Source: Curvibacter delicatus NBRC 14919
GTDB taxonomy: Bacteria; Pseudomonadota; Gammaproteobacteria; Burkholderiales; Burkholderiaceae_C
Assembly: GCF_001592265.1 (NCBI RefSeq)
Contig: NZ_BCWP01000008.1
Coordinates: 1-64,000 of the forward strand
Length of the DNA stretch: 64,000 bases
Reading direction: 5' to 3'
Part shown: positions 1 through 64,000 of the stretch, piece by piece
How positions within the stretch are numbered: the first letter of the stretch is position 1
Layout of the letters: each line of letters starts with the position of its first letter
The notes under the pieces: generated by a model
Told to the model about the DNA's origin: nothing
Databases searched by the model: none
The model's input: only the letters and a program-made list of their open reading frames with translations
Made by a program: the position numbers and the translations under genes

Positions 1-20
1 CCTTAACCAGGAGTTCGATC

Positions 21-395
21 ATGTTGTTCGCCCCCGTCATCCGCCGTTCCGCTTTCGCCCCCTCCATGCGCTCGCTGGACCGCTTCTTCGACGCTGCCCT
101 GCAGGCCCCGATCGCCCAGACCAACAGCTGCCGCATCGAACAGGACGACAAGGCCTACACCCTGAGCTTCGACGTGCCGGGCGTGACGCGCGAGCAGCTG
201 TCGATCGGCATCGAAGGCAATGTGGTGCGCCTGGAAAGCCTGCCGGAAGCCGCGCGCCAGTACAAGGCCGCTTACGAACTGCCACAGGACATTGATGCGG
301 CTTCCAGCGTTGCCAAGCTGGAAAACGGTGTGCTGACCCTCAAGCTGGCCAAGGTGCAGCCGGAGAGCAAAGTCACCAAGCTGACGATCAACTGA
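21..395 (+). CDS. Small heat-shock protein, Hsp20/alpha-crystallin family
   Basis: ATP-independent holdase chaperone of the cytoplasm that binds unfolding proteins. The 124 residues consist of a short N-terminal arm (about 1-35) and an alpha-crystallin domain with the usual strand pattern (SFDVPGVTREQL, then ENGVLTLKLAK near residues 100-110, which carries the conserved GVL turn). It is shorter than class A/B IbpA-type proteins (about 140-150 aa). The start is backed by an AGGAG ribosome site ending about 7 bases before ATG. It is followed directly by a strong hairpin terminator, so it ends its transcription unit; anything upstream lies outside the window. Confidence 0.93.
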   Translation: MLFAPVIRRSAFAPSMRSLDRFFDAALQAPIAQTNSCRIEQDDKAYTLSFDVPGVTREQLSIGIEGNVVRLESLPEAARQYKAAYELPQDIDAASSVAKLENGVLTLKLAKVQPESKVTKLTIN

Positions 396-412
396 GTCTG
401 TTCGACAACATG

Positions 413-441
413 AAAAAGGCCGCGAAATTCGCGGCCTTTTT
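413..441 (+). terminator. Rho-independent terminator after the Hsp20 gene
   Basis: GC-rich stem (GGCCGCG pairing with CGCGGCC) with a very short AT loop, flanked by A5 on the left and T5 on the right. It starts 17 bases after the Hsp20 stop. Because the A and T tracts are symmetrical it may also stop minus-strand transcription leaving the secreted-protein gene that follows. Confidence 0.88.
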
Positions 442-461
442 CATGGCTTCAACGTATGAAT

Positions 462-1295
462 TCAGCGACCTGCACTTCCGGCAGTTGGCTCGGAAGAATG
501 ACGGGTTGGGGCAAGTTGTATACATGCCTGGTCCCGAAATGCCTCGTAAGGCACTAAGGTGCCGGTAGTGCACGCGGAGCCGCAAGCCTGGATGAATCCG
601 TCACGATTGAATCCTGGGTAATGTGACACATTGCGAACAGCCCACACTTCAGAGTTGGAGCCCCAAAAACCGCCCGCGGAAAAGTCTGCTTTGGCATAGC
701 TTGAGCACCCCAATTTTGATGAATGATCCCGGACACATGCATCTGCAGCTTTGTACAAAGAGCCACATTGGCCGTCAGTAAGCTTCTGGTTAGAAACCTC
801 TACAAGTACGACCGACAAGTACCCAGAATCCAATACCGCAACTTTCTTCTTTTGCCGAAAAAACCCTAAGTCGACAATGATCTTTCCAGACTCCTCTTTT
901 GCCTGAATAAAGTAGGTCTCTGAATTGAAGTCTTTGTTTGTGACCACCAAAGGCTTCGACTCTTTACTGAGCACAATGAAAAATAGTGGATCGACGCGAC
1001 ATCCTGAGCCGCCACAGTTTTGACTGATCAGTACCGCCTGTCCACCGCTAAATCTATATAACCCGTGTAGTTCCAGGTAAGGCTCTTTGGAGTCGGCTCT
1101 AAATATTGCCTTTCCGTTTAGCAAGATCGTAGAGGGTGGGCCGTTGGTCCCGTCGCTGTAGATGCTTCGTACGACTTGGATTTCTCCTAAGTCAGATTGA
1201 AGTGCCTTCTCGACCACATAGCCTGCGGACCAAGACACCTGACAACACAACAGCATCGTGAGAACGATCAAGTATCTCAGTGCGGCGGCTGTCAT
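462..1295 (-). CDS. Secreted protein of unknown function
   Basis: Unrecognised protein, 277 aa from the preferred start (M of MTAAALRYLIVL; an upstream in-frame M adds four residues). The first about 24 residues form a typical Sec signal peptide (hydrophobic LIVLTMLLCC, then a small-residue site near WSAGY). The mature part is beta-rich and carries paired cysteines (NCGGSGC, QCGSLY, ACVRD, GCSSY, ACGSACTTG, DQAC), suggesting disulfides in the periplasm or outside the cell. Base composition is visibly lower in GC than in its neighbours, which fits recent acquisition. It stands alone between two convergent or unrelated genes. No family could be assigned. Confidence 0.7.
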   Translation of the reverse strand: MTAAALRYLIVLTMLLCCQVSWSAGYVVEKALQSDLGEIQVVRSIYSDGTNGPPSTILLNGKAIFRADSKEPYLELHGLYRFSGGQAVLISQNCGGSGCRVDPLFFIVLSKESKPLVVTNKDFNSETYFIQAKEESGKIIVDLGFFRQKKKVAVLDSGYLSVVLVEVSNQKLTDGQCGSLYKAADACVRDHSSKLGCSSYAKADFSAGGFWGSNSEVWAVRNVSHYPGFNRDGFIQACGSACTTGTLVPYEAFRDQACIQLAPTRHSSEPTAGSAGR

Positions 1296-1486
1296 TGAGC
1301 GCCCCAACTTGATATGGACGTCAAAATTGTCTTACTGACCGAGTTCACGCCGCCCTCCCTTAATGTGTTGTAAGTGCTTGATTTATACCAGTCGTGTTTC
1401 CGCGGGCGGCTTCGGAAGAACCATGAACAAGTTCGCCAAGACCTGGACTCCAAACCGTTGCGACACGTAGCCGCACGACCACAATC

Positions 1487-2542
1487 TCACACAGACTGGC
1501 TGATCGCATCCAGCGGCCAGCGTGGCTTGACCTCGAAGGTGTAGGCCCGGCTGGCCTCTTGCATGCTGGCCTGCAGCCGCATGGCCGCGGCCATGGCGAT
1601 CATGGCACCGTTGTCGGTGCACAGGTGCAGTTCGGGGTAGTGCACGCGCACCTTGCGCTTGGCGCACTGGGCATTCAGTTGCTCGCGCAGATGCCGGTTG
1701 GCCCCCACGCCGCCGGCCACCACCAGGCGCTTCATACCCGTCTCATCGAGTGCGGCGAGCGACTTCTTCACCAGCACTTCGACGATGGCAGCCTGCGTTG
1801 AGGCGGCGAGATCCGCCTTGCGCACTTCCAGCTCAGCCCCCAGACGCTGCGCCTGCGTCAGCACCGCCGTTTTCAGGCCGGCAAAAGAGAAGTCGAGGTT
1901 GCTGCTGTGCAGCAGAGGGCGCGGCAGCTTGAAAGCGGTGCCATCACCCTGCTCCGCCAGACGGGACAAGGCCGGCCCGCCGGGATAACCCAGGCCCATG
2001 AGCTTGGCTGACTTGTCAAAGGCCTCACCTGCGGCATCGTCAATGGTTTCACCCAGGATTTCGTAGCGTCCGACGCCGTCCACCCGCATCAGCTGCGTGT
2101 GACCGCCCGAGACCAGCAAGGCGACAAAGGGGAACTCGGGTGGGTCGGCACTCAGGAACGGCGACAGCAAATGCCCTTCCAGGTGGTGCACGCCCAGCAC
2201 CGGCTTGCCCAGGGCCGCACCGAGCGCGCAGGCCACACCGGCGCCCACCAGCAGCGCGCCGGCCAAGCCGGGGCCGCGCGTGTAGGCCACCACGTCGATG
2301 TCCTGCAGCGACTTGCCGGCCTCGGCCATCACCTGATTGGTGAGCGGCAGCACGCGGCGGATGTGGTCGCGGCTGGCCAGCTCGGGCACCACACCGCCAT
2401 AGGCCTGGTGCATCTCGATCTGGCTGAAGAGCGCGTGCGACAACAACTGCGGCACCGGGCTGCCATTGGCTTGCACCAGGGCGACGCCGGTTTCGTCGCA
2501 GGAGGATTCGATGCCCAGAATCAGGGGCGCGGTATCTGACAT
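1487..2542 (-). CDS. tsaD: tRNA N6-adenosine threonylcarbamoyltransferase TsaD
   Basis: Catalytic subunit that transfers the threonylcarbamoyl group from threonylcarbamoyl-AMP to A37 of ANN-decoding tRNAs, acting with TsaB and TsaE. The start chosen is the ATG before [21 protein letters not shown], giving 351 aa, normal for the family; a longer frame extends 50 codons upstream but is not conserved-looking. Visible signatures: GIESSCDET at the N terminus, the metal-binding HHLEGH motif, [10 protein letters not shown], and [12 protein letters not shown] toward the C terminus. Monocistronic here and divergent from the GGDEF-EAL gene. Confidence 0.97.
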
Positions 2543-2633
2543 AGGGTCAAGTGTAGAGCCCTTCCGGAACTCACCGCCGTCTCCCGATGACGGGATCGTC
2601 CAGACGGTCCTGCCGGTAATACACTGATGCCCT

Positions 2634-4277
2634 ATGCATGGCTCGTTTCCTTCTACCAATCTGGATCGCGTGCTGGACGCCGCGTTCCGCATCGATGCGG
2701 AATTTCAGATCCAGTTCGTGTCGGAAGCCGGCAAGCGCTGGCTGGGAATGAGCCCGGGGGATCAACTGCCGCGCAGCTTTCTTGATCTCCTGCACCCGGA
2801 CGACATATCCACCTTCCAGCACAAGATGCCCACCGGGCATCAGCTCTTGAATTGCGATGCGCGCCTGCTCAGGGGCGAGCACCCCTGCTGGGTGAACCTG
2901 CGGGTCTATGCCCTTCCGCAGGCACAGCAGTTCGTCGTGTGCATGATCGACATCTCGTCCTGGATCGGAGGCATGGCCGCGCTGCCTGCCGTCCCCGGGC
3001 GCGAGGAACTGAGTGGCTTGGCCCATCGCACCTTTTTGCAGCAGGCCGTGGAGGCGCTCATTGCCCAGGGCAACCGTCCCTTTGTGTTGGGCCTGCTGGA
3101 CCTCGATGGCCTCAACCGGGTCAATCACAACCTCGGGCACCACGCGGGCGATGCCGTGTTGGCCGAGACGGTTCAGCGGCTGACCCGCCTCACCCTCCCG
3201 CCGAACCTCGTGGCCCGCCTGGGAGGCGACGAGTTTGTGATGCTGCTGCCGGACAAGGACGCGCACGCTAGTCAGGCCCTCATGCAGGAAGTGCTGTTCG
3301 CCATCGCCCGCCCCTACCACGTGGCCGGACAACAGGCCTATCTGGGCGCGAGCATCGGTTTGGCCGAGTTCCCTGGCCACGGCGCGGACTACTCCCGCCT
3401 GTTCAACAACGCCGACATTGCGATGCACCGCGCCAAGAGCGATGGCAAGAACCGCTTCAGCGTCTATGCCCCGCAGAGCGGAAACTCTGACTTTTCTATC
3501 CAGGCGGCCCTGTACGAGGGCATTGAAGAAGGGGAGTTCTCACTCGTCTACCAGCCGCTGTTCGACATCCAACGCCGGATCGTGGGCGCCGAAGCCCTGA
3601 TGCGCTGGACCAGCCGGACGCTGGGGCCGGTCTCGCCAGCCGAATTCATCCCGATCGCGGAGAAAGTCGGCCTGATGCCCGTGCTGGGCAAATGGGCGTT
3701 GCGCTATGCGTGCCAGCACCTCCGGCAGTTCCAGCAGCTCAGTCCGAAATTCTCGATGTCCGTCAATGTCTCTCCGCTGCAGTTCGGGGAAGACGACTTC
3801 CATGTGCCGGTGATGAACACGGTGCAGGAGCTCGACATCGACCCCACCCAGCTGGTGCTGGAAATCACCGAGTCCACCCTCATGCAAAGCCGGCAACAGA
3901 CCGAACAGTCGCTTGCCCTCCTGCGCGAGCAGGGCATACGCATTGCGATCGACGATTTCGGCACCGGTTTTTCCAGCCTGGCCTACCTCACGCGCTTTCC
4001 GGTCTCCGGCATCAAGATCGACCGATCTTTTGTCGCGAAACTCGACCCGGTCTCCGCCTCGGGCGACCCGGACCGCAAGCTCATCGTGGCCATGATCCAT
4101 CTGGCGCATAGCATCGACTTGCGCGTCGTGGCCGAAGGGGTGGAGACACAGGCACAATTTGATTTCCTGAAAAGTGCCGGCTGCAATTTCGTTCAGGGCT
4201 ACCTGCTGGGGCGGCCGATGGAGGCAGAAGCCTTGCTCGGGCTTCTGGATAGCACGCATAACAAGAACACGTCATGA
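2634..4277 (+). CDS. PAS-GGDEF-EAL cyclic-di-GMP signalling protein
   Basis: Predicted c-di-GMP turnover enzyme, 547 aa, without membrane segments. Residues about 5-110 look like a PAS sensor domain, about 125-285 form a GGDEF diguanylate cyclase domain with intact RLGGDEF, and about 295-540 an EAL phosphodiesterase domain with intact [29 protein letters not shown] and AEGVE signatures. Both activities could therefore be functional; which dominates cannot be read from sequence. The stop overlaps the start of the next gene (ATGA), so it is translationally coupled to the HDOD protein. Confidence 0.93.
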
Positions 4278-5557
4278 GCCACCCCACCGTCGACAAATTG
4301 TTTGCCGCGATGCGCAGCACCAAGGGTATCCCGGCGATGGAAGGCATCGTCAGTTCGGTACTGGGGACCCTGCGCAATGAAAAGAGCAATCACCACACGC
4401 TGGCCCGGTACATCAGCGAGGACTTCGCGCTCACGCAAAAGGTGCTCAAGCTGGCCAACTCCATCATGTACGCGCCTTTTGCCAAGGAGGCCTCGTCGGT
4501 GAGCGCGGCGGTGCAGATCCTCGGCACCGACTCCCTGCTACATGTGGTGATCAGCACCGCCATGGCCAGCGAAGCCGAAATCCGGGACGACCGGCACCTC
4601 TCCCAGACCTTGCTGGCTTCCGAACTGGCGCGCAGCCTCTATCCGGACCGCTCGGAAGACCTCTCGGTAGCCGGCCTCATGATTGACCTGGGGCGCCTGG
4701 TCGCCGCCAGGTTCCTGCCCGATGAAATGACCCGGGTCCAAGCCCGGATCGTCGCCGGCACCGATCCCGAGCAGGCCGCCCGCCTGGTGCTGGGCATGAC
4801 CCTACCGCAACTCGGGGTCGAAGTCGCCAAGCGCTGGAACCTGCCCGACTCCATCATGGGCATCATCGACGGCACGGGCGACAGCACGGTTGTGCAGGCG
4901 GCCCGCCTGGCCAGCACCGCCTCCCACCTCATTCTCGACGGCAAAGTGGACGAACTCGCGCAGTTGACCGAGCAGCTGGCGTTGCCTGACGTGGATAAAT
5001 CTCGTCTGCGCCTGCTCATCCAGCGCAAGCTGGACGATGTGGGTGCCACCGTCCTCAGCCAGCCGCAACACATTCCGGCCGGCATGGCGCTGGAGGCGCT
5101 CTACCACGAGCTAGCCGCCGAGAAATGGGACACGCCCGAGGCCCTGGCCGGCGCCATGTTCAGCAGCATCCACCATGTGCTCAAGACCAGCCATTGCCTG
5201 CTATTGGCGCGCGACGCCAAAGGCGACTTCGTCATCCGTGCCGGCCTGGGCCAGCGCGTGGCCGCGCTGCGCTCGGAGTTCAGTGTGTCGGCCGAATTCA
5301 AGCCCACGGCCTTTCATGCGGCCATCCAGAACAACGTCGACATTGCGATCAACGATGCCGCCAAGCTGCGGCCTTCGGCGCTGCCCCCGGACTACCGGCG
5401 CCTCTTTCCCCACGTCACCAAGTTTGTCATCGTGCCGATCGCCAACCCCAAGGTGACCGGCCTGATCTACTGCGACTGGGACGCCGATGGGGACTACCTT
5501 CCCACGGAACTGCTTGCGCTCCGCAAGCTCAGGGACCTGTTCCTGCCATTCTTTTGA
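4274..5557 (+). CDS. HDOD domain protein with C-terminal GAF-like domain
   Basis: 427 aa. The N-terminal about 210 residues match the HDOD fold (HD-related output domain without the phosphohydrolase metal residues; SSVLGTLRNEKSNHHTLARY, KVLKLANSIMY, LGTDSLLHVV), found in bacterial signalling proteins. The C-terminal about 160 residues resemble a GAF domain (HVLKTSHCLLLARD, IVPIANPKVTGLIYCDWD). It overlaps the upstream GGDEF-EAL gene by four bases, so the two are probably co-produced, with the HDOD protein a likely partner or effector of that c-di-GMP pathway. No catalytic function is claimed. Confidence 0.9.
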   Translation: MSHPTVDKLFAAMRSTKGIPAMEGIVSSVLGTLRNEKSNHHTLARYISEDFALTQKVLKLANSIMYAPFAKEASSVSAAVQILGTDSLLHVVISTAMASEAEIRDDRHLSQTLLASELARSLYPDRSEDLSVAGLMIDLGRLVAARFLPDEMTRVQARIVAGTDPEQAARLVLGMTLPQLGVEVAKRWNLPDSIMGIIDGTGDSTVVQAARLASTASHLILDGKVDELAQLTEQLALPDVDKSRLRLLIQRKLDDVGATVLSQPQHIPAGMALEALYHELAAEKWDTPEALAGAMFSSIHHVLKTSHCLLLARDAKGDFVIRAGLGQRVAALRSEFSVSAEFKPTAFHAAIQNNVDIAINDAAKLRPSALPPDYRRLFPHVTKFVIVPIANPKVTGLIYCDWDADGDYLPTELLALRKLRDLFLPFF

Positions 5558-5599
5558 CTTGAGCCAGCGCAGCCCGGGTGCCTGGAACCCGGCGCCGCC

Positions 5600-6367
5600 T
5601 CAGCGCATCACCAGCCCGCCATCCACCATCAACACCTGCCCGGTCATGAAGCGGCTCCAGTCGGAAGCGAGGAACAGCACCGGCCCGGCCACGTCGGCCG
5701 GCGTGGCGATGCGACGCAGCGGCGTCTGCGCCACGATGGCCTCCTTCACGTCCTCCTTGGTCGCGCGGCTGGCGTCGGTCGGGTAGACCAGGCCGGGCGC
5801 CACGCAGTTGACGCGGATGCCCAGCGGCCCGAGTTCGGCCGCCAGGTTGCGGCTGAAGCCGACCAGCGCCGACTTGGCGGTGCTGTAGTCGTGGTACGGC
5901 ACCACCGGCCGCGCCACCAAGTCGCTCGCCAGGTTGACGATGCTGCCTTGCGCGCGCTGGCGCAAGTGCGGCAGCACGGCCTGGCAGACGTTGTAGGTGG
6001 CGTGCACGGCACCGTCCACCTGGCGTTGGTAGTCGCTCCAGTCCAGCTCCCAGAAGCGCTTGCGCTGCTCGGGGTCGAAGCGGTAGGGCGCAAAGGCGTT
6101 GTTCACCAGCACGTCGATGCGCCCCACTTCGGCCAGTACCTGGGCCACCATGGCCTGCACCTGCGCCGGATCATTGACATCGGCACGAATCGCCCAAGCG
6201 TCACCGCCGGCAGCCTTGCACTGCGCCACCACCGCTTCGGCCGCGGCCTCGTTGCGCAGGTAGTTGACGATCACGAAGCCGCCTTCGGCCGCAAACGCCT
6301 GCGCAATGGCCGCACCGATGCCGCGGCTGGCGCCGGTGACGAGGATGACCTGGCCCTGAAAATTCAT
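5600..6367 (-). CDS. Short-chain dehydrogenase/reductase (SDR), last gene of the TPP-riboswitch operon
   Basis: NAD(P)H-dependent oxidoreductase of 255 aa. Visible: Rossmann motif TGASRGIG (residues about 11-18), NNAF in place of the usual NNAG, active-site YSTAK, and the C-terminal VDGG. Automated naming would give 3-oxoacyl-ACP reductase, but context argues otherwise: it is three bases behind the ABC binding-protein gene and is the sixth gene of an operon headed by a thiamin-pyrophosphate riboswitch. I infer that it reduces the aldehyde released by the LuxC-like enzyme to an alcohol; the substrate is unknown. Confidence 0.88.
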   Translation of the reverse strand: MNFQGQVILVTGASRGIGAAIAQAFAAEGGFVIVNYLRNEAAAEAVVAQCKAAGGDAWAIRADVNDPAQVQAMVAQVLAEVGRIDVLVNNAFAPYRFDPEQRKRFWELDWSDYQRQVDGAVHATYNVCQAVLPHLRQRAQGSIVNLASDLVARPVVPYHDYSTAKSALVGFSRNLAAELGPLGIRVNCVAPGLVYPTDASRATKEDVKEAIVAQTPLRRIATPADVAGPVLFLASDWSRFMTGQVLMVDGGLVMR

Positions 6368-6370
6368 GGC

Positions 6371-7366
6371 TTACTTCCGGCCCGGCAGCAGGTCCTGGCT
6401 GACCACGGCCTTCATGTCCAGGTTGCGTTCGATCAGGCCGATCTGCTTCCAGGCGCGGGCGCCCTTCTGCAGTGTGTCCACGTCGATGGCGCCCAGGCCT
6501 TTTTGCTGCGTCAGCGGCGAAACGCTGGTGGCGTTGCGCAGCTTGATCACCTCCAGGTTCACAGCTTCGTTCTGGCCGTTGATGGCGCGCTTGACGGCGA
6601 GTTTGGCGGCCTCCTCGGGGTGGTCGATCATCCACTGCGCGCTGTCGCGGTAGGCAGCGAGGAAACGCTTGAGCAGGTCCTTCTTCTGCTGGAAAGTGTC
6701 CTCGCGCACGATGAAGAGATCGCTGGAAAGGTTGAGCGAGTGGCGCACCTCCATCACGTTCACGTCGCCCACGCCCTTGGCGCGCGCCACCAGCAGGCCG
6801 GTGTCGGTGGCGGCAGTGGCGTCCACCTGGCCCTGCATGAGCGGCGCGAAGTTCAGCAGACCGGTGACGACGATGGTCACGTCCTTGGTGCTCAGACCGG
6901 CCTGGTTGAGCAGCAGCTGCAGATTGGTCAGGGTGCCGCTGGAGAGGCTGTAGACGCCGATCTTCTTGCCCTTGAGGTCGGCCGGCTTGCTGATGTTGGC
7001 GCTCTTGAGCGAGACCACGTTGAAGACGTTCTGCGGGTAAATGTCGTAGATGGCGCGCAGCTTCTCGCCCTTGTCCAGCCCGCCGTAGAAGGAGCCGGGA
7101 TCGGTGAAGGCCACGTCGGCCTGGCCGCTGAGCAGGTTGCGCACCGCGTCGCCGCCGCCCGCGCCGGGCATGTAGACCAGCTCGATGCCGCGGGCGCGGA
7201 AGAAGCCCTTGTCGGGCTCGACCAGGATGTTGGTGATCTCGGAAATCGGACCGCCCCAGCCGGCGATGGTGACCTTCTCCAGTTTCGGGTCCTGGGCCAG
7301 GGCCGTGCCGGTGCCCAGGGTGGCCAGCGCGATGGCGGCCAGCATGCGCAGGGTGTTGCGTTTCAT
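6371..7366 (-). CDS. ABC transporter periplasmic substrate-binding protein, NMT1/ThiY-like
   Basis: 331 aa with a Sec signal peptide (about 1-24, MLAAIALATLGTGTALAQ). The mature protein has the periplasmic-binding fold of the NMT1/THI5-like and SsuA/TauA group (WGGPISEITNILVEPDKGF, GKKIGVYSLSSGT). Members of this group carry thiamin pyrimidine precursors (ThiY), nitrate, sulfonates or taurine. The upstream TPP riboswitch makes a thiamin-related ligand most likely. The permease and ATPase genes lie immediately upstream in the same operon. Ligand assignment is inference. Confidence 0.88.
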   Translation of the reverse strand: MKRNTLRMLAAIALATLGTGTALAQDPKLEKVTIAGWGGPISEITNILVEPDKGFFRARGIELVYMPGAGGGDAVRNLLSGQADVAFTDPGSFYGGLDKGEKLRAIYDIYPQNVFNVVSLKSANISKPADLKGKKIGVYSLSSGTLTNLQLLLNQAGLSTKDVTIVVTGLLNFAPLMQGQVDATAATDTGLLVARAKGVGDVNVMEVRHSLNLSSDLFIVREDTFQQKKDLLKRFLAAYRDSAQWMIDHPEEAAKLAVKRAINGQNEAVNLEVIKLRNATSVSPLTQQKGLGAIDVDTLQKGARAWKQIGLIERNLDMKAVVSQDLLPGRK

Positions 7367-7388
7367 ATCCTCGTGTCCTCTCTCGGGT

Positions 7389-8150
7389 TCAGTTTGACTT
7401 GGGGTTGGAATAGGGTCGGAGCAACCGGCGCTCCAGCAGCAGCGCGGCTTCGTACAGCAGCAGGCCGATGCCGGTGATGAGCACCAGCGCCGCGAACATC
7501 AGCGCCGTGTCCATGGACGCCTGCGAGGCGATGATGAGCGCCCCCAGGCCGCGGCTGGCACCGATGAACTCGCCCACCACGGCCCCCACCAGCGCCAGCA
7601 CCACGGCCACGCGCAGGCCGGCCAGGATGGTGGGCAAGGCGGCCGGAATCTTGAGGCGCCACAGGGTCCGCCAGCGGCTCGCGCCCAGCATGCGGAACAG
7701 CTCGAGCCGGGCCGCATCCACCTGCGCCACGGCGGTCAGTGTGTTCTCCAGCAGGGGGAAGAAGCAGATCAGCGCGGTGATGAGCACCGTGGGCGCGGTG
7801 CCGAAGCCCAGCCAGACGATGAACAGCGGCACCAGCGCCAGCTTCGGGATGACTTGGCTGGTCACCACATAGGGCATGAGCACGCGGCGCAGCGCGGCCG
7901 ATTCGCCCAGCAGCACGCCGCCGGCAAAACCCAACAGCACGCCCAGCCCCAGACCCAACGCCAGCTCCAGCAGGGTCTGCCCGATGTGCGGCCAGAAGTA
8001 GCCGGTGGCAAAGCCGCGCCACAGGGCTGCACCGATGGCACTGGGCGCAGGCAGCACGAGCGCGGAGAAGCGGAAGGCCGGCACGGCGGCTTCCCAGAGC
8101 GCGAGCAGGCCGAGCAGCAGTGCGAAAGCGAGAAGACGCGGGTATTTCAA
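7389..8150 (-). CDS. ABC transporter inner-membrane permease (ThiX/SsuC-like)
   Basis: 253 aa BPD-type permease with about six hydrophobic segments and the EAA-type cytoplasmic loop (MLGASRWRTLWRLKIPAALP, residues about 155-175) that contacts the ATPase. The start is TTG overlapping the stop of the ATPase gene (TTGA), so it is translationally coupled. Together with the flanking ATPase and binding protein it forms a complete importer. Belongs to the nitrate/sulfonate/taurine/thiamin-precursor type; the riboswitch points to the thiamin branch. Confidence 0.9.
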   Translation of the reverse strand: MKYPRLLAFALLLGLLALWEAAVPAFRFSALVLPAPSAIGAALWRGFATGYFWPHIGQTLLELALGLGLGVLLGFAGGVLLGESAALRRVLMPYVVTSQVIPKLALVPLFIVWLGFGTAPTVLITALICFFPLLENTLTAVAQVDAARLELFRMLGASRWRTLWRLKIPAALPTILAGLRVAVVLALVGAVVGEFIGASRGLGALIIASQASMDTALMFAALVLITGIGLLLYEAALLLERRLLRPYSNPKSN

Positions 8151-8896
8151 GCAGCCACCTCCGCGTCCATGGCCTGGCGCAGCTCGGCGCAGAGGGCATT
8201 GAAGGCAGCGCTGTAGCGCACGTCCTGGCTGCGCGAGCGCGGCAGTTCAACGCGGACATCGTGCCGGATGCGGCCGCCCTCCATCACCGCCACCCGGTCG
8301 GCCAGGTACACCGCCTCGGCGATGTCGTGCGTGACGAAAAAGACCGAGGTGCCGCGCGCGCGGCACATGGCCTGCAACTCGTCCTGCAGTTCCTCGCGCG
8401 TGATGGCGTCGAGCGCGGCAAAGGGCTCGTCCATCAACAAAATCGCCGGCTCCAGCACCAGCGCGCGCGCAATCGCCACCCGGCTTTGCTGGCCGCCCGA
8501 CAACTGGCGCGGGTAATGGTTGGCATGCGAGGCCAAGCCCATCTGCGTCAGCAGTTGCTCGGCGCGCGCCACGTCGGCCACGGTCGGTTTGCGCTGCAAG
8601 GTCACGGGCAGCAGTACGTTGTCCAGCACGGTGAGCCAGTCCAGCAGCGTGGGGGCCTGGAACACGAAACCGGTGCCCGGCCCGGGCTGGCGCACCGCCT
8701 GCCCCTGCAGGCTGACCCGGCCTTCGTCGGGCTGCAGCAGGCCGGCGGCGAGTTTGAGCAGCGTGGTCTTGCCGCAGCCGCTGCGCCCTACCAGGCAATG
8801 GAACTCGCCCTGCGCGATGTCCCAGTCCACGCGCTGCACCACCGGCGGCCAGCCGGGGTAGGTGTAGCTCACGCCTTGCATGTCGAGGAAGGCCAT
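8147..8896 (-). CDS. ABC transporter ATP-binding protein
   Basis: About 249 aa from the preferred ATG (MAFLDMQGVSYTY); a TTG three codons upstream overlaps the LuxC-like stop and is the alternative start. Walker A GRSGCGKTT, ABC signature LSGGQQSR, Walker B ILLMDEPFAALD and the H-loop VTHDIAEA are all intact. It energises the adjacent permease. The five-base gap to the reductase gene and the overlap with the permease gene place it in the middle of the six-gene operon. Confidence 0.92.
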   Translation of the reverse strand: MAFLDMQGVSYTYPGWPPVVQRVDWDIAQGEFHCLVGRSGCGKTTLLKLAAGLLQPDEGRVSLQGQAVRQPGPGTGFVFQAPTLLDWLTVLDNVLLPVTLQRKPTVADVARAEQLLTQMGLASHANHYPRQLSGGQQSRVAIARALVLEPAILLMDEPFAALDAITREELQDELQAMCRARGTSVFFVTHDIAEAVYLADRVAVMEGGRIRHDVRVELPRSRSQDVRYSAAFNALCAELRQAMDAEVAA

Positions 8897-8901
8897 CGTC
8901 C

Positions 8902-10359
8902 TCAATCCTTGTACGGCGCGAAATCTTCCGCCGCCGTTTCTGCCGACTGTTCCAGTTCGACCATGCGCACCAGATCCAGCAGGCTGAAGCGCCCGTCGTG
9001 GTGCCAGCCGGCCTCGGGCGCCGTCATGGCACCCAGGGCGCAGATGCGGGTGGCACCGGCCTGCCCCAGCGCTTCCGCCAGGGCGTACAACTCATGCGGC
9101 GCCGCGGCCAGCCCCACCGTCTGCAGAATGTCACGCTGCGCGGCAATCAAAGGCATGGCAGCGTCCAGCCGCGCCACCGCCTGCACCTGCACCGTGCGGT
9201 TCAGGGCACAGGGCTGCAGCGCACTCGCCACCTCCGCATAGGCCACGCACCACGGTACCGTGGCATCGCCCATTAGTTCCACACCGGTTTGCGCAAAGCC
9301 CTTGAGTTCCTGCCGCTCGCGCCAGCCGGCCACGCTGGTCGCTTCTTCCAATGTCAGCGTGCGGCGCGCGAACTTGTGCTGCAACGCGGCCAGTTCACCC
9401 GCCAGCAGTTGTGCAAACTCGCGCGGCGTGACACGGCCGCCACGCGCCACATAGAACACATGCGGCGAGTAGCAGCCCTGCTGCTCGTAGCGCACCACAT
9501 CGAGCGCCGCCTGGCGCGCTGCTGCCTGGGCATGCTGGGCGTCGAGCACCGCGCTGGAGACCAGGCCCAGGCTGAGCTTGTGGCCGTGCGGCAGGAAGCG
9601 CGTGCCCACCGGCACCTGCTGGCGCAAGGCAGCCAGCGTGTCGTTGCCGCCGTAGGCCAGCACCGTGTCGGCTTCGGCAAACAAGGTTTTTTCGCTCACC
9701 GTATCGCCGCCCTTGAACCAGAGCACGGCCAGACAATCGGCCAGGCGCGGTTCGACCTCGGCCAGCAGGCGTGCGAACAGCGCGGCGAACACCGGCTCGG
9801 CACTGGCCACCTTGCCGATGGCCGGCGCCTTGACCAGCAGGCCGCAGACCAGGCTCCACAGCGGCAGGCCCGGCACATTGCCGGCCCAGACGTGCATCAG
9901 CAGCTCGGGGCCGAGCGCGCGCGCCATGCCGCCTTTGACCACGGGCTGGAATTCGTCGAGCAGCTTGGGGTTGGCGAAGTCCTCGGCCACAAAGCGCTGC
10001 AGCTGCGGCGCGCGGAAGGTCTTGAGATAGGCGTTGAGCCCCAGGCGCACCATCTCGGCATCGAAGCCGCTCACCAGGGGCAGCAGCCGATCGGCCTCGA
10101 CGCGGTAGGGGTCGTTGGCATCCAGCAGGCGAGCCACGGCGCGGTCGATGGCGGCAATGATCTGCGACACCGGCACGCGCTTGAGCTGCTGGCGACCGGC
10201 CTCGCGCACGTGCGCGGCCAGGGCTGTCAGCTGCGCCGGCGTCAAATGCGGCACAGCGACTTCGACACCATCCGCGCCCACACCAAAGCGCAGCGTCTGC
10301 CACTGCACCTGTTCGGCTGGCAAGCCCGGCAGGTAAGCCGCGACGGCTTTCAGCGTCAT
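8902..10359 (-). CDS. LuxC-type acyl reductase (NADPH-dependent aldehyde-forming), TPP-riboswitch operon
   Basis: 485 aa, full length for the LuxC family, which takes an acyl group from LuxE or acyl-CoA and reduces it to an aldehyde with NADPH. The catalytic cysteine is visible as QQGCYSPH (Cys about 296), with the aldehyde-dehydrogenase-like core and a cofactor region around LAYGGND. The start overlaps the LuxE-like stop by four bases (ATGA), so the two should be made together, as in lux operons. No luciferase genes (luxA, luxB) are present, so luminescence is not indicated. With the riboswitch and a ThiY-like importer, I infer reduction of a carboxylated thiamin fragment. Confidence 0.88.
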   Translation of the reverse strand: MTLKAVAAYLPGLPAEQVQWQTLRFGVGADGVEVAVPHLTPAQLTALAAHVREAGRQQLKRVPVSQIIAAIDRAVARLLDANDPYRVEADRLLPLVSGFDAEMVRLGLNAYLKTFRAPQLQRFVAEDFANPKLLDEFQPVVKGGMARALGPELLMHVWAGNVPGLPLWSLVCGLLVKAPAIGKVASAEPVFAALFARLLAEVEPRLADCLAVLWFKGGDTVSEKTLFAEADTVLAYGGNDTLAALRQQVPVGTRFLPHGHKLSLGLVSSAVLDAQHAQAAARQAALDVVRYEQQGCYSPHVFYVARGGRVTPREFAQLLAGELAALQHKFARRTLTLEEATSVAGWRERQELKGFAQTGVELMGDATVPWCVAYAEVASALQPCALNRTVQVQAVARLDAAMPLIAAQRDILQTVGLAAAPHELYALAEALGQAGATRICALGAMTAPEAGWHHDGRFSLLDLVRMVELEQSAETAAEDFAPYKD

Positions 10360-11486
10360 GCCGCGGCTCCGCTCTGCGCCGCCCGCAGGAAGTCGTCCAC
10401 CGCAATCGAGCAGCCCTTGGCCTGCGCTCCTTGGGCACGGCCCAGCAGCAGGAAGCCGTCATCAACCGCCACACCGACGTCTTCGGTCAGGATGGTGGTG
10501 ACGGAATTGAAGTTGCCCAGGTCGCAATGCGCCAAAATGCCGCGCTCACCGAAGGGGGCTTCCTGACCACTCAGGGGGTCGAGCAGGCGCGAACGGATCC
10601 AGTGCGGGCCGGACTTGGGCGAAGGCAGCACGGCGTTGCCGTCGTCGTAGAACTGGGTGCTGAGCTCGGTCATGCCGTACATGTTGATGCACTGGCTGCG
10701 CGGGACGCCGAAGGTGGCCGAGAGCTGGACGTAGAACGCCTCCATGTCCATCTCGCGCGATTGGCCCTTGAAGCCGCCGGTGTCGAGCAGGCGGCTGCCC
10801 GCCGGCAACTGGAACTGCAAGCCAGCCGCCTGCAAGGCGTCCATCAGGTGCACGAAACTGTAGCTGGCACCCAGCAAGGCGAAGGGTTCGCCGCTGCGCT
10901 GCACCTGCCGCAACGTCTCGCACAGGTCTTCGAGCTGCAGGCCGTCCTGGTCCATGAAGTAACGACTCTCGGGCGTACCGAACGCGTGCAGCGCCAGCGC
11001 CAGGTAGTGCGCCAGCGAGGAGTTGGGCATGAGCTGCTCGTCCGGGAACAGGAGGCCCATGCGCATGCGTTCAGCGCCCGCCATGAAACGCTGGCGGAAG
11101 TTGCGTGTCATGGACAGGTCGTACACCTGCAGATGCGGGTGGTAGTGCCGGCCTTTCACGTCGCCGCGCGTGGTGCCACTGGTCATGAAGACGCGCTCGC
11201 AGGCATCTGGCGGCACGCAGCTGAGCGTGAGGTCCTTGAAGGCATTGATCGGCACGGCCGGAATGTCACGCCAGTTTTTCACGGTGCGCGGCGTGCGGCC
11301 GCGTTGCTGGCAGTAGCGCTGAAAAGGTGCGTTGTGCTGGAACTGGTGGGCGAACAGACGCAGGGCGAGTGCGTTGAAGGCATCGTCGGTCGAGCCGGGT
11401 TGCGCGATGAAGGCCAGCAGATCGGCCACCAGCGCGTCATCCAGACCGCTGGCCTTGGCTTGCATTGCTGTGGAGGTGTCGTTCAC
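10356..11486 (-). CDS. LuxE-type acyl-protein synthetase, first gene of the TPP-riboswitch operon
   Basis: 376 aa. LuxE enzymes activate a carboxylic acid with ATP as an acyl-adenylate and hold the acyl group on a C-terminal cysteine before passing it to LuxC. Seen here: phosphate-binding TSGTTRGD (about residues 112-119), the family motif INMYGMTELS, and a cysteine near the C terminus in KGCSIAVDDFL (about residue 359), the position expected for the acyl-accepting Cys. The start is GTG preceded by GAAGGG. It lies about 80 bases below the TPP riboswitch. Retention of the acceptor cysteine and of the LuxC partner argues for real carboxylate reduction. Confidence 0.88.
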   Translation of the reverse strand: MNDTSTAMQAKASGLDDALVADLLAFIAQPGSTDDAFNALALRLFAHQFQHNAPFQRYCQQRGRTPRTVKNWRDIPAVPINAFKDLTLSCVPPDACERVFMTSGTTRGDVKGRHYHPHLQVYDLSMTRNFRQRFMAGAERMRMGLLFPDEQLMPNSSLAHYLALALHAFGTPESRYFMDQDGLQLEDLCETLRQVQRSGEPFALLGASYSFVHLMDALQAAGLQFQLPAGSRLLDTGGFKGQSREMDMEAFYVQLSATFGVPRSQCINMYGMTELSTQFYDDGNAVLPSPKSGPHWIRSRLLDPLSGQEAPFGERGILAHCDLGNFNSVTTILTEDVGVAVDDGFLLLGRAQGAQAKGCSIAVDDFLRAAQSGAAA

Positions 11487-11563
11487 GTTCGCCCTTCTTC
11501 CGGTGATGTGCTTCGCACGGGTGCTCCGAAAGGGGTGGCAGGGCGGGACGCTTGTTCCTGACA

Positions 11564-11659
11564 GCTCTTCTTACGTCGGCATGATCCGAGTCAAGTTCGC
11601 GGGTTCGGTGTCACCATCTCAGCCACGCTGCCATTACCGGCAGGGTTGCACCCCGGAGC
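11564..11659 (-). promoter_or_regulatory. TPP riboswitch (THI element) controlling the LuxE-LuxC-ABC-SDR operon
   Basis: Read on the minus strand, the element has the conserved TPP aptamer blocks in order: GGGGTGC, a variable hairpin, GGCTGAGAT (pyrimidine-binding CUGAGA), ACCCGCGAAC, then CTTGAC, CGGATCATGCCG and CGTAAG (close to consensus CCUGAUC-GGAUAAUGCC-CGUAGG). P1 is closed by GCTC (plus-strand 11656-11659) pairing with GAGC (11564-11567), and P4/P5 by CGG/CCG. It ends about 80 bases before the GTG start. High TPP is expected to switch the operon off, directly tying these six genes to thiamin supply. Confidence 0.93.
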
Positions 11660-11666
11660 GATTGGA

Positions 11667-11672
11667 ATTCTA
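11667..11672 (-). promoter_or_regulatory. Possible -10 element of the TPP-riboswitch operon
   Basis: TAGAAT on the minus strand, about eight bases before the riboswitch P1 stem, would start the transcript right at the aptamer. No convincing -35 hexamer 17 bases upstream, so this is tentative. Confidence 0.35.
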
Positions 11673-11826
11673 CGCGGAGTGAGGCGGGATACGTCCGTTG
11701 CCCTTGGGCCATCGGCTCCATTCCTTCTAATTCTCTTCCGATGGTGACAGAATGCCCAAGTGGTTTAATTTGATAAAAAAGCTCTCGGCGCTGCACCTCG
11801 AATACCTCCCATTGAAGAAAAACAGA

Positions 11827-13935
11827 ATGAAACCCGACACCCCCCAGACAACTTCGACCAGGCCCACAACTGGTGCCGTAACGCGCAGTACGGGGTTGGA
11901 CCGACGCCAATTCGTCAAGTACTCTTTCGGTGTCGTGGCCGGGCTCTCCGGAACCACTTTCTCAACGGCCTATGGCGGCAGCAACCATCAGCTGCGCAGT
12001 TATCCGATCGATGGCAGGAAGGTCAAGAAAACGACCGAGCAGATGTTGGCCTTCGACTTTTCTGCGACGCCCATCGACAAACCCAAATCGAACAAGGGCC
12101 TGCATGCCACGGAGATGAGCCACGTTCAGGACTACGACAGGTACGGCTACGGAAAGTATCGGCTCGCCGGCGGTCTTCCTGTCGTGCCACGTTATGACTT
12201 GCTGGCCAACGCGGGCAACTACGCTGCGCCTGCCAAGCGCAAGCGGCTGGCGAATTTTTTTGCCATGACCGACATCCACATCACGGACAAGGAGGCGCCC
12301 AACCAGCTGATCTATATCCAGCAAGCTGATTCAGCCCACGGAGGCGAGATGACCTCGATCTACTCGCCCGTCATGATGTACACCACCCAACTGCTCGACG
12401 CCGCCATCCAGACCGCCAATGCGCTGCATGAGCGGAGCCCCTTCGACTTCGGTATCTCGCTGGGCGATGTATGCGACAGCAGCCGGTACAACGAATTGCG
12501 CTGGTACCTCGACGTGATCGACGGCAAGCCCATCAGGCCGAGTTCGGGCGCGCATCTGGGCGAGGACACGGTCGATTTCCAGCGGCCTTTCCAGGCGGCC
12601 GGGCTCAACAAATCCATCCCGTGGTACCAGACGCTGGGCAATCACGATCACTTCTACATCGGCTCTGCGCCGGTAGATGCAAACCCTGCCCTCAAGATCC
12701 GCGAGAGCTACGTCAGCGATCAGGTCTGGGCGGTTGGCGATGTGCTCATCCCCAACGCGTCCAAGTCCACGCCCATGGCATTGCCGCCGGTGGTGTATGA
12801 CTTGAACACCAGCTTGTCGGGAACCTCGAAAGCAACCCTGAATGACCCGGTCACCGGCATCGCGGGCAACACCTTCTACATGGGTGTGATCGATGGTGCC
12901 AGTCCCTATGGTGCCATCCGCTACACGGGCAAGGCGGAAGACTTCAAATCGCCCCCCAAAGTGGCGGCCGACCCCGACCGGCGCGCCTTGCTGCGCAGCG
13001 AATGGATAGCGGAATTCTTCAACACCACGACCCTTCCCAAGGGCCATGGCTTTGACCTGGTGCCGGAGGCCTTGCGCCGCAGTCAGAACGGGTTCGCCTG
13101 CTACAGCTTCGTTCCCAAGTCGGACATTCCGCTCAAGATCATCGTGCTGGACAACACCCAGCTGGAAACGGATGGCTCCCACGACATTCACGGGCACGGT
13201 TTCCTGGACGAGGTGCGCTGGAAGTGGCTGCAGGCTGAGCTCGACGCCGGGCAGGCCAACAATCAGCTGATGGTGATTGCCGCGCACATACCGATTGCCG
13301 TGGCAGCCAGTGGCAGCCTGATGGAGTGGTGGAACCCCAAAGGACAGGCATCGCCATCCCAGAATGATCCCCATGCGGTCATGGACAACGCAGTCAAGTT
13401 GCCCGACCTGATCCGCAAACTGCAGGACACGCCCAACCTGCTGATGTGGATGTCTGGCCACCGGCACTTGAACACGGTCAAGGCGCTGCCCGCTTACAGC
13501 GATGAAGCCCGCACCCAGCTCGTGCCTGAGAAGAGTTTCTGGCAGGTTGAGACCTCCTCCCTGCAGCATTTTCCACAGCAGTTTCGTACCTTCGAGATCT
13601 ATCTGAACAGCGACTACACGGTGTCCATCGTGGCGGTCAATGTGGACCCGGAAGTGGCCGAAGGCACGCCAGCCGCGACATCGCGGAAGTACGCGATTGC
13701 CGAGCATCAGATTGCCCGGAACAACCTGCGACAGAACGAGCCCAACCGTGTGTATTTCCCCGGTAGCCGTCTCAAAGTCGACAGCATGGACCCCACACGC
13801 CAGCAGGACGACTCCATCGATCCGAGCATCCACTACGGCAACGTGGATGGCGTGCCGTACTGCGCCTCCTACAACGCGGAACTGTTCAAGCAGCTGACCC
13901 CGACGATGATCGAGGTTCTGAAGAAAATCGCTTGA
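11827..13935 (+). CDS. Tat-exported metallophosphoesterase
   Basis: About 702 aa from the ATG before KPDTPQTT; an in-frame ATG 75 bases upstream (11752) would add 25 residues. A twin-arginine leader is visible (LDRRQFVKYSFGVVAGLSG). Calcineurin-like metal-binding motifs appear in order: TDIHIT, SLGDVCD, LGNHDHF, AAHIPI and MSGHRHL, so the dinuclear metal site should be complete. It resembles the large metallophosphoesterase family with long insertions between motifs; the natural substrate is not known. Monocistronic and divergent from the TPP operon. Confidence 0.88.
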   Translation: MKPDTPQTTSTRPTTGAVTRSTGLDRRQFVKYSFGVVAGLSGTTFSTAYGGSNHQLRSYPIDGRKVKKTTEQMLAFDFSATPIDKPKSNKGLHATEMSHVQDYDRYGYGKYRLAGGLPVVPRYDLLANAGNYAAPAKRKRLANFFAMTDIHITDKEAPNQLIYIQQADSAHGGEMTSIYSPVMMYTTQLLDAAIQTANALHERSPFDFGISLGDVCDSSRYNELRWYLDVIDGKPIRPSSGAHLGEDTVDFQRPFQAAGLNKSIPWYQTLGNHDHFYIGSAPVDANPALKIRESYVSDQVWAVGDVLIPNASKSTPMALPPVVYDLNTSLSGTSKATLNDPVTGIAGNTFYMGVIDGASPYGAIRYTGKAEDFKSPPKVAADPDRRALLRSEWIAEFFNTTTLPKGHGFDLVPEALRRSQNGFACYSFVPKSDIPLKIIVLDNTQLETDGSHDIHGHGFLDEVRWKWLQAELDAGQANNQLMVIAAHIPIAVAASGSLMEWWNPKGQASPSQNDPHAVMDNAVKLPDLIRKLQDTPNLLMWMSGHRHLNTVKALPAYSDEARTQLVPEKSFWQVETSSLQHFPQQFRTFEIYLNSDYTVSIVAVNVDPEVAEGTPAATSRKYAIAEHQIARNNLRQNEPNRVYFPGSRLKVDSMDPTRQQDDSIDPSIHYGNVDGVPYCASYNAELFKQLTPTMIEVLKKIA

Positions 13936-14063
13936 CCAACTTGGTCCTGGTTGGCCAACTGCCACCGCCAGATGGTTGAGTGCCTGAGGCAGCAGTCGTC
14001 CCTGGCAACGCCTCTTCCGGTTGCCCAGGGACGTGTCACAACGTTCACCGCCGTCCTGCAATA

Positions 14064-14077
14064 TTGACCTGAATCAA
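14064..14077 (+). promoter_or_regulatory. FNR/CRP-family binding site (FNR-like box)
   Basis: TTGACCTGAATCAA matches the FNR consensus TTGAT-N4-ATCAA at nine of ten conserved positions. It lies about 90 bases before the start of the binding-protein/GGDEF-EAL pair, a sensible place for activation. Suggests oxygen (or NO) control of this signalling unit. Confidence 0.6.
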
Positions 14078-14166
14078 GTTTCATCCCAAGGAATTTGCCC
14101 TGCGCAAAATAAGCTGGGAAGATGAACGCAGTTTCGGGACGTTGGTCCTGTTCTCGAAGGAAATCC

Positions 14167-14991
14167 ATGCATTTGAGACTCAAAAATGCTGCTCGGGTGT
14201 GGCTCACATCACTGGGTGCCTGCGTCGTCATGATTGGGACGGCCACGGCGACGGAAATCAAGATCGGCGGCACCGGCAATGCGCTGGGCACCATGCAACT
14301 GCTGGGCGACGCCTACAGCCGGAAATACCCGGACGTGAAAGTCACCGTCTTGCGCAGCCTTGGCAGCAGCGGCGCGCTGCTGGGCGTGCCCCAGCGGGCC
14401 ATCGACATCGGCCTGAGTTCCCGCACGCTGACCGAGGAAGAGCGCAGCAAAGGCCTCGTCGCCACCGAGTACGCGCGCACGCCAACCGTACTGGCGGTCT
14501 CCCCAAAAACCAAGGTCACCGGTCTCACCCGTGAGCAGTTGGCCGACATCTACACCGGTAAGCTGGCCCAATGGCCGGACCGCATCACGATTCGCCCGGT
14601 TCTGCGGCAACCGGGCGACGACAACACACGTCAGCTCAGAGCCCTGTCACCGGCCATCGAGCAGGCCCTCACTGTTGCCGAAAAGCGACCGGGCCTGCCC
14701 TATGCCATGACGGACCAGGAAGCAGCCGACAAGATCGAAAGCGTGCCCGGCGCCATCGGCGTCTCCACCCTGGCATTGATCCTGTCCGAGGGGCGTCAGA
14801 TGCGCAGCCTGTCCCTGGATGGCGTGGAGCCGACGGTGCACAACGGCGCCAGTGGCCGCTACCCCATGGCCAAGCATTTCTTTTTCATCACGCAGTCGAC
14901 GCCGTCGCCGGCGGTCCAGCAGTTCATCTCGTTCGTCCGATCACCCGCCGGCCGGGACATCCTGACGCAAACAGGCCACTGGCTGCCCTGA
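14167..14991 (+). CDS. Periplasmic substrate-binding protein, PstS-like
   Basis: 274 aa from the ATG of MHLRLKNAARVW, preferred over an upstream ATG (14122) because AGGAA precedes it. A Sec signal peptide spans about 1-26 (ending TATATEIK). The rest has the phosphate-type PBP fold (GGTGNALGTMQLLGDAY, LGSSGALLGVP, SSRTLTEEE). No permease or ATPase follows; instead the next gene, 10 bases on, is a membrane GGDEF/EAL protein, so this may be a sensory ligand-binding subunit rather than a transporter part. Ligand unknown (phosphate or another oxyanion are candidates). Confidence 0.82.
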   Translation: MHLRLKNAARVWLTSLGACVVMIGTATATEIKIGGTGNALGTMQLLGDAYSRKYPDVKVTVLRSLGSSGALLGVPQRAIDIGLSSRTLTEEERSKGLVATEYARTPTVLAVSPKTKVTGLTREQLADIYTGKLAQWPDRITIRPVLRQPGDDNTRQLRALSPAIEQALTVAEKRPGLPYAMTDQEAADKIESVPGAIGVSTLALILSEGRQMRSLSLDGVEPTVHNGASGRYPMAKHFFFITQSTPSPAVQQFISFVRSPAGRDILTQTGHWLP

Positions 14992-15001
14992 GCAGCGCCG
15001 C

Positions 15002-17200
15002 ATGCAGGCCCGCTCAGATCGCATCGCGCGCGTCATCACCCGTCTGGCGGTTGGTGTCGCGGTGCTGGCGGTCATCAGCGCGCCCCTGGGCTACAGCCTC
15101 ACCGTACTGAGAGATGTCAACCGCGAGCTTGAGTTCAAAGCCAAAGTCAAGGCCACCGCCCTGAGCGGCCTGATTGCCGAAAACCCCGATGCCTGGATGT
15201 TCGCGAAGAACCGGCTGGAAGGCCTGATCACACGGGAGCCGGTGCCACTGGCCGGCGAACAGGTTGAAGTTTTCGACAGCGTCGACCAGTTGATCCATCG
15301 CAGCGGCCTGCCACCGGCTGCCCCCACCCTGACCCAAAGTTATCCGCTGTATGACGCCGGGCACGTGGTGGGCCGGCTCGATGTGCGCGCCTCGCTGCGC
15401 GGCCTGGTCCACGGCGCCGTCTATGCCACCGTGTACGGCATGCTGCTCGGCGCACTGGTTTTCCTCATCGTGCGCACCCTGCCCTTGCGGGCCTTGCGAC
15501 GCATCCTGAAGGAGCTGTACGACGAGAAGGAGCGGACCGAGACCACGCTGCAGGCCATCAGTGACGCCGTGATCCGGACCGATGCGCAGGGCCGCATCCG
15601 CTACGTGAACCTGACCGCCCAAAACATGCTCGGCATCACGCTGGCACAGGTTGACGGACAGGCGATCGCGGCGGTAGTGCGCCTGCGGGACGACAAGACC
15701 CACGATCCATTGGACGACCCGCTGGCACAGGCAATGGCGAAACAGGCCGTGATTGCCGGCCAGGGCCGCAGTGAGCTGTGCCGACCGGACCAGTCCGTCG
15801 TGGCGGTCGAGGAATATGCGGCACCGATCTTTGATGAGATGGGTGTGATCACCGGTGGCGTGCTGGTGCTGCGCGACGTCAGCCTGACCCGCGCCTTCAC
15901 CGAACAACGCGCCTGGGAGGCGACCCACGACGCCTTGACTGGGCTCTTCAACCGGCGTGAGTTTGAAAGCCGTGTCAAAGCCGCCTTGTTGGGCGTGCAG
16001 GCGTCCGGCGAAAACCATGTCATCTGCTTTCTGGATCTGGACGCCTTCAAGGTGATCAACGACACCGGCGGCCACACGGCGGGCGACCAGTTCCTGATCC
16101 AGCTCGCCCATCTGCTGCGCTCGTGCGTGCGGGACTCGGATACGCTGGCCCGGCTGGGCGGCGATGAATTCGGCGTGCTGCTGCATGGCTGCGAGATCGA
16201 TCACGCCAAGCGGATTGCCGCCGACCTGCTGGCGGCCATCAAGGATTTCCGCATGACCTGGGAGTCCAAGGTGTTTTCGGTCGGCGTCAGCATCGGCCTG
16301 ACCGTGATCAGCCCCGAGCACCTGAGTGCCGAGGAGGTGATCGGCGAAGCGGACAGCGCCTGCTACTGGGCCAAGGACCAGGGGCGCAACCGGATTCGTG
16401 TTTTCCTGCACACCGACAAGCAACTGGCCCAACGACGGGTTCAGTCGGATTGGGTGGCCCGCATCCGCGAGGCCTTTGACCTGGACCGCTTTGTGCTGTA
16501 CCAGCAGACCTACCTGAACCTGAGCCCGGCGGCAGGCGAAAACGCGCACCTCGAGGTGCTGCTGCGCATGGAAGACGGCCATGGCGGCTTCATCGAACCC
16601 GAGGGTTTCCTGAATGCGGCCGAGCGGTACAACCTGATGCCCGAGATCGACCGCTGGGTCATCCGTCAGGTGTTCAGCCACTACCGCCAGCTGGTCGACG
16701 CGCGGAATGGTGGGCCCCTGACCTGCTGCATCAACCTGTCGGGTTCGTCGATCAATACCGAGGGCTTTTTCGACTTCATCCGGCAACAGATCGAGCGCTA
16801 CCAGCCGGGTGCCGGCACCATCTGTTTCGAGCTGACGGAAAACGTCGCCATCAACAACCTGCAAGCCACGGAACAGTTCATCCGGCAATGCAAGTCGATC
16901 GGCATTGAATTTGCGCTGGACGATTTCGGCATCGGCAACAGCTCGCTGGGTTATCTGAAAAACCTGTCGGTCGACTACCTGAAGATCGACGGCGGTTTCA
17001 TCCGCAACATCGAGCGCGACAAGATCGATCTGGCCCTGGCGGAAACCGTCAACCGCATCGGCCATATCCTGGGCAAGAAGACCGTTGCCGAGCATGTGGA
17101 GAACGATGCCATCCTCGACATCCTGCGGGCGATGGGCATCGACTACGCCCAAGGCAACGGCGTCTGCCCGCCCAGCCCCCTGCTGGCCCGGATCGCCTGA
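15002..17200 (+). CDS. Membrane PAS-GGDEF-EAL protein with EVL variant
   Basis: 732 aa. Order: transmembrane helix (about 13-32), periplasmic segment (about 33-135), second helix (about 137-160), PAS domain (about 178-295), GGDEF (about 305-470) and EAL (about 490-730). The cyclase signature RLGGDEF is intact. In the EAL domain the signature triad reads EVL (LEVLLRM), but the metal-ligand glutamate is kept, as are FELTEN, LDDFGIGNSSLGYL, LKIDGG and AEHVEN, so hydrolysis is not ruled out. It lies 10 bases after the PBP gene, suggesting that the binding protein feeds the periplasmic domain. Confidence 0.92.
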   Translation: MQARSDRIARVITRLAVGVAVLAVISAPLGYSLTVLRDVNRELEFKAKVKATALSGLIAENPDAWMFAKNRLEGLITREPVPLAGEQVEVFDSVDQLIHRSGLPPAAPTLTQSYPLYDAGHVVGRLDVRASLRGLVHGAVYATVYGMLLGALVFLIVRTLPLRALRRILKELYDEKERTETTLQAISDAVIRTDAQGRIRYVNLTAQNMLGITLAQVDGQAIAAVVRLRDDKTHDPLDDPLAQAMAKQAVIAGQGRSELCRPDQSVVAVEEYAAPIFDEMGVITGGVLVLRDVSLTRAFTEQRAWEATHDALTGLFNRREFESRVKAALLGVQASGENHVICFLDLDAFKVINDTGGHTAGDQFLIQLAHLLRSCVRDSDTLARLGGDEFGVLLHGCEIDHAKRIAADLLAAIKDFRMTWESKVFSVGVSIGLTVISPEHLSAEEVIGEADSACYWAKDQGRNRIRVFLHTDKQLAQRRVQSDWVARIREAFDLDRFVLYQQTYLNLSPAAGENAHLEVLLRMEDGHGGFIEPEGFLNAAERYNLMPEIDRWVIRQVFSHYRQLVDARNGGPLTCCINLSGSSINTEGFFDFIRQQIERYQPGAGTICFELTENVAINNLQATEQFIRQCKSIGIEFALDDFGIGNSSLGYLKNLSVDYLKIDGGFIRNIERDKIDLALAETVNRIGHILGKKTVAEHVENDAILDILRAMGIDYAQGNGVCPPSPLLARIA

Positions 17201-17248
17201 AGGATGCCGCGCGAATACCCCGGCGCGATTCTTGCAAGAAAATGCATC

Positions 17249-17893
17249 ATGCATGAACCCTTGCGCATAGTCGTGGTGGCCCCAGATCTGGCCGTGAGCG
17301 ACCCGAATGACGACGATGCCATCGCCCAGGCCGAGCGCTCGCGCAGCCTGCGCATCGGCCTGCTGGAAAGCGGCTTCAACCTGGTGGCTACCCTGCCGGC
17401 CGACGTGTTTCTGGCCGATCGCCTGGCGCAACTGCAACCCGACATGGTGATCGTCGACGCCGAAAGCGACGCGCGCGATGCGCTGGAGCACGTGGTGATG
17501 GCCACGCGCGAGGCGCCGCGCCCGATCGTCATGTTCACCAACGACAGCGATACCTCGCATGTGCGCGAGGCGGTGGCCGCAGGCGTGACGGCCTATGTGG
17601 TGGCCGGCCTGTCGCCCGAACGCATCCGCCCCATTCTGGATGTGGCGCTGGTGCGCTTCCAGCACGAACAGGCGCTGCACCAGGCGCTGGCCGAGACACG
17701 CAGCGAGCTGGACGAACTCAGCACCGAGCTGAAGGAGCGCAAGCTGATCGACCGTGCCAAGGGCCTGCTGATGCAGCGCCAGGGCCTGAGCGAAGCGGAC
17801 GCTTACGCCAAGCTGCGCAAGACGGCCATGGACAAGGGCCTGAAACTGGCCGAGGTGGCGCAGCGCATGCTGGACGTGGCCGACCTGCTGTGA
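17249..17893 (+). CDS. nasT: NasT-type ANTAR antitermination regulator
   Basis: 214 aa from the ATG of MHEPLRIVVVAPD (an upstream in-frame ATG at 17204 is less likely). Residues about 5-130 are receiver-like; the C-terminal about 60 residues are an ANTAR RNA-binding domain (KLIDRAKGLLMQRQGLSEADAYAKLRKTAMDKGLKLAEVAQRML in part). NasT proteins bind paired hexaloop hairpins in nitrate-gene leaders and prevent termination; exactly such a leader follows. The usual inhibitor partner NasS, a cytoplasmic NrtA-like nitrate sensor, is not adjacent and must lie elsewhere or be replaced. Confidence 0.92.
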   Translation: MHEPLRIVVVAPDLAVSDPNDDDAIAQAERSRSLRIGLLESGFNLVATLPADVFLADRLAQLQPDMVIVDAESDARDALEHVVMATREAPRPIVMFTNDSDTSHVREAVAAGVTAYVVAGLSPERIRPILDVALVRFQHEQALHQALAETRSELDELSTELKERKLIDRAKGLLMQRQGLSEADAYAKLRKTAMDKGLKLAEVAQRMLDVADLL

Positions 17894-17979
17894 CTGTTTT
17901 GGTGCGCCGCACAAAATCGGTGCGACTGCAGCAAATCAAGACAAAACAGCATCAACCCCTTGTGAACATTGCGCTACCA

Positions 17980-17996
17980 GCTATCAAATCAATAGC
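17980..17996. repeat. Interspersed hairpin mini-repeat, GCTAT-N7-ATAGC
   Basis: Palindromic core GCTATCAAATCAATAGC in the nasT-nrtA spacer. Related copies with the same arms occur at 27695-27711, 30364-30380 and, degenerate, at 43930-43946. The flanks (GCGCTACCA before, AAGCGC after) resemble the context of the copy at 30364. Confidence 0.7.
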
Positions 17997-18072
17997 AATC
18001 AAGCGCATTCAAATGCTGGCACGCCCCTTGCATAAGAAGACACAAGACCACTAACGGTCTGCCGGCAGCCCC

Positions 18073-18116
18073 ATCCAACGGCGGATGAGGCGGCCGACAA
18101 AGGACAAAGGCGTCCC
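18073..18116 (+). promoter_or_regulatory. ANTAR-target double hexaloop hairpin in the nitrate-operon leader
   Basis: Two small hairpins: CATCC-AACGGC-GGATG (18073-18088) and GGAC-AAAGGC-GTCC (18103-18116), separated by 14 bases. Both loops are six bases with A at position 1 and G at position 4, the ANTAR recognition rule. The second hairpin shares bases 18107-18116 with the left arm of the downstream terminator, so the two structures are mutually exclusive, the classic NasT antitermination design. Confidence 0.85.
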
Positions 18117-18174
18117 CACCGGTAGGCACCGTCGTCATGACGTGCCCACCGCGTGAGGACGCCTTTTTTGTTTT
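18107..18174 (+). terminator. Conditional Rho-independent terminator before nrtA
   Basis: Stem AAAGGCGTCC (18107-18116) pairing with GGACGCCTTT (18157-18166) followed by a T-rich run (TTTTTTGTTTTC). The 40-base loop has its own internal pairing (GGCAC with GTGCC). When NasT holds the second hexaloop hairpin the left arm is unavailable and transcription should run into nrtABC-nirBD-nasA. Confidence 0.88.
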
Positions 18175-18198
18175 CTTCGTCGACTCTAGGAGCTAGTG

Positions 18199-19443
18199 AT
18201 GCCTGATCTTCTGAACGCCAAACTCAGCCGCCGCGCCGTGCTGCAGACCGCCGCCGTGGGTGCTGTCGGCATCGATCCCGCCCTGCGCGCCGCCGTCTAT
18301 GCCGCCGGCTCCGATGCCCCCGAGAAGAAGGAAGTGAAGATCGGCTTCATTCCGCTGACCGACTGCGCCAGCGTGGTGATGGCCTCGGTGCTGGGCATCG
18401 ACCTGAAGTACGGCGTGAAGATCATCCCGAGCAAGGAAGCCAGCTGGGCCGGCGTGCGCGACAAGCTGGTCAACGGCGAACTTGACTTCGCCCACGTGCT
18501 CTACGGCCTGGTGTACGGCGTGCACCTGGGCATCAGCGGCCCGAAGAAGGACATGGCCGTGCTCATGACCCTGAACAACAACGGCCAGGCCATCACGCTG
18601 AGCAAGAAGCTGGCCGACAAGGGCGCCGTCAACGGTGCCGGCCTGGCCAAGCTGATGGCGAGCGAGAAACGCGAATACACCTTCGCCCAGACCTTCCCCA
18701 CCGGCACCCACGCCATGTGGCTGTACTACTGGCTGGCGGCCAACGGCATCAACCCGATGAAGGACGCCAAGGTCATCACCGTGCCGCCGCCGCAGATGGT
18801 GGCCAACATGCGCGTGGGCAATATGGACGGCTTCTGCGTCGGCGAGCCCTGGAACCACCGCGCCATCATCGACGGCATCGGCGTCACCGCCACCACCACG
18901 CAGGACATCTGGAAGGACCACCCGGAGAAGGTGCTGGGCACCACGGGCGACTTCGTCAAGAAGTACCCCAACACCGCGCGTGCGGTGACGGCGGCCATCA
19001 TCGAAGCCGGCAAGTGGATCGACGCCAGCCTGTCGAACAAGAACAAGATGGCCGAGACGATTGCCGACAAGAGCTACGTCAACACCGGCGTCGACGCCAT
19101 CAACCAGCGCATCCTGGGCCGCTACCAGGACGGCATGGGCAAGACCTGGGACGACCCCAACTACATGAAGTTCTACAACGACGGTGCGGTGAACTTCCCC
19201 TACCTGAGCGACGGCATGTGGTTCCTGACCCAGCACAAGCGCTGGGGACTGCTGAAGGACCACCCGGACTACCTGGGTGTGGCCAAGCAGATCAACCAGA
19301 TCGATCTCTACAAGCAGGCCGCCACCGCCGCCAAGGCGCCGGTGCCGAAGGACGTCATGCGCTCTTCCAAGTTCATGGACGGCGTGGTCTGGGACGGCAA
19401 GGACCCGAAGAAATACGCCGACAGCTTCAAAGTCAAGGTCTGA
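18199..19443 (+). CDS. nrtA: Nitrate ABC transporter substrate-binding protein NrtA
   Basis: About 414 aa. The ATG at 18199 is preferred to the GTG at 18196 because AGGAG (18188-18192) sits six bases before it. Tat-like leader (LSRRAVLQTAAVGAVG). The body matches the NrtA/CmpA family (IGFIPLTDCASVVMA, TFPTGTHAMWLYYWLAANGI, GFCVGEPWNHRAI). It delivers nitrate (or nitrite) to NrtB in the inner membrane. First gene after the conditional terminator, so likely induced by nitrate via NasT. Confidence 0.93.
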   Translation: MPDLLNAKLSRRAVLQTAAVGAVGIDPALRAAVYAAGSDAPEKKEVKIGFIPLTDCASVVMASVLGIDLKYGVKIIPSKEASWAGVRDKLVNGELDFAHVLYGLVYGVHLGISGPKKDMAVLMTLNNNGQAITLSKKLADKGAVNGAGLAKLMASEKREYTFAQTFPTGTHAMWLYYWLAANGINPMKDAKVITVPPPQMVANMRVGNMDGFCVGEPWNHRAIIDGIGVTATTTQDIWKDHPEKVLGTTGDFVKKYPNTARAVTAAIIEAGKWIDASLSNKNKMAETIADKSYVNTGVDAINQRILGRYQDGMGKTWDDPNYMKFYNDGAVNFPYLSDGMWFLTQHKRWGLLKDHPDYLGVAKQINQIDLYKQAATAAKAPVPKDVMRSSKFMDGVVWDGKDPKKYADSFKVKV

Positions 19444-19455
19444 GAGGAATCCATC

Positions 19456-20409
19456 ATGGTCAGTGCCGTGTTTCATACCCCGGTGGAGCGAACCCCGCTT
19501 GGCTGCGTCGCGCTCCACCCCTCGAACGCTACAGAAAACGTAGCGCCTGCCGCACACCCCACCAGGGCCAGGGTTGCAAAACCCTCTGACCCCCCGGTGC
19601 CTGCCGCCGTGCAGGCCATGGGCTACGACTGGCGCGGCCTGGCCTTGCGTGTGATCCCCCCTGTGCTGGGCCTGGCCTTGCTGATCGGCATCTGGGCGCT
19701 GGTGACGCTCAGCAGCGGCAGCGGCATTCCCAGCCCGACCGAGACCTTCAAGCAGGCGCTGGATGTCTTCAGCGATCCGTTCTACCGCAAGGGTCCGAAC
19801 GACCAGGGCGTGGGCTGGAACGTGCTGATGTCGCTGGAGCGTGTTGCCTTGGGCTTCGGCCTGGCAGCCGTGGTCGGCATCCCGGCGGGTTTCCTGATCG
19901 GGCGCTTCGAGTTCCTGAGCCGTATGTTCAACCCGCTCATCAGCCTGCTGCGTCCGGTTTCGCCGCTGGCCTGGCTGCCGATCGGCCTGATGGTGTTCAA
20001 GGGCGCCAACCCGGCCGCCATCTGGACCATCTTCATCTGCTCGATCTGGCCCATGGTCATCAACACCGCGGTCGGCGTGCAGCGCGTGCCGCAGGACTAC
20101 ATGAACGTGGCGCGCGTGCTCAAGCTGTCGGAATGGAAGATCGCCACCAAGATCCTGTTCCCCGCCGTGCTGCCCTACATGCTGACCGGTGTGCGGCTGG
20201 CGGTGGGCACCGCCTGGCTGGTGATCGTGGCGGCCGAGATGCTGACCGGCGGCGTGGGCATCGGCTTCTGGGTCTGGGACGAGTGGAACAACCTCAACGT
20301 CAAGAACATCATCATCGCCATCTTCGTGATCGGCATCGTCGGCCTGCTGCTCGAGTACGCCCTGATCAAGCTCGCCAGCGCCTTTACGTTCGAAGAGGTG
20401 AAGACTTAA
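19456..20409 (+). CDS. nrtB: Nitrate ABC transporter permease NrtB
   Basis: 317 aa BPD permease with EAA loop (ARVLKLSEWKIATKILFPAVLP). The start at 19456 has a good ribosome site (GAGAGGAA). The first about 45 residues do not look like the family; they are encoded by DNA containing two short inverted repeats (GGTGGAGCG...CGCTCCACC, 19482-19519, and CGCTAC...GTAGCG, 19527-19545), so this extension may derive from a repeat inserted near the 5 prime end. The conserved protein begins around MGYDWRGLALRV. Confidence 0.92.
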   Translation: MVSAVFHTPVERTPLGCVALHPSNATENVAPAAHPTRARVAKPSDPPVPAAVQAMGYDWRGLALRVIPPVLGLALLIGIWALVTLSSGSGIPSPTETFKQALDVFSDPFYRKGPNDQGVGWNVLMSLERVALGFGLAAVVGIPAGFLIGRFEFLSRMFNPLISLLRPVSPLAWLPIGLMVFKGANPAAIWTIFICSIWPMVINTAVGVQRVPQDYMNVARVLKLSEWKIATKILFPAVLPYMLTGVRLAVGTAWLVIVAAEMLTGGVGIGFWVWDEWNNLNVKNIIIAIFVIGIVGLLLEYALIKLASAFTFEEVKT

Positions 20410-20441
20410 CCCACCCCTGAGCCGCGCCCAAGGGCGCGTCA

Positions 20442-20499
20442 CCCCCTCAAGGGGGCGCCACCAGTGGTCCGGCAAAGCCGGTTCCACGGTGGCTCCCGG
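20442..20499. repeat. Two-hairpin intergenic repeat, copy A (nrtB-nrtC)
   Basis: CCCCC-TCAA-GGGGG hairpin followed by a long imperfect hairpin centred on CCGGC-AAA-GCCGG. In this copy the outer stem is GCCACC pairing with GGTGGC, whereas copies B (23856) and C (29795) have AACGCC pairing with GGCGTT. Both sides changed together, so pairing is preserved. May act as a mobile REP-like unit and/or mRNA-stabilising spacer. Confidence 0.8.
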
Positions 20500-20517
20500 A
20501 AAGAAAAGGAGAACGTC

Positions 20518-21354
20518 ATGAATGCATCCCACACATCCAAGTTCATCGAGGTCCAGGGCGTCGAGCAGACCTTCAAGACCAAGAAGGGCCTGTTCCCCGC
20601 GCTGCGCGACATCAACCTGACGATTGCCAAGGGCGAGTTCGTGGCGCTGATCGGCCATTCGGGCTGCGGCAAGTCCACGCTGCTCAACCTGATTGCCGGC
20701 CTCACCACCCCCACCGCCGGCACCCTGCTGTGCGGCAACCGCGAGATCGCCGGCCCTGGCCCCGACCGTGCGGTGGTGTTCCAGAACCATTCGCTGCTGC
20801 CCTGGCTGACCTGCTTCGAAAACGTCTACCTGGCGGTGGAACGGGTCTTCGGCGCCGCCAGCAAAAGCACCGGCGCCCCAGCCGAAAGCAAGGCCCAGCT
20901 CAAGGCCCGTACCGACGCGGCCCTTGAACTGGTGGGCCTGACCGCCGCGGCGCAGAAACGCCCGGGCGAGATCTCCGGCGGTATGAAACAGCGCGTCGGT
21001 ATCGCCCGCGCCCTCTCCATGGAGCCGCAAGTGCTGCTGATGGACGAGCCCTTTGGCGCCCTGGACGCACTGACGCGCGCCAAACTGCAGGACGAACTGC
21101 TGGAGATCGTGGCGCGCACCAAGAGCACGGTGGTGATGGTGACGCACGACGTGGATGAGGCGGTACTGCTGTCCGACAAGATTGTGATGATGACCAACGG
21201 CCCGGCCGCCACCATTGGCGAGGTGCTGGCCGTGGACCTGCCGCGCCCGCGCAACCGGGTGCAGTTGGCCGAGGACCCGCGTTACATCAACTGCCGCAAG
21301 GCGGTGATCGACTTCCTCTACACCCGGCAAGCCCACGTAGAAAAGGTGGCGTGA
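20518..21354 (+). CDS. nrtC: Nitrate ABC transporter ATP-binding protein (NrtC/NrtD type)
   Basis: 278 aa from the ATG of MNASHTSKF, which has AAGGAG just upstream; a longer frame (20464) reads through the intergenic repeat and is not credible. Walker A GHSGCGKST, signature ISGGMKQR, Walker B VLLMDEPFGALD and VTHDVDEAV are intact. It lacks the C-terminal NrtA-like regulatory domain of cyanobacterial NrtC, so it is a simple NrtD-like ATPase. It overlaps the nirB frame region by a few bases. Confidence 0.92.
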   Translation: MNASHTSKFIEVQGVEQTFKTKKGLFPALRDINLTIAKGEFVALIGHSGCGKSTLLNLIAGLTTPTAGTLLCGNREIAGPGPDRAVVFQNHSLLPWLTCFENVYLAVERVFGAASKSTGAPAESKAQLKARTDAALELVGLTAAAQKRPGEISGGMKQRVGIARALSMEPQVLLMDEPFGALDALTRAKLQDELLEIVARTKSTVVMVTHDVDEAVLLSDKIVMMTNGPAATIGEVLAVDLPRPRNRVQLAEDPRYINCRKAVIDFLYTRQAHVEKVA

Positions 21355-21356
21355 TC

Positions 21357-23822
21357 ATGGACATGAGCGTCAACCCCAAAAACAAGATGAAGCTGGTGAT
21401 GATCGGCAACGGCATGGCCGGCGTGCGCTCGCTCGAAGAGCTGCTGAAGATCGCACCCGACCTGTACGACATCACCGTCTTCGGTGCCGAGCCGCACCCC
21501 AACTACAACCGCATCCTGCTGTCGCCGGTGCTGGCCGGTGAGCAGAAGCTGGAGGACATCATCCTCAACGACTGGGCCTGGTACCAGGACAACGGCATCA
21601 CCCTGCATGCCGGCTGGACCGTGACCGAGGTCGACCGCGTCAAGCGTCTGGTGCACGCGAAAAACGCCGCCGGTGAAACGATCAGTGCGCCCTACGACCG
21701 CCTGATCATGGCCACTGGCTCCAACCCCTTCATCCTGCCCATCCCGGGCAAGGACTTGGCTGGCGTGCTGGCCTACCGCGACATTGCTGACACGCAGGCC
21801 ATGATCGACGCCGCTGCCAGCTACAAGCATGCGGTGGTGATCGGCGGCGGCCTGCTGGGCCTGGAGGCTGCCAACGGCCTGATGAAACGCGGCATGAGCG
21901 TGACCGTGGTGCATGTCTCGCCCTGGCTGATGGAGCGCCAGCTCGACGACGTGGCCGGCCGGCTGCTGCAGAAGTCGCTGGAAGAACGCGGCATGAAGTT
22001 CCTGATCGGCGCACAGACACAGGAGCTGGTCGGTGGCGAAAAAGGCCGCGTCAAGGCCGTGAAGTTCAAGGACGGCAGCGAGGTGCCGGCCGACCTGGTG
22101 GTGATGGCGGTGGGCATCCGCCCCAACACGGCACTGGCCGAGTCCATGGGCCTGCACGTCAACCGCGGCATTGTGGTGAGCGACACGCTGCAGACCACCA
22201 CCGACGCGCGCATCTATGCGGTGGGCGAATGCGCGGCGCACCGCGGCATTGCCTACGGCCTGGTGGCGCCGCTGTTCGAGCAGGGCAAGGTGCTGGCCAA
22301 CCACCTAGCGCAGTTCGGCATCGGCCGCTACACCGGCTCGCTGACCTCGACCAAGCTCAAGGTCACCGGCATCGACCTGTTTTCTGCCGGCCAGTTCATG
22401 GGCGGTGACGACACCGAAGAGATCGTGATGAGCGACCCGGCCGGCGGCGTCTACAAAAAGCTGGTGCTGAAGGACGACAAGCTGGTCGGCGCCTGCCTGT
22501 ACGGCGACACGGTGGACGGCAGCTGGTACTTCAAGCTGCTGCGCGACGGCCGCCCGGTGGCCGACATCCGCGACAAGCTGATGTTCGGCGAATCGAACAT
22601 CGGCGACGCCGGCCACGAAGGCCACAGCAAGGCAGCCGCCATGGCCGACACGGACGAGGTGTGCGGCTGCAACGGCGTCACCAAGGGCACCATCTGCAAG
22701 GCCATCAAGGAAAAAGGCCTGTTCACGCTGGATGAAGTGCGCAAGCACACCAAGGCCAGCGCCTCCTGCGGCTCCTGCACCGGGCTGGTGGAGCAGATCC
22801 TGATGTTCACCGCCGGCGGCGACTACTCGGCCACACCCAAGACCAAGGCCATGTGCGGCTGCACCGAGCACGGCCATCAGGCGGTGCGTGATGCGATCCG
22901 TGAACACAAGCTGCTGACCATTGCCGACGTCTTCAAGTTCATGGCGTGGAAGACACCCAATGGTTGTGCCTCCTGCCGCCCGGCCGTGAACTACTACCTG
23001 ATCAGCACCTGGCCCAAGGAAGCCAAGGACGATCCGCAAAGCCGTTACATCAACGAACGCAGCCACGCCAACATCCAGAAGGACGGCACCTACAGCGTGA
23101 TCCCGCGCATGTGGGGCGGCGAGACCACGGCCGACGAGCTGCGCCGTATTGCCGATGCGGTGGACAAGTACCAGATCCCGACCGTCAAGGTGACCGGCGG
23201 CCAGCGCATCGACCTGCTGGGCGTGAAGAAGGAAGACCTGCAGGCGGTGTGGCGCGACATCGGCATGCCCAGTGGCCACGCCTACGCCAAGGCGCTGCGC
23301 ACGGTGAAGACCTGCGTGGGCAGCGAGTGGTGCCGCATGGGCACGCAGGACAGCACGCAGATGGGCAAGGACCTGGAGCGCGCCATGTGGCGCATGTACG
23401 CGCCGCACAAGGTGAAGTTCGCGGTGTCGGGTTGCCCGCGCAACTGCGCCGAGGCCGGCATCAAGGACGTCGGCATCATCGGCGTCGATTCCGGCTGGGA
23501 GATGCACATCGCCGGCAACGGCGGCATCAAGACCGAGGTGGCGCACTTCTTCACCAAGCTCAAGACCGCGGAAGAAGTGCTGGAGTACACCGGCGCCTTC
23601 ATGCAGCTCTACCGCGAAGAGGGCTGGTACCTGGAGCGCACGGTGCACTACGTGAACCGCGTCGGCCTGGACTATGTGAAAAAGAAGATCCTCGACGACC
23701 ACGAGGGCCGCAAGGCGCTGTGGGAGCGGCTGCAGTTCGCACTCGACGGCGAGCCTGATCCCTGGTTCGAATTCGACAAAGCCACGGTCGACACGCGCCA
23801 GTTCGAAAAACTTTCAGCGTGA
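21357..23822 (+). CDS. nirB: Assimilatory nitrite reductase large subunit NirB
   Basis: About 821 aa; the ATG at 21357 is chosen, with a GTG at 21351 (overlapping the nrtC stop as GTGA) as alternative. NAD(P)H:nitrite reductase reducing nitrite to ammonium in the cytoplasm. N-terminal FAD/NAD Rossmann domains, two BFD-like [2Fe-2S] segments (CGCNG...SCGSC and CGCTE...CASC), then the sulfite/nitrite reductase core with siroheme/[4Fe-4S] cysteines in TCVGSEWC and SGCPRNC. Full length. Siroheme supply is supported by cobA downstream. Confidence 0.96.
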   Translation: MDMSVNPKNKMKLVMIGNGMAGVRSLEELLKIAPDLYDITVFGAEPHPNYNRILLSPVLAGEQKLEDIILNDWAWYQDNGITLHAGWTVTEVDRVKRLVHAKNAAGETISAPYDRLIMATGSNPFILPIPGKDLAGVLAYRDIADTQAMIDAAASYKHAVVIGGGLLGLEAANGLMKRGMSVTVVHVSPWLMERQLDDVAGRLLQKSLEERGMKFLIGAQTQELVGGEKGRVKAVKFKDGSEVPADLVVMAVGIRPNTALAESMGLHVNRGIVVSDTLQTTTDARIYAVGECAAHRGIAYGLVAPLFEQGKVLANHLAQFGIGRYTGSLTSTKLKVTGIDLFSAGQFMGGDDTEEIVMSDPAGGVYKKLVLKDDKLVGACLYGDTVDGSWYFKLLRDGRPVADIRDKLMFGESNIGDAGHEGHSKAAAMADTDEVCGCNGVTKGTICKAIKEKGLFTLDEVRKHTKASASCGSCTGLVEQILMFTAGGDYSATPKTKAMCGCTEHGHQAVRDAIREHKLLTIADVFKFMAWKTPNGCASCRPAVNYYLISTWPKEAKDDPQSRYINERSHANIQKDGTYSVIPRMWGGETTADELRRIADAVDKYQIPTVKVTGGQRIDLLGVKKEDLQAVWRDIGMPSGHAYAKALRTVKTCVGSEWCRMGTQDSTQMGKDLERAMWRMYAPHKVKFAVSGCPRNCAEAGIKDVGIIGVDSGWEMHIAGNGGIKTEVAHFFTKLKTAEEVLEYTGAFMQLYREEGWYLERTVHYVNRVGLDYVKKKILDDHEGRKALWERLQFALDGEPDPWFEFDKATVDTRQFEKLSA

Positions 23823-23855
23823 GGAGAAACACCCCCGAAGCGGCTGTCGCCGCCT

Positions 23856-23918
23856 CCCCCTCAAGGGGGCAACGCCAGTGGCCCGGCAAAGCCGGTTCCA
23901 CGGCGTTCCCCGCCTGGA
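23856..23918. repeat. Two-hairpin intergenic repeat, copy B (nirB-nirD)
   Basis: CCCCC-TCAA-GGGGG followed by AACGCCAGTGG, CCGGC-AAA-GCCGG and CCACGGCGTT. Nearly identical to copy C and structurally equivalent to copy A. Confidence 0.8.
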
Positions 23919-23972
23919 ACAGTTCGTGCGTAGCAGTTCGCTCATTGCAGGCGCACAGAAAAGGAGAGAGTC

Positions 23973-24359
23973 ATGAGTGAATGGAAAACCATCTGCCGCG
24001 TGGAAGACATCCCGGTGCTGGGTTCGCGCCGTGTGGCGCGCCCGCAGGGCATGGACGTGGCGGTGTTCCGCAACGACCAAGACCAGGTCTTTGCCCTGCT
24101 CGACCGCTGCCCGCACAAGGGCGGCCCGCTGAGCCAGGGCATCGTGTTCGGCACCCATGTGGCCTGCCCGCTGCACAACTGGACCATCGGCCTCGACACC
24201 GGCTGCGCCAGGGCACCCGATGAAGGCAGTACACCACGTTTTGCCGTGCAGGTAACCGACGGTGTGGTGCAGCTCGATGCACAGGAACTCGCTACGCTGG
24301 CGATCGACGTCCAGCCCCCGGTGGCCGGACCGTGCCAGAGAAAGACCGCCTGCGCATGA
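23973..24359 (+). CDS. nirD: Nitrite reductase small subunit NirD, Rieske-type
   Basis: 128 aa, start supported by AAAAGGAGAG. Partner of NirB. It has the Rieske fold and keeps a full cluster-ligand set, CPH (in DRCPHKGGPLS) and CPLH (in ACPLHNW), unlike enterobacterial NirD where the ligands are lost, so it may carry a [2Fe-2S] cluster. The stop overlaps the nasA start (ATGA). Confidence 0.93.
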   Translation: MSEWKTICRVEDIPVLGSRRVARPQGMDVAVFRNDQDQVFALLDRCPHKGGPLSQGIVFGTHVACPLHNWTIGLDTGCARAPDEGSTPRFAVQVTDGVVQLDAQELATLAIDVQPPVAGPCQRKTACA

Positions 24360-27220
24360 GCCCTGGCGCCGTCAAGGAGACCAAATCAACCTGCCCCTAC
24401 TGTGGGGTAGGTTGTGGTGTCATCATCGAGTCGCGGGGTGACCAGATCACCGGCGTGCGCGGCGACCCGGCGCACCCGGCCAACTTCGGCCGCCTGTGCT
24501 CGAAAGGTTCGACACTGCACCTGACCGCCAGCCCTGAGATCACGCAGCAGGTCCGGCTGCTGCAGCCGATGCAACGCCTGCAGCGCGACGCGGCGCCGCA
24601 ACCCATCCACTGGAACGATGCGCTCGATCTTGCCAGCACGCGCTTTGCCGACATCATCCGCGAGCACGGCCCCGACGCAGTGGGCTTCTACGTCAGCGGC
24701 CAGCTGCTGACCGAGGACTACTACGTCTTCAACAAGCTGGCCAAGGGTCTGATCGGCAGCAACAACATCGACACTAACTCGCGCCTGTGCATGAGCAGCG
24801 CGGTGGCGGGCTATAAGCAGACGCTGGGCGCCGACGCGCCGCCGGCCTGCTACGACGATGTGAACCACGCCGACTGCCTGTTCATCGTCGGCTCGAATGC
24901 GGCCTGGGCGCACCCCATCCTGTTTCGCCGCATCGAGGAAGCCAAGCGCAACAACCCGAATCTCAAGATCATCGTCGCCGACCCGCGCCGCACCGACACC
25001 GCCGGCAGCGCCGATCTCTACCTGCCCATCCAGCCCGGCACCGACGTGGCGCTGTTCAACGGCCTGCTCTACATCATGCTGTGGGAAGGCTGGCTCGACA
25101 GCAGCTATATCGCCGCCCACACCAGCGGCTTCGAGACCCTCAAGACCACGCTGCAGGACTACACGCCTTACCTGGTAGCGCAGACCTGCGGCATCGACAA
25201 GCAGACGCTGTACGAAGCGGCGCGGCTGTTTGCCACCGGTGCCAGCGGCGACCCGCAACGGCGGGGTGCCACGCTCAGCCTGTATTGCCAGGGCCTGAAC
25301 CAATCCAGCAGCGGCACCGCCAAAAACGCCGCGCTGATCAACCTGCACCTCGCCGCCGGCCAGATCGGCAAGCCCGGCGCCGGCCCCTTTTCGCTCACCG
25401 GCCAGCCCAATGCCATGGGCGGGCGCGAGGTCGGCGGCCTGGCCAATCTGCTGAGCGCCCACCGTGATCTGGCCAACCCGCAGCACCGCGCCGAAGTCGC
25501 CGCGCTGTGGGGCGTGCCCTCGGTGCCGGAAAAACCGGGCAAGACCGCGGTCGAGATGTTCCAAGCCGCGGCCGACGGCGAGATCAAGGCCTTGTGGATT
25601 GCCTGCACCAACCCGGCCCACTCCATGCCCGACCAGGCCACCGTGCGCCGCGCCCTGCAGCGCGCCGAGTTCGTGGTGGTGCAGGAAGCCTTTGCCACCC
25701 CTGCCACCTGCGACTTTGCCGACCTGCTGCTGCCCGCCACGACCTGGGGTGAAAAAGACGGCACCGTCACCAACAGCGAACGCCGCATCTCGCGCGTGCG
25801 CGCGGCCGTGCCGGCCCCGGGCCAGGCACGTCACGACTGGCAGATCGTCGTGGACTTCGCGCGCCGCCTGCAGGCGCGCGGCATCGGCCCGCGCAACGAA
25901 CTCTTTGCTTACGCAACGCCCGAGTCGGTCTGGAACGAACACCGCGCCTCCACGCGCGGCCGCGACCTCGACATCACCGGCCTGAGCTACACGTTGCTCG
26001 AAGCAGCACCCCAGCAATGGCCGTGTCCTGCAGACACGGCCCAAGGCCACAAGACGAACGGTAACGCGACCGCGTTGCCGGCCCTCGGCCGGCAACTTGG
26101 CAAGGCGCGCCTGTACGAAGACGGTGTCTTCCCCACACCGGACGGCCGCGCCCGTTTTGCCAACACCGTCTACAGAGAAGTGGCCGAGCCGCGCGAGTCA
26201 CGTTACCCGTTCTCGCTCACCACCGGCCGCCTGCGCGACCACTGGCACGGCATGAGCCGCACCGGCACCTTGGGCCGGCTGTTCGGCCACGTGGCCGAAC
26301 CCAGCGTGCAGATGAATGCGCAGGACATGACGCGCCGCGGCCTGGCCGAAGGTGATCTGGTGCACGTGACCAGCAAACGCGGCTCCATCGTGGTGCCACT
26401 GCAGGCCAGCGCGGAAGTGGCCGCCGGCCAGGCCTTCATGGCCATGCACTGGGGACCGGAGTACCTGAGCGGCCAAAGCAGCACCGGCCAACCGCTGGCC
26501 GGCGTCAACGCGCTCACCACCTCGGCCTTCTGCCCCGATGCCAAACAGCCCGAACTCAAGCACGCGGCGGTCAAGATCCTCAAGGCCGAGCTGCCCTGGA
26601 CGCTGCTGGCCATGGCTTGGTTGCCGGCCGACAGCGCGCTGCGCACACGCGAAGCGCTGCGCCGCCTGATGCTGCGTTTTCCTTTTGCCAGCTGTGTGCC
26701 GTTCGGGCGCGACCGCACGGGTGTGCTGCTGCGCGCTGCCGCGCATGAAGCCCCGCCGGCTGAGCTGCTGGCTGAGGTGGAAGCCTTGCTGGATCTGAAC
26801 GATGCCAGCGTGCTGCACTACGCCGACCCCAAGCGCGGCCAGCGTCGTGCCGTGCGACTGCAGCGTTCGGCGGAGCAGGCCACCGTGGAAGGTTTTCTGC
26901 TGGCCGGCGACACGCGTGCCGAGGCCTGGCTCAAGACCCTGCTGCAGGACGAACTGCCGGCCCAGGCTTTTGGCCGTGCGCTGCTTCAAGGCAGTGCCAC
27001 CGCCCCGGTGGCGCTGGCGCCGCGCAGCCGCCAAGTCTGCACCTGCTTCAACGTCAGCGAAAGCGCGATCCATACGCAACTGGCGCACTGCGGCGGCAGC
27101 GACAGCGAGCGGCTGACCCAGCTACAACAGGCGCTGCGTTGTGGCACCAACTGTGGCTCCTGCGTGCCCGAGCTGCAGCGCCTGGTGCGCGCCTCTATGC
27201 CCTTGCAACAGGCGGCTTGA
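24356..27220 (+). CDS. nasA: Assimilatory nitrate reductase catalytic subunit NasA
   Basis: 954 aa from the ATG overlapping the nirD stop; an upstream in-frame M at 24332 is inside nirD. Cytoplasmic molybdenum bis-MGD enzyme reducing nitrate to nitrite. N-terminal [4Fe-4S] motif CPYCGVGCGV...LCSKG, molybdopterin domains in the middle (MGGREVGGL, DFADLLLPATTWGEKDGTVTNSERR), and a C-terminal BFD-like [2Fe-2S] domain (CTCFNV...CGTNCGSC). The NAD(P)H-accepting flavoprotein NasB/C is not present nearby, so the electron donor is unresolved. Confidence 0.95.
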   Translation: MSPGAVKETKSTCPYCGVGCGVIIESRGDQITGVRGDPAHPANFGRLCSKGSTLHLTASPEITQQVRLLQPMQRLQRDAAPQPIHWNDALDLASTRFADIIREHGPDAVGFYVSGQLLTEDYYVFNKLAKGLIGSNNIDTNSRLCMSSAVAGYKQTLGADAPPACYDDVNHADCLFIVGSNAAWAHPILFRRIEEAKRNNPNLKIIVADPRRTDTAGSADLYLPIQPGTDVALFNGLLYIMLWEGWLDSSYIAAHTSGFETLKTTLQDYTPYLVAQTCGIDKQTLYEAARLFATGASGDPQRRGATLSLYCQGLNQSSSGTAKNAALINLHLAAGQIGKPGAGPFSLTGQPNAMGGREVGGLANLLSAHRDLANPQHRAEVAALWGVPSVPEKPGKTAVEMFQAAADGEIKALWIACTNPAHSMPDQATVRRALQRAEFVVVQEAFATPATCDFADLLLPATTWGEKDGTVTNSERRISRVRAAVPAPGQARHDWQIVVDFARRLQARGIGPRNELFAYATPESVWNEHRASTRGRDLDITGLSYTLLEAAPQQWPCPADTAQGHKTNGNATALPALGRQLGKARLYEDGVFPTPDGRARFANTVYREVAEPRESRYPFSLTTGRLRDHWHGMSRTGTLGRLFGHVAEPSVQMNAQDMTRRGLAEGDLVHVTSKRGSIVVPLQASAEVAAGQAFMAMHWGPEYLSGQSSTGQPLAGVNALTTSAFCPDAKQPELKHAAVKILKAELPWTLLAMAWLPADSALRTREALRRLMLRFPFASCVPFGRDRTGVLLRAAAHEAPPAELLAEVEALLDLNDASVLHYADPKRGQRRAVRLQRSAEQATVEGFLLAGDTRAEAWLKTLLQDELPAQAFGRALLQGSATAPVALAPRSRQVCTCFNVSESAIHTQLAHCGGSDSERLTQLQQALRCGTNCGSCVPELQRLVRASMPLQQAA

Positions 27221-27286
27221 ACTGGGCATGGCGCGTGAATCAACTTATTACCAAAATTTATAACAACGGGTTCAAAATCTCCATCC

Positions 27287-28189
27287 ATGGGCATTGGCAA
27301 CTACATCCGGGAAATCGGCCGCGGCAAGGAAGGCGCGCGGTCGCTGTCGCGCGCGCAGGCGGCTGATCTGTTCGGCCAGGTGCTGGACGGCACGGTGAGC
27401 GACCTGGAGATTGGCGCCTTCTGCCTGGCCATGCGCATCAAGGGCGAAACGCCCGAAGAGATGGCCGGCTTTCTCGATGCCACCCACACGCGTCTGCAGC
27501 ACGTGCCGGCCCGGCAACCGGTGGTGGTACTGCCGAGCTACAACGGCGCGCGCAAGCTGCCCGGCCTGCTGCCGCTGCTGGCCCTCTTGCTGGCACGCGA
27601 AGGCCTGAGCGTGCTGGTGCATGGCACGCCGACCGAGTCGTCGCGTGTCTATACATCGGAAGTGCTGTTGGCGCTTGCTGTTCCTGCGCAAACAGCTATC
27701 AAAAACATAGCGCCCGGCGAGGTGCAGTTCGTTCCCACGGCCCTGCTGAGCCCCGGCCTGCAGCGCCTGCTGGAAGTGCGCCGCGTGGTGGGCCTGCGCA
27801 ACCCGGCGCACAGCCTGGTCAAGCTCATGAACCCGGTGGCCGGCAAAGCGCTGATCGTCAGCAGCTACACGCACCCGGAATATGCCCATTCGATGGCTGC
27901 CACCTTTGAGCTGATCCAGGCCAACGCGCTGCTGCTACGCGGCACCGAAGGCGAGGCCGTGGCCGATGCGCGCCGCATGCCGCAGATGGACGGTTTCATC
28001 GCCGGCCAGCGCAGCACCTTGCAGGAAGCACAAAGCGGCTCGCTGCTGGCCCTGCCCGGCCTGCCGCAAAGCCCCGAGGCCGCGGCCACCGCGACCTACA
28101 TCCGCGAAGTGCTGGCCGGCCGCAACGAAGTGCCGGCGCCGATTGCGGTGCAGGTGGAACACATCTTGCGTCTGATCCGTCAGATCTAA
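27287..28189 (+). CDS. ybiB: YbiB-like protein (TrpD-fold, DNA-binding family)
   Basis: 300 aa with the anthranilate-phosphoribosyltransferase-like fold (all-helical N-terminal domain, residues about 1-65, then alpha/beta domain) but lacking the PRPP-binding glycine motif of TrpD, as in the YbiB nucleic-acid-binding family. Around residue 137-143 the coding sequence contains an in-frame copy of the GCTAT-N7-ATAGC mini-repeat (QTAIKNIA), apparently inserted into the gene. The place between nasA and cobA is one I associate with this family of organisms; a nitrate-related role is not established. Confidence 0.8.
   Translation: MGIGNYIREIGRGKEGARSLSRAQAADLFGQVLDGTVSDLEIGAFCLAMRIKGETPEEMAGFLDATHTRLQHVPARQPVVVLPSYNGARKLPGLLPLLALLLAREGLSVLVHGTPTESSRVYTSEVLLALAVPAQTAIKNIAPGEVQFVPTALLSPGLQRLLEVRRVVGLRNPAHSLVKLMNPVAGKALIVSSYTHPEYAHSMAATFELIQANALLLRGTEGEAVADARRMPQMDGFIAGQRSTLQEAQSGSLLALPGLPQSPEAAATATYIREVLAGRNEVPAPIAVQVEHILRLIRQI
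27695..27711. repeat. Interspersed hairpin mini-repeat inside the ybiB-like gene
   Basis: GCTATCAAAAACATAGC, same arms as the copy at 17980. It lies within the coding sequence and keeps the frame open. Confidence 0.7.
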
Positions 28190-28208
28190 CCCGCTCCTGG
28201 AGCCCGCC

Positions 28209-29015
28209 ATGACCCAGCCCTCTTTTTCCTCACTTGGCTCAGCCCTCGGTAGCTGCACCCTGGTCGGCGCCGGCCCGGGCGACCCGGAGCTGCTCACGCT
28301 CAAGGCGCTGAAGGCGATCCAGAACGCGACCGTGCTGTTCGTCGACGACCTGGTGAACGAGGCCATCGTCGCCCATGCTGCACCGACCGCACGCATCGTC
28401 CACGTGGGCAAGCGCGGCGGCTGCAAGTCGACGCCGCAGTCCTTCATCGAAAAACTGATGATCACCGCGGTGCGCGAAGGTGAACGCGTGGTGCGCCTCA
28501 AAGGCGGCGACCCCTTCATCTTCGGCCGCGGCGGCGAAGAGGTGGAACACCTGCAGGAGGCCGGTATTCAGGTCGAGGTGGTCAACGGCATCACCGCCGG
28601 TCTGGCTGCCGTCACCTCGCTCGGTGTGCCGCTCACCCACCGCGACCACGCGCACGGTGTACTGTTCCTCACCGGCCACGCCAAACCCGGCGACAGCGGG
28701 CCGGACTGGCGCGCGATTGCCGCCACTGCACGCACGGCCAAACTCACGCTGGTGATCTACATGGGCGTCAGCGGTGCGCAGCAGATCGAGCACGGCCTGC
28801 TGTCTGGCCTGCCCGACAGCACACCAGTGGCACTGATCCAGAATGCGTCGCTGCCAACGCAACGCCACGCCGTCACCACATTGGCCGAGCTGCACACCAC
28901 GCTGGTGCGCGAAGAACTGGGCAGCCCCTGCGTCATCGTGGTGGGCGACGTACTGCAGGGCCTGCTGCAACTGCAGCAACAGGAAACTGGCCCGGCCTTT
29001 GCTTGGGGAACCTGA
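28209..29015 (+). CDS. cobA: Uroporphyrinogen-III C-methyltransferase (siroheme pathway)
   Basis: 268 aa SAM-dependent methyltransferase converting uroporphyrinogen III to precorrin-2, the first step to siroheme for NirB. Family motifs: LVGAGPGDPELLTLKAL near the N terminus, VRLKGGDPFIFGRGGEE, and the TLVIYMG strand. No CysG-type dehydrogenase/ferrochelatase domain is attached, so those steps are encoded elsewhere. Placed in the nitrate operon where siroheme demand arises. Confidence 0.95.
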   Translation: MTQPSFSSLGSALGSCTLVGAGPGDPELLTLKALKAIQNATVLFVDDLVNEAIVAHAAPTARIVHVGKRGGCKSTPQSFIEKLMITAVREGERVVRLKGGDPFIFGRGGEEVEHLQEAGIQVEVVNGITAGLAAVTSLGVPLTHRDHAHGVLFLTGHAKPGDSGPDWRAIAATARTAKLTLVIYMGVSGAQQIEHGLLSGLPDSTPVALIQNASLPTQRHAVTTLAELHTTLVREELGSPCVIVVGDVLQGLLQLQQQETGPAFAWGT

Positions 29016-29054
29016 GCGGGGTCGTTGGGCCCCGCCTTGAAGCGGGAGTCCACA

Positions 29055-29750
29055 ATGAACCATCAGTTTTCCGTCGCTGTCACACCCACTCTCCCCACGG
29101 CAACTGCAGTCGCCACCACGGTGGCCGGCCTGTCGCTCGTCAACCTGGCGGCACGCCAGCGCATGCTGTCGCAGCGCATGATCCTGCAGACCGTGCTGGC
29201 GTCACAGGGTGATGCCGTCAAGCTGGAGGAGGCCCGCAAATCTCTGCAGGTCTTCACCGAAAGCCAGCAGCATCTGCAGGGCACACCCCGCCACCTGGAA
29301 GCCAGCAGCGCGCGCAAGATCGAAGCGACCTACCACGGTGCCCAAGGCGTGGCGCACGTGATCGAGGCCTTCATCAACCTGGTGCGCACCACGCTGGACC
29401 ACATTGCACACCGTAATGCACACCAGGCCGACACCTTGGCCGAGCTGGTGAGCCATACCGACAAGGTGCTGGCGGCGCTCAACACCGCCACCACCGCCTT
29501 CGACGAGATCACCAAGGCCAAGTCCGACGCCATGATGCGTGAACTCAGCGGCATCGTGGGCGACATTCAGAGTGTGGCCAAGGAAGCCAAGGTGGTGAGC
29601 TTCAACGCCCAGGTCATGGCAGCGCGCGCCGGCCAGCACGGGCGCGAGTTCGCCGTGGTGGCCACCGTGCTCTCCAACATCACCGGCGAGATCGACGGCC
29701 TGACACGCAAGGCCATGCTGCTGGCCGACCGCAACAAGCTGGCGGCGTGA
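29055..29750 (+). CDS. Soluble protein with nitrate-sensor-like P-box and truncated MCP hairpin
   Basis: 231 aa from the ATG of MNHQFSV (GGGAG upstream). Residues about 25-45 contain NLAARQRMLSQRM, the P-box-like motif shared by PilJ-type and nitrate-sensing NarX/NIT domains. Residues about 165-215 resemble one arm of a methyl-accepting chemotaxis hairpin (VVSFNAQVMAARAGQHGREFAVVA). No signal peptide or membrane helix is visible, so both parts would be cytoplasmic. Being last in the nitrate cluster, it is a candidate cytoplasmic nitrate sensor, perhaps in place of NasS; this is inference. Confidence 0.78.
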   Translation: MNHQFSVAVTPTLPTATAVATTVAGLSLVNLAARQRMLSQRMILQTVLASQGDAVKLEEARKSLQVFTESQQHLQGTPRHLEASSARKIEATYHGAQGVAHVIEAFINLVRTTLDHIAHRNAHQADTLAELVSHTDKVLAALNTATTAFDEITKAKSDAMMRELSGIVGDIQSVAKEAKVVSFNAQVMAARAGQHGREFAVVATVLSNITGEIDGLTRKAMLLADRNKLAA

Positions 29751-29794
29751 AACAAACACCCCCAGGCTGCGCGCACTTCGTGTCGCTGCGCCAC

Positions 29795-29859
29795 CCCCCT
29801 TTGCAGGGGGCAACGCCAGTGGACCGGCAAAGCCGGTTCCACGGCGTTCCTCGCTTGGA
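29795..29859. repeat. Two-hairpin intergenic repeat, copy C
   Basis: CCCCC-TTTGCA-GGGGG followed by AACGCCAGTGG, CCGGC-AAA-GCCGG and CCACGGCGTT, between the P-box protein and the flavoprotein gene. Third copy of the unit at 20442 and 23856. Confidence 0.8.
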
Positions 29860-29909
29860 CCTTTAGTACGCAGCTGCTCACGCGCCGGATCAGCCCATAA
29901 ACTCGGGCC

Positions 29910-31151
29910 ATGCAGAAATTCGATGTCGTGGTGATCGGCGCTGGTGCGGCCGGCCTGTTTTGTGCGGGGGTAGCAGGCCAACGCGGGTGCAAGGTGCTGG
30001 TGCTCGACCACAGCCCCAAGGTGGCGGAGAAGATCCGCATCTCCGGCGGCGGGCGCTGCAACTTCACCAACCGCGACCTCGACGTGCGCGCGCCGCACAA
30101 GCACTTCATCAGCGACAACCCGAACTTCTGCCGCTCGGCGCTGAGCCGCTACACACCACAGGACTTCCTCGCGCTGCTGCAGCGCGACGGCATTCCCTTC
30201 CACGAGAAACACAAGGGCCAGCTGTTCTGCGACCGCTCGGCGGACGACATCGTCCAGCTGCTGCTGCGCGAGTGCGAGGCGGGCGGCGTCACGCGCTGGC
30301 AGCCCTGTGGCGTCAAAGCCATCCGGTTTTCAGCCTCCAGCCCTGATGGAAAAAGCGCTGGCAGCTATGAAATCGATAGTGACCAAGGCACAATCCAGTG
30401 CCGCGCCGTGGTGGTGGCCACCGGTGGCCTGTCGATTCCGAAGATCGGCGCCACCGACTTCGGCTACCGAGTGGCCAAGCAGTTCGGCCTGAAACTCATC
30501 GAGCCGCGCCCGGCCCTGGTGCCGCTTACCTTCGACGGCGCCGCCTGGGCGCCCTACACCGGACTGTCCGGCCTGGCGCTGCCGGTGCAGATCGAGACGG
30601 GTACGAAGAAAGAAAGAATGGCCTTCCTGGAAGACCTGCTGTTCACCCACCGCGGCCTGTCGGGCCCGGCAGTGCTGCAGATCTCCAGCTACTGGAAACC
30701 CGGCACCCCGATCCGCATCAACCTGGCACCCGAGCAGGACCTGCTGCAGTTCCTGCAGGAGGCCAAGGCGCGCTCGCGCAAACTGATCGTCAACGAACTC
30801 GCCACCCAGTTGCCCAGCCGGTTGGCCGACGCCTGGGTACAGCAGGACACCGCCTGGCAGCGCCCGGTGAACGAGGCCACCGACAAGGCCCTGGCCGCGC
30901 TGGCCGACCGGCTGGCGCGCTGGGAGCTCACGCCCACCGGCACCGAGGGTTATGCCAAGGCCGAGGTCACCGCCGGCGGGGTGGACACGCGCGAACTCTC
31001 AAGTCAGACCATGGAAGCGCAGAAGCAGCCCGGGCTGTACTTCATCGGCGAGGTGGTGGACGTGACGGGTTGGCTTGGCGGTTACAACTTCCAGTGGGCA
31101 TGGGCGAGCGGCCATGCCTGCGGCATGGCCGTCGCCCAAGGGGCGCATTAA
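29910..31151 (+). CDS. BaiN/HI0933-type NAD(P)/FAD-dependent oxidoreductase
   Basis: 413 aa flavoprotein. N-terminal FAD motif [13 protein letters not shown] and [16 protein letters not shown]-terminal FAD closure [25 protein letters not shown], typical for the HI0933/YhiN family. The biological substrate is not established. Around residues 141-157 ([19 protein letters not shown]) the coding sequence contains a repeat-derived insert including GCTATGAAATCGATAGT. Not obviously part of the nitrate operon. Confidence 0.9.
30364..30380. repeat. Interspersed hairpin mini-repeat inside the flavoprotein gene
   Basis: GCTATGAAATCGATAGT, preceded by AAGCGCTGGCA. In frame within the coding sequence; related to copies at 17980 and 27695. 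Confidence 0.65.
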
Positions 31152-31247
31152 GGCATCTCCCCCGGACGGCCTCACTTTGTGTTGGCCGTCTGCCCCCATC
31201 CGGGGGCAGGCCACGCCACGCGTGGCCTTGGTTGGAAACCGGGCGGG

Positions 31248-31275
31248 TTGCCGGCGCTGGCCAAACCGCTATAAT
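31248..31275 (+). promoter_or_regulatory. Sigma-70 promoter of rpsU
   Basis: TTGCCG (31248-31253) and a perfect TATAAT (31270-31275) separated by 16 bases, about 128 bases before the rpsU start. The only sequence in the vicinity with a consensus -10. Confidence 0.75.
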
Positions 31276-31402
31276 GTTGGACTTTGCTGGCATAGCCCCG
31301 CCGGCCAATACTAGTTACAGGCGGGGCACTTCGCGGTACACGGCGTGCAGGCCCGATCTTCCTGTCCACCCTCTGACCGCACATTTCGGAAATCAAGACG
31401 TA

Positions 31403-31615
31403 ATGACGACCATTCGTGTTAAAGAAAACGAGCCGTTTGACGTGGCCCTGCGCCGCTTCAAGCGCACCATTGAAAAACTGGGCCTGCTGACCGACCTGCG
31501 CGCACGCGAGTTCTACGAGAAGCCGACCGCCGAGCGCAAGCGCAAGAAGGCTGCTGCTGTGAAGCGCAACTACAAGCGCATCCGCTCGATGCAGCTGCCC
31601 AAGAAGCTGTACTGA
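31403..31615 (+). CDS. rpsU: 30S ribosomal protein S21
   Basis: 70 aa basic protein ([19 protein letters not shown] at the start, MQLPKKLY at the end), standard length and sequence for bacterial bS21. It lies at the 3 prime end of a longer open frame; the real start is the ATG at 31403. Own promoter upstream and terminator downstream. Confidence 0.97.
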
Positions 31616-31648
31616 TCGCGCCGGGGTCCGAGACCTCAGAGCATCCAC

Positions 31649-31688
31649 AACCCGCGCTCGGGACGCCAGGCGCGGGTTTTGTTTTTTC
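31649..31688 (+). terminator. Rho-independent terminator after rpsU
   Basis: AACCCGCGC pairing with GCGCGGGTT around a 12-base loop, then TTGTTTTTT. It starts 33 bases after the rpsU stop. Confidence 0.88.
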
Positions 31689-31764
31689 TGTGCCAATAAC
31701 CTTGCAGGACAGACCGCAGCAATACCGTCGCCAGCGCTGCCCTCAACTGATTGAAGGAATGACC

Positions 31765-32211
31765 ATGTCACTCAAAGACCAGATCACCGAAGACATGAAG
31801 GCCGCCATGCGCGCCAAGGACAGCGAACGCCTGGGCACCATCCGCCTGCTGCAGGCCGCACTGAAGCAGAAGGAAGTCGATGAACGCATCACGCTCGATG
31901 ACGTGGCTGTGGTGGCTGTGGTCGACAAGCTGATCAAGCAGCGCAAGGACTCGGTCGCCGCCTTCGTGCAGGCGGCACGCCAGGACCTGGCCGACAAGGA
32001 AAGCGCCGAGATCAAGGTGCTGGAAGCCTACCTGCCGCAGCGCATGAGCGCCGAGGAAGTGGCCACCGAAGTCAAGGTCATCGTGGCCGAACTGGGTGCC
32101 AAAGGTCCGGGCGACATGGGCAAGGTCATGGGCGTGGTCAAGACCCGCCTGGCCGGCAAGGCCGAGATGGGCCAGGTGTCGGCCGCCGTCAAGGCCGCGC
32201 TGGCCGGCTGA
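31765..32211 (+). CDS. GatB/YqeY domain protein
   Basis: 148 aa from the ATG of MSLKDQITEDMKAAM, six bases after GAAGGA. Full-length YqeY protein, a family related to the tRNA-binding tail of the amidotransferase subunit GatB; exact role unknown though often next to rpsU as here. The C-terminal GPGDMGKVMGVVKTRLAGKAEMGQV is the tRNA-binding-like helical segment. Confidence 0.93.
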   Translation: MSLKDQITEDMKAAMRAKDSERLGTIRLLQAALKQKEVDERITLDDVAVVAVVDKLIKQRKDSVAAFVQAARQDLADKESAEIKVLEAYLPQRMSAEEVATEVKVIVAELGAKGPGDMGKVMGVVKTRLAGKAEMGQVSAAVKAALAG

Positions 32212-32289
32212 TTTTCCCTCACAAGGGCTGTTTCCTCCCCCTGTCCAGCCGGGACTGGGGAGGGGAAGAAACCTCTTGCCAAGAGGCGG

Positions 32290-33669
32290 TCAGCTACCCG
32301 CCACCTTCATCTTGCTCAGCAGGATCGAACCCACGGTCTTGGCACCGTAGTTGTAGGCATCGGCACCCACGGCCTGGATGCCTTTGAGCATGTCTTTCAT
32401 GTTGCCGGCGATGGTGATCTCATGCACCGGGTAGGCGATGCGGCCCTTTTCGACCCAGAAGCCGCTGGCACCGCGCGAGTAGTCGCCGGTGACGTAGTTG
32501 ACGCCCTGGCCCATCAATTCGGTGACAAACAGGCCGGTGCCAAGTTTCTCCAGCATGGCGTCCAGGTTGTCGCCCGCCTGCGTCAGACGCGAGGTCAGCG
32601 TCAGGTTGTGAGAACCGCCGGCGTTGCCGGTGGTCTTCATGCCGAGCTTGCGCGCCGAGTAGCTGCTCAGGAAGTAGCCCTGCACGCGCCCGGCCTCGAC
32701 CACCGAGCGCGCCTTGACGCGCACACCCTCTTCGTCGAACGGCGAGCTGCCCTTGCCGCGCAGCACGAACGGATCTTCCAGGATGTCAATGTGTTTCGGC
32801 AGCACCGGCTTGCCCAACGAGTCGAGCAGGAAGGAGCTCTTGCGGTACAGCGCGCCGCCGCTCAGCGCCTGCACCAGCGCGCCGAGCAGGCCGGCGGCCA
32901 GCGGCGACTCGAACAGCACCGGCACTTCGCGTGTGCTGATCTTGCGCGCCTTCAGGCGGCTCAGGGCGCGCTCGGCGGCGTAACGGCCAATCGCCTGCGG
33001 CGAGGCCAGGTCATCGGGGTGACGCTGCGAGCTGTACCAGTAGTCGCGCTGCATGTCGTCGCCCTTGCCGGCAATCGGCGAGACGGAGATCGAATGGCGC
33101 GAACTGGCATAACCGCCGCGGAAACCGTGCGTGTGGGCGCTGAAGAAGTGCGATTGCTGGGCCGACACCGCCGCGCCCTCGCTGTTGGTGATACGACGGT
33201 CGGTCTTGAGGGCAGCCTCTTCGGTCACGCGCGCCAGCTCGGCCGCCTGGGCACTGTTGATGGCCCAGGGGTGGAACAGGTCCAGGTTCTTGCTGGCGGC
33301 CGACGGCGACACGATGTCCTGTTCTTCCGGCAGGCCGGCCACCGGGTCTTCGGCGGTGAAGCGGGCGATGTCGTAGGCGGCCTGCACGGTCTGTTCGATG
33401 GCAGCGCGCGAGAAGTCCGACGTGCTGGCGTTGCCACGGCGGTTGCCCACGTAGACCGTGACACCGAGCGACTTGTCGCGGTTGCGCTCCACGTTTTCCA
33501 GCTCGCCCTTGCGCACCGAGACGCTCAGGCCGCAGCCCTCGGAGGCCTCGGCGCCGGCATCGGTGGCGCCCAGTTTTTTGGCATGCGCCAGGGCGGTGTC
33601 CACCAGGTCTTCAAAGAAGGCGCGGCTGTAGCTGAAGCCGCTTTCTGCGCGAGGGTCGGGTTTGTTCAT
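32290..33669 (-). CDS. pmbA: TldD/PmbA family metalloprotease subunit PmbA (TldE)
   Basis: 459 aa from the ATG of MNKPDPRAESG (an upstream extension is rejected). PmbA/TldE partners with TldD in a heterodimeric zinc protease that processes modified peptides and antitoxins; the metal site is in TldD. Typical regions: DAGAEASEGCGLSVSVRKGELENVE near the N terminus and GASGFWVEKGRIAYPVHEITIAGNM near the C terminus. Divergent from darP. Confidence 0.95.
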   Translation of the reverse strand: MNKPDPRAESGFSYSRAFFEDLVDTALAHAKKLGATDAGAEASEGCGLSVSVRKGELENVERNRDKSLGVTVYVGNRRGNASTSDFSRAAIEQTVQAAYDIARFTAEDPVAGLPEEQDIVSPSAASKNLDLFHPWAINSAQAAELARVTEEAALKTDRRITNSEGAAVSAQQSHFFSAHTHGFRGGYASSRHSISVSPIAGKGDDMQRDYWYSSQRHPDDLASPQAIGRYAAERALSRLKARKISTREVPVLFESPLAAGLLGALVQALSGGALYRKSSFLLDSLGKPVLPKHIDILEDPFVLRGKGSSPFDEEGVRVKARSVVEAGRVQGYFLSSYSARKLGMKTTGNAGGSHNLTLTSRLTQAGDNLDAMLEKLGTGLFVTELMGQGVNYVTGDYSRGASGFWVEKGRIAYPVHEITIAGNMKDMLKGIQAVGADAYNYGAKTVGSILLSKMKVAGS

Positions 33670-33731
33670 AGCGGGAGCTATGATACTTGGCCGTGCGCAC
33701 CTCGACCGCGCCCCACCGGATTCCCCCAGAC

Positions 33732-34376
33732 ATGTCACGCAAACCCAAAAAAGGCTATTACGTCAAAGGCCAGTTCGTCGCCGAAGGCAGCGAACTCGAC
33801 CTGGAGCTCAAACGCGAGCTCAAGGGCGACACCGAGATCAGCAAGACCGACCTCAAACGCGAAAGCGCCGAGCTGCAAAAGCTCGGCGAGGAATTGCTGA
33901 CGCTGCGCGCCGACCTGATGGCCCGGCTCGACCTGTCGGACAAGCTGCGCGATGCCTTGAACGATGCCAAACGCATCACCAACTTCGAAGGCCGGCGCCG
34001 CCAGATGCAGTTCATCGGCAAGCTCATGCGCCTGCTGGACCCCGTCGTCATCGAGGCCATCCATGCCGCCCTGGCCGAGCAGCGTGCGCCTTCCGCGCGT
34101 GAAACGCAGTTGCTGCATGCGGCCGAACAATGGCGCGACCGCCTGATTGCCGACGACGATGCGGTGGCGCAGTGGATCAACAACTTCCCGCAGACCGACA
34201 CCCAGCAGTTGCGCGCCCTGGTGCGCCAGGCACGCAAGGACGCCAAGCCGGCCGACAAGGCGGCCGTCTCGCAGGGCCTGGCACCGCGCCAGGGCCGCGC
34301 CTACCGCGAGGTATTCCAGCTGGTGCGTGAACAGCTTTCGACCCCTGACGCTTCTTCGGACAACGACCATGAGTGA
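33732..34376 (+). CDS. darP: Ribosome biogenesis factor DarP (YjgA)
   Basis: 214 aa from the ATG of MSRKPKKGYYVKG. YjgA/DarP is a helical, highly charged protein that binds late 50S assembly intermediates. Seen: ISKTDLKRESAELQKLGEELLTL and INNFPQTDTQQLRALVRQARKD, hallmark segments. The end overlaps the mogA start (ATGAGTGA), so the pair is coupled. Confidence 0.93.
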   Translation: MSRKPKKGYYVKGQFVAEGSELDLELKRELKGDTEISKTDLKRESAELQKLGEELLTLRADLMARLDLSDKLRDALNDAKRITNFEGRRRQMQFIGKLMRLLDPVVIEAIHAALAEQRAPSARETQLLHAAEQWRDRLIADDDAVAQWINNFPQTDTQQLRALVRQARKDAKPADKAAVSQGLAPRQGRAYREVFQLVREQLSTPDASSDNDHE

Positions 34377-34971
34377 TTCATCCTGCGATCCGGTCAAGAT
34401 CGGCATCGTTTCCATCAGTGACCGTGCCTCCAGCGGCACCTACGAAGACAAGGGCCTGCCCGCCTTGAAGGACTGGCTGAGCCGCGCGCTGAAAAACCCG
34501 ATCACCTTCGAACCACGCCTGATCCCGGACGAGCAGGCCACCATCAGCGCCGCACTGATCGAGCTGGTGGACGCCGGCTGCGCCCTGGTGCTGACCACCG
34601 GCGGCACCGGCCCGGCATTGCGCGACGTCACGCCGGAGGCCACACTGGCCGTGGCGCACAAGGAAATGCCGGGTTTCGGCGAGCAGATGCGCCAGATCAG
34701 CCTGAAATTCGTGCCGACCGCCATCCTGTCGCGTCAGGTGGCGGTGATCCGCGACAAGAGCCTGATCATCAACCTGCCGGGGCAGCCGAAGTCGATTGCC
34801 GAAACGCTGGAAGGCCTGAAGGACGCCAACGGCAAGTCGGTCATGGACGGCATCTTTGCCGCCGTGCCCTACTGCGTGGACCTGATCGGCGGCCCCTACC
34901 TGGAAACCAACGACGAGGTCTGCAAGGCCTTCCGGCCGAAGTCGGCGATCCGGAGTCCGAAGCCGGCCTGA
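34369..34971 (+). CDS. mogA: Molybdopterin adenylyltransferase MogA
   Basis: 200 aa from the ATG overlapping darP. Adenylylates molybdopterin before molybdenum insertion, needed for NasA encoded upstream in this window. Motifs TTGGTGPALRDVTPEAT and NLPGQPKSIAETL are intact. Longer frames upstream lie inside darP. Confidence 0.95.
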   Translation: MSDSSCDPVKIGIVSISDRASSGTYEDKGLPALKDWLSRALKNPITFEPRLIPDEQATISAALIELVDAGCALVLTTGGTGPALRDVTPEATLAVAHKEMPGFGEQMRQISLKFVPTAILSRQVAVIRDKSLIINLPGQPKSIAETLEGLKDANGKSVMDGIFAAVPYCVDLIGGPYLETNDEVCKAFRPKSAIRSPKPA

Positions 34972-34986
34972 GCCGCCGCCCGCTTG

Positions 34987-35898
34987 TTAGCGGGCCTGCT
35001 TCGGCCCCAGGTGTCCGGCCTGCGCCACGAGATGCGCCTGAAACACCTGCGCAATCGGTGACAGGCGCTTGCCGCTGGGGTGCACGATGTGCCACTGAGA
35101 CTGGATGGGGAACCCCCGCACATCCAGGATGGCCACCCCCTGCGAGGCGGGCCGCTCAGCCAGGGCATGTACGGAAATGACGGCAACACCCAAGCCACCT
35201 GCCACGGCTTCGCGCACGGCTTCATTGCTGCCCAGTTCCATCAGGCGCTGCGGCTTGAAGCGCTGCTTGCGGAAGTGGTCATCAATCGCCAGCCGTGTTC
35301 CCGAGCCCTGTTCACGCAGGATGAACCGCACCTCCCGCAGCGAGGGCAGCGTCACGCCACGCTGGCCGGCCAGCGGGCTTGAGGCACTGCCGATCAGCAC
35401 CAGCGGGTTGGGCAGGAAAACGCGGTCCTCAAGGTCGATGTCGGCCGGAGGGCGGGACATGATGTACAGGTCGTCCAGGTTTTCGCGCAGCCGCGCCACC
35501 ACACCGTCGCGGTTGAGCACCTCGAGCGAAATGTCGATTTCCGGATGCCGGCTGCAGAACTTGCCGAGCAGGCGCGGGATGAAGTACTTCGCCGTGCTCA
35601 CCACCGCCACCTTGAGCCGGCCACGGGTCAAGCCCTTGAGCCCGTCGATCTTCTGGCCGAAGGCATCCCACTCGGCCGCCATCGCTCGGGCGGTCTGCGC
35701 CAGCTCCAGTCCCGCCTGCGTCAGATGGACGCGGCGCGCGACGACCTCATAAAGCGGCAAGCCAACGGACTCGCTGATTTCGCGCAACTGCATCGACGCG
35801 GTTGGTTGCGTGACGTGCATCGCGCGCGCCGCGGCGCTGACGCTGCCTGTCTCGGCCAAGGCGAGGAACAGGCGCAGCTGGCGAAACGTGACATTCAT
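34987..35898 (-). CDS. LysR-family regulator, CbbR-like, divergent from sbtA-like transporter
   Basis: 303 aa. N-terminal winged helix-turn-helix (FRQLRLFLALAETGSVSAAARAMHVTQPTASMQL in part) and a C-terminal effector domain. Overall feel is closest to CbbR/CysB-like regulators of carbon metabolism. It is transcribed away from a bicarbonate transporter gene with an ATCAA-N5-TTGAT palindrome in the 85-base spacer, so it most likely controls that gene and itself. Confidence 0.9.
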   Translation of the reverse strand: MNVTFRQLRLFLALAETGSVSAAARAMHVTQPTASMQLREISESVGLPLYEVVARRVHLTQAGLELAQTARAMAAEWDAFGQKIDGLKGLTRGRLKVAVVSTAKYFIPRLLGKFCSRHPEIDISLEVLNRDGVVARLRENLDDLYIMSRPPADIDLEDRVFLPNPLVLIGSASSPLAGQRGVTLPSLREVRFILREQGSGTRLAIDDHFRKQRFKPQRLMELGSNEAVREAVAGGLGVAVISVHALAERPASQGVAILDVRGFPIQSQWHIVHPSGKRLSPIAQVFQAHLVAQAGHLGPKQAR

Positions 35899-35912
35899 AA
35901 ATAAAACTCTAT

Positions 35913-35927
35913 ATCAATGTGTTTGAT
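35913..35927. promoter_or_regulatory. Candidate LysR operator between the regulator and sbtA-like gene
   Basis: ATCAA-TGTGT-TTGAT, a perfect 5-bp inverted repeat with T-N11-A character, in an AT-rich divergent spacer. Placement suits a LysR recognition site. Confidence 0.5.
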
Positions 35928-35983
35928 TATCGATTTTACTTTGCATGCCGGTTTTTCTACGATCACCCTGTCTGGAGAACCCA

Positions 35984-36982
35984 ATGCAAAACCTGCTCGA
36001 CCCCGCCATCCTCTTTTTCGTGTTCGGCATGCTGGCCGGCACCCTCAAATCCAACCTCGAAATCCCGCAGCCGATCGCGCGCTTCCTCTCCCTGTACCTG
36101 CTGATGGCCCTGGGCCTCAAGGGCGGTTTCGCGCTGTCCCATTCCGGTTTCACCAGCGAGGTGGCAACCAGCCTGGGCTGCGCGGTCGCACTGGCCATGG
36201 CCGTCCCCCTGCTGAGCTACCAGGTGCTCAAGCATGTCGTGCCCCCCTATGACGCCGCCGCCATTGCGGCCACCTACGGCTCTGTCAGTGCCGTGACCTT
36301 TGTCACCGCTACCCAATTTCTGGAGAATCAGCAAATCGGATTCGGTGGCCACATGGCTGCTGCCATGGCATTGATGGAATCCCCAGCCATCATCTTCGGG
36401 GTGGTGCTGGCCAATGCACTGCGGCAACGTGAGCAGCCGGCCCTGGTCTGCGCCGGTGCCGGCGTTGCGGCCTTGCAGCCGGCCAAGCCCCCCCGCCTGG
36501 GAGCCATCCTGCGTGAATCGTTCACTGACGGTGCCCAGCTGCTCCTGCTCGGCGCCATGCTGGTCGGCATCCTGACCGGCGAAAGCGGCAAGGCCGCGAT
36601 GCAACCGTTCTCGGGCGACCTGTTCAAGGGCATGCTGGCCTTCTTCCTGCTCGACATGGGCTTGCTGACGGCGCGCAACCTCGGGCAGCTGCGCCAGCAG
36701 CCGGCCTGGCTGCTTGGTTATGCGCTGCTGGCCCCCCTGGTGCACGCCAGCCTCGGCCTGGCCCTGTCCTGGGCGCTGGACGTGCCACTGGGCAACGCCA
36801 TCCTGCTGATGGTGCTGGCTGCCAGCGCCTCCTACATCGCCGTGCCGGCCGTCCTGCGCCACGCCATTCCGGAGGCCCAGCCCGCGTTGTACTTCGGCCT
36901 GTCGCTCGGTGTGACCTTTCCGCTCAATATCCTGCTCGGCATTCCCCTCTACACCCGGATGGCACAATATGTTCTGAGTTGA
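35984..36982 (+). CDS. SbtA-type sodium-dependent bicarbonate transporter family protein
   Basis: 332 aa from the ATG of MQNLLDPAILFFVFG (GGAGA upstream). About ten hydrophobic helices with the inverted-repeat organisation of the SbtA/DUF897 family (GFALSHSGFTSEVATSLGCAVALAM, YGSVSAVTFVTATQFLE). Cyanobacterial members import bicarbonate; the function of proteobacterial ones is less certain. Divergent LysR suggests regulation by carbon status. No RuBisCO genes lie in this window. Confidence 0.85.
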   Translation: MQNLLDPAILFFVFGMLAGTLKSNLEIPQPIARFLSLYLLMALGLKGGFALSHSGFTSEVATSLGCAVALAMAVPLLSYQVLKHVVPPYDAAAIAATYGSVSAVTFVTATQFLENQQIGFGGHMAAAMALMESPAIIFGVVLANALRQREQPALVCAGAGVAALQPAKPPRLGAILRESFTDGAQLLLLGAMLVGILTGESGKAAMQPFSGDLFKGMLAFFLLDMGLLTARNLGQLRQQPAWLLGYALLAPLVHASLGLALSWALDVPLGNAILLMVLAASASYIAVPAVLRHAIPEAQPALYFGLSLGVTFPLNILLGIPLYTRMAQYVLS

Positions 36983-37041
36983 GCGAGTCGTGCACCCGCC
37001 GGGTGGGCAGGACTTGCGCAACGCCCCCCAGCAACCACCCT

Positions 37042-37920
37042 GTGCCCGTCTCACACCTACTCCTGGCCTTGGCCGTCGTCGCGGTCTGGGGCACCAACTT
37101 CGTGGTCATCAAGTTCGGGCTGACCGAACTGCCGCCCCTGCTGCTGGCGACCATGCGTTTCCTGCTCAGTGCCCTGCCCTGGCTGCTGTTCATCCAACGA
37201 CCCGCCGTGGCCTGGCGCTACCTGGTCAGCTACGGCGTGTTCATCGGTTTCATGTTCGGGCTGCTGTTCCTGGCCATGCGGGCCGACGTCTCACCCGGCC
37301 TGGCCTCGCTGCTGATGCAATCGCAGGTCTTCTTCACACTGCTGCTGGTGGCCTGGCTGCAGCACGAGCGCATGCGACCGGCGCAGTTGGCCGGCCTGGC
37401 CCTGGCCACACTCGGTTTTGCCCTGATTGCCTGGCAGAGTTTTGCCCAGGCCGGCCACGATGTCACGCCACTCGGTTTGGCTCTGGCCTTGGGGGGCGCC
37501 TTGTGCTGGGCCTGCGGCAACGTGGTGTCGCGCAGCATCGGCAAAGTGGACATGCTGGGTTTCATGGTCTGGAGCAGTGTGTTCGCCGTGCCACCGCTGC
37601 TGGGCCTGAGCCTGTGGTTTGAAGGCCCCGCCGCCATCACCGAAACCCTGCCGCGCGCCAGCCTGGCGGCTTGGGCGGCCATGCTCTGGCAGGCGCTGGG
37701 CAACACGCTGTTCGGCTTCGGCGCCTGGGGCTGGCTGCTGGCGCGCCACCCGGCCGCCACCATCACGCCCATGGCGCTGCTGATCCCCTTCTTCGGCATG
37801 GGCGCCTCCGCCCTGCTGCTGGGCGAACCGCTGCAGGCCTGGAAGCTCGCGGCAGCAGCCCTGGTGATGGCCGGCCTGGCCGTCAATGTGCTGCTCGGTC
37901 AGCGCCCGCGCCCACCCTGA
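37042..37920 (+). CDS. EamA/DMT-superfamily transporter
   Basis: About 292 aa from a GTG start (MPVSHLLLALAVVAVWGTN), which gives the usual ten-helix length; a TTG at 36979 would add 21 unlikely residues. Two EamA repeats, each five helices (VWGTNFVVIKFG at the start of the first). Probable metabolite or amino-acid exporter, substrate unknown. It lies close behind the sbtA-like gene. Confidence 0.88.
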   Translation: MPVSHLLLALAVVAVWGTNFVVIKFGLTELPPLLLATMRFLLSALPWLLFIQRPAVAWRYLVSYGVFIGFMFGLLFLAMRADVSPGLASLLMQSQVFFTLLLVAWLQHERMRPAQLAGLALATLGFALIAWQSFAQAGHDVTPLGLALALGGALCWACGNVVSRSIGKVDMLGFMVWSSVFAVPPLLGLSLWFEGPAAITETLPRASLAAWAAMLWQALGNTLFGFGAWGWLLARHPAATITPMALLIPFFGMGASALLLGEPLQAWKLAAAALVMAGLAVNVLLGQRPRPP

Positions 37921-37931
37921 CGACACCAGCT

Positions 37932-37947
37932 TCTGATCTAGATCAGA
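37932..37947. promoter_or_regulatory. FNR/CRP-like palindrome upstream of the iron operon
   Basis: TCTGATCTAGATCAGA is a perfect 16-bp palindrome containing TGAT-N4-ATCA, the core of FNR/Dnr-type sites. It is about 75-90 bases before the Tpd/P19-like start and just before the Fur-like box. Confidence 0.5.
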
Positions 37948-37967
37948 TCGGGGTCTTTGTTGTTGTT

Positions 37968-37986
37968 AATAATAATTACTATCATT
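37968..37986 (+). promoter_or_regulatory. Fur-like box of the Ftr-type iron operon
   Basis: AATAATAATTACTATCATT matches 12 of 19 positions of the Fur consensus GATAATGATAATCATTATC and lies in a very AT-rich stretch about 35 bases before the first gene of an iron-uptake operon, so iron repression is likely. Confidence 0.6.
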
Positions 37987-38020
37987 AAGATTACTAATCC
38001 TTTTAAAGATCGGCACCATC

Positions 38021-38566
38021 ATGACCGCCACCCACCTCCAGCGCCTGCTTCTGATCCTCACCGCCTCCTTGGCCCTGCACGCCGGGGCCGTGGAATACCC
38101 CATCGGCACCCCCCACCAGCGTGTCGGAATGGAGATTGCCGCGGTCTACCTGCAGCCCGTCACCATGGAACCGGACGGCATGATGCGCAAGGCCGAGGAG
38201 TCGGACATCCACCTCGAAGCCGACATCAAGGCCCTGGCCAACAACCCGAACGGTTTTGAGGAAGGCGCCTGGATTCCCTACTTGGTCGTCAAGTACGAAG
38301 TCAGCAAAGTGGGCTCCACACAAAAGGTCAGCGGTGACCTGATGCCCATGGTCGCCAATGACGGCCCGCACTATGGCGACAACGTCAAGATCTTCGGCCC
38401 CGGCAAGTACCACGTGAAGATCTCCGTGCTGCCGCCGTCGGCGAACGCCCACACCCATTTCGGCCGTCATACCGACCGCCTAACCGGCGTGCGCCCGTGG
38501 TTCAAGCCTTTTGATGTCGAATACGACTTTGTCTACGCCGGCATTGGCAAAAAAGGCGGCTACTGA
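38021..38566 (+). CDS. Periplasmic iron-binding protein, P19/Tpd (FtrA) family
   Basis: 181 aa with a signal peptide (about 1-23, LLLILTASLALHAGAVEYP). The P19 family forms periplasmic dimers binding copper and iron. Seen: QRVGMEIAAVYLQPVTMEP and HTHFGRHTD with clustered metal-type residues (Met, His). First gene of a five-gene ferrous-iron uptake unit of the Ftr type (P19, cupredoxin, FTR1 permease, polyferredoxin), here with a porin gene inserted. Confidence 0.92.
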   Translation: MTATHLQRLLLILTASLALHAGAVEYPIGTPHQRVGMEIAAVYLQPVTMEPDGMMRKAEESDIHLEADIKALANNPNGFEEGAWIPYLVVKYEVSKVGSTQKVSGDLMPMVANDGPHYGDNVKIFGPGKYHVKISVLPPSANAHTHFGRHTDRLTGVRPWFKPFDVEYDFVYAGIGKKGGY

Positions 38567-38568
38567 AC

Positions 38569-40098
38569 ATGCGCCGCCCGGCCGTCCCTGCGCGGACCCG
38601 ATCACTGGTCCTGGCTTGCGCCGCACTGCTGGCCGTACCGGCCTGGGCTGCACCGTCTCAGGAAGAACTGCTGCAGCTGCTGACGAAGCTGAGCCAGCGG
38701 CTCGACCAGTTGGAAAAGCGCAACAGCGAACTTGAAAAGCAGCTGCAGTCACAGCAGGCACGTGCCGCTGCACCCGTGGCGCCATCCCCGGCATTGGAGC
38801 AGCGTGTGCAACAGCTCGAGCAGGCGCAGGTGAAGATCGACAAGGGCCTGGAATCGGAGAGCATCAGCGAGAACGAGCCGGAACTGACCTCGCGCCTGAA
38901 AGCGGTGGAATACCAGTCGCTCAACACGCTCAAGGCCGCGCGGGTCATCGAATCACTCGACGGCGTGACCGCCGGCATCAGCCTGACCACCGTAGCGCAG
39001 CATCCCAACGGCACGGCGGTCAACTCGCCAGCCGGCACCGAGAACGGCCAGCTCAACTACCGCGCCGATGCCTTCGTGACCTTGCCGCTGCCCAAGGTGG
39101 GCGACACAGAAAGCCGGATCTTCGCCCAGTTCCGCATGGGGCAAGGCTCGGGGCTCAACGGCATGACGAGTTATTCCAAGCCGAATGCCAGCGCCTTCCG
39201 CGTTCTCTCGGCGCAGCCGGACGACTCGGTCGCCGTGCTGGGGCAGGCCTGGTACCAAGCCAGCATTCCGCTGCCTTTCGGCGGTTTCCAGCCGCATTCG
39301 CGCGAGAAGCTGGAGATCAATTTCGGCAAGATGGACCCCTTCGTCTTCTTCGACCAGAACGCAGCGGCCAACGACGAGACGCGCCAGTTCCTCAACACCG
39401 TGTTCGTTCACAACGCCTTGCTCGATGCCGGTGGCGACATCGGCGTTGATGCCAACGGCTTCTCGCCCGGCTTTCGCGTCTCTTATCTGAACAACCGCAG
39501 CAAGAGCGAAGCCTGGCGCCTGTCGTTAGGCGTGTTCGGCGCCGGGCGCGGCGCCAACTACCAGCAGTTCTTCTCCGCACCGCTAGTCCTGGCGCAGGCT
39601 GAAACCCAGTTGCGCTGGGACGGCAACCCCGGCAACTACCGCCTTTACTACTGGCAGAACGGCCAGGCCGCGGGTTATGACAGCGTGACGCGCACCCGCA
39701 GCGGCTGGGGTCTGTCGCTGGACCAGCGCGTGGGCGATGCCACCACACTCTTCGGCCGCTACAGCCAGCACATCGTCGGTGGTGGCGCACGTTTTTCCAG
39801 CGCATTGACACTCGGCGGCGAATTGGCCGGCTACGGCTGGGGGCGTGCCGGCGATTCGGTTGGCCTGGCCCTGGGCTGGCTGAAGACCAGTTCCGACTTT
39901 GCCCGCGATGCCATCACGACCACGGACTATGGTTTCGCCGCCGGCAACGGCGAACAGGTCGTCGAGCTTTACTACCGCTTCCGCATCAACAAGCAGTTCG
40001 AGCTCTCGCCTGACTTCCAGTACATCGGCCAGCCCGGTGCGGCACCCGGGGCATCACCGATTGCCCTGATCGGCCTGCGCGCACAACTCACCTTCTGA
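38569..40098 (+). CDS. Outer-membrane porin with N-terminal coiled coil (OprB-like)
   Basis: 509 aa. Signal peptide about 1-28 (ACAALLAVPAWAAPS), then a coiled coil (about 29-105, QLLTKLSQRLDQLEKRNSELEKQLQ in part), then a beta-barrel-type region with alternating aromatic strands and a terminal phenylalanine (RAQLTF), the outer-membrane sorting signal. Features such as KLEINFGKMDPFVFFDQN and YYWQN resemble the carbohydrate-selective porin family. It lies three bases after the P19 gene within the iron operon, so I infer a channel for iron or an iron-binding compound. Confidence 0.75.
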   Translation: MRRPAVPARTRSLVLACAALLAVPAWAAPSQEELLQLLTKLSQRLDQLEKRNSELEKQLQSQQARAAAPVAPSPALEQRVQQLEQAQVKIDKGLESESISENEPELTSRLKAVEYQSLNTLKAARVIESLDGVTAGISLTTVAQHPNGTAVNSPAGTENGQLNYRADAFVTLPLPKVGDTESRIFAQFRMGQGSGLNGMTSYSKPNASAFRVLSAQPDDSVAVLGQAWYQASIPLPFGGFQPHSREKLEINFGKMDPFVFFDQNAAANDETRQFLNTVFVHNALLDAGGDIGVDANGFSPGFRVSYLNNRSKSEAWRLSLGVFGAGRGANYQQFFSAPLVLAQAETQLRWDGNPGNYRLYYWQNGQAAGYDSVTRTRSGWGLSLDQRVGDATTLFGRYSQHIVGGGARFSSALTLGGELAGYGWGRAGDSVGLALGWLKTSSDFARDAITTTDYGFAAGNGEQVVELYYRFRINKQFELSPDFQYIGQPGAAPGASPIALIGLRAQLTF

Positions 40099-40106
40099 CC
40101 AACACG

Positions 40107-40457
40107 ATGCACCGCCCCACCATGAACCATTGCCGTATTGCATTGATGACACTGGCACTGCTGCTGAGTCCCCTGGCTTTGCAGGCCCAGGACATGCCGA
40201 GCTTCAACCTTACCATCAAGGCGGGCCGCTTTTACCCCGAGACAGTGGAAGTGCCGGCAAACACCAAGTTCCGCCTGCTGATCAAGAACGAGGGGCCGGG
40301 CCCCGAGGAGTTCGAAAGCATCGAGCTGCGCAAGGAAAAGGTGCTGGCGCCGGGCGCCTCCAGCTTTCTGATCTTCCAGCCGCTCAAGCAAGGCACTTAC
40401 AAGTTCTTCGGCGATTTCCACCCCGACACGGCCCAGGGCCGGTTTGTCGCGAAATGA
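40107..40457 (+). CDS. Cupredoxin-domain protein, FtrB-like
   Basis: 116 aa; a second ATG at 40122 (MNHCRIALM) gives a cleaner signal peptide and is equally possible, as neither has a strong ribosome site. The mature part (about 30-116) is a small cupredoxin-like beta sandwich (AGRFYPETVEVPANTKFRLLIKNEGPGPEEFES in part). In Ftr systems this periplasmic subunit is thought to oxidise or pass ferrous iron with P19 to the permease. Confidence 0.85.
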   Translation: MHRPTMNHCRIALMTLALLLSPLALQAQDMPSFNLTIKAGRFYPETVEVPANTKFRLLIKNEGPGPEEFESIELRKEKVLAPGASSFLIFQPLKQGTYKFFGDFHPDTAQGRFVAK

Positions 40458-40466
40458 AAGCACGTC

Positions 40467-41276
40467 ATGGGTAACTCACTATTTGTCGTCTGGCGGGAAA
40501 GCATTGAGGCCATGCTGGTCATCGGCATCCTGCACGCCTGGTTGAAGCGCAACGGCGGCGCCGGCCCGGGCCTGCGCGCCCTGTGGAGCGGCGTCGTGGC
40601 CGGCCTGGGGCTGGCACTGGCGTTGGGCTGGGCCATGCTGAGCGTGCAAAGTGAACTCACCGGCGAGGCGCTGGAATGGTTCCAGACCGCCATCCTCTTC
40701 ATCGCAGCCGGCCTGATCGTGCAGATGGTGCTGTGGATGCAAAAGCACGGGCGCCAGATGAAGCAAAGCCTGGAGCAGGACATCTCCCGCGCCGCGGCAT
40801 CGTCCGGTGCCTTCGGCATCGCGGCCGTGGCGGCGCTGGCCATCGCGCGCGAAGGCGCCGAGACGGTGATCTTCCTCTACGGCATGGGTCTGGAAAGCCC
40901 GGACTCCGGACAACTGGCAATGGGTGCCGCGCTCGGCCTGTTGCTGGCCTTGGCCACGGCCTGGGCGGTCAACCGCGGGCTGCGCTTCCTCGACTACCGC
41001 CGTTTTTTCCGCATCAGCGGCTTCCTGCTGTTGCTGCTGGCCATCGCCCTGCTGGTGGCGGGCATGGAGCGCCTCATCGGCATGGGCTGGCTGCCGACCC
41101 TGATCGATCCGGTCTGGGACAGCAGCGCCCTGCTGGACGACACCAGCCGCCTGGGTGCCATGGTCTCGGCCTTCACCGGCTACCGCGCCCGCCCCTCGCT
41201 GATGCTGGTGGCCCTCTACGCCGTCTACTGGAGCAGCGTTCTGCTGGTGCAGCGCCGCCTGAACCGCCATGCGTGA
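40467..41276 (+). CDS. FTR1-family high-affinity iron permease
   Basis: 269 aa, about seven membrane helices. The iron-transfer signatures REXXE occur twice: RESIE near residue 10 and REGAE near residue 130. This is the inner-membrane iron channel of the Ftr/Efe type. It follows the cupredoxin gene by 9 bases and overlaps the polyferredoxin gene by 8. Confidence 0.93.
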   Translation: MGNSLFVVWRESIEAMLVIGILHAWLKRNGGAGPGLRALWSGVVAGLGLALALGWAMLSVQSELTGEALEWFQTAILFIAAGLIVQMVLWMQKHGRQMKQSLEQDISRAAASSGAFGIAAVAALAIAREGAETVIFLYGMGLESPDSGQLAMGAALGLLLALATAWAVNRGLRFLDYRRFFRISGFLLLLLAIALLVAGMERLIGMGWLPTLIDPVWDSSALLDDTSRLGAMVSAFTGYRARPSLMLVALYAVYWSSVLLVQRRLNRHA

Positions 41277-42663
41277 GGCCCCCATCACCCTCTACCCGGC
41301 AGGCAGCGCCGGCCGACCCCGCCCGGGCTGGCTGGCGCGGGTGGGGCAAGCCATGCAGGCTCACCGCCGCACGATCCTCGCGCTGCAGTGGTTCGTCGTC
41401 GTGGCCTACCTGACGCTACTGGTCATTCCCGCCTTCATGCCGCTGCCGCCCGAAGACGCGCACCTCTACGACAACCTGCGCCTGTTCGCACAGTTCATCT
41501 TCTGGGGCATCTGGTGGCCGTTCGTGATGTTGAGCATGATGCTGCTGGGCCGCATCTGGTGCGGCGTGTTCTGCCCGGAAGGCTCACTCACCGAACTCGC
41601 CAGCCGCCACGGCCTGGGGCGCCCCATTCCGCGCTGGATCCGTTGGAGCGGCTGGCCCTTCGTGGCCTTCGTCTGCACTACCGTCTATGGCCAGTTGGTC
41701 AGCGTCTACGAATACCCGCAGGCCGCGCTGCTGGTGCTGGGCGGCTCCAGTGTCGCGGCCGTGGCCGTGGGCCTGGTCTACGGCCGGGGCTCACGCGTCT
41801 GGTGCCGTTACCTGTGCCCGGCCAACGGCGTGTTCTCCTTGCTGGCCAAGATCGCCCCGGTGCACTTCCGCGTCGAAGAGCAGGCTTGGAAGGCCAGCCC
41901 CGAGCGCCGGCCCATGGTGAACTGCGCCCCGCTGATCGACATCCGCCACATGAAAAGCGCCTCGGCCTGCCATGCCTGCGGCCGTTGCAGCGGCTACCGC
42001 GATGCTGTGCAACTGGCCGCACGCTCGCCGGCACAGGAAATCCTCGCCACCCGCAACCGCGACGTTCGAACCGAAGAGGCGTTCACCCTCCTGTTTGGCG
42101 TGTTGGGCATCGCCACCGCGGCCTTCCTCTGGTCGTCCAGCCGCTGGCTGGTGCAGATGAAGTCCCTGCTCGCCAACTGGCTGGTCGAGCACGACATCCT
42201 GTGGCCGCTGAATGACGATGCGCCCTGGTGGCTGCTGACGCATTACCCCGCAGCCAACGACCTGTTCACCTGGCTCGACGGCTTCTGCATCCTGGCCTAC
42301 ATCCTGGGTGGCGGTGTGGCTGTGGGACTGATCGTGCTGGCCTGCATCCGGCTGGCCGCACGCATGGCCGCCGCGCCGGACCTGTCCTGGCAACGCCTGT
42401 CGTTGGCGCTGATTCCGCTGGCCGGCATGGGCATTTTTCTCGGCCTGTCCATGCTGACACTGGGCCACCTCAAGGCCGAACGGGTGTCGCTGGAATGGGT
42501 GGCGCCGGTGCGCGTCGTCCTGTTGGTGCTGGGCAGCAGCTTCTCTGCCTGGCTGGGAGCGCGGTTGTTGCGCCCCACGGCACTGCGCCGCCTGGCCGCC
42601 TTTGCGCTTTATCTGCTCCCGATTGCCCTGATCGATACGATCTGGGTACTCAACTTCTTCTGA
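41269..42663 (+). CDS. Membrane polyferredoxin, FtrD-like (4Fe-4S)
   Basis: 464 aa with several membrane helices and three cysteine clusters: CGVFCPEG (about 97-104), CRYLCPANG (about 180-188) and CHACGRC (about 226-232), the NapH/FtrD pattern. It probably moves electrons across the inner membrane to reset the redox partners of the iron system. The N terminus overlaps the permease gene. It ends 12 bases before the convergent cysE. Confidence 0.9.
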   Translation: MREAPITLYPAGSAGRPRPGWLARVGQAMQAHRRTILALQWFVVVAYLTLLVIPAFMPLPPEDAHLYDNLRLFAQFIFWGIWWPFVMLSMMLLGRIWCGVFCPEGSLTELASRHGLGRPIPRWIRWSGWPFVAFVCTTVYGQLVSVYEYPQAALLVLGGSSVAAVAVGLVYGRGSRVWCRYLCPANGVFSLLAKIAPVHFRVEEQAWKASPERRPMVNCAPLIDIRHMKSASACHACGRCSGYRDAVQLAARSPAQEILATRNRDVRTEEAFTLLFGVLGIATAAFLWSSSRWLVQMKSLLANWLVEHDILWPLNDDAPWWLLTHYPAANDLFTWLDGFCILAYILGGGVAVGLIVLACIRLAARMAAAPDLSWQRLSLALIPLAGMGIFLGLSMLTLGHLKAERVSLEWVAPVRVVLLVLGSSFSAWLGARLLRPTALRRLAAFALYLLPIALIDTIWVLNFF

Positions 42664-42675
42664 AGGGCAACCGGT

Positions 42676-43449
42676 CTACTTGCCGACCAACTGGTTGAGC
42701 TTGTCCTTTTCGAACTGCTCTTCGCGCGCCGCGTCACAGGGCACGCACTCCGCGGTCGGCTTGCCGGCCGAGAGTTTTTCGATCGCCTGCCACAGCAGCG
42801 CGATCTGGTGCTCCTGCGACGAGGCGTTGTCGATCAGGCCGCGCAGGGCCTGGGAGAGCGGGTCGTCTTCCTGCGTGATGCCGTAGGCGGTGAACTTCTT
42901 CTCCGGCGCCGTCACGTCGGCGCTTTCACCCGCCTTGGACGGGATGATGCGCGCCGGAATGCCCACGGCGGTAGCGCCGGCCGGCACCGGCTTGATCACC
43001 ACCGCATTGCTGCCGATCTTGGCGCCGTCGCCCACCTCGAAGCCGCCCAGGACCTTGGCACCGGCGCTCACCACCACATCGCGGCCCAGCGTCGGGTGGC
43101 GCTTGGTGCCCTTGTAGAGCGAGGTGCCACCCAGCGTGACACCGTGGTAAATGGTGCAGCCGTCACCGACTTCGGCCGTTTCGCCGATCACCACGCCCAT
43201 GCCGTGGTCGATGAAGACGCGCTGGCCGATCTTCGCCCCGGGATGGATCTCGATGCCGGTCAGCCAGCGGCTGAGGTGCGAAATGAAACGCCCCAGCCAC
43301 TTCAGGCCGTGGTTCCAGCACCAGTGGCCCCAACGGTGGAACAGCAGCGCATGCAGGCCGGGGTAGCAAGTCAGCACCTCCCAGCCGCTGCGGGCGGCCG
43401 GGTCGCGGTCGAGGATGCACTGGATGTCGGAGCGGAGGCGGGAGAACAT
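42676..43449 (-). CDS. cysE: Serine O-acetyltransferase
   Basis: 257 aa from the ATG of [22 protein letters not shown]. Makes O-acetylserine from serine and acetyl-CoA for cysteine synthesis. N-terminal helical domain, then left-handed beta-helix hexapeptide repeats ([30 protein letters not shown] in part, GVTLGGT). A C-terminal tail with [21 protein letters not shown] follows. Convergent with the iron operon. Confidence 0.94.
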
Positions 43450-43459
43450 AGGCCTGAGT

Positions 43460-44260
43460 CTATCCTTTCGCCTTCTCTGCCGTCTCCAGCATGGCCTTGG
43501 CAACACCTCTGAGGATATGGATTTCCTCCTGCGTCAGCTCGGCGCGGTTGAACAGGGCGTTCAGGCGCGGCATCAACTTCTTGGGGGCCGCCGGGTCGAG
43601 GAAGCCGATGGCGGTGAGCGCCTGCTCCAGGTGCGCCAGCATGCCAGCCACCTGCGGCACGTCGGCCAGCACCGGCGGCGCCGTGGCAGCCTGCACGCCA
43701 TAACCGCCCAAGGCCAGCCGCCAGTCGTAGGCAATCACCTGCAATGCCGCGCCCAGGTTGAGCGAACCGAACTTGGGATTGGTCGGGATGCTCAGGGCCA
43801 CATGGCAGCGGTAGACGTCCTCGTTGCGCATGCCGAAGCGCTCGGAACCGAACAGGAAGGCGATGCCTTGCCCTGGCTCGAGATTCGAAGTCTTTTCGGC
43901 CTCCTGGCCTTGTGGTTCATGCGCCAAACGCTCCTTTTTTAATAGCAAATCGAAGTGCTCGCGCGGCGTGCGCGTGGGCGGACCGAAGTCGCGCGGTGTC
44001 ATGGCGGTGGCGCACAGGTGGGTCATGCCGTCGAGCGCCTCGTCCAGCGTTTCCACAATGCGCGCCTTCTCCAGCACATCCAGCGCGCCGCTGGCGCGCT
44101 GGATGGTTTCCTCGCGGCGCAGCACATTAGCCCAGCGCGGTGCCACCAGCACCAGGTCGTCGAAACCCATCACCTTCATGGCGCGCGCCGCCGCCCCCAC
44201 ATTGCCGGCGTGGCTGGTCTGGATCAGGACAAAACGGGTGCGAAATGAGGGTATTGGCAT
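43460..44260 (-). CDS. trmJ: tRNA (cytidine/uridine-2'-O-)-methyltransferase TrmJ
   Basis: 266 aa from the ATG of [21 protein letters not shown]-class enzyme methylating the ribose of tRNA position 32. Motifs: [20 protein letters not shown] at the N terminus, LFGSERFGM and [17 protein letters not shown] for the knotted SAM site. In the middle ([11 protein letters not shown]) the DNA carries a degenerate mini-repeat (43930-43946). Divergent from suhB. Confidence 0.94.
43930..43946. repeat. Degenerate hairpin mini-repeat inside trmJ
   Basis: GCTCCTTTTTTAATAGC, arms GCT/AGC with an AT core, resembles the GCTAT-N7-ATAGC units at 17980, 27695 and 30364. In frame within trmJ. Confidence 0.45.
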
Positions 44261-44388
44261 CGGAATCTGGGCGAACGGGTAAAATCGCCCTATTGTCGCC
44301 GCCCGCATCGCCGGACCGACCTCTCCCGCTCTTCGTCCGTTGAAGGCAGCCCCCTCCGGGTCTGTCCCGCAAACCTCACACACAATTT

Positions 44389-45306
44389 ATGTCGACCAAC
44401 CTGCACCCCATGCTCAACGTGGCCATCAAGGCCGCCCGCGCCGCCGGCGCCATCATCAACCGCGCGGCCCTCGATGTCGAGGCGGTTCGCGTGTCGCAGA
44501 AGCAGGTGAACGACTTTGTGACCGAGGTGGACCACGCGAGTGAGCAGACCATCATCGAAACCCTGCTGACCGCCTACCCGGGCCACGGCATCCTGGGCGA
44601 GGAAACCGGCAGCACGCACGGTGCCAAGGATTCGGAATTCGTCTGGATCATCGACCCGCTGGACGGCACCACCAACTTCATCCACGGCTTCCCGGTCTAC
44701 TGCGTCAGCATCGCACTGGCCGTCAAGGGCAAGGTCGAGCAGGCCGTCATCTACGACCCCTCGCGCAACGACCTCTTCACTGCGACCAAGGGTCGCGGCG
44801 CCTACATGAACGACCGCCGCATCCGCGTCAGCAAACGCACGCAGTTGAAGGAAAGCCTGATCTCCACCGGCTTCCCCTTCCGCAAGGGCGACAACTTCCC
44901 CGCTTACCTGGCCATGATGAGCGAAGTCATGCAGCGCACCGCCGGCCTGCGCCGCCCGGGTGCGGCCGCGCTCGACCTGGCCTATGTGGCGGCCGGCTTC
45001 ACCGACGGCTTCTTCGAGACCGGCCTGCAGCCCTGGGACGTGGCAGCCGGCTCGCTCCTGGTGACCGAGGCCGGTGGCCTGGTCGGCAACTTCACCGGCG
45101 AGTCCGACTTCCTGGAGCAGAAGGAGTGTCTGGCGGGCAACCCGCGCATCTACGGCCAGTTGGTGCCCTTGCTGAACAAGTACAGCAAGTTCGCCAGCGC
45201 CGGCGACAAGGCGGCTGCACGCCAGGCCGCGGCCAACGTCACCACCCTCACGGTCCCGTCGGCCCCCGCCGAAGACGACGAACGCGACCAGAGCGCCTTC
45301 GAATAA
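44389..45306 (+). CDS. suhB: Inositol monophosphatase family protein SuhB
   Basis: 305 aa. Mg-dependent phosphatase fold that also serves as a Nus-type transcription factor in rRNA operons in enterobacteria. Metal motifs GEETGS (about 68-73), [17 protein letters not shown] (about 84-100) and [15 protein letters not shown] (about 214-228) are intact. The C terminus is about 30 residues longer than in E. coli and acidic. Confidence 0.94.
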
Positions 45307-45323
45307 GAGACGTGTTGGACTGA

Positions 45324-45347
45324 CGCTGCCGGCTCAGGCCGGCAGCG
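45324..45347. terminator. Strong bidirectional hairpin between suhB and the GGDEF-EAL gene
   Basis: Perfect 10-bp GC stem (CGCTGCCGGC pairing with GCCGGCAGCG) around a TCAG loop, overlapping the last codons of the minus-strand gene. It has no U tract, so it may slow or protect transcripts rather than being a classical terminator. Confidence 0.5.
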
Positions 45348-48318
45348 CGATGGTCTCGATTGGGACCGGCCGGCCGAACAGGTAGCCCTGGAACAGGGTA
45401 CAGCCGTTGGCCAGCAGAAACTGGCGCTGCCCCTCGGTCTCCACCCCTTCGGCCACCGCCATCAGGTCCATGCTGTGCGCCAGCGCCAGGATGGTGCGCA
45501 CGATGGCAGCGTCGTTGGCATCCTCCAGCACATCGCGCACAAAGGTCTGGTCGATCTTGAGCTGGTCCAGCGGCAGGCGCTTGAGGTAGGCCAGCGAGGA
45601 GTAGCCGGTGCCGAAATCATCGAGCGCGAAACGCACGCCGCAGGAGCGCAGGGCACTCATCTTGCGGATGGCATCCTCCACATCGGACAACAGCACGCTC
45701 TCGGTCAGCTCCAGCTTCAGGCGTTGCGGGTCGGCACCGCAGTCGTGCAGCACGGCCAGCACCTGGGCCACAAAATCGCTGCGCCGGAACTGGCGCGCAC
45801 TGACGTTGACCGACAGCGTCAGCCCTTGTGTGGCCGCTTGCCCCTCCCAAGCCACCAGCTGCTGGCAGGCCGCCTGCAGCACCCATTGGCCGATCGGCAG
45901 GATCAGGCCGGTCTGCTCGGCCAGGTCGATGAACTCCCCTGGCCCCACCAGGCCACGCTGCGGGTGCTGCCAGCGCACCAGCGCCTCGAAGCCGGTGGTG
46001 CGTCCCTCGACATCGACCACGGGCTGGTAGTGCAGCCGCAGCTCCTGGCGCTGCAGGCCCTGGCGCAGGTCGGCATCGAGCGCTGCGCGCGCCATCACGG
46101 CCGCCTGCATCTCGGGGTCGTAGAAGCGCAGTGTGTTGCGACCGGCCGCCTTGGCCTGGTACATGGCCACGTCGGCGCGTTTGAGCAACTCGTCGGCCCC
46201 GGGCTCATGGCCGGAAAACAGCGCAATGCCGATGCTGGGCGTGCTGCTGTGCTGCTTGCCCATCAGCTCGTAGGGCTGGTTCAGCGACACCAGGATTTTT
46301 TCGGCCACGATCTCGGCCTGGCTGGCCGCCTCGTCTGCCACCTCGCTCAACCCTTCCAGCATCACCACGAATTCGTCGCCGCCGAAGCGGGCGGCGGTGT
46401 CGCCCTCGCGGATGCACATCACCAGGCGGCTGGCCACCTGTTCCAGCAACTGGTCGCCAACGTCGTGCCCCAGCGAGTCGTTCAGGTCCTTGAAGTTGTC
46501 CAGGTCGATGAAGAGCAGCGCACAATGGTGGTGGCTGCGCGCACTGATGGCCATCGTCTGCGACAGACGATCCATCAGCAGGCGCCGGTTGGGCAGGCCG
46601 GTCAGGGTGTCGTAGAAGGCCAGGCGCTGGGTTTCGTCCTCGGCACGCTTGCGCGTGCTGATGTCGCGCCCGATGCCGCGATAACCCCGGAAGCGTCCCT
46701 GGGCGTCATACATCGGGGTGCCGCTGATCGAAATCCAGTACGACTGCCCATCCGCATCCAGCCGCTGCAGCTCCAGATCCTTGAACTGCTGGTGAGACGC
46801 CAGCACCCGGCGGTGCGCCTCCCAGTCCTCCTCGGTCATGTTCACCGCCCCGATCTCCCAGCGGGTCTGGCCGATGCTGGCCTGTGCCGTGGTGGCCGAC
46901 TTGCCCTTGCGGTAACCGTCGAAGCGGGTGAAGCGGAATTCTTCGTCAATCTCCCAGTACCAGTCGGAAGAGAGATCGGTCAGGCTGCGGAACCGCGCCT
47001 CGCTCTCCTGCAGCTGCATCTCGGATTTCTTGCGCTCGGTGATGTCCGTGAGCGCGCCGTAGGACACGATATCGCCCTCACCTTCGACATGGACCACCGC
47101 ATTCCCCAGCAACCAGCGCACACTGCCATCCTGGAGGCGGACGCGGAACTCGTGGTGCCAGGTGCCGCCGTCCACAGCGGATAACCTCATCGAGGCCCGG
47201 ACACCCGACAGATCGTCCGGGTGAATGAATGCGAACACAAACGAGGCATCCTCCCGCGCATCTTCGGGCCGGATCTGGAACATGCGGAACAGGGCATCGC
47301 TGGCGAAGGGAAATGTCATGCGGCCATTGGCCTGCGTGCACATCTGGAACACCATGTCGGGTATGCGGCTGGTGATTTTCTGGATGAAGTCAAGCCGTTC
47401 CTGCAGCGCCTGCCGCGCCTGGTGCTCTTGGGTCACGTCCTGCACCACACCGAAATCGGTGCTGCTGCCATCGCGCCGGAACTGCCGGTGCATGCGCGTG
47501 CGCAGCCACAGCACCCGGCCATCCGGATGACACCAGCGGTATTCGAACACCTCACCATCCATGCGCTGGCGCGCCTCCAGGAAAGCAGGCAGATCATCCG
47601 GATGGGTGTAGCTGCGCGACTCCTGGATGGGCATGTCCGGGCTGCGGGTCATGCCGGCCACCTTGAGCAGGCCATCGGACCAGTGGATGGTCTGGCCATC
47701 CGGGCTGGCCGTCCAGTGGCCCACATGCGCCAGCCGTTCGGTGAATTCGTAAAGTTCGAGCTGGGCGTTGAGCTGTTCGTTGGCCCGCTCCAGCGCCATC
47801 TCGCCGGCCCGCAGGGCCTCTTCGGCCATGCGCTCGGCCGTGATGTCCTTCACGCGCATGAGGATCAGCTTTTCGTCGAACACCTCGATCACCGAGCCGC
47901 TGAGCCGGACCAGGCAGGGCGCCCCGTCCTTGAGGAACACGGTCGCATCCAGACCGCGCAGCCGGCCTTGTGTGAGCAGCGGCGTCAGCGCCTTCTGCCG
48001 GGTTTGCGCATCGGTCCAGTGCCGCAGCTCGACCACGGTATGGCCGATCGCCTCCTCGCGTGTGTAGCCGGTCAGGTTCAGCCACTCCTGGTTGACGTCG
48101 ACCAGCAGGCCGTCAGACAGGCGCGACAACACCAGCGCCTCGGGGCTTTCCTGGAATGCGACCGCGAACAAGCGCTCGGAACGCAGGCGCTTCTCCATCT
48201 CGGCGAGGTCCTGCGCCGCAGCTTCTTCACTCTGGCCCAGGTTGAGCAGACGCAGCCGCGCCACATCCAGCGCAGCGCGCAGGCGTTTGATCTCCTCGAT
48301 ATCGTCGTCAGGTTCCAT
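45334..48318 (-). CDS. Multi-PAS GGDEF-EAL protein (tandem paralogue 1)
   Basis: 994 aa, soluble. A short N-terminal coiled coil is followed by about four PAS/PAC domains (residues about 50-560), GGDEF (about 570-735, RFGGDEFVVML) and EAL (about 745-990, FEALVRW, ELTESVLL, LDDFGTGYSSL, LKIDQTF, AEGVE). Both catalytic signatures are intact. The C-terminal half is closely similar to that of the next minus-strand gene at protein and DNA level, showing a tandem duplication in which sensory halves diverged. Confidence 0.93.
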   Translation of the reverse strand: MEPDDDIEEIKRLRAALDVARLRLLNLGQSEEAAAQDLAEMEKRLRSERLFAVAFQESPEALVLSRLSDGLLVDVNQEWLNLTGYTREEAIGHTVVELRHWTDAQTRQKALTPLLTQGRLRGLDATVFLKDGAPCLVRLSGSVIEVFDEKLILMRVKDITAERMAEEALRAGEMALERANEQLNAQLELYEFTERLAHVGHWTASPDGQTIHWSDGLLKVAGMTRSPDMPIQESRSYTHPDDLPAFLEARQRMDGEVFEYRWCHPDGRVLWLRTRMHRQFRRDGSSTDFGVVQDVTQEHQARQALQERLDFIQKITSRIPDMVFQMCTQANGRMTFPFASDALFRMFQIRPEDAREDASFVFAFIHPDDLSGVRASMRLSAVDGGTWHHEFRVRLQDGSVRWLLGNAVVHVEGEGDIVSYGALTDITERKKSEMQLQESEARFRSLTDLSSDWYWEIDEEFRFTRFDGYRKGKSATTAQASIGQTRWEIGAVNMTEEDWEAHRRVLASHQQFKDLELQRLDADGQSYWISISGTPMYDAQGRFRGYRGIGRDISTRKRAEDETQRLAFYDTLTGLPNRRLLMDRLSQTMAISARSHHHCALLFIDLDNFKDLNDSLGHDVGDQLLEQVASRLVMCIREGDTAARFGGDEFVVMLEGLSEVADEAASQAEIVAEKILVSLNQPYELMGKQHSSTPSIGIALFSGHEPGADELLKRADVAMYQAKAAGRNTLRFYDPEMQAAVMARAALDADLRQGLQRQELRLHYQPVVDVEGRTTGFEALVRWQHPQRGLVGPGEFIDLAEQTGLILPIGQWVLQAACQQLVAWEGQAATQGLTLSVNVSARQFRRSDFVAQVLAVLHDCGADPQRLKLELTESVLLSDVEDAIRKMSALRSCGVRFALDDFGTGYSSLAYLKRLPLDQLKIDQTFVRDVLEDANDAAIVRTILALAHSMDLMAVAEGVETEGQRQFLLANGCTLFQGYLFGRPVPIETIALPA

Positions 48319-48406
48319 GCGTGCTCAGAGGATGGCCCAAGATGAGTGTCTCGGCAAGAGGAATGCCCCCCGGCCGAGACCCATGGTATCCGAACGCTTC
48401 GTCACT

Positions 48407-51400
48407 TCAGCCGATCTGCTCGGCGGACACCAGTTTGAGCTCATGGATCGGCACCGGGCGACCGAACAGATAGCCCTGGAATGCCCAGCAGCCGTTGTCC
48501 AGCAGGAACTGGTGCTGCCCTTCAGTCTCCACCCCTTCGGCCACCGCCATCAGGTCCATGCTGCGCGCCAGCGCCAGGATGGTGCGCACGATCGCCGCAT
48601 CGTTGGGATCGGTCAGCACATCGCGCACGAAGGACTGGTCGATCTTGAGCTGGTCCAGCGGCAGGCGCTTGAGGTAGGCCAGCGAGGAATAACCGGTGCC
48701 GAAGTCGTCGAGCGAGAAACCCACGCCGATGGAGCGCAGCTCGCGCATCTTGCGCACCGCGTCCTCCACATCGGACAGCAGCATGCTCTCGGTCAGCTCC
48801 AGCTTGAGGCGGTAGGGGTTGGCGCCGGAGGTGCGCAGCAGCTCAAGCACCTGCTGGGCAAAGTCGCTCTGGCGGAACTGGCGTGCGCTCACGTTGACCG
48901 CAATGCTCAGGTCGCGTGTCGCCACATCGACCGACCAGGCCACCAGTTGCTGGCAGGCAGCCTGCAGCACCCACTGGCCGAGCGGGATGATCAGGCCGGT
49001 CTTCTCCGCCAGGTCGATGAACTCGCCCGGCAGGATCAGGCCACGCTCGGGATGCTGCCAGCGCACCAGCGCTTCCACACCGATGGTGGCGCCGTTCTCG
49101 TCCACCACCGGCTGGTAGTGCAGCCGCAGTTCCTGGCGCTGCAGGCCCTGGCGCAGATCGTCCTCCAGCGCCGCCCGCGCCGAGGCCGCGGCCTGCATGC
49201 CGGGATCGAAGAAGCGCAGCGCATTGCGGCCTGCCGCCTTGGCCTGGTACATGGCGAGGTCGGCACGCTTGAGCAGTTCGTCCACGCTTTGCAGCTGGTC
49301 ATGGAACAGGGCGATGCCGATGCTGGGTGTGCTGTGGTGGAAATGGCCCAGCAGTTCAAACGGCTGGTTGATGGCCGCCAGGATCTTCTTGGCCGAGGCC
49401 TCGGCCTGGAATGCGCCCTCGCCCGCGTAGGGGCTGAGCTCCTCGAGCATGACCACGAACTCGTCGCCGCCCAGGCGTGCCACGGTGTCGATCTCGCGCA
49501 CGCAGTCGCGCAGGCGCTGCGCCACCTGGCGCAGCAGCAGGTCGCCGACATCATGGCCCTTGGTGTCGTTCAGGTCCTTGAAGTTGTCCAGGTCGATGAA
49601 GATCAGCGCGCCGTGGCGGCGGCTGCGCGCCACCGTGGCCAGCGCCTTGGTCAGCCGGTCGGTCAGCATGCGGCGGTTGGGCAGGCCGGTCAGGGCATCG
49701 AAGAAGGCCAGTTGCTCGATGCGCTGCTCCACCTGCTTGCGCTGCGTGATGTTGCGCCCGACCCCCCGGTAGCCCAGGAAGCGGCCCTTGTCATCAAAAA
49801 TGGGCGCCCCGCTGACCGAGATCCAGACGCTGACGCCATCCGGCCCGACCCGTTCCAGCTCCAGCTCGCGAAACACCTCGCGTGCGCGCAACACCTCGCG
49901 GTGCGCCTCCCAGGCTGCCTCGCTCATGTTGCGGGCAGGAATGTCCCAGCGGGTGCGGCCGATGTCGTCGAAGCGTGCCAGCCCGGTGCTGGCCTCCAGG
50001 TTGCCGTCAATGCGGGTGAAGCGATACTGGTCATCGATCTCCCAGTACCAGTCGGAGGAGAGCTCGGTCAGGCTGCGGAAGCGCTGCTCGCTTTCGCGCA
50101 TGCCCTCTTCCACCCGCTTGCGCTCGGTGATGTCCATGTGCGTACCCACCATGCGCACCGGCAGGCCCGCCTCGTCGCGTTCGACCACGCGCGCGCGCGC
50201 CAGGATCCAGACCCAGTGCCCGTGCTTGTGGCGCAGGCGGTGCTCGGACTCGAAGTACGGCGTCTCGCCACGGATGTGTTCGCCCAGGGCATCGGTGGCC
50301 GCCATCAGGTCGTCCGGATGCAGCATCTCCTGCCACATGGCACCGCTCGGATCGATCTCGCCGGCTTCATAACCCAGCATCTGGCTCCAGCGCGCGTTGT
50401 AGGTGCGCACATTGGTGACAAAGTTGCGGTCCCACAGGCCGAGCGCAGCGCCGCTCAAGGCCAGCTCCAGCCGCTCCGCATTGGCGCGGCGCTCCTTGTC
50501 CTGCTCGACAACGTCCTGCTCGCGCACACGGCGCTGGCGCTGGAACTGGTGCAGCCCCATCATGGACACCACGGCCAGCACCACATAGAGCAGCAGCGAC
50601 AGCCACATGCGCTGGAACCAGGGCAGATAAACGGCCGAGACATCGCGGCTGACCTGCACCACCAGGGGCTTGTCGACCTGAAAACGGGCCGGCCGGATCG
50701 TCCGCAAGGCCACCAGGCTGTCGACCGCGGCCTCCGCACTGCGGCCCCGATAGAAATTGCTGGTCATGCCGCTGATCTGATGCTGCGCGAACAGGCTGTC
50801 AATGCGGCCTGACTCCGGGGCATCCGATGTCACGCCCCGGCCCACCTGCAGGAACGGCTGCCCGCTTTGCGTCACCAGGGTCGAGCGCATGTCGGCGGCA
50901 TAAAGCACGGAACGCATCACGACACCGAAGAAGTCCGGATCGAGCTTGGCGTACACCATGCCGGCAAAACTGCCGTCGGCATCCAGCATCACCCGTCCCA
51001 CCATGAGGCTGGTGACACCACGCGCCCCGACATAAGGCTCCGAGATGTAGAGCATGTGCGGATCCGGCCTGGCCTGCGGTATCGTGAAAAACTCACGCTC
51101 GCTGCGGTCGGCCCCCACCAGCGACTCCACACTGTTGGCCTCGATGACACCACGGCGGTCCACGATGCTCATGAAACGCACGCCGGGCATGGCCTCGGTC
51201 AGGGCCTGAAGCCGCTTGGTCGCGCGCGCGCTGAATTCGGCACCTTTCCAGAGCGGGACTTCCTCGCGCACCCCCTGCAAGGCATTGTTGACGCCACCGA
51301 GCAGCTGCTCCAGGTATTCGTCCACCACCCGGGCCTGCACCTGGAGACGGTCGCGCTCGGTATGGCTGGTGTTCTGGAAGTCGTGCCAGAGCATGAGGCC

Positions 51401-51496
51401 CAGCAGCACGGCCGCCAGCAGAAAGACCAAGCCCAACGCCAGCCACTCGCGGTGCCTGCGTCGTTTCCTGGAAAAGGTCGCTTGTTCCTTGTTCAT
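48407..51496 (-). CDS. Membrane dCache-PAS-GGDEF-EAL protein (tandem paralogue 2)
   Basis: 1029 aa. First helix about 15-36, periplasmic sensor of double-Cache type (about 37-292), second helix about 296-318, two PAS domains (about 335-585), GGDEF (about 595-760, [11 protein letters not shown]) and EAL (about 770-1022, VEALVRW, ELTESMLL, LDDFGTGYSSL, AEGVE). It senses an extracytoplasmic signal and probably adjusts c-di-GMP. It is the last intact core-like gene before the presumed mutS break. Confidence 0.93.
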   Translation of the reverse strand: MNKEQATFSRKRRRHREWLALGLVFLLAAVLLGLMLWHDFQNTSHTERDRLQVQARVVDEYLEQLLGGVNNALQGVREEVPLWKGAEFSARATKRLQALTEAMPGVRFMSIVDRRGVIEANSVESLVGADRSEREFFTIPQARPDPHMLYISEPYVGARGVTSLMVGRVMLDADGSFAGMVYAKLDPDFFGVVMRSVLYAADMRSTLVTQSGQPFLQVGRGVTSDAPESGRIDSLFAQHQISGMTSNFYRGRSAEAAVDSLVALRTIRPARFQVDKPLVVQVSRDVSAVYLPWFQRMWLSLLLYVVLAVVSMMGLHQFQRQRRVREQDVVEQDKERRANAERLELALSGAALGLWDRNFVTNVRTYNARWSQMLGYEAGEIDPSGAMWQEMLHPDDLMAATDALGEHIRGETPYFESEHRLRHKHGHWVWILARARVVERDEAGLPVRMVGTHMDITERKRVEEGMRESEQRFRSLTELSSDWYWEIDDQYRFTRIDGNLEASTGLARFDDIGRTRWDIPARNMSEAAWEAHREVLRAREVFRELELERVGPDGVSVWISVSGAPIFDDKGRFLGYRGVGRNITQRKQVEQRIEQLAFFDALTGLPNRRMLTDRLTKALATVARSRRHGALIFIDLDNFKDLNDTKGHDVGDLLLRQVAQRLRDCVREIDTVARLGGDEFVVMLEELSPYAGEGAFQAEASAKKILAAINQPFELLGHFHHSTPSIGIALFHDQLQSVDELLKRADLAMYQAKAAGRNALRFFDPGMQAAASARAALEDDLRQGLQRQELRLHYQPVVDENGATIGVEALVRWQHPERGLILPGEFIDLAEKTGLIIPLGQWVLQAACQQLVAWSVDVATRDLSIAVNVSARQFRQSDFAQQVLELLRTSGANPYRLKLELTESMLLSDVEDAVRKMRELRSIGVGFSLDDFGTGYSSLAYLKRLPLDQLKIDQSFVRDVLTDPNDAAIVRTILALARSMDLMAVAEGVETEGQHQFLLDNGCWAFQGYLFGRPVPIHELKLVSAEQIG

Positions 51497-51629
51497 TCTC
51501 GGCAGCGCGCATCCTACCCCATGCGCCCGCGCTGTCGGGCGACTTCACCCCCGGAGTTGCCCCAATGCGACAGGGGCGAACTGATACAGTCAGTGCCCAG
51601 TCCGCAATCGCAAACAGTCAGGCACGCCC

Positions 51630-51707
51630 TTGGATACCCCGACCCCCATGATGCAGCAGTACATGGGCGTGATTTCTAAGTTGTTGTCGCAAATCAACTT
51701 CTTATGA
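51630..51707 (+). pseudogene. mutS: Truncated 5' end of a mutS-like gene at the island junction
   Basis: A TTG-initiated frame reads MDTPTPMMQQYMG and then VISKLLSQINFL before a stop. TPMMQQY is the characteristic opening of MutS in this bacterial group as I recall it, normally followed by a lysine-rich helix and FYRMGDFYELF, neither of which appears. The match ends at about 51668 and base composition drops at the same point. I infer that mutS has been interrupted or displaced here; with only about 12 residues the identification is tentative. Confidence 0.5.
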
Positions 51708-52000
51708 AGTCTGTTTGATCGATCCCCTGCTGCGCCACCCTGCCGTTGGAGACACATGACGACAAATGACGGTGCTGCGTGATCTTCGCCAGCGCGGTCA
51801 GCAAAGATATCTGGATCAGCTCCATGCTTCGAGGGATCCCGCGATGGTTTGCACCGGAGGGTGAGCTCGATGTCAGCCTGCTTCATTTCTAGAGTCATGC
51901 CTGCACAAATTGCCTGACGGCCGGCATATTTTGAACTCCCAACCCATTGAATCCATTGGTTTTTTTCACCAAATAAGACTGAAGGTGTTAAAATAAAAAA

Positions 52001-52666
52001 ATGGGTTCCACGATGAAGCTTGTAGACCGGATGCGCCAGTCAATTCGACGCCGCTCCGGCCACGTCGTACTGCGCGCTGAACTCGCGCCGCTGGGTAGTG
52101 CATCGCAGGTTTCAGAAGCGCTGAAGGCGCTTCAGCGCGACGGGGAACTGATCCGCTTGGGCGCAGGCGTTTACGCGAAGGCTCTGCGGGATGAATCCAC
52201 GCGCGAGGTGATGCCGGCAGTAGATGTAGAGACGCTGGCTCGTGAGGTGGCTCTCAAGCTAAAGGCTCAAGTGACTACTGACACGAAGGGCTCGCTGGTA
52301 CTGGACACAGGTGACCGCCGCGTTTCCCGCAAGCTGGCCCTGGGCCAGAGTACCGTGCAATACGTCAACAATCGAAATCGCAGGACCTTCACGACCTTAA
52401 GAATGAAGCCTGGGGACACATCGAAGTTTCCGACCACAAATGTGGGCACCTATGTGCGTCAGCTTGCAGGCCGTTACGGGGTCAGGTATACGCCGACTGC
52501 TGTCGATAAGTGGGCCGAGACGGTGACCCGCCTAGCCGGGGACGAAGTTCATTCCGGCCCGGTGCAGGACTTGCTGGTCGCTCTTAAACGTGCAGGCAGG
52601 CTGACCAAGGATGAGGTGGCAGGATTGCTCGTGAACTACCTGCGGGAGCACAAGCAGAGTGTTTGA
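52001..52666 (+). CDS. DUF6088/AbiEi-like antitoxin
   Basis: 221 aa, start ATG at 52001 with an alternative at 52013. The N-terminal about 65 residues are a winged helix-turn-helix (VLRAELAPLGSASQVSEALKALQRDGELIRLGAGVYAK in part) of the kind found in AbiEi-type antitoxins and DUF6088; the rest is a beta-rich domain. Probably represses its own promoter in the AT-rich upstream DNA and neutralises the Fic protein. The end overlaps the Fic gene by 8 bases. Confidence 0.78.
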   Translation: MGSTMKLVDRMRQSIRRRSGHVVLRAELAPLGSASQVSEALKALQRDGELIRLGAGVYAKALRDESTREVMPAVDVETLAREVALKLKAQVTTDTKGSLVLDTGDRRVSRKLALGQSTVQYVNNRNRRTFTTLRMKPGDTSKFPTTNVGTYVRQLAGRYGVRYTPTAVDKWAETVTRLAGDEVHSGPVQDLLVALKRAGRLTKDEVAGLLVNYLREHKQSV

Positions 52667-53408
52667 TCCGTTCAAGGATTTCGAGACAGCTGGCTACCTG
52701 CGAAATAAGTTTTCCGAGAAGGATCCGCAGATCGTCCAGCAACTGGAACATGAGATGTTCCGGGTCGGTTTGGACGAAGCCATCGCGTACTTGGCGAGAC
52801 GGCGAAGTGCCTTGCGCTATGAAGACTTCCTCGCCGTCCATCGAATCCTCTTTGAGGGCTTCTATCCGTGGGCAGGTCAGGATCGTGCTGTCACGGCACC
52901 GGATATCGCCGTGACCAAGGGTGGGACCTGGTTCTGCCATCCTGCAGATGCAAGACGAGCGGTGCAGGAAGGATTGCGCATCGGGAGCGACAAGCGCCTG
53001 TTGCGGCAGCGTCCCGGCGAGGTGATGGGCCTTTTCGCCTATGGTCACCCGTTTCTGGATGGCAACGGCCGCACCATGCTGGTGGTCCACAGCGAGTTAT
53101 GCCATCGAGCCGGTTTCTGCATTGAATGGCACCGCACAAAAAAATCTGACTACTTGACCTCATTGAGCGCCGAGATCGCCACGCCGGGCAAAGGTATCCT
53201 GGACAAGTACCTGCTGCAATTCGTTGGTGAGAACCAAGAACGCGAAGCCTGGGGCGGCATGATCGGCGGTTTGCCAGGCCTCGACGGCAAGGGGACAGAC
53301 GATGCCGTCGCAGGCAACTACAAGGACGCTGAAGTATCCCAGCAGTACCGTGAATTCGAGCGGCGACGCGAATACCCCATTGCGCATTCCACTGATGGCG
53401 GACAGTGA
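52659..53408 (+). CDS. Fic/DOC-family toxin
   Basis: 249 aa with a GTG start inside the antitoxin gene. The Fic signature HPFLDGNGR (His about 130) is intact, so it should transfer AMP or another phosphate-containing group to a target protein. The N-terminal YEDFLAVHRILFEGFYPWAGQDR is the usual Fic flap region. No obvious inhibitory (S/T)xxxE(G/N) helix was seen within the protein. The last about ten residues (EYPIAHSTDGGQ) are at or inside the IS21 end, so the natural C terminus may have been lost; the catalytic core is complete. Confidence 0.85.
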   Translation: MFDPFKDFETAGYLRNKFSEKDPQIVQQLEHEMFRVGLDEAIAYLARRRSALRYEDFLAVHRILFEGFYPWAGQDRAVTAPDIAVTKGGTWFCHPADARRAVQEGLRIGSDKRLLRQRPGEVMGLFAYGHPFLDGNGRTMLVVHSELCHRAGFCIEWHRTKKSDYLTSLSAEIATPGKGILDKYLLQFVGENQEREAWGGMIGGLPGLDGKGTDDAVAGNYKDAEVSQQYREFERRREYPIAHSTDGGQ

Positions 53409-53533
53409 TTCCATTTCCATCGCGGACAGCGTTCCAGGCGATGGCGGACACGTTGCGCGGGTGTCCTGAGTGACGCTCAAATCGTAGCCGAAGTGTCCGC
53501 CATCAGCGTGGAATGGCGGTCGGCGCGGCCGGC

Positions 53534-54271
53534 TCAGACGGCCTTGGTGAGCTTGCGCATCGACTCGCCCTTGAGGGCTATCTTGTGTGAGCCGTGCACG
53601 ATGCGGTCCAGGATGGCGTCGGCCAGCGTGGGCTCGTCCAGCCAGGCGTGCCAGGCCGTCACCGGCAACTGGCTGGTGATGAGCGTCGAGCGCGCACCCA
53701 CCCGGTCGTCCAGCAACTCCAGCAGGTCGTTTCGCTCGTGCGCGGCAATCGGCGCGATGCCGAAGTCGTCCAAGATGAGCAGGTCCAGCCGCGCCAGTTG
53801 CGCCAGCCGTTTGCCCAGGCTGCCATCGCCGTGGGCCACGTGCAGCTCCTGCAGCAGCCGTGGCGCGCGGGTGTAGAGCACCGAGAAGCCCAGGCGCGCG
53901 GCCTGCTGCCCCAGTGCGCAGGCAAGCCACGTCTTGCCGCACCCGGTGGCGCCGGTGACCAGCACGTTGTGGCCATGGCGCAGCCAGTCCCCGCCGGCCA
54001 GGCTGGTGATGACCTCCCGGCTCAGGCCCCGGCTGACGCGCCAGTCGATGTCCTCCAGGCAGGCACTGGAGACCTTCAAACGGGCGGCCTTGAGCAGGCG
54101 CTCCAGGCGTTTGCTGTCACGCCAGTCCACCTCGCGCTGCACCAGCAGCGCCAGGCGTTGTTCAAAGGGCAGCTCGCTGGCCGTGATGTGGGTGGCCGCG
54201 TCGCTGAGGGCGGCCACCATGCCGTCCAGGCGCAGGGCACGCAGTTGGTTCAAGGTCTGTTCGTTGAGCAT
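53534..54271 (-). CDS. istB: IS21-family helper ATPase IstB
   Basis: 245 aa from the ATG of MLNEQTLNQL. AAA+ ATPase that assists IstA. Walker A GATGCGKTW (lysine present), Walker B DLLILDDFG and the C-terminal DRIVHGSHKIAL segment typical of IstB. 35 bases separate it from istA. Confidence 0.93.
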   Translation of the reverse strand: MLNEQTLNQLRALRLDGMVAALSDAATHITASELPFEQRLALLVQREVDWRDSKRLERLLKAARLKVSSACLEDIDWRVSRGLSREVITSLAGGDWLRHGHNVLVTGATGCGKTWLACALGQQAARLGFSVLYTRAPRLLQELHVAHGDGSLGKRLAQLARLDLLILDDFGIAPIAAHERNDLLELLDDRVGARSTLITSQLPVTAWHAWLDEPTLADAILDRIVHGSHKIALKGESMRKLTKAV

Positions 54272-54305
54272 GGTCGTTGGTGCTTTGTTTGTCTGTATCG
54301 CGGTG

Positions 54306-55829
54306 TCAGTGGTAGTAGCCCGGCCCGCGCACGTTCTCGTGCAGCGGCAGGCTCGCCTGCACGGCCATCGGTGCATCCAGCGGCCGCTGGTCCAGGCCGC
54401 AGCCCAGGATGGAGGCGATGCTCTTGTAGGACGGTGAGCGAATCGACTGCGCCCGCGCACAGGCGGCCTCCAGCCGGTCAGCCCCGTACTCACGGCCCAG
54501 GCGCATGAGGCCCAGACAGGAGCGGTAACCCTGCTCGGGATGCTGGCGGTGCTCCATCTGCCAGCGCACCACGGCGGCGGTGGCCGCACCCACGCGCTCG
54601 CCCCAGGCGATGAGCTTGGCCGGCGTCCACTGCAGGTGCGCCCGGTGCGAGGCCGGCATGTGCTCGGGCGTGGTGGTGTGTGCACCCCGGCGGGGATTGA
54701 GGGCGTGGGCGGCCACCCGTTTGCCGCCATGCAGGACTTCGACCGTGCCGGCCGTGATGCGCAACTCCACCGGCTCGCCCACCAGCGCGTGGGGCACCGA
54801 GTAGTAGTGGCCATCGAGCTCGACGTGGTAATCGATGTTGACGCGGGCGGGTTTGAAGCGCGCAATGGGCATGCGCACCGGCGGCAGGGGACGCAGGGCT
54901 GGCCGGTCGAGTTCGGCGAAGGCGCTGGTGCGGTTGCCCGGCAGCTTCTTGAACGCGCGCTGGTTCAAGTCCACCAGCAAGGCGGCAATCGCCCGGTTGA
55001 GCTCGGCCAGGCTGAAGAAGCTCTGGTGGCGCAGCCTGGCCAGAATCCAGCGCTCGACCACCTGCACGGCGACCTCCACCTTGGGTTTGTCGCGTGGCTT
55101 GGCCGGGCGCGCGGGCATCACAGCCAGGCTGTAGTGCGCCGAGAGCTCTTCGAGCAGGCGGTGCGCGGTGGGCTCGTAACGGTCGGGGCGGGCCATGAGG
55201 GCGCGCGGCTGGTCAGGCACCAGCAGGCGGGGCACGCCGCCGATGTACTCCAGCGCGCCAATGATGCTGGCCACCCAGTCGGTGGCCTTCTGGCTGGCGG
55301 TGGCGCAGGCGTAGGTGTAGTTCGATGCGCCCAGCACGGCCACGAAGACCTGGGCGTGGCGTATCTCGCCAGTGTCGGCATCCACCACGGGAACGGTCTG
55401 GCCGGCGTAGTCCACAAAGAGCTTGTCACCGCCCGTGTGGGTCTGGCGCATGGAGCGCTGCAGGCGCCGGGCCCAGGCCTTGTACTTCTCGCAGAAGGCG
55501 CTGTACTTGTACGCCTGACCGCTGTGCTGTTGCTGGTATTCCTCCCACAGCAGCTGCAGGGTCACGCCGGGGCGGCGCAGCTCGCGGTGGATATGGGCGT
55601 GGTCGGGTTCGAGGTGACGGGACTCGCGCGCCACGGGTGGCTTGTAAAGCCGGGCCTGGAGTTCGTCGTCGTTCAGGCTCTGGGCCAGTGCCCAGTCCAC
55701 GCCGGCCACGCGCGCGTAGCTGGCTATCTCACTGACAGTGGATTTGGAGATGCCGAGGGCGGCACCGATTTGACGGGTGCTCAAGGCACCGCCGTGCAGC
55801 AGTTGCAGAGTGTGTCGTAGTTTGCTCAT
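54306..55829 (-). CDS. istA: IS21-family transposase IstA
   Basis: About 507 aa from the ATG of MSKLRHTL (a GTG-distal ATG at 55850 adds seven residues). N-terminal helix-turn-helix (LSTRQIGAALGISKSTVSEIASYA in part), DDE integrase core (FVDYAGQTV for the first Asp, VAVLGASNYTYA, RALMARPDRYEP region and PRDKPKVEVAVQVVERW for the Glu), and a C-terminal DNA-binding beta domain. It appears full length, so the element may be active. Confidence 0.93.
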   Translation of the reverse strand: MSKLRHTLQLLHGGALSTRQIGAALGISKSTVSEIASYARVAGVDWALAQSLNDDELQARLYKPPVARESRHLEPDHAHIHRELRRPGVTLQLLWEEYQQQHSGQAYKYSAFCEKYKAWARRLQRSMRQTHTGGDKLFVDYAGQTVPVVDADTGEIRHAQVFVAVLGASNYTYACATASQKATDWVASIIGALEYIGGVPRLLVPDQPRALMARPDRYEPTAHRLLEELSAHYSLAVMPARPAKPRDKPKVEVAVQVVERWILARLRHQSFFSLAELNRAIAALLVDLNQRAFKKLPGNRTSAFAELDRPALRPLPPVRMPIARFKPARVNIDYHVELDGHYYSVPHALVGEPVELRITAGTVEVLHGGKRVAAHALNPRRGAHTTTPEHMPASHRAHLQWTPAKLIAWGERVGAATAAVVRWQMEHRQHPEQGYRSCLGLMRLGREYGADRLEAACARAQSIRSPSYKSIASILGCGLDQRPLDAPMAVQASLPLHENVRGPGYYH

Positions 55830-56307
55830 GGTGACCCTGGGTGTGGGCATCGCTGGTTCCGGTCAAAAAAAGAACCGGGCAGCGTATGCCGCGTTCGGGT
55901 CACTCAGAACACCCCGCAGGTGTCCGCCATCAGTTTGGAATGCTGTCCGCCTTCAGCGTGGAACGGTGTCCGCCATCACGCCGGAACACTGTCCGCCATC
56001 AGCATGGAATCGTGTCCGCCATCGCGTGGAATACGCACCCCATCGATCCTCCAGCAGGCAACAGCACCGGATCTACCTGACTCTACAGGTCGCGCCTGAT
56101 CGGTCTCAACGTCCTTGAGGGCCCCCGTTGAAGGTAAGGGTACATCGCGCGCCAGGTTATCTTGACCGGGCTCCACGGACAGAGGGAGCCTCTCATACAT
56201 CCCGCTGACGCATTTTGAGGAACGCCAAGCCCTGGCGCTCACGAGCTCAGCAGAAGCTCTCGGCACATTGCGCGAGGTATCAGCTTTGGCAAAGTCGTCT
56301 GGGGGTT

Positions 56308-56327
56308 CCATACGAATTTTCGTATGG
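56308..56327. promoter_or_regulatory. Palindrome just before the Cys-rich gene
   Basis: CCATACGA and TCGTATGG, an 8-bp perfect inverted repeat with a 4-base loop, ending 9 bases before the ATG and overlapping the ribosome site. Could be an operator or a translation-blocking hairpin. The 56031-56307 stretch holds nothing recognisable. Confidence 0.5.
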
Positions 56328-56336
56328 AGAAACTCG

Positions 56337-56744
56337 ATGCCCACCAAGATCTGCGCCTGCTGCGGCCAACCGTTCACCACCCGTCCCCAGGTCCGCGATC
56401 AGGCCTTCTGCTCAGCACCGGCCTGTCAGCGCGAACGACGTCTGCGCTGGCAACGCGACAAGATGCAGTCCGATCCCGACTACCGCGACAACCAATTACG
56501 CAGCCAGCGTGCGTGGCTGGATCGTAATCCCGGTTACTGGCGGACGTACAGGAGCCAGGCGGACAAGACCAGTTCGCCGCCCGTTTCGACGGTCATGGTG
56601 GCCACCGGCACCCCACTCTCAGGTCTGTACTGGATCAAATTCCGGCAGGACGCGTCTGTAAAGAGTGACGCGTGGATTGCAGAAATCACCCCTGCGTGCG
56701 CGGACTGCCTCTGCAAAAAGGACGCGTGCAAAGAGAGGACGTGA
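56337..56744 (+). CDS. Small Cys-rich protein (zinc-ribbon-like), recombinase-associated
   Basis: 135 aa from the ATG of MPTKICACCGQPF. N-terminal cysteines CACC and FCSAPACQ look like a treble-clef or ribbon zinc site (about 6-42), followed by a basic, tyrosine/tryptophan-rich stretch (RRLRWQRDKMQSDPDYRDN, AWLDRNPGYWRTYR). Proteins of this look often accompany recombinase/ParB loci in proteobacteria. The C-terminal half differs from what I would expect and may be scrambled. Function unknown; nucleic-acid binding is plausible. Confidence 0.65.
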   Translation: MPTKICACCGQPFTTRPQVRDQAFCSAPACQRERRLRWQRDKMQSDPDYRDNQLRSQRAWLDRNPGYWRTYRSQADKTSSPPVSTVMVATGTPLSGLYWIKFRQDASVKSDAWIAEITPACADCLCKKDACKERT

Positions 56745-56914
56745 TGGTCATCCCACATGCCGGGCATTAACGTTGCCTGCAAATGAGCTCCCGAGCACCT
56801 GCATGGCAAACGCCTCAACGGTACATTGGCGCCGGCCAACGCTGGCGCCACAACGATCGATGAAGTGGACGGCAGACCCGAGAGCACCCACACAACTTTG
56901 TGCGATCGGGTCCT

Positions 56915-58480
56915 ATGCTGCCAGAAGAAATCAAACCAGAAACACCGGACCAGCCGGCCCTCTTCCGGGCCGCAGAGTACGTCCGGATGTCGACCGAGCA
57001 CCAACAATACTCGACCGAAAACCAGGCCGACAAGATCCGTGAGTACGCCGCGCAGCGTGGCATCGACATCGTGCGGACCTATGCCGACGAAGGCAAAAGC
57101 GGCCTGAACATCGGCGGGCGGCTGGCGCTGCAGCAACTGATCAAAGACGTGGAGTCGGGCGCTGCCGACTTCCAGATGGTGCTGGTGTACGACGTCAGTC
57201 GCTGGGGACGATTCCAGGATGCCGACGAAAGCGCCTATTACGAGTACATCTGTCGCCGCGCGGGCATCCACGTCACCTACGTGGCCGAGCAGTTCGAGAA
57301 CGATGGCTCACCGGTGTCCACCATCGTCAAGGGTGTCAAGCGGGCGATGGCAGGCGAGTACAGCCGGGAACTGTCGGCCAAGGTGTTCGCCGGTCAGTGC
57401 CGGCTGATCGAACTGGGGTACCGCCAAGGCGGTCCGGCCGGGTATGGCTTGCGCCGGGTTCTGATTGACCAAAGCGGCTCCGTCAAAGGTGAGTTGACGC
57501 GCGGTGAGCATAAAAGCCTGCAGACGGATCGGGTGATCCTGATGCCAGGCCCGGATCCTGAAGTTCAGACCGTCAACCAAATCTACCGGTGGTTCATTGA
57601 TGACGGCCTACCGGAGTCAGAAATCGCCGCCCGGCTCAATGTCCAGGGGATTCGAACCGACCTCAACCGCGACTGGACCCGATCCACGGTGCGCGAGGTG
57701 CTGACCAACGAGAAGTACATCGGCAACAACGTCTACAACCGCATCTCCTTCAAGCTCAAGAAGCACCGGATCACAAACCAGCCGGACATGTGGATCAAGA
57801 AGGAAGGCGCGTTCGAGGCGATCGTGCCGCCGGAGGTGTTCTACATGGCTCAAGGCATCATCCGGGCGCGGGCGTACCGGTTCAGCAGCGAGGAGTTGAT
57901 CGAAAAGCTGCGCAATCTTTATCAACACCGTGGCTTTTTGTCGGGCCTGATCATCGACGAAGCCGAAGGGATGCCGTCGGCCGCCGCGTACATCCACCGC
58001 TTCGGCAGCCTGATCCGGGCGTATGAGGCGGTGGGCTTCACCCCCGATCGGGACTACCAGTTCCTGGAGGTCAACAAGTTCCTGCGCAAGCTTCACCCGG
58101 AAATCATCGGGCAGACGGAACGGACCATCGCACAACTGGGCGGCACGGTGGTGCGGGACCCGGCCACCGACCTGTTGATGGTGAATCGGGAGTTCAGCAT
58201 CTCGGTCGTTTTGGCCCGGTGTCAAACCCACGACAACGGACGCCTGCGCTGGAAAGTGCGTTTCGACACCAGCTTGGCACCGGACATCACGGTGGCCGTA
58301 CGCCTGGACCAGCCCAATCAAACCCCGCTGGACTACTACTTGCTCCCGCGTCTGGATTTCGGCCTGCCGCGCATCAGCCTGGCTGAACACAACGGGATCG
58401 AATTTGAGAGCTACCGCTTCGACAGCCTGGACTATCTCCACGGTATGGCTGAGCGCACCCGCGTCAGGAGGGCCGCATGA
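56915..58480 (+). CDS. Large serine recombinase
   Basis: 521 aa from the ATG of MLPEEIKPET (a GTG at 56900 would add five residues). Resolvase catalytic domain about 18-160: nucleophile Ser about 26 in YVRMSTEHQQ, arginines in VYDVSRWGR and GEYSRELS. Then the recombinase domain (GYRQGGPAGYGLRR, LNVQGIRTDLNRDWTRSTVREVLTNEKYIGN in part) and a C-terminal region without the zinc ribbon of phage integrases. The stop overlaps the next gene (ATGA), beginning a coupled module. Confidence 0.92.
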   Translation: MLPEEIKPETPDQPALFRAAEYVRMSTEHQQYSTENQADKIREYAAQRGIDIVRTYADEGKSGLNIGGRLALQQLIKDVESGAADFQMVLVYDVSRWGRFQDADESAYYEYICRRAGIHVTYVAEQFENDGSPVSTIVKGVKRAMAGEYSRELSAKVFAGQCRLIELGYRQGGPAGYGLRRVLIDQSGSVKGELTRGEHKSLQTDRVILMPGPDPEVQTVNQIYRWFIDDGLPESEIAARLNVQGIRTDLNRDWTRSTVREVLTNEKYIGNNVYNRISFKLKKHRITNQPDMWIKKEGAFEAIVPPEVFYMAQGIIRARAYRFSSEELIEKLRNLYQHRGFLSGLIIDEAEGMPSAAAYIHRFGSLIRAYEAVGFTPDRDYQFLEVNKFLRKLHPEIIGQTERTIAQLGGTVVRDPATDLLMVNREFSISVVLARCQTHDNGRLRWKVRFDTSLAPDITVAVRLDQPNQTPLDYYLLPRLDFGLPRISLAEHNGIEFESYRFDSLDYLHGMAERTRVRRAA

Positions 58481-59379
58481 GCAAGGAGCACCCGTCCAGC
58501 AACCTTCAGATGATCCCGATCGACAAGATCGAGATCCTCAACCCGCGTGAGCGCAACAGCCGGATCTTCGATGACATCGTCGGCAACATCAAAAACATCG
58601 GCTTGAAGAAGCCGATCACCGTCACGCCCCGCAAGGACGCCGATGGCCAGGAGAAATTCCTACTGATCTGCGGCGAAGGCCGGCTGAAGGCATTCAAATC
58701 CCTGGGCGAGACGACTATCCCGGCCATGGTCGTCAACGTCAGCGACGAAGAAGGCTTCATCATGAGCCTCGCTGAAAACATCGCCCGCCGCCAGGGCCGG
58801 ACCTTAGAGTTGCTGGCAGGCATTGAGCAACTGCGCGACCAGGGCTACGACAAAAAGGCCATCGCCGAGAAGACGGGACTTGGCCAAGACTACGTCTACG
58901 GAATCCTGCAGTTGCTCAAGAATGGCGAGGAGCGACTGTTGATCGCTGTGGAAAGCGGGCGCATCCCTCTCAACGCCGCCCTGGCCATCGCTGGAGCCGG
59001 CAGCAACGACAAGGACATCCAGGCTGCCCTGCAAGAGGCGTATGAAAACGGCCAGTTGCGAGGCAACCACCTGATCCAGGCGCGCAAAGTCATCGAAAAA
59101 CGTCGATCCCTGGGGCGGACCATTGCCAGGGGAGCGCCGCGCAAAGTGCAGGATGTGACCTCTTCCAGCCTGATTCGGACCTACCAGCACGAGGTCGAAC
59201 GGCAAAAGCTGATGGTCAAAAAGGCGGAATTCGCCCAGCAGCGACTGCTCTTCGTCGCTGAAGCCATGCGCCAACTCATGGCCAATGAGAATTTCACCAA
59301 TCTGCTGCGTGCCGAAGGCTTGGACAGTCTGCCCAAGTACATAGCCGAGCGCGTCTGGCCCGCGGGAGGCGCTGCATGA
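58477..59379 (+). CDS. ParB-like protein 1
   Basis: 300 aa. N-terminal ParB/Srx fold (ILNPRERNSRIFDDIVGNI, CGEGRLKAFKSLG as the GERR-like box, LAENIARRQ as the ENIQR-like box), then a helix-turn-helix (YDKKAIAEKTGLGQDYVYGILQLL in part) and a helical C-terminal tail. Not preceded by a ParA ATPase, so not a standard partition pair. Sandwiched with 4-base overlaps between the recombinase and the second ParB-like gene. Confidence 0.9.
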   Translation: MSKEHPSSNLQMIPIDKIEILNPRERNSRIFDDIVGNIKNIGLKKPITVTPRKDADGQEKFLLICGEGRLKAFKSLGETTIPAMVVNVSDEEGFIMSLAENIARRQGRTLELLAGIEQLRDQGYDKKAIAEKTGLGQDYVYGILQLLKNGEERLLIAVESGRIPLNAALAIAGAGSNDKDIQAALQEAYENGQLRGNHLIQARKVIEKRRSLGRTIARGAPRKVQDVTSSSLIRTYQHEVERQKLMVKKAEFAQQRLLFVAEAMRQLMANENFTNLLRAEGLDSLPKYIAERVWPAGGAA

Positions 59380-60257
59380 CCCAAAGCAAGCTGGGATTCA
59401 TCCCAGATCCGATCACGGTGGCCTTTGACAAGTTACTGCCCTCCCGGAAGGCGCCCGAAGGGCTGATGAGCTCACGCAAGTTCAAACAGATCATCTCGTC
59501 CATCGATACCGTGGGTCTGATCGAACCACTGACGATTGCCAAGGAAGACAAGGCCACCGGCATGCACCTGCTGCTCGATGGACACATCCGGATGCTCGCG
59601 TTGCAGGAACTCGGGTTCACCAACGCGCCGTGCCTGATCGCCAAGGACGACGAAAGCTACACCTACAACAACCGGATCAACCGGCTGTCGACCATCCAGG
59701 AGCACTTCATGATCCGGCGCGCCGTCGACCGGGGCGTAACGCCCGAGCGCTTGGCGAAGTCACTCGAGTTGGACCTGGAGCACATCACCAAGAAGATCAA
59801 TCTGTTGGACGGGATCTGTGCCGAGGCGGTCCGACTGCTTCGGGACAAGCACTTCTCGGCCAACTTGAGCCCAGTGCTGCGCAAGCTCAAGCCGACCCGC
59901 CAGGTCGAATGCGTCGAACTGATGGTGGCCACCAACAACATCACCGTCTCCTACGCCCAAGCACTGCTGGCGGCCACACCACCCAACATGCTGGTCAACG
60001 AGGGTGGCGCCAAGAAGGTCAAGGGCGTGACCCCCGATCAAATGGCGAAGATGGAGCGCGAAATGGCCAACCTGGAAAGCCAGTTCAAGCTGGTCGAGCA
60101 GTCCTATGGGCAGGACGTCCTCAACCTGGTTCTGGCCAGGGGCTACCTGACGAAACTGCTGGACAACGAGGCCGTGATCCGCTTCTTATCGCAAAACAAC
60201 CAGGACATCCTGCGAGAGTTTTCTGGGATCGTCCAAGCCACGGCCCTGGACAAGTAG
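59376..60257 (+). CDS. ParB-like protein 2 with RepB-type C terminus
   Basis: 293 aa. ParB-like N terminus (SSIDTVGLIEPLTIAKED, LLDGHIRMLALQELG with DGHIR in place of GERR, NRINRLSTIQEHFMI) and a C-terminal half like the plasmid partitioning RepB C-terminal domain (SYAQALLAATPPNMLVNEG). The paired ParB-fold proteins are distinct rather than duplicates. Coupled by ATGA to ParB-like 1; the P-loop gene starts 3 bases later. Confidence 0.87.
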   Translation: MTQSKLGFIPDPITVAFDKLLPSRKAPEGLMSSRKFKQIISSIDTVGLIEPLTIAKEDKATGMHLLLDGHIRMLALQELGFTNAPCLIAKDDESYTYNNRINRLSTIQEHFMIRRAVDRGVTPERLAKSLELDLEHITKKINLLDGICAEAVRLLRDKHFSANLSPVLRKLKPTRQVECVELMVATNNITVSYAQALLAATPPNMLVNEGGAKKVKGVTPDQMAKMEREMANLESQFKLVEQSYGQDVLNLVLARGYLTKLLDNEAVIRFLSQNNQDILREFSGIVQATALDK

Positions 60258-60260
60258 TGA

Positions 60261-61637
60261 ATGCCGGGGTCGGACATGCACCCAGCGGACGGCGCGGAGC
60301 CCGATCAGGGCCAGACCGCAGACGAGTCAACACTCGCCGTTGCGGACGTGGGGTTGCATCGGAACGCTCCTCACCCACACCGGTCATGTCTGTACGGTCT
60401 GGTTGGCGAGGTGGCCTGCGCTGGCGGCGAAGGCACGGAAACTAACCCCTACGCCATCGCCGCCAATTTCATGGCCTATCTGTCCTGCGCCATTGGCCGC
60501 GGGGTCTACTTACCGATCGGCAACACATGGCATCACCCCCGGCTTTTTTGCCTGCACATTGGCCGATCTGGCCGAGGCCGTAAGGGCGATGCGGTGCAGT
60601 TGGTCCTGCGAATCGACCAGGCACTGCGTGGCCTTGACGACAGGCTGGCGCCCCAGATTCACAGAGGGGGTCTGTCCAGCCGCGAAGGTCTTGTGGCGTT
60701 GATGCACGATGGCTACCAGCGAGGCAAACAGGAGGTCCCGGCCATCGATGACAAAAGACTGTGGGTGGTCGAATCGGAGTTCGCGAATGTGCTGCACCAG
60801 GGGCGCCGTGAGGGAAACACACTGTCCGCTGCCCTGCGCGATTGCTGGGATGGCGTCAGCCTGAAGCCCGCCACAAAGTCCAACCGCATGTACGCCAGCC
60901 ATCCCCACGTGTGCCTCAGCGGCGCCATCTCGCCCTCGGAGCTGACAGGCATGCTGACGGCTCGCGAACTGACCAATGGGTTTGCCAATCGGTTCTTGAT
61001 GATCTGGGCAGAGCGGTCACAAATATTGCCCTTCCCAAAGCCGACACCACAGACGATCGTGGACGCTTTGGCCGGTAGGGTAATAGAAGTCCTAAGATTC
61101 ACAGGGTCCGCCCAGCCAGCTCGCCGAGACCACCTGCGGATGGAGTTGTCCGCCCAGGCGCAGTGGCGCTACGCCCAGTTGTACCGGACTGACCTCAACG
61201 AGGATCAGGGGAGTGAGATCGTCAACGCGATGCTGGAACGGCGTGCGCCGATGCTGCTGCGCTTGGCCATGCTGTTTGCGTTGACGGACTTGCAAACCCG
61301 CATCGACGTGCACCACATCAATGCAGCCATGGCGTGGATGCAGTTCGCCACTGCATCTGCGCGATATGTGTTTGTCAGTGCCGCTGACGAGGCGAAGCTT
61401 GCACGGGCGCTGGAACTCTCGGCCCGGGTATTGGCATTCTTGCGTGAACGCGGACAAGCCACGCGCAGTCAGATCAACTCCGAATGCTTCCGGGGAAAGG
61501 TCTCCAAGCCAATGATCGATGCGAGCCTTGAGACACTGCTGGCCAGCACGCCCCCCAAGATCACCGTGCAGACCGTCGAACGCAACGACGGTGCACCAGG
61601 GGCGCCGCTCCGGCTTTATAGCTTGGCGAAAGCTTGA
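60261..61637 (+). CDS. P-loop protein, DUF3987-like (phage/plasmid helicase-type)
   Basis: 458 aa. A variant P-loop HIGRSGRGRKGDA lies at about 99-111 and an acidic LWVVESEFANVL (about 166-177) could be the Walker B strand, as in DUF3987 and related proteins found in plasmids and phages, often next to primases. C-terminal segment (about 395-455) looks like a winged helix. Probably an ATPase working with the two ParB-like proteins on DNA; role not established. End of the plus-strand module. Confidence 0.75.
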   Translation: MPGSDMHPADGAEPDQGQTADESTLAVADVGLHRNAPHPHRSCLYGLVGEVACAGGEGTETNPYAIAANFMAYLSCAIGRGVYLPIGNTWHHPRLFCLHIGRSGRGRKGDAVQLVLRIDQALRGLDDRLAPQIHRGGLSSREGLVALMHDGYQRGKQEVPAIDDKRLWVVESEFANVLHQGRREGNTLSAALRDCWDGVSLKPATKSNRMYASHPHVCLSGAISPSELTGMLTARELTNGFANRFLMIWAERSQILPFPKPTPQTIVDALAGRVIEVLRFTGSAQPARRDHLRMELSAQAQWRYAQLYRTDLNEDQGSEIVNAMLERRAPMLLRLAMLFALTDLQTRIDVHHINAAMAWMQFATASARYVFVSAADEAKLARALELSARVLAFLRERGQATRSQINSECFRGKVSKPMIDASLETLLASTPPKITVQTVERNDGAPGAPLRLYSLAKA

Positions 61638-61753
61638 TGCACCAGGGGATTTTTCCGCTGCCCTCGCAGCCCCAGAATCAAAAGCAAGTGCTTGTCTGAA
61701 CTGTAAATTCGCAGATTTCGCTGATTTAGAGGGCCACGAAAGTGAACTCACAT

Positions 61754-62119
61754 TTAATGATCAGCGTCTGACGCTGCCTTCTTGCACCACTCTACAGCTC
61801 CATTTTTTATCCAAAAGTGGCAGGAGCATGACCGCTGTTGATGAACAGATGGGGAGAGCGTCGGCCTACCCCAAAAGTCCGTTTCGATCGACCACCGCGG
61901 CCGTCGATCCGGGTTGAGCGAAAGCGAAATCTGGACCCCGCAACCGCCTGGACAGCTCATGCACGCCCACTTCTTGACGCCGGTGTCGGTAACCAACCAA
62001 AGTTCGCCGGGCGGCACGGGAGACTTGCCCGGGTGCTGTGCCACCGGAATAACGAGCAGGTCATAGTCCAGCCAGCCAAGCCAGCGTAGCGCATGTGCAA
62101 TGAGTAGCTTCATGGGCAT
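61754..62119 (-). CDS. DUF6527 family zinc-binding protein
   Basis: 121 aa; M at 62119 overlaps the JAB-E1 stop (ATGA). Cysteines C53, C56 and C60 (CMSCPGGC) with C98, C100, H101 and C112 suggest one or two zinc sites; the middle (DRRPRWSIE, RPTLSPSV) is the family core. DUF6527 genes are regular neighbours of bacterial ubiquitin-like conjugation operons, but I know of no established activity. A role as an E3-like or accessory factor is speculation. Confidence 0.85.
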   Translation of the reverse strand: MPMKLLIAHALRWLGWLDYDLLVIPVAQHPGKSPVPPGELWLVTDTGVKKWACMSCPGGCGVQISLSLNPDRRPRWSIETDFWGRPTLSPSVHQQRSCSCHFWIKNGAVEWCKKAASDADH

Positions 62120-63522
62120 CAGATCACGCCAAGAAATGGGTTGACATCACCGCGCCCCCACGTCGCCTGGCTGGCACAAACCGGGCACGAGGCGACAGGC
62201 CGGCAGGTCATGGAACGATCCTCCACGCGGTCGAACAGGCGAATCCTGTTGTGCGTCATGCCCTGGGAGCCTCGGAAGCTGGTCAAGCCCTGAATAAGCT
62301 CATCGACGGCGGCGCAGGCAATAGCCGTTGTGAACGTGACCACGGCGGGCGCGGGATCGCCGCCGCCATCCACATACGCTTCCGCCTTACGCCGCTCAAA
62401 CTCGGCCGGGTCGCTGCGCCGGAGCCCTTCGGCCGCAGCGCGGAGCGGATCGGCCACCCCAAGACACATGAGACAGGGATTGCCAGGGCGAATCGTCGAC
62501 ACGCGGCCCGTCATGTCGTAGTCCGCGCCGCTGCGTGCCGCGCGCATGCGCAGGCCTACATCAATCAGCGGGATGCCGTAGTAGTGGGCCAGGCGGTTGA
62601 GCATCAACCGCCCCTGATGGTCGTCGGTACAACCGAACAGCACATCGCAGGAGCGCAGCAGGTCGAGCAGATCAGGGTGGCCGACCCATTCGTTCTTGGT
62701 GACGATCTGGGTGCCGAGGCCGGCCGCGCGAATCTCGCGCGCGAGGATGTCCACCTTGGCCAGGCCGGCGGCAACGTCCGCGGCACGCGAGCCATGCACG
62801 CGGTTGAGGTTGGTGACATCGATGGTGTCTTTGTCCATCAGCCCCAAGAAGCCGACACCGAGTCGCGCCAAAAGCATCGCGACAGCACTGCCCGTGCCGC
62901 CGCCCCCTACGACGCCGACCCGCAACGCGCGCACGACAGGATTGAACCCGCGGCCGAAGAGCGCGGCCTGCCGCGCCAGGAACTGCTCTTCATCAGCTGC
63001 AGCCACCGTGCGCGCGATCTTGATCTGGCTGCCTACCAGCGAGATCGAGGATGCCGTGACCGTCTCGCCGGGTGCGATCCAGAGCCTGCCCGCCATAGCG
63101 TCATCGCGGCCGAACACCATGCTGGCGAGGCCGGAAACGCCCTTGTTGAACGTCGTCCGGGCGAGTTCCTCCTCGTTTCGGTCATCCTGGTCAGAGAAGA
63201 ACGCTGCGTCGCTCGGATGCGTGTGCACCAAGCCCGCAGCCAAGCCGCGTTCCTTCGCGATGCCGAGAACACGCATGAAGCCGCGGGTGGACCATGTGAC
63301 ATGGACCGGCGATGCCGAGACCATCTCATCGGCCGCGACGGGGATGACCTCGTGCGAGATCAGCCTGGTGCGAGGTTGGCCCGACCAGGGGTCCGCTGAG
63401 ATGTCGGCCCTGCCGAAGAGCACATAGGCGGACGCCTCGGCCCCGTTCTCCCTATGCAGCAGCGAGCGCAGTGCCGCCTCGTGCGGCTCCAGTAGGACGA
63501 TGTCCAGAGCAGCCGGCGACAT
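62119..63522 (-). CDS. JAB (JAMM) peptidase - E1-like ThiF adenylyltransferase fusion
   Basis: 467 aa from the ATG of MSPAALDIVL overlapping the E2 stop. N-terminal JAMM domain: Glu about 29, H100-T-H102-P, then S110-D-Q-D113, matching HxHP-x6-SxxD, so deubiquitinase activity is likely. C-terminal E1-like domain: VGVVGGGGTGSAV (about 202-214) for ATP, DVTNLNR, a candidate catalytic Cys in FGCTDDH (about 298), and zinc cysteines CLMC (350-353) and CPVC (446-449). The two activities would process and activate the ubiquitin-like partner. Confidence 0.93.
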   Translation of the reverse strand: MSPAALDIVLLEPHEAALRSLLHRENGAEASAYVLFGRADISADPWSGQPRTRLISHEVIPVAADEMVSASPVHVTWSTRGFMRVLGIAKERGLAAGLVHTHPSDAAFFSDQDDRNEEELARTTFNKGVSGLASMVFGRDDAMAGRLWIAPGETVTASSISLVGSQIKIARTVAAADEEQFLARQAALFGRGFNPVVRALRVGVVGGGGTGSAVAMLLARLGVGFLGLMDKDTIDVTNLNRVHGSRAADVAAGLAKVDILAREIRAAGLGTQIVTKNEWVGHPDLLDLLRSCDVLFGCTDDHQGRLMLNRLAHYYGIPLIDVGLRMRAARSGADYDMTGRVSTIRPGNPCLMCLGVADPLRAAAEGLRRSDPAEFERRKAEAYVDGGGDPAPAVVTFTTAIACAAVDELIQGLTSFRGSQGMTHNRIRLFDRVEDRSMTCRPVASCPVCASQATWGRGDVNPFLGVI

Positions 63523-64000
63523 CACTTCGCCTCCGTCAGGGCGTGCTCGATGCGCTTGAGCATGGTGTGCAGGCCGTCGATGCCCGGGCGCCACGCCGTG
63601 TTGTGGCGCGACCAGCGCTGCCAGTTGCGGCCCTGGAATGCGTGGGCCTGGTCGGCGCAGGTTGGATAGCGCCCCACGCTTTGCAGCGTCAGCCAGGGGT
63701 CGCAATAGAACATATCCGGCGCGACATCGGGATAGCCGGGCGGCAGGAGAACGAGCACGTCCGCGGCGGCATGGGTGAACTTTCCGGCAGGCAGCGGTAG
63801 CTGCTTGAAGATGACGCCCGTGTGCGCGCCGTCGCTCACCATCTCGAAGACCACGCCATGGCTGCTCAGATAGCGCTCGTCCGCGTCGGGCAGCGCGAGC
63901 AGGCCCTCCGTGGTGTCTCGGATCAGCGTGATGAAGTGCTCGATGCCCGGCTTGCTCAGGTCGATCAGGTCGCCGTCGCGGATCAGGACGTCCTGACCGC
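63522..64000 (-). CDS. Ubiquitin-like (multiubiquitin) - E2 fusion, partial at window edge
   Basis: Open from the window edge. Residues near the edge (VLIRDGDLIDLSKPGIEHF) look like the end of a bacterial multiubiquitin-type beta-grasp domain. After a linker the same frame continues into a prokaryotic E2 family E domain (VLLPPGYPDVAPDMFYCDPW, AFQGRNWQRWSRHNTAWRPG). Cysteines in FYCDPW and YPTCADQ are candidate acceptors. The GTG at 63854 is only an internal codon. The stop overlaps the JAB-E1 start. Confidence 0.88.
   Translation of the reverse strand, partial: GQDVLIRDGDLIDLSKPGIEHFITLIRDTTEGLLALPDADERYLSSHGVVFEMVSDGAHTGVIFKQLPLPAGKFTHAAADVLVLLPPGYPDVAPDMFYCDPWLTLQSVGRYPTCADQAHAFQGRNWQRWSRHNTAWRPGIDGLHTMLKRIEHALTEAK

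Follow-up and report, generated by a model that had tools for sequence, protein, structure and literature searches.

What would a LuxE–LuxC pair, from families whose best-known substrates are fatty acids, be doing behind a TPP riboswitch? This question is raised by a locus in a 64 kb stretch of the genome of Curvibacter delicatus NBRC 14919 (hereafter the window, 64,000 nucleotides), where open reading frames and Pfam matches place six minus-strand genes behind the riboswitch, in the order LuxE, LuxC, ABC ATPase, permease, binding protein (SBP) and SDR (Table 1). The luxE and luxC genes overlap by 4 nt, and two more gene pairs overlap provided that the most upstream TTG starts are real. We propose that the locus is probably a TPP-controlled salvage operon for the thiamin pyrimidine, in which 4-amino-2-methylpyrimidine-5-carboxylate is imported and reduced to HMP.

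Table 1 Features of the operon, with positions in the window.
Feature	Position	Strand	Evidence or remark
TPP riboswitch aptamer RF00059	11551..11665	-	operon leader; cmscan
luxE-like acyl-AMP ligase / acyl carrier, 376 aa, acceptor Cys359	10356..11486	-	PF04443, 80.2 bits
luxC-like acyl-thioester reductase, 485 aa, catalytic Cys296	8902..10359	-	PF05893, 286.6 bits
ABC transporter ATPase	8147..8905	-	PF00005
ABC transporter permease	7389..8150	-	PF00528
NMT1/THI5-like SBP, ThiY/THI5 type	6371..7366	-	PF09084, 166.6 bits, 1e-48
SDR, predicted aldehyde reductase	5600..6367	-	PF13561

The riboswitch is the one match above gathering score that a cmscan search with all of Rfam returned in the window (57.4 bits against a gathering score of 54.3), and it is full-length (model positions 1–105). 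The scan had been called for by the initial annotation, which placed an aptamer at 11564–11659 on the minus strand at the head of six contiguous genes, including a complete ABC importer and an SDR, and reactive cysteines near residue 359 of LuxE and 296 of LuxC. All of these assignments hold. Both cysteines are invariant in 38/38 aligned sequences (the window protein and a selection of diverse relatives, with some listed picks dropped), and Cys296 of LuxC aligns with the cysteine of YDQQaCfs in the LuxC of 7xc6. Of the 54 carrier genomes searched, 53 have a TPP match in front of luxE (20/20 carriers in the genus and 33/34 further carriers in the family), 26 of these matches scoring above the Rfam gathering score and 27 below it. 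Across 13 further, hand-picked carrier loci the riboswitch exceeds the gathering score in 7; it falls slightly short at L101 and L203 (53.4 and 52.0 bits), no score is above gathering at L205–L207, the genomes of which hold matches of 48.6, 50.7 and 54.1 bits, and no match was found up to E 0.1 at a more distant locus, L159. The minimum-free-energy fold of the leader, computed on the single sequence, is not beyond chance (z 0.84), and a terminator scan of the leader for an expression platform gave no signal above chance. From the riboswitch match, expression of the operon is predicted to respond to TPP.

The arrangement is highly conserved. Of 102 distinct loci, 16 were too short for the cassette to be judged; among the other 86, all six genes occur in the same order in 85, a recurrence showing that the arrangement is not due to chance. 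The SDR occupies the same place in 85/86 distinct loci tested for the complete cassette. Although no thi gene lies next to the operon within the 64 kb window, thiG is found downstream of the cassette on the same strand at 18/102 distinct loci and thiD directly before luxE at 9/102 (one locus of each verified by HMM, the others by tblastn). The thiOSGE genes or thiE-like genes frequently follow the cassette, and several loci have thiE or thiE-like matches. A role of the cassette in thiamin metabolism is thus well supported.

Which branch of thiamin synthesis is served can be read from the distribution of ThiC and ThiG in a family sample of 397 genomes (39 carriers and 358 non-carriers). ThiG is present in 39/39 carriers compared with 248/358 others (p = 2e-6), and none of the 110 sampled genomes lacking ThiG carries the operon. 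Among ThiG-positive genomes, ThiC is absent from 10/39 carriers compared with 11/248 others (p = 8e-5); conversely, among ThiC-negative genomes, ThiG is present in 10/10 carriers compared with 11/115 others (p = 2e-9). These are Fisher tests that ignore relatedness, with the 10 ThiC-negative carriers spanning 7 genera, and in draft genomes a ThiC-negative call may reflect an assembly gap. The signal of thiC loss emerges only once ThiG is taken into account: the raw association is absent at the family level (10/39 versus 115/358, p = 0.47) and within the genus, where 9/10 ThiC-negative and 11/16 ThiC-positive genomes are carriers (p = 0.35). Thus, of the absences that the initial annotation had suggested looking for (thiC, thiG or tenA), that of thiC appears given ThiG but not in the raw counts, thiG is missing from none of the 39 carriers, and TenA is found in 10/39 carriers. 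Two features expected of HMP supply are seen, namely genomic linkage to thiD, thiE or thiG and, as judged from the genomes, loss of ThiC with retention of ThiG in 10 of the 39 carriers. That the operon serves the pyrimidine (HMP) branch is well supported.

The binding protein points to the same branch. It combines an NMT1/THI5 domain with a ThiY-like fold, and its N-terminus resembles, by eye, a signal peptide. The predicted model (pLDDT 91.2) has as its best structural match in the PDB ThiY (3ix1; Z 33.9, r.m.s.d. 2.2 over 293 residues, about 17% identity), with the thiamin-bound 4nmy (Z 31.7) also among the best. The SBP is therefore assigned to the ThiY/THI5 type and, from this model, predicted to bind the thiamin pyrimidine.

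A pyrimidine compound other than the 5-carboxylate, that is, HMP, FAMP, AmMP or a derivative carrying its acid elsewhere (on a side chain or in a conjugate) and processed by LuxE, LuxC and the SDR, would account equally for the evidence on the branch, which holds irrespective of the exact acid, and for the SBP, the fold of which matches FAMP-bound ThiY as well as an SBP that binds thiamin. We nevertheless consider it rather unlikely. Import of plain HMP requires neither LuxE, LuxC nor the SDR, yet the six genes stay together in nearly all loci with room for them. Salvage of FAMP and AmMP requires TenA-type hydrolysis, and such a TenA-based route is unlikely in ThiC-negative carriers because TenA is present in 1/10 of them. 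It occurs in 4/11 of the ThiC-negative, ThiG-positive non-carriers, and a search for it (PF03070) gave no match in the C. delicatus genome.

These 11 non-carriers also reveal what stands in place of the operon. In the ten of them that the count covers (all but G400), the genes headed by a riboswitch are CytX-like (6; matches below the curated cut-off), an SSF symporter (1; ThiV-like, a call made from PF00474 alone), ThiB-like (1) and thiO (2), with one of two TPP matches taken in for G401 and two of three for G272. An HMP-transporter-like gene therefore lies behind the riboswitch in 7/11 thiC-less, thiG-bearing genomes without the operon. For 6/10 ThiC-negative carriers, all TPP matches found under stricter filters sit at the operon, a count that covers riboswitch-linked loci.

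Repair of the thiazole or of whole thiamin, by reduction of 4-methylthiazole-5-acetic acid or thiamin acetic acid to the alcohol, would be compatible with the chemistry of LuxE, LuxC and the SDR, and 29/39 carriers possess ThiC and therefore have no need of an outside pyrimidine. The distribution makes this reading highly improbable: every carrier keeps ThiG, the operon occurs in none of the 104 sampled genomes that lack both ThiC and ThiG, and ThiC is the step that some carriers lack. Were whole thiamin salvaged, moreover, neither ThiG nor ThiE would be needed, yet the cassette is often followed by thiOSGE or thiE-like genes. The initial annotation had the operon import a carboxylated thiamin fragment and reduce it to the alcohol, which is consistent with the comparative tests, the enzyme families suggesting a putative substrate and chemistry; of its two example substrates, the pyrimidine 5-carboxylate is now favoured and the thiazole acid disfavoured, because all carriers keep ThiG while a quarter or so (10/39) lack ThiC.

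The LuxC and LuxE domain scores exceed the gathering cut-offs of PF05893 and PF04443, and the reactive cysteines are present. The curated NCBIfam cut-offs for long-chain equivalogs are not reached (LuxC 87.6 of 750 bits, LuxE 74.6 of 550 bits). The SDR scores 303.7 bits against NF006393 (cut-off 292), a family named 3-oxoacyl-ACP reductase. An AlphaFold model of LuxE (pLDDT 88.6) has PaaK-type aryl-acid ligases as its top fold matches in the PDB. The ranking argues only weakly for an aryl acid, because the LuxE of 7xc6, the closest solved protein by sequence, is absent among the 50 fold matches listed, and the PaaK-like matches may be a signal of the superfamily only. That LuxE and LuxC act on fatty acids, with TPP control arising from some other cause and the importer and Lux pair joined by regulation alone, is hardly credible, even though solved relatives are limited to the long-chain pair LuxC and LuxE in 7xc6 and the SDR bears that family name, since the equivalog scores are far too low, the six genes include no luciferase or acyl transferase, and the neighbours are thiD, thiOSGE and thiE-like genes.

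Reduction of an oxidised pyrimidine to HMP thus remains our preferred reading, and enzyme families suggest how it could proceed. Judging by the fold of its SBP, the ThiY-type ABC importer would bring in a pyrimidine in oxidised form, the simplest candidate being 4-amino-2-methylpyrimidine-5-carboxylate. LuxE would adenylate the carboxylate and attach the acyl group to Cys359 as a thioester. From there the group would pass to Cys296 of LuxC, which would use NADPH to reduce it to the 5-aldehyde; the two proteins would thereby form a split carboxylic acid reductase. The SDR, a predicted aldehyde reductase, would complete the reduction to HMP. ThiD phosphorylates HMP and ThiE couples the HMP part to the thiazole from ThiG, and HMP produced by the operon would presumably enter thiamin by these steps.

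The absence of thiC is common among aquatic bacteria, which are then called HMP auxotrophs. A search chiefly of open-access papers turned up no description of a TPP-controlled luxC/luxE thiamin operon, or of a salvage route from an oxidised pyrimidine through LuxE and LuxC. The vitamers of the assay described in PMC10881298 are HMP, AmMP, FAMP, HET and cHET, without 4-amino-2-methylpyrimidine-5-carboxylate, and nearly all Limnohabitans reference genomes in the data of PMC12637900 lacked thiC and had thiV, thiY and/or cytX. Of relatives in genome contigs (the best 80 of 337), 33, mostly isolates, were surveyed further, and the thiC-less isolates that carry the operon include Limnohabitans sp. 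B9-3 and JirII-31 and Ramlibacter montanisoli. If our proposal is right, some thiC-less aquatic bacteria use an oxidised pyrimidine outside that assay, LuxC and LuxE gain a role in vitamin metabolism, and B1 auxotrophy is being called from gene lists that overlook a route. There is perhaps an even chance that the 5-carboxylate is an unrecognised, environmentally common B1 vitamer, served in many Burkholderiales by a dedicated importer and split reductase, and that thiC-less groups such as Limnohabitans depend on it.

Several known systems resemble parts of the operon. Rodionov (2002) reportedly placed oarX, an SDR, in THI-element regulons; oarX shares with the operon an SDR under TPP control, but is not known to be linked to luxC/luxE. 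Genes like CytX and ThiV, TPP-regulated HMP transporters, occupy the regulatory place of the operon in the seven non-carriers described above, but CytX and ThiV are single-gene permeases without reductases, which the operon has. ThiXYZ, the importer of N-formyl aminomethylpyrimidine in the salvage of base-degraded thiamin, is likewise under TPP control and has an NMT1/THI5-type SBP, with ThiY the top fold match of ours; the operon differs in the low identity of its SBP to ThiY and in the addition of LuxE, LuxC and the SDR. Compared with the ThiY–YlmB–TenA salvage of FAMP, TenA is confined to a minority of carriers and missing from the source genome. Finally, the LuxC–LuxE of luminous bacteria (7xc6) share their Pfam families and the aligned LuxC cysteine with the operon pair, whereas the latter falls far under the long-chain equivalog cut-offs, has a LuxE with PaaK-type ligases as top fold matches, and stands behind a TPP riboswitch among thiamin neighbours.

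The LuxE operon is a conserved unit. All the features described in the initial annotation are present in the window: a TPP riboswitch, the sole Rfam match there at gathering score; six genes behind it on the minus strand, in the order luxE, luxC, ABC ATPase, ABC permease, NMT1/THI5-like binding protein (SBP) and SDR; and Cys359 of LuxE and Cys296 of LuxC, both invariant among 38 aligned sequences per protein. The best equivalog name of the SDR is 3-oxoacyl-ACP reductase, which counts against its proposed role. The window genome (3.76 Mb, 108 contigs) belongs to a genus in which relatives with a name are listed under Curvibacter and Hylemonella. Its other two TPP matches precede thiC and a thiO–thiG cluster, one of them scoring 53.4 bits, just below the gathering score.

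Coordinates of features at the operon and at related loci
Record	Position	Strand	Feature
Window	11665-11551	minus	TPP riboswitch, 57.4 bits (gathering score 54.3)
Window	11752-13935	plus	Divergent neighbour: 727-aa protein, metallophosphoesterase PF00149 at 21.2 bits, just below cut-off 21.5
Window	14122-14991		PBP_like_2 binding protein after the 727-aa protein
L181 (window genome, contig C23)	6771-8947		thiD on opposite strand, between riboswitch (or SDR) and thiO; thiD and thiO named by eye
L077 (G008, contig C36)	1328-1437, 2822-2931		Upstream of luxE, two TPP matches (53.6, 54.1 bits) separated by about 1.4 kb; short ORF between them resembles HepT/DUF86 protein (by eye)
L076 (G004)	8506-9603		TctC-type gene between SBP and SDR genes
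L079 (G005)	5370-6473		TctC-type gene between SBP and SDR genes
G044, contig C2	393749-393859, 393950-394068	minus, plus	Divergent TPP pair about 90 nt apart
L195 (G272)	5456-7546		Second TPP match precedes 697-aa ORF; start resembles TonB-dependent receptor (by eye)

LuxE was found in 20 of the 26 genomes of the genus, each with a TPP match upstream: 19 lie within 200 nt of the HMM match, and the twentieth carrier, G005, has a partial LuxE HMM match and a cut TPP match (34.3 bits) at a contig end. Across a family sample of 397 genomes with a completeness of 90% or more, the LuxE profile matches 39 genomes spanning 18 of 126 genera, all at E ≤ 4.2e-169 and with no further match up to 1e-20; an order sample yielded LuxE in 9/399 genomes, from three families. 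Outside the genus, 33 of 34 carriers have an upstream TPP match (30 within 200 nt, and 3 at 0.9–1.0 kb with thiD between); none was found in G404, whose locus begins 245 nt from the contig end. Together, 53 of 54 carriers have a TPP match upstream of luxE; the initial annotation had suggested looking for co-occurrence of TPP riboswitch and luxC/luxE in Burkholderiales. Twenty-six of these 53 matches exceed the gathering score (11/20 in the genus, 15/33 outside), and the others, except that of G005, score 47–54 bits. One distant carrier locus (L159) shows no TPP match up to E 0.1, which counts against the proposed salvage role of the operon. All six genes occur in order in 85 of the 86 distinct loci with at least 6.6 kb downstream (102 distinct loci in total), the exception (L126) lacking the ATPase gene at that place. 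As a contrast set, two other LuxE-family genes of one genome (G018) have no TPP match nearby, and around the one whose locus was retrieved (L080) no cassette gene is found.

A full cassette with a TPP riboswitch (63.6 bits) lies in a 50% GC stretch filed under a Bacillota species, Geobacillus thermodenitrificans DSM 465 (L147, NZ_AYKT01000016.1), and reflects either transfer or contamination. In Variovorax sp. WS11, the cassette and its riboswitch (56.1 bits) are carried by a record whose title calls it a plasmid (L133, pVarWS11_2). The TctC-type (tripartite tricarboxylate) genes belong to a family of binding proteins that often bind carboxylates; the assignment was made by HMM for G004 (PF03401).

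The operon belongs to thiamin metabolism. thiG follows downstream on the same strand in 18 of the 102 distinct loci, many with thiD in between on the other strand; the order thiO-thiS-thiG-thiE is seen in three Limnohabitans strains (L096, L100, L108) and in MOLA814 (L118). At L171, ThiG, ThiS and the ThiE domain all exceed Pfam cut-offs, and ThiO falls just below its NCBIfam cut-off (247.9 versus 250.8). thiD directly precedes luxE in nine of the 102 loci, and in the four where the riboswitch position was determined (L124, L173, L174, L176) the riboswitch precedes thiD; the ThiD of L174 exceeds the HMP-P kinase equivalog cut-off (308.7 versus 204.95 bits). Six loci of this type have a ThiE-like match (35–38% identity, tblastn only) after the SDR. 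The opposite-strand thiD arrangement of L181 recurs at L161, L163 (where the stretch showed no thiO), L164, L177–L179 and L188; with thiD so placed before thiO, a thi transcript would cross it in antisense orientation.

Which half of thiamin is concerned is indicated by ThiC, needed for the pyrimidine half (HMP), and ThiG, needed for the thiazole half. The family sample has ThiC in 272 genomes and ThiG in 287. ThiG is present in 39/39 carriers versus 248/358 non-carriers, and ThiC is absent from 10/39 versus 115/358 (p = 0.47; all p-values treat genomes as independent, uncorrected for relatedness). This lack of a raw difference arises from the large majority of ThiC-less genomes that are without ThiG as well (104/125, none a carrier); these 104 look like full thiamin auxotrophs, a state that therefore looks common in the family. 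When only ThiG-positive genomes are compared, 10/39 carriers lack ThiC versus 11/248 others (p = 8e-5), the ten carriers spanning 7 genera, with assemblies 94–100% complete. ThiC-negative calls can stem from assembly gaps. Thus, in this sample the operon occurs where thiazole is made and sometimes where pyrimidine is not. Within the genus, carriers make up 9/10 ThiC-negative and 11/16 ThiC-positive genomes (p = 0.35). ThiC is also absent from 12 of 38 selected carriers (33 from the best 80 of 337 relatives, mostly isolates, and 5 from the order sample, some strains overlapping the family sample), including Limnohabitans Jir72, B9-3 and JirII-31, MOLA814, Variovorax dokdonensis, Ramlibacter montanisoli, R. 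monticola and R. alkalitolerans; the 26 ThiC-positive ones include G833, whose ThiC is in three pieces. As ThiC is present in 29/39 family carriers, the operon would be a supplement in most, as in the window genome, a point against the proposed salvage. Of the losses proposed for inspection, that of thiG does not occur in the 39 family carriers, an excess of thiC loss emerges among ThiG-positive genomes alone, and TenA is present in 1 and absent from 9 of the 10 ThiC-negative carriers.

The initial annotation had proposed import and reduction of a carboxylated thiamin fragment. From what is known of their families (acid adenylation with the acyl group then carried on a cysteine for LuxE, thioester reduction to aldehyde with NADPH for LuxC, aldehyde reduction for SDRs), LuxE would adenylate the acid and hold the acyl group on its cysteine, LuxC would reduce the LuxE-bound thioester to the aldehyde with NADPH, and the SDR would reduce the aldehyde, HMP being the assumed product. 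The acid fitting that product would be 4-amino-2-methylpyrimidine-5-carboxylate, a thiamin metabolite in animals. The vitamers listed as measured in passages of PMC10881298 include no pyrimidine carboxylate. A term search of the main text of a survey of TPP regulons (PMC3766115) returned no word beginning with 'lux', and we found no published description of the operon in searches on TPP riboswitches, thiamin salvage and LuxC/LuxE, which covered mostly non-subscription papers.

Among PDB structures, the AlphaFold model of the SBP (pLDDT 91.2) best matches ThiY with FAMP (3ix1; Z 33.9, r.m.s.d. 2.2 over 293), followed by a thiamin-bound SBP (4nmy, Z 31.7) and by Thi5 and sulfonate-binding proteins (Z 28–29); in Foldseek, 4nmy takes the top rank, with 3ix1 next. 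Six of the 10 ThiC-negative carriers (G122, G141, G224, G260, G318, G407) have all TPP matches of the genome at the operon, as scanned with stricter filters by which weak matches can be lost. Limnohabitans is described in PMC12637900 as nearly always lacking thiC and having thiV, thiY and/or cytX. As a natural control, we inspected the gene after a TPP match in 10 of the 11 ThiC-negative, ThiG-positive non-carriers: six have a CytX-like transporter there (thia_cytX as best NCBIfam match, 210–244 bits, below the curated 309.85), one an SSF symporter, interpreted as ThiV-like, one a ThiB-like protein and two thiO. The LuxE operon therefore occupies the place held elsewhere by HMP-transporter-like genes.
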